Below, piece after piece: positions 1-31,869 of a stretch of 31,869 nucleotides of DNA; the first letter of the stretch is position 1, and every line of letters starts with the position of its first letter. Source of the DNA: a virus; the IMG/VR virus record IMGVR_UViG_3300025168_000367, positions 1-31,869 of that record; one strand, given 5' to 3'. The notes under the pieces were generated by a model that made no database searches, was not told the origin of the DNA, and worked only from the letters and a program-made list of their open reading frames with translations. The position numbers were made by a program, and so were the translations under genes.

Positions 1-93
1 ATAAAGTTATATGGTGTGTCTTAAATAATTAACTAGAAGAAATATATGGACTTAAATAAGAAATAATTAACACATATCTTCAATAAAAAATAT
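1..93 (+). other. Left-edge non-coding stretch, possible 3' end of an upstream gene
   Basis: Frame 1 is open from the window edge to a TAA at 22-24, so bases 1-24 could be the last seven codons of an upstream gene, but nothing identifies it. The rest, to the terminator at 94, is AT-rich and has no start codon with a good ribosome-binding site. Confidence 0.25.
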
Positions 94-116
94 CCACCTT
101 TTGGTGGGTTTTTTTT
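94..116 (+). terminator. Rho-independent terminator
   Basis: CCACC (94-98) pairs with GGTGG (103-107) around a TTTT loop, followed by an eight-T run at 109-116. An A-run at 85-90 gives some symmetry, so it could also act on the other strand. It separates the genes to the left from the fibre cluster. Confidence 0.85.
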
Positions 117-138
117 ATCCTGTCAGTCTTTTAATTGA

Positions 139-157
139 CTAAATAGAGCATAAATTA
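139..157 (+). promoter_or_regulatory. Late (gp55-type) promoter, double box
   Basis: CTAAATAG (139-146) is followed by ATAAATTA (150-157). Both resemble the T4 late-promoter box TATAAATA. The 24-nt block 138-161 recurs with one difference at 8955-8978, upstream of the tail sheath gene. It precedes the first fibre-cluster gene by about 20 bases. Confidence 0.6.
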
Positions 158-165
158 AAAAAGTC

Positions 166-171
166 GAGGAG
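166..171 (+). promoter_or_regulatory. Shine-Dalgarno that sets an AUC start
   Basis: GAGGAG at 166-171 is the best ribosome-binding site near the start of the first gene. Seven bases downstream lies ATC (179-181), not ATG, GTG or TTG. The frame is open back to a TAA at 140-142 and contains no standard start codon in between. Confidence 0.65.
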
Positions 172-178
172 AAATAAA

Positions 179-544
179 ATCGCCGCTTATCAAGAACTAA
201 CAATAGAGCAAGGTGCAACCTTTACTAGTAACTTAACTGTAGATGATTCTTCGGGAGACCCAGTTAATCTTACTGGTCACACTGGTTATGCTGTATTAAG
301 AAAAACTTATGACTCAACAACATCTAATAATTTTACCGTAACTGTAACATCAGCCACACTTGGCGAAATTAGTATGAAAATGCCTTCAGCTAATACAGCT
401 GCTCTAAAGCCAGGACGATATTGTTATGATTTAGTCGTTGCAAATAATGTAGTTAATTCATCTGGTGATTATACAAAAACTAGGGTTCTAGAGGGAATAG
501 TAACTGTAACTCCGGCTGTCACCACATCAACTGGAGCAGGATAA
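179..544 (+). CDS. Virion-associated (fibre cluster) protein with apparent AUC start
   Basis: This 121-aa reading frame has no conventional start. The first in-frame ATG is at 373, in the middle of a continuous protein-like sequence, whereas an ideal Shine-Dalgarno sits 7 nt before ATC at 179. The product would begin (M)AAYQELTIEQGATF, a beginning I associate with small conserved proteins near the tail-fibre genes of marine T4-like phages, where the first codon is normally ATG. It is beta-rich, with no signal peptide or membrane segment. Being first in a cluster of fibre-type genes behind a late promoter suggests a virion or fibre role, but the exact function is unknown. A one-base change (ATG to ATC) or a sequencing error would equally explain the missing start. 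Confidence 0.75.
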   Translation: MAAYQELTIEQGATFTSNLTVDDSSGDPVNLTGHTGYAVLRKTYDSTTSNNFTVTVTSATLGEISMKMPSANTAALKPGRYCYDLVVANNVVNSSGDYTKTRVLEGIVTVTPAVTTSTGAG

Positions 545-547
545 ATA
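540..547 (+). promoter_or_regulatory. Late promoter-like box
   Basis: GATAAATA overlaps the stop codon of the preceding gene and lies 27 bases before the next ATG. It matches the late box TATAAATA except at the first base. Confidence 0.45.
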
Positions 548-573
548 AGCATGTTAAATAAAAAGGAAGCGAA

Positions 574-804
574 ATGAATCCAATAGGAAAAGTTACCATA
601 AAAAAATCTGGTAGCACTACTATTTCAGCACCAGATTTTAAACAAACACCATCGCTGACTGTACCCGAACTGACAGATGTTACAACAGTAGGTCTTGAAA
701 ATTCATATGGTATATTTTATAAGTCAGCTTCTAATACATGGGCGGCAGGACCGGTTATTGCAACAGAAACAGAAATTGCAGTAATTACAGGCGGAACATT
801 TTAA
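574..804 (+). CDS. Small virion-associated protein ending in GGTF
   Basis: This 76-aa protein has an AAGGAAG ribosome-binding site just before its ATG. Pattern: a basic N-terminus (MNPIGKVTIKKSG), a Ser/Thr-rich middle, and ITGGTF at the C-terminus. The two genes that follow also end in GGTF although their bodies are unrelated, so the tail looks like a shared functional tag. A phrase in the middle (GLENSYGIFYKSASNTW) resembles the beta-hairpin repeats of fibre proteins. No enzymatic motif, signal peptide or membrane helix is visible. Fibre or baseplate accessory is inferred from position only. Confidence 0.7.
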   Translation: MNPIGKVTIKKSGSTTISAPDFKQTPSLTVPELTDVTTVGLENSYGIFYKSASNTWAAGPVIATETEIAVITGGTF

Positions 805-886
805 GAATAAACAAATACTTGAGTAATAATATTTTAATGAATTACCGAACAGATAGATAACAAAATATATTTTAGGATAAAAGAAA

Positions 887-2407
887 ATGTCAAATACAGT
901 AATTAAATTAAAATATGCTGTCTCTACTAGAACTCCGGCTGATAATGCATTAGCAGTAGGAGAAGCGGCTTACTCACAAACATCAAAAACCTTATTTCTT
1001 GGTGTAACTGGTGGTGGCGCCCCAATTAATATTGGTGGTCTTCACTATACTGAAACAATGGACGCTGCTACAGCAGCTGCAACTGCTAGTACATTGATGA
1101 AAAGAGATTCTTCTAATCAAGTTGCAGCTACTACATTTACTGGTGCTTTAGTTGGTAACGCAAGTACAGCCACAACGGCTGCTGCTTGGGCAACAGGCAG
1201 AACGATTTCTCTTACAGGCGATGTAACATATACATCAGCTGCATTAAATGGTGCTGGTGATGTTACTGGAGCGGCAACTTTATCGGCATCTGGTTCTGCA
1301 GGTACATACACAAAGATTACAGTTGATTCTAAAGGTAGAGCAACTGGTGGTGCTACAGCAAGAATAGACGAATTAGCAGCACCAACAAGTGCAGTCGCTT
1401 TTGGTAGTCAAAGAATAACAGCACTTGCTACTCCAACTGCTACAACTGATGCTGCAAATAAAGCATATGTTGATTCTGTAGTTCAAGGTCTAGACCCTAA
1501 AGCTTCAGCACAAGCTGCAACAACAGCTAGCATTACATTATCTGGTACACAGACGATTGATGGTATTGCTTTATCAGCTGGCGCCAGAGTTTTAGTTAAG
1601 AATCAATCAACCGCATCACAAAACGGAATATATGTAGTAGCTGCTGGTGCATGGGCAAGAAGTACTGATGCTGATACATTTGCTAAATTAGTTAGTGCAT
1701 ACTTATTCATTGAACAAGGCACAACTCAAGCAGATACTTCATTTACATGTACAGTCGATACTGGAGGTTCATTAGGTTCAACCGCCATTACATTTGTTCA
1801 ATTCAGTGGAGCAGGAACAAATACTGCTGGTACTGGTCTAACATTATCAGGTAATGCTTTTAGTATAACCAACACAGGCGTTAGTGCAGGTAATAAAGGT
1901 AGTGCAACTGCAGTGCCAGTTATAACTGTTAATGCTCAAGGACAAATTACAGGTTCAACAGACACGGATATTGCAATCGCAGCTTCACAAGTTGCTTCTG
2001 GAACATTAGCAATTGCTCGTGGTGGTACCAACGCAGCATCATTTACAAGTGGTCAAACAGTTGGATTTGATGGCACAAGATTAGTATCATTACCTGTTGC
2101 ATCTTTCAATCTAACAGGAAGTTTAGGTGCAACTAAAACCATAACTTCATTAACCGTTGATAGTTACGGAAGAACAACGGCTGCTACTGCAGCTGATATC
2201 GCAATCGCAGCTTCACAAGTTACATCGGGCTCATTTGCAGTGGGTACTGGTGGTACAGGAAGAACAACTCTAGCAGCAAATGGAGTATTAGTAGGAGCAG
2301 GAACAAGTGCAGTAACATCATTAAATTCATCTACAGAAGGCCATCTATTACAAGTAAACTCTTCAGGTGTTCCAGTATTTGACATGTTACAAGGTGGCAC
2401 ATTTTAA
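887..2407 (+). CDS. Tail fibre-like protein
   Basis: This 506-aa product is Ala/Thr/Ser/Gly-rich and built of fibre modules. Residues 1-50 carry the short module KLKY...LAVGEAAYS...LFLGV found at the start of many phage fibres. Around residue 200 is the widespread segment ANKAYVDSVVQGLDPKAS, followed by IDGIALSAGARVLVKNQ and QNGIYVVAAGAWARSTDAD, a module found in fibres of many unrelated tailed phages and prophages. The C-terminal third has repeats of AIAASQV.SG.....GGT. It ends LQGGTF. This module exchanges readily between phages, so the gene probably carries host-recognition diversity. It lies between two other GGTF-ended genes. Which fibre (long, short or whisker-like) cannot be told. Confidence 0.85.
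   Translation: MSNTVIKLKYAVSTRTPADNALAVGEAAYSQTSKTLFLGVTGGGAPINIGGLHYTETMDAATAAATASTLMKRDSSNQVAATTFTGALVGNASTATTAAAWATGRTISLTGDVTYTSAALNGAGDVTGAATLSASGSAGTYTKITVDSKGRATGGATARIDELAAPTSAVAFGSQRITALATPTATTDAANKAYVDSVVQGLDPKASAQAATTASITLSGTQTIDGIALSAGARVLVKNQSTASQNGIYVVAAGAWARSTDADTFAKLVSAYLFIEQGTTQADTSFTCTVDTGGSLGSTAITFVQFSGAGTNTAGTGLTLSGNAFSITNTGVSAGNKGSATAVPVITVNAQGQITGSTDTDIAIAASQVASGTLAIARGGTNAASFTSGQTVGFDGTRLVSLPVASFNLTGSLGATKTITSLTVDSYGRTTAATAADIAIAASQVTSGSFAVGTGGTGRTTLAANGVLVGAGTSAVTSLNSSTEGHLLQVNSSGVPVFDMLQGGTF
1973..2221 (+). repeat. Internal direct repeat in the fibre gene
   Basis: An identical 21-base stretch (beginning gcaatcgcagcttcac) occurs at 1973-1993 and 2201-2221, 228 bases apart and in the same frame. 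It encodes the repeated AIAASQV fibre phrase, so it reflects protein repeat structure and a possible recombination point. Confidence 0.7.
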
Positions 2408-2434
2408 TTAAACATATTATGAGAGGTCTATATC

Positions 2435-3007
2435 ATGGCAGAAACCAACGACAAGTTTTTAAGTAAGTATAATGAAATAATTTTTGAGAATTTAGATTCA
2501 ATATTAAGACAGAATATGATGTTTCAAACACAAATATCATTTCTAGAAGAAGCAGTTAAAGATAAAGAGCAGTTAGAGAAGAATCTATATGCTAAAGAAT
2601 CAGAAATTGATTTAACAAGTGAACTTGCTCATTTAAGAAGTGAGTTAAAAGATAAAGAAGAAATTTTAGCTATATCAGGAGATGGAAGTCCTGATGCTCA
2701 TAGATTACAAAATGCATTGAATACTCAAATGAAAGATGCAACAGTTAGAAAAAGGCAAATAGAAAACTTAGAGTCTGAAAAAATAGTTGATAAGAAAACT
2801 ATTTCTGAACAAAGAAAATATATTCAGAAGTTAGAAAAGATGTTGCCAAAAGAAAAGAAAATTAGAGTACTTCCAAAAACTGTGCCAAAAGTAGTTGCTA
2901 AAAAAGTAGTTGCTAAAAATGTAGTTAAGAAAAATAAAGTAAAAGAAGATAGATTCGATTTAATAATGAAATCAGATGAAGATGTTTCTTCTGGTGGAAC
3001 TTTTTAG
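2435..3007 (+). CDS. Coiled-coil virion-associated protein ending in GGTF
   Basis: This 190-aa protein starts at an ATG preceded by a GAGAGG ribosome-binding site. Residues about 10-140 are heptad-rich, charged helix (QISFLEEAVKDKEQLEKNL, HLRSELKDKEEIL), predicting a long coiled coil. Residues about 140-172 form a Lys/Val/Pro-rich basic stretch with repeated VVAKK. The end is SSGGTF, as in the two upstream genes. I do not recognise the family. Position among fibre genes and the shared C-terminus suggest a structural or fibre-assembly role, such as an oligomerising rod or chaperone. No membrane segment or signal peptide is present. Confidence 0.75.
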   Translation: MAETNDKFLSKYNEIIFENLDSILRQNMMFQTQISFLEEAVKDKEQLEKNLYAKESEIDLTSELAHLRSELKDKEEILAISGDGSPDAHRLQNALNTQMKDATVRKRQIENLESEKIVDKKTISEQRKYIQKLEKMLPKEKKIRVLPKTVPKVVAKKVVAKNVVKKNKVKEDRFDLIMKSDEDVSSGGTF

Positions 3008-3021
3008 GCATACTGAATTAA

Positions 3022-3438
3022 ATGGCAAAGAAAACCGAAATCAAAGTATTAAATTCTGGAACTGCAAGTGCAGTACCGTCTCTTGGTGTTATAGCTATTG
3101 GCGAATTAGCCATAAACTATTCTGATGGTATTATCTATTTTAAAACTGCAGCTAATACTCTTGGTCAAATAAAAACCACGCAAGTAGCAGGTCTAAATAC
3201 AGAAATTCAATTCAACAACTCCGGTTCATTTGCAGGTAATTCAGCAGTAACATTTTCTGCGGCTCAAAGTAAAGTTACAGTGCCAGGATTAAGTGTTCGT
3301 GGAGCATATAGTTTACCTATAGCTGATGGTTCCGCAGGTACGGTATTAACAACAGATGGCTCGGGTGCTGTTACTTTTGCAGCTGCTTCAGGCGCTACAA
3401 TTGGTGATGTACTCGCTCTCTCAATTGCATTAGGATAA
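3022..3438 (+). CDS. Short tail fibre-like protein
   Basis: This 138-aa product has the fibre N-terminal module in clear form: EIKVLNSGTAS...LGVIAIGELAINYSDGIIYFKTA, the GELAIN..DG..Y.K pattern of many phage fibres. Then come TEIQFNNSGSFAGNSAVTF and DGSAGTVLTTDGSGAVTF, both common in marine phage fibre-like proteins. It ends LALSIALG and lacks the GGTF tail of the three upstream genes. It stops 10 bases before the neck gene gp13. It may be a truncated fibre or an adaptor made mainly of the attachment module; T4 has no clear equivalent here. Confidence 0.75.
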   Translation: MAKKTEIKVLNSGTASAVPSLGVIAIGELAINYSDGIIYFKTAANTLGQIKTTQVAGLNTEIQFNNSGSFAGNSAVTFSAAQSKVTVPGLSVRGAYSLPIADGSAGTVLTTDGSGAVTFAAASGATIGDVLALSIALG

Positions 3439-3448
3439 AAGGTAGATT

Positions 3449-4402
3449 ATGTCAAAACCAGCAACTAGAAATCAACACAAAGATTACTGCTTACGCAGAC
3501 TCGGACATCCTGTCATTGAGATTAATGTAGATGATGACCAAGTAGAAGACCGTATTGATGATTCAATACAATTCTTTCAAGACTATCATTTTGACGGCGT
3601 AGAAAAGATGTATTTAAAACATCAAATTACAGCTGAAGATGTTAGTCGCAAATGGATATATGCTCCTGATAGTGTTGTATTTGTAACTGGCGTAATGCCA
3701 TTTACTGACACATCTGGAATGGGAATGTTTGATATTAGATATCAATTAAGATTAAATGATTTATTTGATTTTACATCTGTATCATATGTATCTTATGAAA
3801 TTACAATGCAACATCTTAGAACACTAGAGTTGTTAATGGTAGGTACACCTCAATTTAGATTTAACCGACACCAAAATAGAGTTATGCTAGATATTGACTG
3901 GACATTAGATGTTTCTCCTGGCGATTATGTTGTTATTGAATGTTATAGAGCATTACAACCAGATTTGATTAATATAACAGGTACATTAAGTGCTGTAACT
4001 ACAGCCAATACACTCACAGGAACTGGAACAACATTTGACCAACAACTTCTTGAGAATGACTTTATAACATTGAGTGATGGAAAACAAGTACAAGTTAATA
4101 AAATATTATCTCCAACAATCATACATTTAAAAGAAAATCCAACAGCTGCTATAACTAACGGAACTGCTGTTATAGAAGGAGTATCAGATGTTTGGAATGA
4201 TAGATTCTTAAAACAATATAGCACTGCTAAGATAAAATATCAATGGGGTAGCAACTTAAGTAAATTTGCTGGCATACAAATGCCTGGTGGAGTAACTTTA
4301 GATGGTCCTCGAATTATGGAAGAAGCTCGAGTCGAAATCGAAAAGATAGAAGAAGAAATGCAGGTAATGAATGTTCTTCCATCTGAAATATTTTATGGAT
4401 AA
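3449..4402 (+). CDS. 13: Neck protein gp13 (head completion)
   Basis: This 317-aa product matches T4 gp13, which with gp14 forms the neck that closes the DNA-filled head and joins it to the tail. The N-terminus CLRRLGHPVIEINVDDDQV and YHFDG, and the C-terminus LPGGVTLDG-like phrase (MPGGVTLDGPRIMEEARVE), correspond to the same blocks in T4 gp13. Length is close to T4's 309. Residues about 175-245 are beta-rich and fibre-like (GTGTTFDQQLLENDFITLSD) and look like an added small domain. The gene opens the run gp13, gp14, gp15, gp16, gp17, the usual T4 order. Confidence 0.92.
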   Translation: MSKPATRNQHKDYCLRRLGHPVIEINVDDDQVEDRIDDSIQFFQDYHFDGVEKMYLKHQITAEDVSRKWIYAPDSVVFVTGVMPFTDTSGMGMFDIRYQLRLNDLFDFTSVSYVSYEITMQHLRTLELLMVGTPQFRFNRHQNRVMLDIDWTLDVSPGDYVVIECYRALQPDLINITGTLSAVTTANTLTGTGTTFDQQLLENDFITLSDGKQVQVNKILSPTIIHLKENPTAAITNGTAVIEGVSDVWNDRFLKQYSTAKIKYQWGSNLSKFAGIQMPGGVTLDGPRIMEEARVEIEKIEEEMQVMNVLPSEIFYG

Positions 4403-4408
4403 TTAACC

Positions 4409-5311
4409 ATGGGAACTAATCTATATTTTAATAATTTTCCTAAGGGCATAACACAAGAACAACTGACTGTTGAAGACCTTGTGATTGAAGCGATGAAGAT
4501 GTATGGTATGGATGTTTGGTACATGCCACGCACCTCTGGTGATGTCGTAGACTACATCTATGGCGAAGACCCATTAAAACAATATATGTCTGCATTTTCT
4601 CTTGAGATGTATCTAGAAAATATTACTGGTATGGATGGCGAAGGCGATTTCATATCTAAATTTGGTTTAGAAATACGAGATGAGATAACACTTCTTATGT
4701 CTCGTAGAAGATTTGGTATGATGGCTAATCAAAAGAGGCCTAATGAAGGTGATTTAATTTATGTTCCTGTGGTAGATGCCTTTTTTGAAATTACATTTGT
4801 TGAACACGAAAATGACCAAGCAATGTATCACACATTAGGTCGTGGCCGTGGTGGTAATGTTTATGTCTATGCTTTAAAACTTAAACAGTTTGTATTCTCT
4901 AATGAACTTGTTAGTACAGGTGTTGATGAAATTGATACAGTAATAAGAAAGTTTTATCCAAGAACAAGACAAACTATTCAAAATATGCACCAAGGTAAGT
5001 TTGTTAATGATGAGATTGTATATCAACCATTGGTTGCAGCAAGACCAGCTTTAGCTAATTCAACTGCTCGTGCAATTGTATTTGATTTTAATCCAAACAC
5101 TTCAATTGATATTATTAGAGTTCAAGGAACATTTGCAAACGGAGCTAATTTAATTGGCAACACATCAAGTTCAATTGCAACAATAAATATTGTTGATGAA
5201 AACTTTAATGCTAATAATGCATTTGAATCAATAGACGATAATATGAGATTTGAAGCTGAAGCCGATTCTATAATTGACTTTACAGAAACAAATCCTTTTG
5301 GGGAAGCATAA
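4409..5311 (+). CDS. 14: Neck protein gp14
   Basis: This 300-aa product is the partner of gp13 in the head-to-tail neck. The conserved N-terminal half has LVIEAMKMYGMDVWYMPR, then DEITLLMSRRRF and GDLIYVPVVDAFFEITFVE, as in the T4 gp14 family. It is longer than T4's 256 aa. The excess lies around residues 200-262 (VFDFNPNTSIDIIRVQGTF, ANLIGNTSSSIATI), a small beta-rich insert of a type frequent in marine phage structural proteins. It follows gp13 by 6 bases and its stop abuts the gp15 start. Confidence 0.92.
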   Translation: MGTNLYFNNFPKGITQEQLTVEDLVIEAMKMYGMDVWYMPRTSGDVVDYIYGEDPLKQYMSAFSLEMYLENITGMDGEGDFISKFGLEIRDEITLLMSRRRFGMMANQKRPNEGDLIYVPVVDAFFEITFVEHENDQAMYHTLGRGRGGNVYVYALKLKQFVFSNELVSTGVDEIDTVIRKFYPRTRQTIQNMHQGKFVNDEIVYQPLVAARPALANSTARAIVFDFNPNTSIDIIRVQGTFANGANLIGNTSSSIATINIVDENFNANNAFESIDDNMRFEAEADSIIDFTETNPFGEA

Positions 5312-6355
5312 ATGCTAGGTAACTCACACTTTTATAATCGTACTATGAGAAAAGTCATTGTAGCTTTTGGCTCAATGTTTAATGATATTGTATTACAAAG
5401 ATATACAGCTGACGGTGTAACTGCTAAAGAGCATTTTAAAGTTCCTTTGTCTTATGGTGCCAAAGAAAAATATATAACAAGAATCACATCTGACCCTAAT
5501 TTAACAAAAGCTGTTCAGTCGGTTGTACCTCGTATTTCATTTGAGTTATCAGGATTAGATTATGATACAACTAGAAAACAATTATCTAGTGTAATGAACT
5601 TTGCAGCTAATACAGCTTCAAGTAATAATCTTAGAACACAATATGTTCCTGTTCCTTATAACTTTCAGTTTAACATGTCTCTTTATGTAAGAAATACTGA
5701 AGACGGCACACAAATTCTAGAACAGATATTACCATTTTTTACACCAGACTTTACTGTTACTGTAGATTTTATTTCTGGCATGGACCAAAAATATGATATG
5801 CCTGTAGTTTTAACTTCTGTTACACCAAGTATAGATTATGAAGGTGATATGACAACTACCCGATTGATTATTTGGGATTTAACATTTACCGCAAAAGGTT
5901 ATATATGGCCTCCAGTTAAAGAAGGTAAAGTAATTCGCCAAGCAAATACAAACCTCTACATAGAAACAGCTACAAAAACTTCTCAGAAAGTTTTTATTAA
6001 TGATTGGGCTAATAATCATTCTAATGTAACTACTGGAAAAAGTAACTATTTTATTGATGAAGAAACTATCTTTGCAACTAAAACCACAGATGGTAAAAAT
6101 ATAGATGTTAAAGGTGATATGGCTTACTTCAGTAATTCTAATACTGGAATCGTAATTGTAAGTAACCTAAATACTTTATTGAAAGCAAACGATATAATTG
6201 AAGGTGCTACATCACATGCATCTTATACTGTAAAAAGTGTCGATAAAGAACCACTTAGAACAGTTATAATTACAACCACACCAGACCCAGCTACAGCTAA
6301 CGCTGAAGACGAGTATGGATTTTCCGAAACAATAACTGAGTGGCCACTTACATAA
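5312..6355 (+). CDS. 15: Tail sheath stabiliser gp15
   Basis: This 347-aa product is the tail terminator that caps the sheath and docks the tail to the neck. Matching T4 gp15 blocks are HFYNRTMRKVIVAFGSMFND, VPLSYGAKEKYI, VPRISFELSGLDYD and the C-terminal WDLTFTAKGYIWPPV. T4 gp15 is 272 aa. The additional C-terminal part (about 215-347) includes a beta-rich segment at 265-310 (LKANDIIEGATSHASYTV) that resembles the additions in gp13 and gp14. The start abuts the gp14 stop, and the stop overlaps the gp16 ATG by one base. Confidence 0.92.
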   Translation: MLGNSHFYNRTMRKVIVAFGSMFNDIVLQRYTADGVTAKEHFKVPLSYGAKEKYITRITSDPNLTKAVQSVVPRISFELSGLDYDTTRKQLSSVMNFAANTASSNNLRTQYVPVPYNFQFNMSLYVRNTEDGTQILEQILPFFTPDFTVTVDFISGMDQKYDMPVVLTSVTPSIDYEGDMTTTRLIIWDLTFTAKGYIWPPVKEGKVIRQANTNLYIETATKTSQKVFINDWANNHSNVTTGKSNYFIDEETIFATKTTDGKNIDVKGDMAYFSNSNTGIVIVSNLNTLLKANDIIEGATSHASYTVKSVDKEPLRTVIITTTPDPATANAEDEYGFSETITEWPLT

Positions 6356-6828
6356 TGAGTAAAACTAACGATAAGTTATCAGAACTTTTCAATGTAGATA
6401 ATGAGAAAGACTTTGTTCCTACAATGGAAATTTTACCTGTTCAAACAAAAAAACACGAGATTGTTCCTGTCAAAGAAGTAGCAGAACAAGACACCGAATT
6501 TGCTAGAGAAAACATCAAAGGTTTAATTAATAAAGGTGGTGAGGCTTTAGATAATCTTCTAGCTGTTGCTAGAGAGTCTGAACACCCTAGAGCATATGAA
6601 GTAGCTGCTGCAATGATTAAGAATCTATCTGATTCCAATAAAGATTTGTTAAATATACAAAAAACTCGTAGAGATTTGACGAAAGATGAGAATGGAATTG
6701 CAGGAAATACAAAAAATATGAATATAGATAAGGCTCTTTTTGTTGGTTCTACAACAGAATTGATTAAAGCTTTGAATGATGTAGAAAAAAACACGATTAA
6801 AGATGTGACTCCTGAGAAAGATAAATAG
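6355..6828 (+). CDS. 16: Small terminase subunit gp16
   Basis: This 157-aa product regulates the packaging motor and selects DNA for headful packaging. I chose the ATG at 6355, which overlaps the gp15 stop (ATAATG); a GTG at 6340 would add five residues and overlap gp15 further. The middle is helical (AREN... EHPRAYEVAAAMIKNLSDSN), and the C-terminal phrase NMNIDKALFVGSTTELIKAL matches the T4 gp16 block QMNIQNATVFMGSPTELM. Length is near T4's 164. Its stop codon lies in a late-promoter-like box that may drive the next gene. Confidence 0.9.
   Translation: MSKTNDKLSELFNVDNEKDFVPTMEILPVQTKKHEIVPVKEVAEQDTEFARENIKGLINKGGEALDNLLAVARESEHPRAYEVAAAMIKNLSDSNKDLLNIQKTRRDLTKDENGIAGNTKNMNIDKALFVGSTTELIKALNDVEKNTIKDVTPEKDK
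6820..6828 (+). promoter_or_regulatory. Late promoter-like box before the Dps gene
   Basis: GATAAATAG overlaps the gp16 stop and ends 18 bases before the ATG of the Dps-like gene. A late class would place Dps expression with virion genes. Confidence 0.45.
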
Positions 6829-6846
6829 AAGATAAAAGGATATAAT

Positions 6847-7284
6847 ATGGATGAAACACTTAATGAAATGATGAAGAAAGTTCTTGCTGATACATTTGCT
6901 TTGTATCTCAAGACACACAACTATCATTGGAATATAGAAGGTTCAAATTTCCCTCAATACCATGAATTTTTTGGTAAACTATACTTAGAACTATTTGCAT
7001 CAGTAGACACTATCGCAGAACAAATTCGTGCCCTAGACTCTTATGCTCCAGGTTCATTTTCTCGCTTTCAAGAACTATCAGATATCGAAGACGAACTAAC
7101 AGTACCAAATGGTATTGAAATGGCCACAAAATTATTAGAAGACAATGAGGTTGTTATGGCTTCATTATCAATGACATTACAATTAGCAACTGAACTTGAC
7201 AAACAAGGATTAATAAACTTTTTAGCAAATCGAATAGACATTCATAGCACACATCGCTGGATGCTTAGAAGTATTATTAAATAA
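6847..7284 (+). CDS. Dps/ferritin-like ferroxidase
   Basis: This 145-aa four-helix protein belongs to the Dps family, dodecamers that oxidise Fe(II) with peroxide, store iron and often coat DNA. The ferroxidase pattern is complete: H27-W28, H39, D54 and E58 lie in THNYHWNIEGSNFPQYHEFF and SVDTIAEQIRAL, with the same spacing as E. coli Dps H51, H63, D78 and E82. There is no Lys-rich N-terminal tail, so DNA binding in the E. coli manner is not evident. A second His/Arg-rich helix ends the protein (RIDIHSTHRWMLRSIIK). It sits between the two terminase subunits, 9 bases before gp17, which is unusual. Possible jobs are protecting packaged DNA or scavenging iron or peroxide in the infected cell. 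Confidence 0.93.
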   Translation: MDETLNEMMKKVLADTFALYLKTHNYHWNIEGSNFPQYHEFFGKLYLELFASVDTIAEQIRALDSYAPGSFSRFQELSDIEDELTVPNGIEMATKLLEDNEVVMASLSMTLQLATELDKQGLINFLANRIDIHSTHRWMLRSIIK

Positions 7285-7292
7285 ATTACATT

Positions 7293-8951
7293 ATGGCTGA
7301 GCAACAACTGAGACCAAGTGACGGCTACATGGGCAATATTAGGTTGAAGCGTGTAGGTGTCGATATAAGTTATTCTGAAGAACAAGTGGCTGAACTAGTC
7401 AAATGTTCTAAAGACCCTGTATATTTTATTAAGAATTTTGTTCAAATAGTTAATGTAGATTTAGGTTTAGTACCTTTTGATATGTGGCCATTCCAAGAAG
7501 ATATGGTCAGGTCGTTTCACAAAAATAGATTTAACATTGCAAAGATGCCACGACAATGTGGTAAAACAACAACTTCGGTTGGATATATGTTATGGTCTGT
7601 TTTATTTAATGAAGACTATACTATTGGTATTCTTGCTAACAAAGGTTCTCTTGCTAGAGAAATTTTAGGAAGATTACAAAAGGCTTACGAATATTTACCT
7701 TTATGGTTACAACAAGGCATTTTAGTTTGGAATAAAGGTAATATAGAATTAGAAAATGGTTCTAAGATATTTGCTTATGCAACATCAGCTTCTGGTGTTC
7801 GTGGCGGTACTTACAACTTAGTATTTTTAGATGAGTTTGCTTTTGTACCTCATAACATGGCACTAGAGTTTTTCCAGTCAACATATCCTGTGATATCATC
7901 TGGTTCAACTACTAAAGTAATTATAGTCTCAACACCAAATGGGTTGAATCTATTCTATAAGATGTGGGTTGATGCACAAGAAAAACGCTCAACATATAAA
8001 CCACTCGAAGTCCACTGGTCAATGGTGCCAGGTAGAGATGCAGAATGGAAAGATGAGACGATACGAAATACAAGTGAAGAACAATTTCGTATTGAGTTTG
8101 AAACAGAATTTGTTGGTTCAAGTGCAACTTTAATTTCTGGTAGTAAATTGAGAAGTCTTGCATTTCATAATCCAATCCGTACAGATGACGGTTTAGATAT
8201 ATATGAGGAACCACAAAAAGGACATTTATATATTGCGGCTGTTGATTGTGCTGAAGGAGTTAATTTAGATTACTCAGCAATAATGGTAATAGATGTAACT
8301 GAAACACCATACAAACAAGTTGCAAAGTATCGAAATAATAAGTTACCATTGTTGTTTTATCCAACAGTAATTTATAAAATAGGTACAATGTATAATGATG
8401 CATATGCATTAATAGAAACAAATAATATTGGTCAACAAGTTGTAGACATTCTACACTATGACCTAGAATATGAAAATATTTACAAGTTAGAACATCATCA
8501 TATAAAAGGACAAGCTATATCTGGTGGTTTTAAAAGGTCAACTACATTTGGCGTTAGAACCACAAAGACTGTTAAAAAGATTGGTTGTGCTAACTTAAAA
8601 ACACTAATTGAAAATGACAAACTTATATTAAATGATTTTGACACTATTGCTGAATTAAATACTTTTGCTCGACAGAGAGATTCTTACGGTGCTGAAGAAG
8701 GCAATAACGATGACCTAGTTATGGGTTTAGTTTTATTTGGATGGTTGACTGCACAATCATTGTTTAGAGATGAAACAGATGTGGATGTAAGAAAACAATT
8801 GCTGGCAGAAGCAAACATGTTAATAAATGAAGAATTAACTCCAGTCGGAGTATTTGATGACGGACGAGAAGTAGAGAGTGAGGTAGATTCAGAGGGTGAC
8901 CTGTGGAAGAATAGTGAATTAGTAAAAGACTATCCAACCTCAACTTTCTAA
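7293..8951 (+). CDS. 17: Large terminase subunit gp17
   Basis: This 552-aa packaging motor ATPase and headful nuclease is somewhat shorter than T4's 610. Walker A is RQCGKTT (87-93), Walker B is LVFLDE (176-181) and the coupling motif is STPNG (213-217). The C-terminal RNase H-like nuclease has D318 (AAVDCAEG), E375 (ALIETNN) and D474 (NNDDLVMG) as its metal-binding acids. It drives ATP-powered DNA translocation through the gp20 portal and cuts the concatemer. The start ATG lies 9 bases after the Dps-like gene with only a weak ribosome-binding site, so translation is probably coupled. Confidence 0.96.
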   Translation: MAEQQLRPSDGYMGNIRLKRVGVDISYSEEQVAELVKCSKDPVYFIKNFVQIVNVDLGLVPFDMWPFQEDMVRSFHKNRFNIAKMPRQCGKTTTSVGYMLWSVLFNEDYTIGILANKGSLAREILGRLQKAYEYLPLWLQQGILVWNKGNIELENGSKIFAYATSASGVRGGTYNLVFLDEFAFVPHNMALEFFQSTYPVISSGSTTKVIIVSTPNGLNLFYKMWVDAQEKRSTYKPLEVHWSMVPGRDAEWKDETIRNTSEEQFRIEFETEFVGSSATLISGSKLRSLAFHNPIRTDDGLDIYEEPQKGHLYIAAVDCAEGVNLDYSAIMVIDVTETPYKQVAKYRNNKLPLLFYPTVIYKIGTMYNDAYALIETNNIGQQVVDILHYDLEYENIYKLEHHHIKGQAISGGFKRSTTFGVRTTKTVKKIGCANLKTLIENDKLILNDFDTIAELNTFARQRDSYGAEEGNNDDLVMGLVLFGWLTAQSLFRDETDVDVRKQLLAEANMLINEELTPVGVFDDGREVESEVDSEGDLWKNSELVKDYPTSTF

Positions 8952-8955
8952 AACA

Positions 8956-8973
8956 CTAAATAGAGTATAAATT
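8956..8973 (+). promoter_or_regulatory. Late promoter, double box, before tail sheath
   Basis: CTAAATAG (8956-8963) and TATAAATT (8966-8973) lie in the 73-base gap before gp18. The block 8955-8978 matches 138-161 at 23 of 24 positions. It is followed by a strong AGAGGAG ribosome-binding site before the gp18 ATG. Confidence 0.65.
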
Positions 8974-9024
8974 AAAAATATATATTCACACAATTATTGA
9001 CCCATTTATAAGAGGAGTAATCAA

Positions 9025-10725
9025 ATGGCATTTCAGCTCTCACCAGGGGTAAATGTATCAGAAATAGACCTGACTACAATTGTCCCTTCAGTTGCCACTA
9101 GTATTGGTGGTATTGCTATAAAAGCCGTATGGGGTCCAGTTAATGAGATAACAACTATATCAGATGAACAGCAACTTGTCAGTATTTTTGGCAAACCTGA
9201 TTCAACTAATTATGAATACTGGTTCACAGCGGCAAATTTTCTAGCATATTCAAGTAATTTAAAAACAGTTCGAATTCGAGAAGGCGGACATCTTAACTCA
9301 ACAGTTACGACTTCAGCTTTAGCTGCTCCGGGCGTTTACATACCAAATGATGCTTCATATGATGCAGCTTATTCAAGTGGCGTTGTCACTTGGGGTGCTT
9401 ACGCTGCAAAATTTCCTGGCACTAAAGGTAATTCATTACAAGTTTCGATTTGTGATGCGGCTATGTGGGCAGCTTGGGCATATAAAGCAAACTTTTCTGA
9501 CCAACCTACAACTTCTACATACGCAGCAGCTGCTGGTTCTACTTATGATGAACTACATGCTATTGTTATTGATAGACTTGGAGAGTTCTCAGATGGAGTT
9601 GCTAATACAGTTCTAGAAGTATTTCCATTCATGTCTGTAGCTTCAGATGCAAAAGATGATTCAGGTAATGCAAGTTTCTATAAAGATGTTATTAATAGAC
9701 AATCACGATATATTCGTTACATGGCACATCCAGTTGCACCAAACTTAGTTTCGGGTAATTGGGGAACTTCTGTTACACCAGCTAAAGTATTCAAAAACTT
9801 AGCAACACAATCTACATATACATTAACAAATGGTGCCGGCTCAGGAGTTACTGATGCTAACACATCAATTGCATATGATGAATATGCAAATGCAGATACC
9901 GTTGATGTTAATTTAATAATGGCAGGACCGACTACAGGCACAGTAGTAGCTGCTAAAGTAATTGATTTAGCTGCAACAAGAAAAGATGCAATGGCATATA
10001 TTTCACCACAGAAAGCAGATGTAGTAAATGCTGTAGCTCCCGCTACAACAACAGTTGCTTATAGAAATACATTAACATCATCTTCATATGCAGTTATGGA
10101 TTGTAACTGGAAATATCAATATGACAAATACAATGATGTATATCGTTGGGTACCTGCTAATGGCGATACTGCTGGTCTAACAGCAAGAACTGACCTCGAA
10201 AGAGACCCTTGGTTCTCACCTGCTGGTCCTAACAGAGGCATCATGCGAAATGTATTAAAACTTGCATGGAATCCTAAGAAAGCAGAAAGAGATGCTCTTT
10301 ATACAAAGGGTATTAATCCAGTCCTGACATTCCCAGGCGAAGGCACACAATTATTTGGTGACAAAACATTGTTATCCAAACCATCTGCCTTTGATAGAAT
10401 CAATGTTCGAAGATTGTTTATCATAGTTGAGAAAGCAATTGCTCGTGCAGCAAGATTCTCAATGTTCGAATTTAATGACCAGTTCACTAGAGCTCAATTT
10501 GTGAGTCTTGTTGAACCATATCTAAGAGATATTCAAGGTCGTAGAGGAATTACAGACTTTAGAGTAGTTTGTGATGAATCAAATAATACAGGCGAAGTAA
10601 TTGATAGTAACAGATTTGTTGGTGATATTTACATCAAACCAGCAAGGTCAATCAACTTCATTCAACTAAACTTTGTTGCAGTTAGAACCGGCGTTTCATT
10701 CGATGAAGTCGTTGGACAATTCTAA
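9025..10725 (+). CDS. 18: Contractile tail sheath gp18
   Basis: This 566-aa product is the main sheath subunit, which contracts to drive the tube through the cell envelope. The N-terminus SPGVNVSEIDLTTIVPSVAT followed by GIAIKAVWGPVNE is the typical sheath start. The C-terminal domain has INVRRLFIIVEKAIARAARF, EFNDQFTRAQFVSLVEPYL and DIYIKPARSINFIQLNF, the conserved core that packs against the tube. T4 gp18 is 659 aa, and the size difference lies in the variable middle (about 100-330). A strong ribosome-binding site and its own late promoter fit high expression. It is followed by the tube gene. Confidence 0.95.
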   Translation: MAFQLSPGVNVSEIDLTTIVPSVATSIGGIAIKAVWGPVNEITTISDEQQLVSIFGKPDSTNYEYWFTAANFLAYSSNLKTVRIREGGHLNSTVTTSALAAPGVYIPNDASYDAAYSSGVVTWGAYAAKFPGTKGNSLQVSICDAAMWAAWAYKANFSDQPTTSTYAAAAGSTYDELHAIVIDRLGEFSDGVANTVLEVFPFMSVASDAKDDSGNASFYKDVINRQSRYIRYMAHPVAPNLVSGNWGTSVTPAKVFKNLATQSTYTLTNGAGSGVTDANTSIAYDEYANADTVDVNLIMAGPTTGTVVAAKVIDLAATRKDAMAYISPQKADVVNAVAPATTTVAYRNTLTSSSYAVMDCNWKYQYDKYNDVYRWVPANGDTAGLTARTDLERDPWFSPAGPNRGIMRNVLKLAWNPKKAERDALYTKGINPVLTFPGEGTQLFGDKTLLSKPSAFDRINVRRLFIIVEKAIARAARFSMFEFNDQFTRAQFVSLVEPYLRDIQGRRGITDFRVVCDESNNTGEVIDSNRFVGDIYIKPARSINFIQLNFVAVRTGVSFDEVVGQF

Positions 10726-10732
10726 TAAATAG
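10725..10732 (+). promoter_or_regulatory. Late promoter-like box before tail tube
   Basis: ATAAATAG starts at the last base of the gp18 stop and ends 19 bases before the gp19 ATG. An AGGAGA ribosome-binding site follows. This could boost tube protein over sheath read-through. Confidence 0.5.
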
Positions 10733-10751
10733 ATTAAACAGGAGAAATTAA

Positions 10752-11297
10752 ATGGCATTTAATGTAAACGAATTTAGAAGTCAAATGATTGGTGATGGTG
10801 CTCGTCCTAATCTTTTTGAAGTTTCTATGCCTTTTCCTGCATTTTCTAATGCTGGAAACGCACAACAAAAAATGACCTTCATGTGTAAAACTGCACAACT
10901 ACCGGGCGCTACGCTCGGTGTTGTACCAGTTCAATACTTTGGTCGTGAACTTAAATTTGTAGGAAATAGAACCTTCATGGATTGGACTATCTCAGTCATT
11001 AATGATGAAGACTTTAGTGTCCGTAACGCCTTCGAAAGATGGATGAACGGTATTAATAGTCATGCTCTTAATGTGAGAAATCCAGTTGCAACCTCACCAG
11101 GCGGATATTCCGTTGATGGTCAGGTAACGCAGTTTGGAAAAGCGGGTGATGCACTTAAGAAATATAACTTTGTCGGATTATTTCCAACCGACTTAACACC
11201 AATCGATGTTGATTGGGGTGCAAATGATACAATGGAAGAATTTTCGGTTACTCTATCATACCAATGGTGGGAGTCAGTCGAAGACGGTGTGTTGTAA
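10752..11297 (+). CDS. 19: Tail tube gp19
   Basis: This 181-aa major tube subunit (T4 gp19 has 163) stacks as rings inside the sheath to form the DNA channel. Family blocks are ARPNLFEVSMPFP, MCKTAQLPG, DWTISVINDEDFSVRNAFERW and the C-terminal VTLSYQWWE. It is preceded by an AGGAGA ribosome-binding site and its own late box, and followed by a strong terminator, which closes the sheath-tube transcription unit. Confidence 0.94.
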   Translation: MAFNVNEFRSQMIGDGARPNLFEVSMPFPAFSNAGNAQQKMTFMCKTAQLPGATLGVVPVQYFGRELKFVGNRTFMDWTISVINDEDFSVRNAFERWMNGINSHALNVRNPVATSPGGYSVDGQVTQFGKAGDALKKYNFVGLFPTDLTPIDVDWGANDTMEEFSVTLSYQWWESVEDGVL

Positions 11298-11300
11298 TAG

Positions 11301-11331
11301 GATGGCCTCTCTGGCCATCTCTATTTTTTTT
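11301..11331 (+). terminator. Rho-independent terminator after tail tube
   Basis: GATGGCC (11301-11307) pairs with GGCCATC (11313-11319) around TCTCT, followed by a short spacer and a T-run from 11324. It lies directly after the gp19 stop and just before the portal gene. Confidence 0.9.
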
Positions 11332-11346
11332 ATAGGATGATAAATT

Positions 11347-12981
11347 ATGGCGATTAAACTTTTCGGATTTACGCTCGGCAAAAAGGACATTGAGCAAACC
11401 TCAGCGTCCAAACAGCCTTCCTTTACTTTACCAAGTACAACTATGGACGATGGTGCTGTTACCGTTAGCGGTAATGCTCATTATGGTACATATCTTGATT
11501 TAGAAGGTTCGGTTCGTAACGAGATAGAACTTATTACTAGATATCGGGAGATGGCAAACCATGCAGAAATGGAAATGGCCATTGACGATATTGTCAACGA
11601 AGCAATTACACATGATGAATCCGGCAAATCTGTCGATATTCGTCTAGACAACCTCAGACAACCAGACTCAATAAAGAAAAAAATCAGAGAAGAGTTTAAC
11701 AATGTATTATCAATGTTAAATTTTAATAACTATGCTGATGATTTATTTAAGAGATGGTACATTGATGGTAGAATTTACTATCATATTGTTGTCGATGAAA
11801 ACAAACCTAAAGAAGGTATTCAAGAATTAAGATACATTGACCCACGCAAGATTCGTAAAGTGCGTGAAGTTAAGAAAGTAAAAGACCCTAAAACCGGTGC
11901 AATGATTATAGAATCAATGGCCGAGTATTATGTTTATAATGATAAAGGTCAATCAACACAATCTTTTGGACAAAATGTAAATTCTGGTCTAAAGATATCT
12001 CCTGAATCCATTATTAATGTTAATTCTGGACTAATGGATGCAAAGAACACTTTTGTAATTTCATATTTACATAAGGCAATTAAACCACTTAATCAATTAA
12101 GAATGGTTGAAGATGCTATTGTAATTTATAGATTATCAAGGGCACCTGAAAGACGAATATTTTACATCGATGTGGGTAACTTACCAAAAGGTAAAGCTGA
12201 ACAATATCTAAAAGATGTAATGGTTAAGTATAGAAATAAAATGGTTTATGATGCATCAACTGGTGAGTTAAGAGACGACAGAAAACATATGTCAATGCTA
12301 GAAGATTTCTGGTTACCTCGTAGAGAAGGTGGCAAAGGAACAGAGATTACTACATTGCCTGCTGGTCAAAATCTTGGCGAATTAGAAGATGTAAAATACT
12401 TTAAGAATAAACTTATGCAATCTTTGAATGTTCCAATCTCAAGAATGGAACCATCAAACGGAGGTATGATTGGTTTAGGTCGGTCAACTGAAGTAACAAG
12501 AGATGAAGTTAAGTTTGGTAAATTTATAACTCGATTAAGAAATAAATTTTCACAAGTATTTGACCATGCTTTAAAAACTCAATGTGTGCTTAAAGGCATT
12601 TGTTCCCTAGAAGATTGGGGTCTCATGAAAGAACACATTTACTATGACTATCTTAAAGATAATAACTTTACTGAACTAAGAGAAGCTGAATTGCTTCGTG
12701 AAAGAGTTAATCTTCTTAGTGTTGTAGACCCATATATTGGTCGTTATTACTCAACAGAATGGGTTAAGAAAAATGTTCTGCATATGTCTGGAGAAGAAAT
12801 TGAAACAATGGACACAGAGATTGCAGATGAACAAGAAAGTGGTGTTACATTTGGCCAAAGCGAAGTAGATGCTAGTCAATTTCCACCAGAAGATAATACA
12901 AAGGATGCTGACGATACTGAATCAGAAACACCAGAACTCGATGATGATGTATCTAAGTTTGCCGGCATAAATAAAGAATAA
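11347..12981 (+). CDS. 20: Portal protein gp20
   Basis: This 544-aa product (T4 524) is the dodecameric head vertex through which DNA enters and leaves and on which prohead assembly starts. Typical blocks are YREMANHAEMEMAIDDIVNE, the DPRKIRKVREVKK stretch and VVYRLSRAPERRIFYID-like (IYRLSRAPERRIFYIDVGNL), NKMVYDASTGEVR-like (KMVYDASTGELRDDRKHMS), and TEITTLPAGQNLGELEDV. The C-terminus is acidic (DNTKDADDTESETPELDDD). It begins the head-assembly block gp20, core proteins, gp21, gp22, gp23. Confidence 0.96.
   Translation: MAIKLFGFTLGKKDIEQTSASKQPSFTLPSTTMDDGAVTVSGNAHYGTYLDLEGSVRNEIELITRYREMANHAEMEMAIDDIVNEAITHDESGKSVDIRLDNLRQPDSIKKKIREEFNNVLSMLNFNNYADDLFKRWYIDGRIYYHIVVDENKPKEGIQELRYIDPRKIRKVREVKKVKDPKTGAMIIESMAEYYVYNDKGQSTQSFGQNVNSGLKISPESIINVNSGLMDAKNTFVISYLHKAIKPLNQLRMVEDAIVIYRLSRAPERRIFYIDVGNLPKGKAEQYLKDVMVKYRNKMVYDASTGELRDDRKHMSMLEDFWLPRREGGKGTEITTLPAGQNLGELEDVKYFKNKLMQSLNVPISRMEPSNGGMIGLGRSTEVTRDEVKFGKFITRLRNKFSQVFDHALKTQCVLKGICSLEDWGLMKEHIYYDYLKDNNFTELREAELLRERVNLLSVVDPYIGRYYSTEWVKKNVLHMSGEEIETMDTEIADEQESGVTFGQSEVDASQFPPEDNTKDADDTESETPELDDDVSKFAGINKE
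12966..12974 (+). promoter_or_regulatory. Late promoter-like box before core gene
   Basis: CATAAATAA lies inside the last codons of gp20, 19 bases before the next ATG, in the same geometry as the other late boxes. Being within coding sequence makes it less certain. Confidence 0.35.
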
Positions 12982-12993
12982 CGGAGAAAAATT

Positions 12994-13323
12994 ATGACAG
13001 AAATAGTTGATTTTATAAACCAAGTAGCTTCAGCTCAAGCTAAAGATGCTTCAGAAAGTCTAGACAATCTTTTATCACAAAGAGCGTTTCAAGGACTAGA
13101 TGATAAGAAAACAGATATTGCAAAAGACATGTTTGCTGATATTAATCCTATGACACAGGATGAAATTAATAATCCTGATGAGATTAATCAGAATACAGGT
13201 TATCAAGATTACGAGGCACCAGAGGTGCCAGAAGTTGAAGTACAAAATACAGCTGATGAAGAACCAGATTTTGAAGAAGAAGGTTCTCATATTCAGCGTC
13301 TAGACGATACTCAACATTTTTAA
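12994..13323 (+). CDS. Prohead core protein, gp67-like
   Basis: This 109-aa acidic protein has an ACGGAGA ribosome-binding site. The N-terminal 45 residues (IVDFINQVASAQAKDASESL then LLSQRAF, KTDIAKDMFAD) resemble the helical start of small T4 prohead core proteins such as gp67. The rest is very acidic and disordered (VPEVEVQNTADEEPDFEEEG). T4 has gene 67 at this place, between 20 and 21. T4 gp67 is part of the scaffold core and is degraded to internal peptides by gp21. The similarity is recognised by pattern and position, and identity is not proven. Confidence 0.6.
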   Translation: MTEIVDFINQVASAQAKDASESLDNLLSQRAFQGLDDKKTDIAKDMFADINPMTQDEINNPDEINQNTGYQDYEAPEVPEVEVQNTADEEPDFEEEGSHIQRLDDTQHF

Positions 13324-13335
13324 GGTAAAGATTCA

Positions 13336-14118
13336 ATGAAAAGTTTATTAGATTTTAAAGGCACTAAGCCAATACTCGAAGCTAAGAAAGTAGATAAAAA
13401 AGACTATAAAAAGTTTGACATTCTTGTTCGTGCTGGATTAGCTGATAAAACTAAGTTAGCAAAACTCCATCGTATATTAGATAAAATGGAGACTGAGCGA
13501 CCTGTATTTCCTCCTCATGAGAGAAGGTTACTTCAAGACTTATTTGGTAAAATGGTTGGACTCTTAACAGATAACCCACAGATTTTTCAAAGAACAAGAA
13601 GAGCTGTTCGTGAAGAAATGGAACTTCCTATTGAACTAGAGCAAGTAGTAGAAAAGAAAGGTGATAACCCTAAAGACCCACCTTTTGTTTTACTTCTTAA
13701 GAGAAAATCTTTTAGACCATATCCTAATGGCATGAAAGTTGCATTATATTATAATGCTAAGTTGAACAAATATTTTACAGTTCCTTACGGTCCTAAAGGT
13801 ATACAAACTCCTTTACAATCCGAAGAGGTAAACCGACTAAATAATGGAACATTTGAAGAAAGTACAATGGACCATTTACATAACATTGTTGCGAACAAGC
13901 AGCATAAGACAGTAAAGTTTGCAAATGGAAAATCTCAAAAGGTTGACCATTACACAGCAAGTGCTATGACAAATGTACATAAGAATTTAAATGATGTTAA
14001 TAAAAAGAAATATGCTGACTTGGTACATAAAAGTCCTGAACACTTTAGAAGAGGTTCAGACTTCGCATTTAAAGCCCACAGTGCTGCTGGTGGTAATAAA
14101 GCTAAAGATGCAAAATGA
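13336..14118 (+). CDS. Conserved head-region protein of unknown function
   Basis: This 260-aa basic protein lies in the prohead core block, where T4 has gene 68. The N-terminal half is helical and conserved-looking: KKFDILVRAGLADKTKLAKL, METERPVFPPHERRLLQDLF, NPQIFQRTRRAVREEME. The C-terminal half holds LKRKSFRPYPNGMKVALYY and is rich in Lys and His (HNIVANKQHKTVKFANGKSQ). There are no enzyme motifs, signal peptide or membrane helix. Its last codon and stop overlap the ATG of the next gene by four bases (ATGA), suggesting coupled translation. A prohead core or internal role is inferred from position; I cannot assign a family. Confidence 0.65.
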   Translation: MKSLLDFKGTKPILEAKKVDKKDYKKFDILVRAGLADKTKLAKLHRILDKMETERPVFPPHERRLLQDLFGKMVGLLTDNPQIFQRTRRAVREEMELPIELEQVVEKKGDNPKDPPFVLLLKRKSFRPYPNGMKVALYYNAKLNKYFTVPYGPKGIQTPLQSEEVNRLNNGTFEESTMDHLHNIVANKQHKTVKFANGKSQKVDHYTASAMTNVHKNLNDVNKKKYADLVHKSPEHFRRGSDFAFKAHSAAGGNKAKDAK

Positions 14119-14576
14119 GTTTTTTAGACTTACTTATAGCTAATAAGTTAGACGAAGCAAAAGAATTAATTCATGCTCGTCTAAATGAGATATCAGCTAA
14201 GTATCTAGAAGAAGCAAAAAAATATGAAGCAGCTGATAGATTTGATTGGATTGAAGAAGAGTCAATCGAAGAAATAGACGAAGCTACTAAAAGAAACCCA
14301 AACATAATAAACATGGGTCGTGTTAGAAGAATTCGTAAAAGAATAAGGCGTAATAAAAAAGGTAGAATCACGGTTCAGAAAAATAGAAGGCGGTCTAGAC
14401 TTAAAGGCTATAAGATTTCTGGAAATACGGTAAGAAGAATACCTGCAACAACAAGATTGAAGAAAGCTAGATTATTAAGAAGAGCATGGAAAACAACAAG
14501 AAGAGCGAAACTGCGCCGCTCTCTCATTAAAAGAAGAATGTCTTTGCGTAGAAGAAGTGCAATGGGATTAAAATAA
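14115..14576 (+). CDS. Core-region protein with protamine-like Arg/Lys tail
   Basis: This 153-aa protein has two opposite halves. Residues 1-56 are acidic helix (MSFLDLLIANKLDEAKELI, ARLNEISAKYLEEAKKYEAA), similar in style to gp67-type core proteins. Residues 57-153 contain 41 Arg/Lys in 97 positions and no Asp or Glu, for example RRIRKRIRRNKKGRI, KKARLLRRAW and RRMSLRRRS. At the junction is I-D-E-A (54-57), which fits the T4 gp21 protease rule of Leu or Ile, any residue, Glu, then a small residue. Inference: the acidic part targets the protein to the prohead core, gp21 removes it, and a protamine-like peptide remains with packaged DNA. The gene overlaps its upstream neighbour by four bases. 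T4 has no direct equivalent, though its internal proteins use the same logic. Confidence 0.75.
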   Translation: MSFLDLLIANKLDEAKELIHARLNEISAKYLEEAKKYEAADRFDWIEEESIEEIDEATKRNPNIINMGRVRRIRKRIRRNKKGRITVQKNRRRSRLKGYKISGNTVRRIPATTRLKKARLLRRAWKTTRRAKLRRSLIKRRMSLRRRSAMGLK

Positions 14577-14577
14577 A

Positions 14578-15180
14578 ATGACACAAAATATACAAGTACA
14601 ATCACCCGAAGTTACATTAACAATTCTTGGTGCAGCCAGTCCAACAATTGCTACAGTTGCTGTAGCAGATACAGCTTTTGGGATAACAATATCAACAGGT
14701 GCTCCAGTTAATGTTGGTGATACAATAATAGTAACTGGTACACAACCAGCTGGTCGTATCGTAGGATATAATAATGGTGCAAATAATTTATATAGAGTTA
14801 AACAGGTTACTGGTCAACTCGTTGGCGGATTAGATTTAGGTGAACAGGCATGGCCACTTTCAGTAACAGCTCAACTTGAAAATCCAGATGGCACAGCCGT
14901 TGTTACAACTGCTGGTGCTACAACAGGTTTAACATTTAAAGTTAATGGTAGTCCTCAAAATATTAATTATGCGAGACGAGTAAGACTTATTAATACTGCA
15001 ACTGCGACAAATAAAATTACAGTAACGACAGCTGCTGGTTCTATTAAAGGTTCGTTTACAATGAGTGCCGCTCTTGTGGCAGGAAACAATCAATCTATAG
15101 CATATGTAGTTAAAGAATATGATGATAAAATTTATGCAGCAGGTGCTTGTCTTGGTACAAAAATAGCTCTCGGAGAATAA
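14578..15180 (+). CDS. Beta-rich protein of unknown function in the head block
   Basis: This 200-aa Thr/Ala/Gly/Val-rich protein starts one base after the preceding stop (TAAAATG) and ends just before gp21. Pattern: alternating hydrophobic beta strands throughout (TLTILGAASPTIATVAVADT, APVNVGDTIIVTGTQPAG, KITVTTAAGSIKGSFTM), with YARRVRLINTAT in the middle and IYAAGACLGTKIALGE at the end. There is no signal peptide, helix-rich region or catalytic motif. The composition suits a surface virion protein such as a head decoration protein, and its position between core and protease genes supports a head role. Both points are inference. Confidence 0.6.
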   Translation: MTQNIQVQSPEVTLTILGAASPTIATVAVADTAFGITISTGAPVNVGDTIIVTGTQPAGRIVGYNNGANNLYRVKQVTGQLVGGLDLGEQAWPLSVTAQLENPDGTAVVTTAGATTGLTFKVNGSPQNINYARRVRLINTATATNKITVTTAAGSIKGSFTMSAALVAGNNQSIAYVVKEYDDKIYAAGACLGTKIALGE

Positions 15181-15184
15181 TAGA

Positions 15185-15835
15185 ATGAAACTAATAAGAG
15201 AAACCGTAGAAAATGTTAATTATTTAACAGAGACAACGGAGTCAGGTAAAAAAAGATTGTTTATTGAAGGCACCTTTCTAGTCGGTGACCAAGTAAATCG
15301 TAATAATCGAATGTATAAAATGGATACACTTAGAAATGAGGTTAAACGCTATAACGAAGAGTATATTAAGACTAATCGGGCATTAGGTGAATTAGGACAT
15401 CCTGACACACCATCAATTAACCTTGAAAGAGTATCACATAAAATTGTAAAATTAGACGAAGATGGTAATACATTCTACGGCAAAGCACAAATTTTAGAAA
15501 CACCCTATGGAGAGATTGTTAAAAATTTCATAGAGAATGATGTTAGTATAGGTGTATCATCGAGAGCTTTAGGCTCTGTGGTACAATCTAAAGAAGGATA
15601 TAATTTAGTGCAAGATGATTTAAAACTTGCAACCGCAGCTGATATTGTTGCTGACCCTTCAGCTCCAGGTGCTTTTGTTAATGGCATAATGGAAAATAAA
15701 GAATGGATGTTTGTCGAAGGACGATTTGTTGAATCAGATTTTGACCATGCTAAACGAACAATAAAGAGAGCTTCTGCTAGAGAAATCGAAACTGTTGCTT
15801 TAAATTTATTTGAAACATATTTACGAAAACTTTAA
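15185..15835 (+). CDS. 21: Prohead core protease gp21
   Basis: This 216-aa serine protease of the herpesvirus-assemblin-like fold (T4 gp21 has 212) matures the prohead by cutting scaffold, core proteins and the capsid N-terminus. The catalytic His is H72 in RALGELGHPDTPSINLERVS and the nucleophile lies in GVSSRALG (S125 or S126). The conserved start LFIEGTFLVGDQVNRNNRMY is also present. It sits between the core proteins and the scaffold, as in T4. Candidate substrates in this window are gp22, gp23, the gp67-like protein and the Arg/Lys-tailed protein. Confidence 0.94.
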   Translation: MKLIRETVENVNYLTETTESGKKRLFIEGTFLVGDQVNRNNRMYKMDTLRNEVKRYNEEYIKTNRALGELGHPDTPSINLERVSHKIVKLDEDGNTFYGKAQILETPYGEIVKNFIENDVSIGVSSRALGSVVQSKEGYNLVQDDLKLATAADIVADPSAPGAFVNGIMENKEWMFVEGRFVESDFDHAKRTIKRASAREIETVALNLFETYLRKL

Positions 15836-15838
15836 AAT

Positions 15839-15847
15839 TATAAATAG
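15839..15847 (+). promoter_or_regulatory. Late promoter before scaffold and capsid
   Basis: TATAAATAG is an exact match to the T4 late box TATAAATA. It lies in the 36-base gap between gp21 and gp22, followed by an AAGGAGA ribosome-binding site. It would drive the most abundant head proteins. Confidence 0.75.
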
Positions 15848-15871
15848 AAAAATACACAAGGAGAAATTCTA

Positions 15872-17032
15872 ATGGCAATAAACAAATTAATGGAAGCGGC
15901 TGCAGATATTCTTGCTCAAAGCAAGCGTAACGCAGGCTCTATGCCAATGCAAAAAATGGCTGGTTCAGAGGTCGAAGATTTAGGAGGAATGGATAATAAA
16001 ACAGCCACTAATCCTGGAGATTCTATCAAAGTTAAAGCTACAGACGAAAAAGGCAATCACGCCAAAAATGTTGCAGACCACAAAATGCATCCATCGGCTG
16101 CATCGGCTAGTCAAAAAAATGAAGACACTGTAGAAGACGAAGAGGTTTTAGAACCTGTAGAAGACGAAACAGTAATCGTTGAAGATGACGATGACGATGA
16201 CAAAGATGAAAAAAAGAAAAAAGACGATTCTGATTCAGACGAAGATGACGATGACGATGAAGACGATGAAGAAGAAGATAAAAAAAGGAAAGAAAAAATG
16301 AAAGAAGATATCGATGCACTATTTGCTGATGATAAAACAATTTCAGAAGATTTCCGTGCTAAGGCATCTACAATCTTTGAAGCTCGTGTTCTTGACCGTG
16401 TTGTTCAGATTGAAGAAGAAATCGAAGCTAAGTATGCTGGTCAGTTAGAAGAAACTGTTGATGCTATTAAAGTAGATTTAACAGAAAAAGTTGACGGCTA
16501 TCTTTCGTATGTTGTAGAACAGTGGATGGGCGATAACGAAATCGCTATTGAATCTGGTTTACGCTCAGAATTAACAGAAGAGTTTATCTCAGGAATGAGA
16601 AATCTATTTGCTGAACATTATATTGATGTTCCTGCAGAAAAAGTTGATTTAGTTGACGAGTTAGCTACTAAAGTTGAAGAACTTGAAAGCAAACTTGACG
16701 AAGAAATTGAGAGAGGCATTGAATACAAAAAAGATTTAATTGAATCTCGCAAAAATGAAATTACTCATCAAGTGACAGAAGGTCTTATTGATACTCAAGT
16801 TGCAAAAATCAAAACACTCGCAGAGAGCGTTGAATTCTCCACAGAGGACGAATACACAGAGAAACTTGAATCAATCCGTGAGAACTACTTCCCTACAGGA
16901 ATTAAAAAACCAGGTGAAGAAATGTTACATGAAGAAATAGAGTCTGCAGAAGAAGCTGCTGCCGCAAAAACAAAGTCATTTGACCCATTTGTTAATGCTG
17001 TGACATCTGCAATTAGTAATACAAAGAAATAA
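15872..17032 (+). CDS. 22: Prohead scaffold gp22
   Basis: This 386-aa product is the main internal scaffold around which the capsid shell assembles; gp21 later degrades it. T4 gp22 is 269 aa. Residues about 84-136 form an Asp/Glu/Lys run (EDDDDDDKDEKKKK, SDEDDDDDEDDEEED). After it comes a long helical region (FRAKASTIFEARVLDRVVQI, SYVVEQWMGDNEIAIESGLR) and coiled coil (LATKVEELESKLDEEIERG), the recognisable gp22 part. The C-terminus has PFVNAVTSAIS, typical of scaffolds that contact the capsid protein. Its position just before gp23 agrees. Confidence 0.9.
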   Translation: MAINKLMEAAADILAQSKRNAGSMPMQKMAGSEVEDLGGMDNKTATNPGDSIKVKATDEKGNHAKNVADHKMHPSAASASQKNEDTVEDEEVLEPVEDETVIVEDDDDDDKDEKKKKDDSDSDEDDDDDEDDEEEDKKRKEKMKEDIDALFADDKTISEDFRAKASTIFEARVLDRVVQIEEEIEAKYAGQLEETVDAIKVDLTEKVDGYLSYVVEQWMGDNEIAIESGLRSELTEEFISGMRNLFAEHYIDVPAEKVDLVDELATKVEELESKLDEEIERGIEYKKDLIESRKNEITHQVTEGLIDTQVAKIKTLAESVEFSTEDEYTEKLESIRENYFPTGIKKPGEEMLHEEIESAEEAAAAKTKSFDPFVNAVTSAISNTKK

Positions 17033-17058
17033 TTATAATAACAATTTAGGAGTACACA

Positions 17059-18399
17059 ATGTATTTGTCCGAATCACTACAAACAAAATGGGAAGGCGTA
17101 CTAAATCATCCAGATTTAGCACCTATTGCTGACCCATACAAGAAAGCAGTTACCGCTGTTATTCTTGAAAATCAGTATAACGAAATGTCAAAAGACCAAA
17201 CTGGTTCTACTAGCATGCAACAACTTGACGAAGTTGCACCTGCTAATTCAACTGGCGCTAACATCGGTAACTTTGACCCAATCTTAATCTCACTAGTTAG
17301 GCGTTCTTTACCTAACTTAATCGCATATGATATATGTGGCGTTCAACCAATGACAGGACCTACTGGTCTTATCTTTGCAATGCGTTCTACATATACTACA
17401 CAAGGCGGCGCTGAAAACTTCTACAACGAAGTTAATCCAGGTTTCTCTGGTAATGGTACTGCTGGTTCTGCTCTACAAGTAGATGCTACTGCAGCTGCTG
17501 GTGGTAACGATGCTAGAACATTCACAAATAATGCTGCTGCAGGTATGGCACCAACTGGTATGACTACTGCTCAGGCAGAAGCTGGTATCGCTGCTAACAC
17601 ATTTGCTGAAATGGCATTTAAAATCGAAAAAGTAACTGTTACTGCTGTATCAAGAGCACTTAAAGCAGAATACTCTATCGAATTAGCACAAGACTTAAAA
17701 GCAGTTCACGGTCTTGACGCTGAAACAGAATTAGCTAATATCCTTTCTGCTGAAATTCTTGCAGAAATTAACAGAGAAGTTGTTAGAACTATCTACAAGA
17801 CTGCTAAAATTGGTTGTCAAGTAGGAACAACATCTGCTGGTAATTTTGATTTAGACACTGATTCAAATGGTCGTTGGATGGTTGAGAAAATTAAAGGTCT
17901 TGCATTCCAATTAGAAAGAGAAGCAAATCAAATTGCTAAAGAAACTCGTAGAGGAAAAGGTAATTTCATCCTTGTTACTTCTGATGTAGCTTCTGCTCTT
18001 GCAATGTCTGGTCTTTTAGATTATAACCCTGCTTTACAAGCACAAACAAACTTAACTGTAGATGATTCAGGTAACACATATGCAGGTATGCTATTCGGTA
18101 GAATTAAAGTCTATATAGACCCATATGCTATCACTAGTACTACATCTAAAGAGTTTGCAGTTGTTGGTTATAAAGGCTCAAACGCTTATGATGCTGGTCT
18201 GTTCTATTGTCCGTATGTTCCATTACAAATGGTTCGTGCAGTTGATACTGGTACATTCCAACCTAAAATCGGTTTCAAAACACGATATGGTATGCAAAGA
18301 AATCCATTCTCAGCTGGCACTGCTGCTGCTGGTAATGGTATCGGCGCTGCTGTAGCAAATGTTTATTACCGTTCATTCAAAGTTTCTAACTTAATGTAG
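17059..18399 (+). CDS. 23: Major capsid protein gp23
   Basis: This 446-aa HK97-fold capsid subunit (T4 gp23 has 521) has family blocks ANIGNFDPILISLVRRSLPN, LIAYDICGVQPMTGPTGLIF and MRS, TAEYSIELAQDLKAVHGLDAE-like (KAEYSIELAQDLKAVHGLD), and TRRGKGNFILVTSDVASAL. Position 56-58 (LDE) before VAPANSTG fits a gp21 cleavage site that would remove the N-terminal 58 residues; this is inference. An AGGAGT ribosome-binding site precedes it, and a strong terminator follows. No gp24 vertex paralogue follows directly, unlike in T4. Confidence 0.97.
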   Translation: MYLSESLQTKWEGVLNHPDLAPIADPYKKAVTAVILENQYNEMSKDQTGSTSMQQLDEVAPANSTGANIGNFDPILISLVRRSLPNLIAYDICGVQPMTGPTGLIFAMRSTYTTQGGAENFYNEVNPGFSGNGTAGSALQVDATAAAGGNDARTFTNNAAAGMAPTGMTTAQAEAGIAANTFAEMAFKIEKVTVTAVSRALKAEYSIELAQDLKAVHGLDAETELANILSAEILAEINREVVRTIYKTAKIGCQVGTTSAGNFDLDTDSNGRWMVEKIKGLAFQLEREANQIAKETRRGKGNFILVTSDVASALAMSGLLDYNPALQAQTNLTVDDSGNTYAGMLFGRIKVYIDPYAITSTTSKEFAVVGYKGSNAYDAGLFYCPYVPLQMVRAVDTGTFQPKIGFKTRYGMQRNPFSAGTAAAGNGIGAAVANVYYRSFKVSNLM

Positions 18400-18407
18400 T
18401 CACTTTG

Positions 18408-18427
18408 ACTCACATTTATTTGTGAGT
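18408..18427 (+). other. Hairpin in the gp23 3' untranslated region
   Basis: ACTCACA (18408-18414) pairs with TGTGAGT (18421-18427) around TTTATT. No T-run follows, so it is probably not a terminator itself. It precedes the terminator at 18451 and could stabilise the capsid mRNA 3' end. Confidence 0.5.
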
Positions 18428-18450
18428 AGTAATGAAGATTCACGAAAAGG

Positions 18451-18475
18451 TACCTGCTTCGGCAGGTATTTTTTT
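18451..18475 (+). terminator. Rho-independent terminator after gp23 (UUCG loop)
   Basis: TACCTGC (18451-18457) pairs with GCAGGTA (18462-18468) around a TTCG tetraloop closed by C-G, followed by Ts to 18475. It is a textbook strong terminator and ends the head operon. Confidence 0.93.
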
Positions 18476-18527
18476 GTCTGCTATTTGTTGTTATTTTTGC
18501 AGTCATTATTAACAACAAATTAACTAG

Positions 18528-18536
18528 CATAAATAG
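18528..18536 (+). promoter_or_regulatory. Late promoter before the tube-fold gene
   Basis: CATAAATAG lies after the gp23 terminator and 32 bases before the next ATG. Since the terminator isolates this gene, a separate late promoter is needed, which supports the call. Confidence 0.6.
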
Positions 18537-18568
18537 ATGATATAATAATAATAGTATGGACAAATTAA

Positions 18569-19108
18569 ATGGCAGCTACAGATAGAAATCCAGTTAATCC
18601 TAATTTTCTTCAACCAAACAAATATGTTTTGAATTTTGGGAGACTACCGAATATGGCATATTTCTGCCAATCGGTTTCAGTTCCAGGCATCTCAATGTCT
18701 GAAACTCCTCAATCTACTCCTTTCGTAGACATCTTTGCACCTGGTGATAAAGCAATTTACGATATATTCAATGTAACATTTTTGATTGATGAAAGAATGG
18801 GTTCGTGGATTGAAGTTCATGATTGGATTCGTGCTATGACATTTCCAGAAGATTTTGAAGATTATAAAGGTCTCAGTAGACTCAACAAAGCCGCTACATT
18901 AACTCAGACTAAAACTCCTCAATATTCTGATGCAACACTAACAGTTTTATCATCATCTAATATTCCTTATGTTAAAATTCATTTTAGAGATGCTTTCCCA
19001 ACCACTCTTTCCACATTTATCATGTCAGCTGGTTCTGGCCCTGATGAACTGTTGACTGCAGATGCCACTTTTCGGTACACTTACTACGATATAGAAAAAC
19101 TTTACTAA
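18569..19108 (+). CDS. Tail tube-fold protein, gp3-like tail completion
   Basis: This 179-aa protein has the same general layout as tail tube proteins: YVLNFGRLPNMAYFCQSVSV, then PGISMSETPQSTPFVDIFAP, FNVTFLIDERMGSWIEVHDW and a beta-rich C-terminus (ADATFRYTYYDIEKLY). The pattern hydrophobic strand, Cys-containing strand, PG, then Asp and Trp-rich segment also occurs in gp19 at 10752. In marine T4-like phages a protein of this type follows gp23 and is usually labelled gp3, the tail completion protein; I rely on that order and on the fold pattern. Similarity to T4 gp3 itself is not obvious. A baseplate tube initiator is the alternative. Confidence 0.65.
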   Translation: MAATDRNPVNPNFLQPNKYVLNFGRLPNMAYFCQSVSVPGISMSETPQSTPFVDIFAPGDKAIYDIFNVTFLIDERMGSWIEVHDWIRAMTFPEDFEDYKGLSRLNKAATLTQTKTPQYSDATLTVLSSSNIPYVKIHFRDAFPTTLSTFIMSAGSGPDELLTADATFRYTYYDIEKLY

Positions 19109-19113
19109 AACGC

Positions 19114-19142
19114 TTGACAACAGGTTACAGTCCTGTTATAAT
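19114..19142 (+). promoter_or_regulatory. Sigma70 promoter of the uvsY cluster with internal dyad
   Basis: TTGACA (19114-19119), a 17-base spacer and TATAAT (19137-19142), preceded by TG for an extended -10: both hexamers are perfect consensus. Within the spacer is the inverted repeat AACAGG (19119-19124), 7 bases, CCTGTT (19132-19137), which could be a repressor operator. Transcription would start near 19149, 18 bases before the uvsY ATG. Confidence 0.92.
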
Positions 19143-19166
19143 CCATACTAATTGGAGATTTATATT

Positions 19167-19601
19167 ATGAAACAACTAGAAGAGTTACTTGAGATGTGGA
19201 GAAAAGATTCTGAACTGGACCGAACAGAGCCAGGTAAAGAACTTACAAAGATTCCACTATATCATAGTAAATATTTAAACATACTTTCTCACCATAGATT
19301 GCTCGTTAAAGATGCTAATTTTAAATTAAATCGTATGAAACGATTGAAGTGGGAATATTATACAGGTAAGTTAGATGATGAAGACTTGAGTAAACATGGA
19401 TGGGAGCCATTTCCATATGTTCTTAAGTCTGAAATAACCACATATCTTGATAGTGATGAAGACATCAACAAGTATAAAGCATCTAAAGCTATTCATGAAG
19501 AAATCGTAACTGTATGTGAAGCTATCTTAAAAGAACTTCATAGCAGAACATTTCAGTTAAAGTCGTTTATTGATTGGGAAAAATTCATTCAAGGCGTATA
19601 A
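19167..19601 (+). CDS. uvsY: Recombination mediator UvsY
   Basis: This 144-aa protein matches T4 UvsY (137 aa), which loads the UvsX recombinase on gp32-coated single-stranded DNA. Conserved patterns are IPLYHSKYLNILSHHRLLVK, then RLKWEYYTGKLDDEDLSKHG and the C-terminal ILKELHSRTFQLKSFIDWEK. The start is the ATG at 19167 with GGAG at 19154-19157; a TTG at 19152 would overlap that ribosome-binding site. It is the first gene behind the consensus promoter, and its stop abuts uvsW. Confidence 0.92.
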   Translation: MKQLEELLEMWRKDSELDRTEPGKELTKIPLYHSKYLNILSHHRLLVKDANFKLNRMKRLKWEYYTGKLDDEDLSKHGWEPFPYVLKSEITTYLDSDEDINKYKASKAIHEEIVTVCEAILKELHSRTFQLKSFIDWEKFIQGV

Positions 19602-21071
19602 ATGACTGACACTATACAACTACATAAGTTAAACGAAGCCTTCATAAAGGTTGAGTGTGAAAGAGGACTTGCTCAAGAGTTATCTGACCACTTTACATTC
19701 CATGTTCCAGGTTATCAATATACTCCGGCATATAAAAGTCGAGTTTGGGACGGAAAGATAAGGCTTCTAGACTTAAGAAACTTTCAAATATATCATGGTC
19801 TTACTCCATATATTAAAGAGTTTTGTGATGAACGAGGGTATGAATGTTTAATTGATGATGATGTTAATTCAACTGATGTATTTTCGGTTGTCGAAGCTAA
19901 AGAATTCGCTGACACTCTAAACCTCCCTCACATAGTTAGAGACTATCAATTAAAATCATTCATCACTGCTATACGAAATAAAAGGCTTCTCCTGTTGTCT
20001 CCAACAGCGTCTGGTAAGTCTTTAATATTATACTTGATAGTCAGACATCTTTTGTCCAATGAGATGAAAAAAGGTCTTCTAATCGTTCCTACAACCTCAC
20101 TCGTTGAACAAATGTATACTGATTTTAAATCGTATGGATTTGATTCTGAAAAATATTGCCATAGACAATACTCTGGTAAAGAAAAACACACAAACAATTT
20201 TTTAACAATTACAACATGGCAATCTGTGTATAAGAACTCACCTGATTACTTTGAACAATTTGATTTTGTATTAGGTGATGAGGCACATCAATTTAAAGCT
20301 AAATCATTGGCAACAATTATGTCTGCTTGTACTAATGCTAGATATAGAATAGGAACAACAGGTACATTAGACGGCACACAAACACATCGTTTGGTACTAG
20401 AAGGACTTTTTGGTCCTGTTTATCAAGCAACAACTACTGCAGATTTAATTGCAAAGAAACATTTATCTGATTTTAGTATAAAATGTTTGGTGTTGAAATA
20501 TTCTGAACCAGTTTGTAAATTATGTAAAACATGGGACTATCAACAAGAAATTGATTATATTGTTAAGAGCAATGCTCGTAATGATTTTATAAGAAACTTG
20601 GCACTATCACTCAATGGTAATTCACTTATACTATTTCAATTTGTAGAGAAACATGGTAAAGCTTTATATGCCAATATAAAAGAACATGCGAAAAAAAGAA
20701 AAGTTTTTTTTGTATTTGGTGGAACTGATACCGAAACAAGAGAGGCTATTCGAGGAATTACAGAAAAAGAAAAAAATGCTATCATTGTTGCATCATATGG
20801 CACTTTCTCCACAGGCATAAATATAAGGAACTTACACAACATCATCTTTGCATCACCAAGTAAATCTCGTATTCGTAATTTACAATCAATTGGTCGAGGT
20901 CTTAGAGTTGGTGATGATGGAAAAGCCGCAACACTATTTGATATTGCAGATGATTTTAGAGTTGGTAAATTTACCAATTATACACTAAAACATTTTATTG
21001 AGAGAATGAAAATATATGATGACGAGAAATTCAAATACAAATTCTATAACATCGAGCTAAAAAATGGATAA
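19602..21071 (+). CDS. uvsW: UvsW helicase
   Basis: This 489-aa superfamily 2 helicase (T4 503) unwinds branched DNA and R-loops, moving T4-like phages from origin-dependent to recombination-dependent replication. The N-terminal domain (1-110) binds nucleic acid. Motif Q is RDYQ (113-116), Walker A SPTASGKS (133-140), motif II DEAH (226-229), then IGTTGTL and the arginine motif QSIGRGLR. It starts at the base after the uvsY stop and overlaps the next gene by eight bases. Confidence 0.95.
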   Translation: MTDTIQLHKLNEAFIKVECERGLAQELSDHFTFHVPGYQYTPAYKSRVWDGKIRLLDLRNFQIYHGLTPYIKEFCDERGYECLIDDDVNSTDVFSVVEAKEFADTLNLPHIVRDYQLKSFITAIRNKRLLLLSPTASGKSLILYLIVRHLLSNEMKKGLLIVPTTSLVEQMYTDFKSYGFDSEKYCHRQYSGKEKHTNNFLTITTWQSVYKNSPDYFEQFDFVLGDEAHQFKAKSLATIMSACTNARYRIGTTGTLDGTQTHRLVLEGLFGPVYQATTTADLIAKKHLSDFSIKCLVLKYSEPVCKLCKTWDYQQEIDYIVKSNARNDFIRNLALSLNGNSLILFQFVEKHGKALYANIKEHAKKRKVFFVFGGTDTETREAIRGITEKEKNAIIVASYGTFSTGINIRNLHNIIFASPSKSRIRNLQSIGRGLRVGDDGKAATLFDIADDFRVGKFTNYTLKHFIERMKIYDDEKFKYKFYNIELKNG

Positions 21072-21519
21072 TCAACAAAACATTAAATTAGTGAGGCTTC
21101 AATCTGGAGAAGATGTTATTGCTGACATCACTTCTGATTCAGATTCCACAATACTAAACAATCCTATGGTTCTTATGGTGAGACGCTCACCCAAAGGCTC
21201 GGTAATGATGATGGTGCCATGGTTGCCAATCGAGATAATATCTGATAATATGGCTACATTAAATAACAGAGAGATTGTTACCTTTACTAATCCTAAAAAC
21301 AGTCTAATTGAATATTATTTAAATGCAATTAAAACTGTAGCTGATGAAGCTTTACATTCAGAAGGCATTCTTGAAGAGTTTAATTTAAAAAATGCAGCAC
21401 AAGCCACAGACGACTTACTTGCAAGTAGAGAAATTGAAGAATACTATGATGATGATACATCGGTAATGGATGAATATTTAAACAAGATGAATAAACCTGA
21501 TAAGAGTAAACTACACTAA
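21064..21519 (+). CDS. Conserved phage protein, possible Sm-like N-domain
   Basis: This 151-aa acidic protein starts inside the last codons of uvsW (ATGGATAA overlap). The N-terminal 75 residues are beta-rich: IKLVRLQSGEDVIADITSDS, NPMVLMVRRSPKGSVMMMV. This is a strand-turn-strand pattern I associate with Sm/LSm-like small barrels, and such a fold is known for a marine phage protein. The C-terminal half is helical and acidic (REIEEYYDDDTSVMDEYLNK). No catalytic residues stand out. Clustering with uvsY, uvsW and gp55 suggests nucleic-acid metabolism. The function is unknown and the Sm-like fold is an inference. Confidence 0.7.
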   Translation: MDNQQNIKLVRLQSGEDVIADITSDSDSTILNNPMVLMVRRSPKGSVMMMVPWLPIEIISDNMATLNNREIVTFTNPKNSLIEYYLNAIKTVADEALHSEGILEEFNLKNAAQATDDLLASREIEEYYDDDTSVMDEYLNKMNKPDKSKLH

Positions 21520-21520
21520 T

Positions 21521-21922
21521 ATGACAATAGAATATAATGAAAAGAATTTGAAGATGGTCTCTGATGCAATATGTAATAATTTATCAGAAGATATGTTACC
21601 TAAAAAATGGATTGAAAGAAATAAAACTAATCCAATGTTTGGGCATTGTCACACAGCTTCAGGTTGTTTGCAAAAAATATTTGGAACTAAAACAATAAAA
21701 ATGCATCGAGCTTTAGATGATGAAAACATCTATCATTGGTGGTGTGTAGATATTAATGGAACAGTAATAGATTTAACAGCAAAGCAATACACTGATTTTA
21801 ATAGAAATCCTCCTTATGAAAACGGAACAAAAATGGGAATGTTAGGGTTTGGTTATCGAAAAAGAGTATTATCACTTTTAGATAAAGTAACATATGATTT
21901 GGGTTTTCAACCAGGATGGTAG
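21521..21922 (+). CDS. YunG-like Cys/His/Asp protein
   Basis: This 133-aa protein has the ordered pattern FGHCHTASGCLQKIFG (C43), YHWWCVDINGTVIDLTAKQY (H72, D84) and a basic C-terminus. The G-H/Q-C..AS...., then HW, then DLT..QY arrangement resembles the YunG family of small bacterial and phage proteins, whose Cys, His and Asp suggest a papain-like hydrolase core. No YunG activity is known to me, so whether it is an enzyme is uncertain. It starts one base after the upstream stop. There is no signal peptide, so it acts in the cytoplasm. Confidence 0.65.
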   Translation: MTIEYNEKNLKMVSDAICNNLSEDMLPKKWIERNKTNPMFGHCHTASGCLQKIFGTKTIKMHRALDDENIYHWWCVDINGTVIDLTAKQYTDFNRNPPYENGTKMGMLGFGYRKRVLSLLDKVTYDLGFQPGW

Positions 21923-21992
21923 CAGTAGCTATTGAATCATTTAATTAAACAGGACACCGCTACCATAACTCTTGTCAAGCACTTTGTCAAGC
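21916..21992 (+). repeat. Inverted repeat and TTGTCAAGC tandem before gp55
   Basis: ATGGTAGC (21916-21923) is mirrored by GCTACCAT (21959-21966). Directly after, TTGTCAAGC occurs at 21972-21980 and 21984-21992. The second copy could be a weak -35 (TTGTCA) with TAAAAT at 22009-22014 as -10, but the spacer is 19 bases. The 104-base gap holds no gene; it is probably regulatory. Confidence 0.4.
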
Positions 21993-22026
21993 GAAATGAA
22001 GGCAAACTTAAAATAAAAGGTATATT

Positions 22027-22653
22027 ATGACTGACCAAACAGAAACAAAAGTCCCAAAAGAAAAGAAAGTGAAGAAAGTTGCCACTAAAGCGCCAGCGAA
22101 AAAAAGAGTAAAACATTATGTAAACAATGCTGACTTCTTAGCGGGATTGATTGAATACAAACGATTGTGTGATGTTGCAGATAAAGCTAAAGAGATTCAG
22201 CCACAAGTTCCTAATTATATTGGTGAGTGTTTTCTCAAGATTGCAGAACATTTATCACACAAACCTAACTTCGCATCGTACTCATTTAGAGATGAGATGA
22301 TTGCCGATGGAATTGAGAATTGTATGATGTATTTTAGAAACTTTAACCCCGAAAAGTCAAAGAATCCATTCGCTTACTTTACCCAAATTATCTATTATGC
22401 TTTTCTCAGAAGAATTACTAGAGAGAAAAAACAACTATATGTCAAATATAAAGCTACTGAACAAATAGGTATTTTAGATGAGTTTGAGATGTTAGAAGAC
22501 AGCGAAGGGAATACAAGACAATTTGAACTCTATGAAAACATATCTGAGTTTATATTTAACTTTGAAGAAAGCAAAAGAAAGAAGAAAGAAGAGAAAATAA
22601 AAGGTCTAGAAAAGTTTGTAGAACCAGATGTAACACCTACACCTGATGCTTAA
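22027..22653 (+). CDS. 55: Late transcription sigma factor gp55
   Basis: This 208-aa small sigma factor directs host RNA polymerase to TATAAATA late promoters with gp33 and the sliding clamp. Matches to T4 gp55 are KHYVNNADFLAGLIEYK, IAEHLSHKPNFASYSFRDEM, IADGIENCMMYFRNFNPEKS and NPFAYFTQIIYYAFLRRITR. The N-terminus is Lys-rich (KEKKVKKVATKAPAKKRVK), which is an addition to the T4 form. Length is near T4's 185. Late boxes throughout this window are its presumed targets. Confidence 0.95.
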   Translation: MTDQTETKVPKEKKVKKVATKAPAKKRVKHYVNNADFLAGLIEYKRLCDVADKAKEIQPQVPNYIGECFLKIAEHLSHKPNFASYSFRDEMIADGIENCMMYFRNFNPEKSKNPFAYFTQIIYYAFLRRITREKKQLYVKYKATEQIGILDEFEMLEDSEGNTRQFELYENISEFIFNFEESKRKKKEEKIKGLEKFVEPDVTPTPDA

Positions 22654-22798
22654 ACAATTGCCTCTATTAATAGTGGTTTGTTGTATAATATCATCTTGCG
22701 GTAATTTAAATGTGAAGACTATGCAAGAGTGTAAATATGATAAGAATGATTTACAAAAATGTGGTCTTGATAAAATTGTTTCTGGAGAATGGAATTGA
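22646..22798 (+). CDS. Small lipoprotein (50 aa)
   Basis: This short gene starts at an ATG overlapping the end of gp55. It encodes MLKQLPLLIVVCCIISSCGN at its start: one Lys, a hydrophobic stretch, then the lipobox I-S-S-C with Cys18 as the modified residue. The mature peptide would have 33 residues including two further Cys (C29, C39). The signal is short but complete, so secretion and lipidation by the host Lgt/LspA system is expected. Phage lipoproteins of this size often act in superinfection exclusion (T5 Llp) or lysis (Rz1); no spanin gene lies beside it. It is positioned between gp55 and gp47, an early-type context. Confidence 0.7.
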   Translation: MLKQLPLLIVVCCIISSCGNLNVKTMQECKYDKNDLQKCGLDKIVSGEWN

Positions 22799-22956
22799 TA
22801 GAAGATAAAATTCAGCACCTCGTAGCAAAACATAGGAACCTTGATATTAAAATCAAAGAAAAATATTCACAATATCTTTCTGATGAACTTATGAAAAAAA
22901 TGAAACAAGAAAAATTACAACTGAAAGATGAGATAGTAAAACTAAAAGAAGCTTAA
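22795..22956 (+). CDS. DUF465/YdcH-like small coiled-coil protein
   Basis: This 53-aa product starts at TTG (22795), overlapping the lipoprotein stop, with GGAGA at 22784-22788. The sequence IEDKIQHLVAKHRNLDIKIK and KQEKLQLKDEIVKLKEA matches the DUF465 pattern (I..L...H..LD..I.........D.....LKK.KL.LKDEI..L) seen in bacterial YdcH-type proteins. It is a helical hairpin or coiled coil of unknown function. It ends 3 bases before the gp47 start. A host-derived gene, or a small regulator of the neighbouring repair genes, is possible; neither is shown. Confidence 0.72.
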   Translation: MIEDKIQHLVAKHRNLDIKIKEKYSQYLSDELMKKMKQEKLQLKDEIVKLKEA

Positions 22957-22959
22957 ATT

Positions 22960-24030
22960 ATGAGAATGTGCATACTTGGTGATACGCATTTTGGAATGCG
23001 TGGTGATTCTATTATCTTCCATAAACACTATGAGAAGTTCTACGATACGGTATTCTTTCCGTATTTAAAAGAAAATAATATAGATACAATATTTCAAATG
23101 GGCGATTTATTCGACCGCCGAAAATTTATCAACTTCAACTCCCTATTCTTATGTCGTAAATATTTCTTTAATAGATTAAAAGAAAACAATATTACATTCT
23201 ATTCCATTCTAGGTAATCATGACATTACCTATCGTAATACATTAGAAATCAATTCATCACAATTACTACTAAACGAATATGATAACATAACAGTCTATGA
23301 TGAGTTTGTCACAAAAGAATTTGATGGCATTCCAATAGACATCGTTCCTTGGTTATGTGATGACAATGAAGAAAGAATAAAAGAATCAATAAAGAATAGT
23401 CGTTCACAACTTTGTATTGGCCATTTTGAGATACGAGGGTTTGAAATGGATAAGGGCAATATTTCACAAACAGGTATTGACAAATCTCTTTTATCCAAGT
23501 ATGATATGGTTTTATCTGGACATTTTCATCATAAGTCAGATGATGGCCAAATATTTTATGTTGGTACTCCAGGTCAAATGACATGGGCAGACTATAAAGA
23601 CCCAAGAGGTTTTCATATCTTTGATACGAACACAAGAGAATTAGAGTTTATACAAAACCCATTTGAGATATTTCATAAGATAAGTTATGATGATAGAGAT
23701 AAAAGTATTGAAGACTTCAAGAAATTTGATTTTACAAAATACCAAGATAGCTATGTAAAAGTAGTTGTACTACATAAACAGAATCCATTTTTGTTTGATT
23801 ATTTAACTGATAACTTATATAAAGCTGGTGCAGCTGATATAGCTATTGTCGAAGACTTTAATGATGACCTCATAGTAAATGATGATGATATTGTTAATCA
23901 AGCTGAAGATACAATGACTATATTGTCCAAGTATATTGATGGACTATCTCTTAATGTTGAAAGCGAAAAACTTAAAACATTAATGAGAGAATTATATGTT
24001 GAAGCATTACACACGGAAGAAACTGATTGA
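22960..24030 (+). CDS. 47: Recombination nuclease subunit gp47
   Basis: This 356-aa product (T4 339) is the Mre11-like nuclease that with gp46 resects DNA ends for recombination-dependent replication and host DNA breakdown. The metallophosphoesterase motifs are present: LGDTHFG (D8, H10), MGDLFDRR (D49), LGNHDIT (N86, H87), then IGHFEI and LSGHFHHKS. It is followed directly by gp46, whose TTG start overlaps its stop codon by three bases, so the two are probably made in fixed ratio. Confidence 0.95.
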   Translation: MRMCILGDTHFGMRGDSIIFHKHYEKFYDTVFFPYLKENNIDTIFQMGDLFDRRKFINFNSLFLCRKYFFNRLKENNITFYSILGNHDITYRNTLEINSSQLLLNEYDNITVYDEFVTKEFDGIPIDIVPWLCDDNEERIKESIKNSRSQLCIGHFEIRGFEMDKGNISQTGIDKSLLSKYDMVLSGHFHHKSDDGQIFYVGTPGQMTWADYKDPRGFHIFDTNTRELEFIQNPFEIFHKISYDDRDKSIEDFKKFDFTKYQDSYVKVVVLHKQNPFLFDYLTDNLYKAGAADIAIVEDFNDDLIVNDDDIVNQAEDTMTILSKYIDGLSLNVESEKLKTLMRELYVEALHTEETD

Positions 24031-25745
24031 TTATATTTAGAAAAGTAAAATGGAAAAATCTATTAAGTACAGGTAACCATTTTTCAGAAATTGATTTAGA
24101 TAAGAATATCAACACATTAATTGTTGGTGTCAATGGTTCAGGCAAATCTACTTTGCTTGATGCTTTGTGTTTTGGTCTATTTGGGAAACCATTTCGTAAT
24201 ATTCCAAAAGGCAATCTTACTAATTCAATCAATGGCAAAAACTGTGAAGTAGAAGTAGAGTTTGATACTAACAACAAATCATACAGAGTTGTTCGTAATA
24301 TCAGACCTAATAAATTTGAAATATATATTGATGGTGAATTACTAAATCAAGATGCTGCTATAAGAGATTATCAAGAACAACTTGAAAAGTTCATATTAAA
24401 AATGAACTATAAATCTTTTACACAAATAGTAGTTCTAGGCTCAGCCGCATTTACTCCGTTCATGCAACTATCTAATAATGATAGGCGTGCTATAATTGAA
24501 GACTTGCTAGATATACAAATCTTTTCTGTAATGAATAAAATTACAAGAGAACGATTAGGCAACAATAAAGATTTATTGAGTGAGAAAAGACACAACATTC
24601 AATTGACACAACAAAAATATGATTTTGAAGAAAAACGAATAGGCGATTTAAAACAAAACAATGAAGACAAAATAGATGAATACAACCAAGATATTCTTAC
24701 CAATGAAAATAATATCAATAATCTCACTGAAGAAATTGCGACAATTGGATTACAAGTCAATGAAATTCAAGAGGTTGTTGCAGGCAGACTCGAAACAGAA
24801 CAACGAGTAAAACAACTCAATCAGCTTGAAACTCAAATAGAAACCAATTTATCTAAGTATAAAAAAGATGTTGATTTCTTTGAACACAATGATGATTGTC
24901 CAACATGTAGCCAATTAATTGAGAATGAATTTAAAACAGGACAAATAGAAACTCTTAAAAGTAAGATTACTGGTTGTGATACTGGTCTAACTGAATTAGA
25001 TACTAAAGTAACAGAAGAACAATCCAAACTCAATGTCATCTCAGAAAAACAAATAGAGATACAACAACTGCAGATTAAGACGGCAACAAACACAACATCA
25101 ATTACTGAAATCAATAGATACATTGCTCGTGTCAAAACAAACATCGAAGAATTACAAAACACAAAAACAGTTTCAGAGATAGAAGAACAGAAGTTAAGTG
25201 AACTCAAAACAGAAATTGAGGCCAAAGAAACTGAATTTAAAGAATTGCTTAATGATAAAGAATACTTTGAGGTAGCAAGTGCTTTACTTAAAGATACTGG
25301 AATCAAAACAAAAATTATTAAACAATACTTGCCTGTGATAAACAAATTAGTAAACAGTTATCTGGCGAAACTAGATTTCTTTGTAAACTTTACTCTTGAT
25401 GAATCATTTAAAGAATCAATTAAGTCCAGATTTAGAGATGATTTTACATATAATAACTTTTCTCAAGGCGAAAAACAAAGAATAGATATGGCACTTATGC
25501 TAACATGGCGTGCCGTTGCTAGACTAAAGAATTCTACTAATACCAATCTACTCATACTAGATGAAACATTTGATTCATCATTAGACGCTACAGGCGTTGA
25601 TGAGTTACTTAAGATTTTACATGAACTAGATGATGTGAATATTTTTGTGATATCACATAAAGGCGATATACTACAAGATAAATTTCAAAATATAATTAAA
25701 TTTAGTAAAGTTAAGAACTTTTCAAGGATAGAAAAACATGAGTGA
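24027..25745 (+). CDS. 46: Recombination ATPase subunit gp46
   Basis: This 572-aa SMC/Rad50-like ATPase (T4 560) partners gp47. The start is TTG at 24027, overlapping the gp47 stop. Walker A is GVNGSGKST (34-42). Coiled coils run from about 170-290 and 300-410 around a zinc hook CPTC (291-294). The ABC signature is FSQGEKQRIDMAL (478-490) and Walker B LLILDETF (508-515). All parts of a working Rad50-type protein are present. Its end overlaps the peptide deformylase start by eight bases. Confidence 0.96.
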   Translation: MIIFRKVKWKNLLSTGNHFSEIDLDKNINTLIVGVNGSGKSTLLDALCFGLFGKPFRNIPKGNLTNSINGKNCEVEVEFDTNNKSYRVVRNIRPNKFEIYIDGELLNQDAAIRDYQEQLEKFILKMNYKSFTQIVVLGSAAFTPFMQLSNNDRRAIIEDLLDIQIFSVMNKITRERLGNNKDLLSEKRHNIQLTQQKYDFEEKRIGDLKQNNEDKIDEYNQDILTNENNINNLTEEIATIGLQVNEIQEVVAGRLETEQRVKQLNQLETQIETNLSKYKKDVDFFEHNDDCPTCSQLIENEFKTGQIETLKSKITGCDTGLTELDTKVTEEQSKLNVISEKQIEIQQLQIKTATNTTSITEINRYIARVKTNIEELQNTKTVSEIEEQKLSELKTEIEAKETEFKELLNDKEYFEVASALLKDTGIKTKIIKQYLPVINKLVNSYLAKLDFFVNFTLDESFKESIKSRFRDDFTYNNFSQGEKQRIDMALMLTWRAVARLKNSTNTNLLILDETFDSSLDATGVDELLKILHELDDVNIFVISHKGDILQDKFQNIIKFSKVKNFSRIEKHE

Positions 25746-26409
25746 TATTAAACAGTTTGATGATACAACAGTAGTTACTGAACCAGGCATGACATTTAGT
25801 TACAATACAGCAGAAGGCCTTGGACCAGAACCAAAAGAAACCCCAACTGAAGAGGTAAAAAAACTCAGAGATGAACCATTAGATTTATATGATGACCAAC
25901 TTCCATTACTAAGTGAAACAATGCCTGTTTATGATGAAGCTTTACCTAATGCTAACATGAGAACTCTCATAGCAAGAATGAAAATGACCATGAGAAAGTT
26001 TGGTGGTATTGGTCTATCAGCTAATCAATGTAATGTGCCAACAAGAATGTTTTTAATTTCACATCTAGGTGAAGAGATGGTTTGTATTAATCCTAAATTG
26101 ATTGCATTTGGCCAAAATGATATTAAGCTTGACGAGGGTTGTTTATCTTTTCCTGGTCTAATTCTTTCTGTAAAGAGATACGAAGATATTGATGTTGAAT
26201 ATCAAGATGAGAATGGCGAAACGGTGAATAAACATTTAGATGGAATGTTAGCAAGATGTTTTCAACATGAGCTAGACCATATGAACGGAATAAAGTTTAC
26301 CTCACAAGTGTCCAATCTTGTGTTATCCTTAGCAAAGAAAAAGCAAGATAAACTAATGAAGACTGAAACAAGAAAACAGAAAAACAATTTTAAATGGAAC
26401 GAAGCATAA
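25738..26409 (+). CDS. def: Peptide deformylase
   Basis: This 223-aa metalloenzyme removes the formyl group from new N-terminal methionines. All three motifs are intact: GIGLSANQ (90-97), EGCLS (133-137) with the metal-binding Cys135, and HELDH (177-181) with the two His ligands. Bacterial enzymes are about 170 aa. The excess is an N-terminal extension of roughly 45 residues rich in Asp, Glu, Pro and Thr. Deformylases are common in marine T4-like phages. Its ATG lies inside the end of gp46. Confidence 0.95.
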   Translation: MSDIKQFDDTTVVTEPGMTFSYNTAEGLGPEPKETPTEEVKKLRDEPLDLYDDQLPLLSETMPVYDEALPNANMRTLIARMKMTMRKFGGIGLSANQCNVPTRMFLISHLGEEMVCINPKLIAFGQNDIKLDEGCLSFPGLILSVKRYEDIDVEYQDENGETVNKHLDGMLARCFQHELDHMNGIKFTSQVSNLVLSLAKKKQDKLMKTETRKQKNNFKWNEA

Positions 26410-27690
26410 ATGGCAATTGATTATACAAAAGATGATGTAGAAGTTCAGTGGGAAAAATGGTCAGCCGCCAATCCTGTAGAAGATATGGATGACCCCGACT
26501 TTGAACAAATTAAACAAGAGACTATTACAGACCTTGAATTTGTATCAAAGATGGATGTAAAAGAATATACACTATATCAAAAGTGGTGCGAAGTTCAAGA
26601 AAAATATCCATTCACAATGGTTAATGATTTATGGGAAGGCGAGAAAAAAGTTTTAGCCAACGATAAACAAAGAATGGCTATTGAAGAAGTTAAAAATAAT
26701 GTTTGGAATCCACAAGACATAGATGAATTTATGAAGATAGAACCTGAACTCATATATGCAAACAAACAAGAAGACTTGCCAGAACTATGGAATGTTATTA
26801 GAACATTCTCGTCTACAATGAAAAACAATGCTAATATTGGTCGTAATCTTAACTTCATCGTTAGAGACAAACCAACTAAAAAATATCTTGGCGTTATTTG
26901 TATCTCATCAGATTTTCTAGACTTAACACCTAGAGATAACTTTATTGGATGGAGTAGAGAACTTAAAACACAAGGTTCAATGATTAATCATACAGCAATT
27001 GGTTCTACGATTGTTCCTCTACAACCTTTAGGTTACAACTACACAGGTGGTAAGTTACTAGCACTATTATGTTTAGATGATAAGATACAGAAACTATGGA
27101 AAGAATTGTATGGTGACACGCTAATAGGCGTTACAACTACATCCTTATATGGTAAAGCGAAACTTCATGGACTATCACAATACGATAGACTTAAACACTG
27201 GAAGAAAATGGGCTTCACTGCAGGTTCAGTTAAGTTTGAACCAAGAAGAGTGACAAGAAATAGAATCAATGATTGGATAAAGAAAAATCATACCAGAAAA
27301 TACTTTGAATGGTATGTTGCAAAGAAACCAAGTGGGCAACCACACAAAAGAGACCATAAGAATAGGTCACTATCATTTGCATATTCACAAATGAAAATGG
27401 ATAAAGCATTAACACAATCAGCTCATGCCAGAGGTATATACTTTTCTCCTTTATACAATAATTCAGCTGAGTTCTTAAGAGGTGATATTACTGAAGACAA
27501 ATTAGTAAAATCATTTGATACTTCAACTGAAGCTCTGGTAACTTTATGGAAAGAAAGATATGCAACAAAGAGAATTAGAAATTTAAAAGAATCAAACCGA
27601 GTTTCTACAGAAACATTATTCTATGATAACTTAACAGTGTTATCGTGGGAAGAAACTAAAGATTATTATCTAGACCAAGTTGGTCGGTAA
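26410..27690 (+). CDS. DruA/DUF4338-domain protein
   Basis: This 426-aa protein starts at the base after the deformylase stop. Residues about 145-276 match the pattern of DUF4338, the domain of DruA in Druantia anti-phage systems: YLGVICISSDFLDLTPRDNF (RD..IGW at 175-181), a middle segment IVPLQPLGYNYTGGKLLALL (GGKL at 213-216), VTTTSLYGKAK (241-251) and YDRLKHWKKMGFTAG (258-272). Flanking parts have no match I can name: residues 1-140 are acidic and helical, residues 280-426 basic with HTRKYFEWYVAKKPSG. Its activity is unknown. It lies in the recombination cluster without the helicase DruE or other Druantia parts, so it is not a Druantia system; a DNA-related role is inferred. Confidence 0.7.
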   Translation: MAIDYTKDDVEVQWEKWSAANPVEDMDDPDFEQIKQETITDLEFVSKMDVKEYTLYQKWCEVQEKYPFTMVNDLWEGEKKVLANDKQRMAIEEVKNNVWNPQDIDEFMKIEPELIYANKQEDLPELWNVIRTFSSTMKNNANIGRNLNFIVRDKPTKKYLGVICISSDFLDLTPRDNFIGWSRELKTQGSMINHTAIGSTIVPLQPLGYNYTGGKLLALLCLDDKIQKLWKELYGDTLIGVTTTSLYGKAKLHGLSQYDRLKHWKKMGFTAGSVKFEPRRVTRNRINDWIKKNHTRKYFEWYVAKKPSGQPHKRDHKNRSLSFAYSQMKMDKALTQSAHARGIYFSPLYNNSAEFLRGDITEDKLVKSFDTSTEALVTLWKERYATKRIRNLKESNRVSTETLFYDNLTVLSWEETKDYYLDQVGR

Positions 27691-27705
27691 TAATGGATAT
27701 AATGC

Positions 27706-27733
27706 TTGACTTATGATGTCAATCATGTATAAT
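27706..27733 (+). promoter_or_regulatory. Sigma70-type promoter of the tRNA-like RNAs
   Basis: TTGACT (27706-27711), 16-base spacer, TATAAT (27728-27733). The start would fall near 27740, six bases before the first tRNA-like RNA. The spacer holds the dyad ATGAT (27713-27717), GTCA, ATCAT (27722-27726). The GCTTGAC lead-in is shared with three other promoters here. Confidence 0.85.
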
Positions 27734-27745
27734 GGTTACTTAATT

Positions 27746-27814
27746 GCGGTGGGTTAGTAGAACAGATTATTCTTCCCGTTTAATCAGTCAGTGCGAATCT
27801 GGCACACCGCTCCA
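27746..27814 (+). tRNA. tRNA-Gly(UCC)-like RNA 1, reduced D region
   Basis: This 69-nt element folds like a tRNA. The acceptor GCGGTGG pairs with ACACCGC (six pairs; the 7:66 position is G-A), then discriminator T and encoded CCA. The T-arm is GTCAG-TGCGAAT-CTGGC. A central stem GATTA/TAATC surrounds a loop with TCC in the middle (CTTCCCG if the two T-T positions are counted in the stem). G1-C72, C2-G71, G3-C70, U73 and CC in the anticodon are glycine identity elements. Only 34 nt separate acceptor and T-arm against about 40 in normal tRNAs: the D region is reduced to a short segment TAGTAGAACAGA. T-loop position 55 is G. Confidence 0.6.
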
Positions 27815-27820
27815 ATTTTT

Positions 27821-27889
27821 GCGGAGAAGTAGTAGAACAGAAGTGGCGTCCAGTCAATTCTTTAGGTGCGAATCCTAATCTCCGCTCCA
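27821..27889 (+). tRNA. tRNA-Gly(UCC)-like RNA 2, reduced D region
   Basis: This second 69-nt copy starts six bases after the first. The acceptor GCGGAGA/TCTCCGC is a perfect 7 bp, followed by T and CCA. The T-arm TTAGG-TGCGAAT-CCTAA is perfect. The central stem (GAAGTGG with TCAATTC, one mismatch and a G-T closing pair) carries a loop CGTCCAG with TCC at the centre, but position 33 is G instead of the usual U. TAGTAGAACAGA is identical to copy 1. Stem bases differ from copy 1 by paired changes, which supports selection on structure. Whether it decodes glycine codons or has another role is open. Confidence 0.6.
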
Positions 27890-27922
27890 CTTATTGAGTT
27901 CTTTAATAAGTAAAACTTATCA
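27890..27922 (+). other. Alternative hairpins after the tRNA-like pair
   Basis: CTTATT (27890-27895) can pair with AATAAG (27905-27910); the latter can also pair with a following CTTAT. No T-run follows, so this is not a clear terminator; it may help 3' processing or reduce read-through into cobT. Confidence 0.3.
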
Positions 27923-27940
27923 TTAAATTGCTAAAATAAA

Positions 27941-27980
27941 GCTCGAAAGTGCTTGACTTTTGCATGGAAATCTGTATAAT
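27941..27980 (+). promoter_or_regulatory. Sigma70-type promoter of the cobT-like gene
   Basis: TTGACT (27953-27958), 16-base spacer, TATAAT (27975-27980). The 22 bases at 27941-27962 are repeated exactly at 30420-30441 before the cobS-like gene. The predicted start, about 27986-27988, coincides with the ATG at 27988. Confidence 0.88.
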
Positions 27981-27987
27981 GGATTAC

Positions 27988-30417
27988 ATGATAGTGAAAA
28001 AAGAAGACAATTTATTACAAGAACAGAAGTCTCAGTTAGCAAAACTGATGGCTAATGAAAATTTAACAATCGAACATCAGAAGATTTCTACTGCAAAGTT
28101 CGACCCTAAAAACAGAATATTATATCTTCCAATCTGGACTGATATGATAGGTACAACTTATGATTTGCTTTGCGGACATGAAGTTGGTCACGCTCTGTAT
28201 ACACCTGCTGAAGGATGGCATGATGCAGTTACAATTAATAATAAAGGTAAGAATTACAAAAACTTTTTAAATGTAATTGAAGATGCGAGAATTGAGAAGC
28301 GTGTACAAAGAAAATATCCAGGTCTAAAAAAATCATTCAAGACAGCATATGCTGATTTAAGAGAAAAAGATTTCTTTGGTCTTAAAGGTAGAGATGCTAA
28401 CAAATTAGCTTTTATCGATAGACTAAATCTTTTCACTAAATCACAATATACTATGGCTCTTGATTTTAATGAAGAAGAAACTAAATTATTAGAAAGAGTT
28501 AAGACTACGGAATCATGGTCAGAAGTTGTTAATGTTACGAATGATATATATGCATATTCAACTGAAGAACAATTAGACTATGAAGATGAAATGATGTCAC
28601 AACAAGAACAATTCTTTTCTGAAGACCCTGATGAAGAAGAAGGCGATTACGATGAATATGAAAGTAATGATTCTAAAGATGATGACAGCAAAGACGGTGA
28701 TAATGATGGAAATAATTCAGATTCGGATTCTGATGAAGAAGATAAAGACGAAAGTGAAAATAAAAATCAAACAGATGTTGATGATGAAGATTCTGATGAA
28801 GAAGATGGAGATGAAGATGGTCAAGTTGCAGGAATAAATAGATTTAAAGATTCAGGTTATGAAGAATCAGAAATTGATAATGGACCAAGATGTGAAACTG
28901 ATGAGAATTATAGACATAATGAAAACTCATTAGTTGACGAAGAAAGCAAAGAGTTTATTTACCTTGACTTTCCTAAACCTATCATGAAAAATATTATTAC
29001 TCCTGCTAAAAAAGTTCAAGAATTATTAGCTAAAGATTTTCAAGACCAAGAACTTCAAGGATATTTTAAGAAAGGTTTCAAAGATGAAATCTACAATGAC
29101 TTTAAAAAGAAAAATGATAAGTTTGTAGCTTTACTTGCTAAAGAATTCGAAATGAAAAAAGCTGCCAAAGTTTATGGCAAAAGAAAAATTGCAAGTACTG
29201 GTGATTTAGATATTAACAAACTTGCTTCTTATAAATTCAATGATGATATCTTTAAAAAGATGACAAGTATTCCTGAAGGCAAATCTCACGGACTAGTTCT
29301 ATTATTAGATTATTCTGGTTCAATGTGGGATAATATTCAAGGTGCTATTGAACAAGTATTAATACTTTCTAGTTTTTGTAGAAAAGTAAATATTCCATTT
29401 ACAGTTCAAACATTTTCAGATACTACTACAACTTGGTATATGGATAGAGATATAGAATTTGATAGTAAAACTTATAAACAAGATAGTGACCTTCAATCGT
29501 TTGAAACTAAAGTCGGTACATTAAAACTACAAAATGTTGTCTTAAGAGAATATCTTAATTCAAATATGAATAAAGCTGAGTATACTAAAGCAGTTCAAAA
29601 CATGTTACTGTTATCAAAATCATATGACCACGGTCTTAGATATGATTCAGTGAATAGACCTTATACACCAAAGAGTGAAAGATTAACAAATACTCCACTG
29701 CTTCAAGCATTAGTTGCTCTTGGTAAATATACTAACGAGTTCAAAGCTTCTAGAGGTCTTGACATTGTTAATTTAATTATTATACATGATGGCGATGCTG
29801 ACTATTGTCACGACTACACTGCTTTTGGTTTGAATGAATATCAAAAATATCCAGAAGACCATGTGTTAAAAAATAAATATATGCCTAAAGAAGAACATTC
29901 TCCACATGAACATACTAAAAGAATGGACACTCAAGAAACTAACATAGTTCTTAAAGATGATTCAATAAGATTTACATCTAGAATCAAACAGGGACATTAT
30001 AATACAAATCAAGTATTTCTTAATACTATGGATTGGTTTAAAAAGTTAACCGGTTCTAAAATTATTGGTTTCTATATTGTTGCTCCAAATTCAAGAGAAG
30101 TTAAAGACGCTATTTACAGACAATATGTAAATGCAGATGGTCAAACTGTTAGTGATAAAGGATATGAGAAGTGGGAATATCAAAAGAATATTGTTAAAAT
30201 ATTTAGAAAAGAAAAATTATTGGTTTCTCAAAAACCAAACTATGATGATTTCTACATGATTCTTGGAGGCAAAGACTTAAATGCTGCTGACAAAGAAGTC
30301 GAAGTATCAGGAAAAGTAACTGCTAACAAATTAAAAAATGCATTTATGAAAGTGAATAAATCAAAAGTTGTGAACAGAGTTCTGGTGAGTAAATTTATTG
30401 ATAAAATTGCTGCTTAA
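27988..30417 (+). CDS. cobT: CobT-like protein: metalloprotease motif and VWA domain
   Basis: This 809-aa protein is called CobT in marine T4-like phages. From the ATG at 27988: CGHEVGHALYTP contains HEVGH (64-68), a zinc-protease motif, with NVIEDARIE (about 96-104) as a possible third ligand. Residues about 200-280 are a long Asp/Glu/Ser run. The C-terminal VWA domain has the metal-ion site D-Y-S-G-S (441-445) in LVLLLDYSGSMWDN. MoxR ATPase plus VWA protein pairs are a known remodelling pair, and the AAA+ partner is the next gene. The first ATG lies at the predicted transcription start with no ribosome-binding site, so translation may be leaderless; upstream in-frame starts lie inside the promoter. 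The cobaltochelatase name comes from distant homology and its activity here is doubtful. Confidence 0.85.
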   Translation: MIVKKEDNLLQEQKSQLAKLMANENLTIEHQKISTAKFDPKNRILYLPIWTDMIGTTYDLLCGHEVGHALYTPAEGWHDAVTINNKGKNYKNFLNVIEDARIEKRVQRKYPGLKKSFKTAYADLREKDFFGLKGRDANKLAFIDRLNLFTKSQYTMALDFNEEETKLLERVKTTESWSEVVNVTNDIYAYSTEEQLDYEDEMMSQQEQFFSEDPDEEEGDYDEYESNDSKDDDSKDGDNDGNNSDSDSDEEDKDESENKNQTDVDDEDSDEEDGDEDGQVAGINRFKDSGYEESEIDNGPRCETDENYRHNENSLVDEESKEFIYLDFPKPIMKNIITPAKKVQELLAKDFQDQELQGYFKKGFKDEIYNDFKKKNDKFVALLAKEFEMKKAAKVYGKRKIASTGDLDINKLASYKFNDDIFKKMTSIPEGKSHGLVLLLDYSGSMWDNIQGAIEQVLILSSFCRKVNIPFTVQTFSDTTTTWYMDRDIEFDSKTYKQDSDLQSFETKVGTLKLQNVVLREYLNSNMNKAEYTKAVQNMLLLSKSYDHGLRYDSVNRPYTPKSERLTNTPLLQALVALGKYTNEFKASRGLDIVNLIIIHDGDADYCHDYTAFGLNEYQKYPEDHVLKNKYMPKEEHSPHEHTKRMDTQETNIVLKDDSIRFTSRIKQGHYNTNQVFLNTMDWFKKLTGSKIIGFYIVAPNSREVKDAIYRQYVNADGQTVSDKGYEKWEYQKNIVKIFRKEKLLVSQKPNYDDFYMILGGKDLNAADKEVEVSGKVTANKLKNAFMKVNKSKVVNRVLVSKFIDKIAA

Positions 30418-30419
30418 AT

Positions 30420-30459
30420 GCTCGAAAGTGCTTGACTTTTGGTCCAGTTGTGTTATAAT
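30420..30459 (+). promoter_or_regulatory. Sigma70-type promoter of the cobS-like gene
   Basis: TTGACT (30432-30437), 16-base spacer, TGTTATAAT with TATAAT at 30454-30459 (extended -10). It shares 22 identical bases (30420-30441) with the cobT promoter. The start falls near 30466, giving a leader of about 56 bases before the cobS ATG. Confidence 0.9.
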
Positions 30460-30521
30460 GGTTGTAGAAATTGAGTAATAACAGTGAAAAACCGCTGAGT
30501 GAAATTAGGAGAAAGTATATT

Positions 30522-31769
30522 ATGAGTGATTTAAATGTGATACGAAAAGAGTTTCTTCAGAAGCTCAAAGAAACCGGCCAAGATTCGGTTTCGAGAACAG
30601 AACTAAACAAACTTGGCCAAGAAGTTGGTCTAAAAAGTTTCGGTTGGTTTACAAAAAAAGATGTAAATAAATTATCTAGAGGCCAGTATAAAGTGCCACA
30701 AGATATTTCAATTGCATTACAACCAGGCGGAGCTAGATTAAAAGTTTCCTCTGCAAAAGTTATTCCTTTTGTGCCTACTAAAATTGAGATAGAAGATTCA
30801 GGAAGTCGTATCGCAAATGTTACGACTGAACTTGCTATTACAAATTTAGTTCCAGATGTCTATGACAACTATGTGCCTTTCGGTAACTTTGCGGATATTC
30901 TTTCAATTGTTAAATCAGGCAAATTCTTTCCTGTGTTCGTTTCAGGCCATTCTGGTAATGGTAAAACAATGTCTATTGAGCAAGCTTGTGCTAAACTAAA
31001 GCGTAAGTGTGTGATTGTTTCAATGACACCTGAGACTGATGAATCAGACTTACTTGGTAACTATGTGTTAATCAATGGTCAGATGGAATGGAGAGATGGT
31101 CCTGTTACTACTGCTGCTAGACAAGGTGCAGTATTATGTATTGATGAGATTGATTACGGCGCTCAGAACCTTTCATGTCTTCAGCGTGTGCTAGAAGGTA
31201 AACCATTTTTGCTTAAGAAAAAAGGCGAATTGGTTGCTCCCTCTCCTGGGTTCACGGTCTTCGCCACTGCGAATACAAAAGGTAAAGGTTCTGATGACGG
31301 CCGTTATATGTTTACAAACATTCTTAACGAAGCTTTCTTAGAAAGATTTAGAAATACTTACGAACAAGAATGGCCACCTGCTTCTGTTGAGAAAAAAATT
31401 ATTATCGGAGAACTTGCTAAAAGTGGTTTGACTGATGATGATTTTGCCACTAAACTTGTTACTTGGGCTGATGCGATTAGAAAAACTTTCGCTGAAGGTG
31501 GTTGCGATGAAGTTGTTTCAACTAGAAGATTGGTTCAAGTCGTTGAGACTTTAAGTATCTTCGGTGATAAAACCAAATCGTTAGAACTATGTTTAAATAG
31601 ATTCGATGATGAAACCAAGATTTCGTTCCTTGACCTTTACACAAAGGTCGATGCTGGCGATGAGGCTTTCACTGTTGAAAATACAGATGAAGAAAAAACA
31701 GATGAAGAGATATTAGAAGAGATTAAAAGTGATGGTGATAATGAATTACATCCATCACAACTTACTTAG
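30522..31769 (+). CDS. cobS: CobS-like MoxR-type AAA+ ATPase
   Basis: This 415-aa protein starts at the ATG at 30522, which has TAGGAGA at 30506-30512; an upstream in-frame TTG at 30471 lacks such a site. The N-terminal 110 residues are a variable basic domain. Walker A is GHSGNGKT (142-149), Walker B VLCIDE (204-209) and sensor 1 ATANTKGKGSDDGRYMF, with FLERFRNTY later. These are the marks of the MoxR/CobS AAA+ family. It presumably works on, or with, the VWA protein encoded upstream. It ends in an acidic tail (EEKTDEEILEEIKSDGDN). Confidence 0.9.
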   Translation: MSDLNVIRKEFLQKLKETGQDSVSRTELNKLGQEVGLKSFGWFTKKDVNKLSRGQYKVPQDISIALQPGGARLKVSSAKVIPFVPTKIEIEDSGSRIANVTTELAITNLVPDVYDNYVPFGNFADILSIVKSGKFFPVFVSGHSGNGKTMSIEQACAKLKRKCVIVSMTPETDESDLLGNYVLINGQMEWRDGPVTTAARQGAVLCIDEIDYGAQNLSCLQRVLEGKPFLLKKKGELVAPSPGFTVFATANTKGKGSDDGRYMFTNILNEAFLERFRNTYEQEWPPASVEKKIIIGELAKSGLTDDDFATKLVTWADAIRKTFAEGGCDEVVSTRRLVQVVETLSIFGDKTKSLELCLNRFDDETKISFLDLYTKVDAGDEAFTVENTDEEKTDEEILEEIKSDGDNELHPSQLT

Positions 31770-31784
31770 GCAATAGAGCCTAAG
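31765..31784 (+). terminator. Weak hairpin at the end of cobS
   Basis: CTTAGGC (31765-31771) pairs with GCCTAAG (31778-31784) around AATAGA, and includes the cobS stop codon. Only TTT follows, so termination is likely inefficient. Confidence 0.4.
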
Positions 31785-31808
31785 TTTGCCTCATTCAGAC
31801 TACTTTTC

Positions 31809-31852
31809 TGATATAATTATACAATCAAGTGAAAGATTGCACGCTTGATTGT
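31809..31852 (+). promoter_or_regulatory. Extended -10 promoter with start-site inverted repeat
   Basis: TGATATAAT (31809-31817) is an extended -10 without a good -35 (TTGCCT at 31786 is 20 bases upstream). The inverted repeat ACAATCAAG (31821-31829) and CTTGATTGT (31844-31852) covers the expected start, as an operator or leader hairpin would. The gene it serves lies beyond the window. Confidence 0.4.
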
Positions 31853-31869
31853 TCTTTGTAATGCAATCA

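Follow-up and report, generated by a model that had tools for sequence, protein, structure and literature searches.

We found that T4-like phages related to pelagimyophages encode a family of reduced tRNA-Gly genes, here called mini-tRNAs. In this family, the parts of a tRNA that glycyl-tRNA synthetase (GlyRS) reads are kept and the parts that the ribosome reads are lost, which argues for a glycylated, non-decoding RNA. Judged from sequence, the mini-tRNAs are probably charged with glycine and do not take part in decoding. The family includes at least 99 distinct sequences in more than 180 viral contigs, all from one phage lineage, so that these counts overstate the number of independent events. 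It is large and, as far as the open-access literature searched extends, undescribed. To our knowledge, it would be the first phage DNA-encoded family of tRNA mimics apparently selected for synthetase identity with decoding discarded. It offers a natural system in which to test how few elements glycine identity requires, and it points to an unrecognised use of glycyl-RNA during the infection of aquatic bacteria.

Two tandem mini-tRNA genes in a phage genome fragment

The DNA analysed (the window) is a 31,869-bp IMG/VR record that carries T4-like myophage genes (terminase, tail sheath, portal, SbcCD and CobS-like) and is probably part of a larger genome. By its 426-aa gene, druA1, the closest named relatives were Pelagibacter phages Mosig and HTVC008M; by its portal, the closest was Methylophilales phage Melnitz. 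A blastn search against named phages with either the locus or a single unit as query gave no useful match. In the window, druA1 is followed by two 69-nt units, spaced 6 nt apart, and then by a peptidase gene (Table 1). Immediately 5' of druA1, at 25738-26409, is a gene encoding a phage peptide deformylase (PF01327, E = 3.8e-39). The peptidase ORF is listed from GTG 27949, and a promoter sequence (TTGACT-16 nt-TATAAT, 27953-27980) falls inside this listed start; translation more probably begins at the in-frame ATG 27988.

A preliminary description of this DNA had proposed two tandem tRNA-Gly-like units behind a near-consensus promoter. Both units and the promoter were present, and each unit had the acceptor stem, T-arm, U73, encoded CCA and loop TCC that had been described. 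The G at position 55 of the T-loop and the absence of U33 from unit 2 were also confirmed in the sequence.

Table 1. Features of the mini-tRNA locus, with positions counted along the window
Feature	Position	Strand	Remarks
druA1, 426-aa DruA-family protein	26410..27690	+	PF14236, E = 2e-22; candidate partner by synteny only
Sigma-70-like promoter, TTGACT-16 nt-TATAAT	27706..27733	+	11/12 consensus matches; 12 nt between -10 box and G1 of unit 1
Unit 1, mini-tRNA-Gly	27746..27814	+	covariance model 85.8 bits
Unit 1 acceptor	27746-27752/27804-27810	+	
Unit 1 mini D-stem	27753-27755/27761-27763	+	loop AGTAG
Unit 1 central stem	27765-27771/27779-27785	+	two inner pairs T.T
Unit 1 loop CTTCCCG	27772-27778	+	TCC at 27774-27776; C-G pair closes loop
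Unit 1 T-arm	27787-27803	+	loop TGCGAAT
Unit 1 3' end	U73 27811; CCA 27812-27814	+	
Unit 2, mini-tRNA-Gly	27821..27889	+	covariance model 83.3 bits; exact span called by ARAGORN mitochondrial mode
Unit 2 acceptor	27821-27827/27879-27885	+	7 bp
Unit 2 D region	27828-27838	+	1/3 D-stem pairs kept
Unit 2 central stem	27840-27846/27854-27860	+	
Unit 2 loop CGTCCAG	27847-27853	+	TCC at 27849-27851; G33
Unit 2 T-arm	27862-27878	+	
Unit 2 3' end	U73 27886; CCA 27887-27889	+	

Promoter sequences with at least 10 of 12 consensus matches were predicted in 79 of the 111 distinct stretches upstream of first units (shuffled mean, 2.65), with the -10 box mostly 8-13 nt before G1. We infer that the mini-tRNAs are transcribed from their own predicted promoter.

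Standard tRNA annotation misses this common gene class. ARAGORN in bacterial mode reported no gene in the window, and Rfam gave nothing at the gathering threshold and, within 27600-28000, nothing matching tRNA even at E ≤ 10. ARAGORN in mitochondrial mode called unit 2 as mtRNA-Gly(tcc), along with ten further calls that are probably spurious.

Three trivial origins were considered. An overlooked normal cloverleaf was ruled out, as none was produced by MFE folding, ARAGORN in bacterial mode or Rfam. A remnant of attP/tRNA integration was ruled out because two complete tandem units covary in every stem; in addition, the genome contigs searched contained no druA1 relatives and no match to the class C RNA pattern. 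Pattern matches without acceptor pairing (L003, L005, L007, L021 and L024) were treated as coding-sequence coincidence and removed.

Collection and classes of the family

Members were collected by a pattern scan, two scans with the neighbouring protein, and two scans with D-arm/T-arm patterns (at least 120 contigs and 63 contigs, respectively). Among the matches listed, all 161 scanned sources yielded a unit, one of which was incomplete. The units were grouped into class A (mostly 67-70 nt, often a tandem pair), to which the window belongs, class C (63-66 nt, a single unit) and class D (67-69 nt). The covariance model was built from eight 69-mers only, and MAFFT on all lengths misplaced the 5' end. 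Across 63 related loci, this model recovered 57 units, some of them outside its training set and as short as 63 nt.

Secondary structure and covariation

Because the MFE z-scores of single units were modest (-1.7 and -2.55), the case for a structured RNA rests on covariation and not on energy. The covariance search returned abundant homologues with compensatory changes, and the units go far past what chance would produce. On the covariance-model alignment, which is biased towards its own structure, 91.7% of cells were paired, compared with 67.3% in shuffles that ignore kinship and 39-50% with slid partners. The covariation score on this alignment was 0.569 against 0.135 when shuffled, and 18 of 22 pairs had changed on both sides, the other four being invariant. 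Two further checks were made. A structure-guided segmentation of 48 units, likewise chosen for pairing, gave 92.7% paired against 68.1% shuffled, and RNAalifold, predicting a structure of its own from 103 class C matches, returned identical stems with covariation in all four. Furthermore, at several paired positions, three or four kinds of Watson-Crick pair occur across different clades. Acceptor pairs 6 and 7 were often mismatched (unpaired in 16/47 and 27/47, respectively).

These alignments changed the structural model in two places. Its stems, U73 and CCA stood, but its accounts of the D region and of the loop needed correction. The D region had been described as having no conserved pairing, whereas relatives form a covarying 3-bp stem (95.7% of cells paired) with a 3-6-nt loop. 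This mini D-arm appears as GUU/AAC, GUC/GAC, GUG/CAC or GUA/UAC, with compensatory changes in all three pairs; the third pair was CG in 44, AU in 31, UA in 15 and GC in 3 of the 99 units among the matches listed. In the window, the D-stem is intact in unit 1 and lacks two of its three pairs in unit 2.

The second change concerns positions 32 and 38. Of the 58 seven-nt loops, 57 had a standard pair there (AU 24, CG 13, GC 10, UA 9, UG 1; shuffled mean, 23), as did 39 of the 41 six-nt loops (shuffled mean, 28), and RNAalifold recovered the pair independently (UA 54, CG 43). As these positions covary as a pair, the "anticodon loop" is a 5-nt or 4-nt apical loop. The 5-nt form occurs as UACCC, UCCCC, GUCCA, UUCCC or CACCC, and the 4-nt form as CCCA or CCCC. 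Six-nt loops with a paired closing position made up 41 of the 99 units among the matches listed.

Retention of glycine identity

The bacterial glycine identity set consists of U73, G1-C72, C2-G71, G3-C70, C35 and C36, none of which lies in the core (PMC9976931, Table 1). Among the matches listed, all 68 distinct complete units carried G1-C72, C2-G71, G3-C70, U73 and CCA, and every loop of the 68 had CC at 35-36; the search patterns for classes C and D span only the D- and T-arms and left the identity positions free to vary. Pair 4 was G-C in 67 of these 68 units and pairs 5-7 were variable. The invariant positions of the family are, at the level of sequence, exactly the bacterial glycine identity set. 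In the Escherichia coli complex, GlyRS touches the first four base pairs as well as U73, C35 and C36, and an acceptor-T minihelix gets charged (PMC9908026).

Loss of decoding features

The units fall short of a canonical tRNA in cloverleaf score, in the 7-nt loop with unpaired 32/38 and U33, in TpsiC and in G18-G19. Among the matches listed, the T-loop TTC (TpsiC) was absent from 99 of 99 units. The normal D-loop (G18-G19, 8-nt class) and U33 were lost or variable, although U33 was kept in many units, including most of class D. A pared-down tRNA-Gly with the ability to read GGN codons intact, and perhaps with resistance to anticodon nucleases, would account for this U33 and for the NCC retained in the loop (UCC, CCC or ACC). 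D-arm-poor tRNAs do decode in mitochondria (PMC7609411), and evasion of nucleases has been suggested for phage tRNAs whose anticodon loops are altered (PMC10264068). However, such a working decoder is hard to reconcile with Watson-Crick covariation at 32-38, with apical loops of four nucleotides and with the universal loss of TpsiC, and we regard it as very improbable. Specialised decoding is the least likely of the uses considered.

Genome content also bears on decoding. A 214-kb contig with 25 canonical tRNAs and a 157-kb contig with 22 both carried tRNA-Gly(UCC) as well as a mini-tRNA beside druA. Since phages with full tRNA sets carry the canonical genes too, the mini-tRNAs are not substitutes for tRNA-Gly(UCC). 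Six other long contigs had a mini-tRNA and zero canonical tRNAs, so that in those contigs the mini-tRNA does not belong to a decoding set. Class D units sit in tRNA clusters, directly after or near canonical tRNA-Gly genes. Among the class D contigs inspected in detail, the gene that follows was often groES-like by eye; such a gene comes after a class D unit at the end of a cluster of canonical tRNAs in at least two contigs, namely L363 (G014; unit at 6952-7018) and also L365 and L366.

Proposed fate of the RNA and possible uses

We propose that these reduced tRNA-Gly genes would be transcribed from their own promoter and that the transcripts would be matured to the CCA end. The host GlyRS would then add glycine, recognising U73, the initial base pairs and the two C residues of the loop. 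The charged RNA would be a poor ribosome substrate because its loop has 4-5 nt, its D-arm is a 3-bp stub and TpsiC is gone, and it would make up a glycyl-RNA pool set apart from protein synthesis. We infer both charging and exclusion from the ribosome from the pattern of conserved and lost positions. Points that count against this proposal are the U33 kept in many units and the ability of D-armless tRNAs to function on mitochondrial ribosomes.

Two uses fit the pattern, namely a glycine donor or a decoy for enzymes that modify Gly-tRNA. As a donor, the likelier of the two uses, the RNA would give its glycine to a non-ribosomal acyl transfer, for which the neighbouring DruA-family protein is the best, though weak, candidate. 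The donor role is a tentative reading that we consider somewhat doubtful, and both this role and the DruA partner are guesses. Among the matches listed with enough upstream sequence, units were downstream of druA1 in 25/25 class A and 108/108 class C cases, and in class D in 12 cases but not in 48; in four long contigs, druA1 lay ~10-17 kb from the class D units. Both druA1 and its paralogue druA2 were present in all eight long contigs tested, including those with unlinked class D units, and Mosig has druA1 with the mini-tRNA absent. Because druA1 seems to belong to the core gene set of these phages, its co-occurrence with mini-tRNAs is weak evidence.

Two AlphaFold2 models of DruA1 (pLDDT 82.5 and 86.9) had GNAT acetyltransferases as top PDB matches, but these were weak (best E 0.011 and 0.028; TM-score ~0.45), and a sequence-profile search of DruA1 against the PDB gave no relative. 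FemX-like (PF13480) or L/F-transferase (PF03588) genes were found in none of ten phage contigs. This result counts against a donor role, as do the weak GNAT likeness, the unlinked class D units and the state of Mosig. The narrower proposal, that a GNAT-fold DruA-family enzyme of the phage would use a private glycyl-RNA pool to transfer glycine to a non-ribosomal target, is improbable. If it were true, DruA proteins, including those of Druantia defence, would become candidate aminoacyl-tRNA-dependent transferases.

A shorter DruA-family paralogue (~370 aa) was seen in the same phages at L303:885-1991 (-) and L330:11335-12441 (+), and also at G001:C1:161158-161640. In cyanophages, DruA homologues are located between the clamp-loader genes gp44 and gp62, and a family-model search of cyanophages with DruA homologues gave weak matches only, mostly of canonical tRNA length.

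As a decoy or sponge, glycyl-mini-tRNA would compete for host enzymes that attack Gly-tRNA, such as the GNAT toxins TacT and AtaT2 or the toxSAS FaRel2, and would spare the real tRNA-Gly. The family retains the acceptor and the charging marks and not the decoding parts, which is consistent with such a use. The majority of GNAT toxins tested act specifically on Gly-tRNA-Gly, recognising the acceptor stem together with the glycyl moiety (PMC9177977); FaRel2 selects tRNA-Gly through G1-C72, C2-G71, G4-C69 and pair 5, and a minihelix can also serve as its substrate (PMC11559606). Phage tRNAs have also been proposed to evade tRNA-directed defence (PMC10264068). However, the target enzymes are catalytic, and a substrate decoy merely slows them. 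FaRel2 requires a purine-pyrimidine pair 5, whereas the commonest pair 5 in the family is U-A, and C35/C36 would matter solely to ensure charging. We consider a decoy unlikely, if less so than decoding.

In classes A and C, the mini-tRNA has druA on one side and the peptidase gene on the other, which would suit a regulator, either a sensor of glycine or GlyRS or a structural RNA whose tRNA mimicry aids processing, stability or control of flanking genes. Charging can serve non-translational purposes, as in the tRNA mimics of plant viruses, and SAR11-type bacteria and their phages employ riboswitches (PMC9004378). Cis control of druA or the peptidase gene is nevertheless unlikely, given the promoter-like sequence that the mini-tRNAs have of their own and the class D units in tRNA clusters far from druA1, and mere processing would not need the full GlyRS set. 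A regulatory role seems rather improbable.

Two further features of this interval were observed. In most class C loci (for example, L042 4370-4460), the stretch separating the mini-tRNA from the peptidase gene contains a small conserved hairpin, TGTTG-TTTTTATG-CAACA, which is possibly a terminator or processing signal. An insertion of several hundred bases separates druA1 from the mini-tRNA in L050, L111, L112, L127, L158, L161 and G010; it seemingly holds an opposite-strand gene that looked homing-endonuclease-like by eye.

Comparison with known systems

The mini-tRNAs resemble the Staphylococcus tRNA-Gly that serves FemXAB as donor for the peptidoglycan bridge in keeping glycine identity and in their weakened T-arm features. 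The non-proteinogenic tRNA-Gly of Staphylococcus is a full cloverleaf with a D-arm. It is bacterial and has known Fem enzymes, whereas the mini-tRNAs are phage-borne, with a 3-bp D stub, a 4-5-nt apical loop and no Fem-type enzyme found in ten contigs. For the Staphylococcus RNA, retained glycine identity, loss of G18-G19 and weakened elongation-factor and T-arm features have been described, and use outside translation has been proposed (PMC4052509).

D-armless or D-reduced mitochondrial tRNAs share the shrunken D region, in line with the detection of unit 2 by ARAGORN in mitochondrial mode, but they have a 7-nt anticodon loop and decode, whereas the mini-tRNAs have a paired 32-38 and coexist with canonical tRNA-Gly. 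The tRNA-like structures of plant RNA viruses are also virus-encoded mimics that keep synthetase identity. Those structures are 3' genome ends with Val, His or Tyr identity, whereas each mini-tRNA is a gene in its own right, encoded by a DNA phage and bearing glycine identity. Nuclease-evading phage tRNAs are likewise phage-encoded with an altered anticodon loop; however, they are canonical, decode and cover many isotypes, whereas the mini-tRNAs are glycine only and have lost the loop geometry.

A pelagimyophage survey gives 0 tRNAs for HTVC008M (PMC7029224). We detected in this phage a 74-nt degenerate tRNA-Gly(ACC) gene (KC465899.1 91140-91213; L026:9998-10071), which matched the family model at E 7.7e-6 and which ARAGORN calls tRNA-Gly(acc); it is not annotated in the record. 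Like the mini-tRNAs, it has the glycine identity marks, no T-loop TTC and an ACC loop as in class D, but its D region is longer, with no GG in the D-loop. It looks like an intermediate towards the mini-tRNAs.
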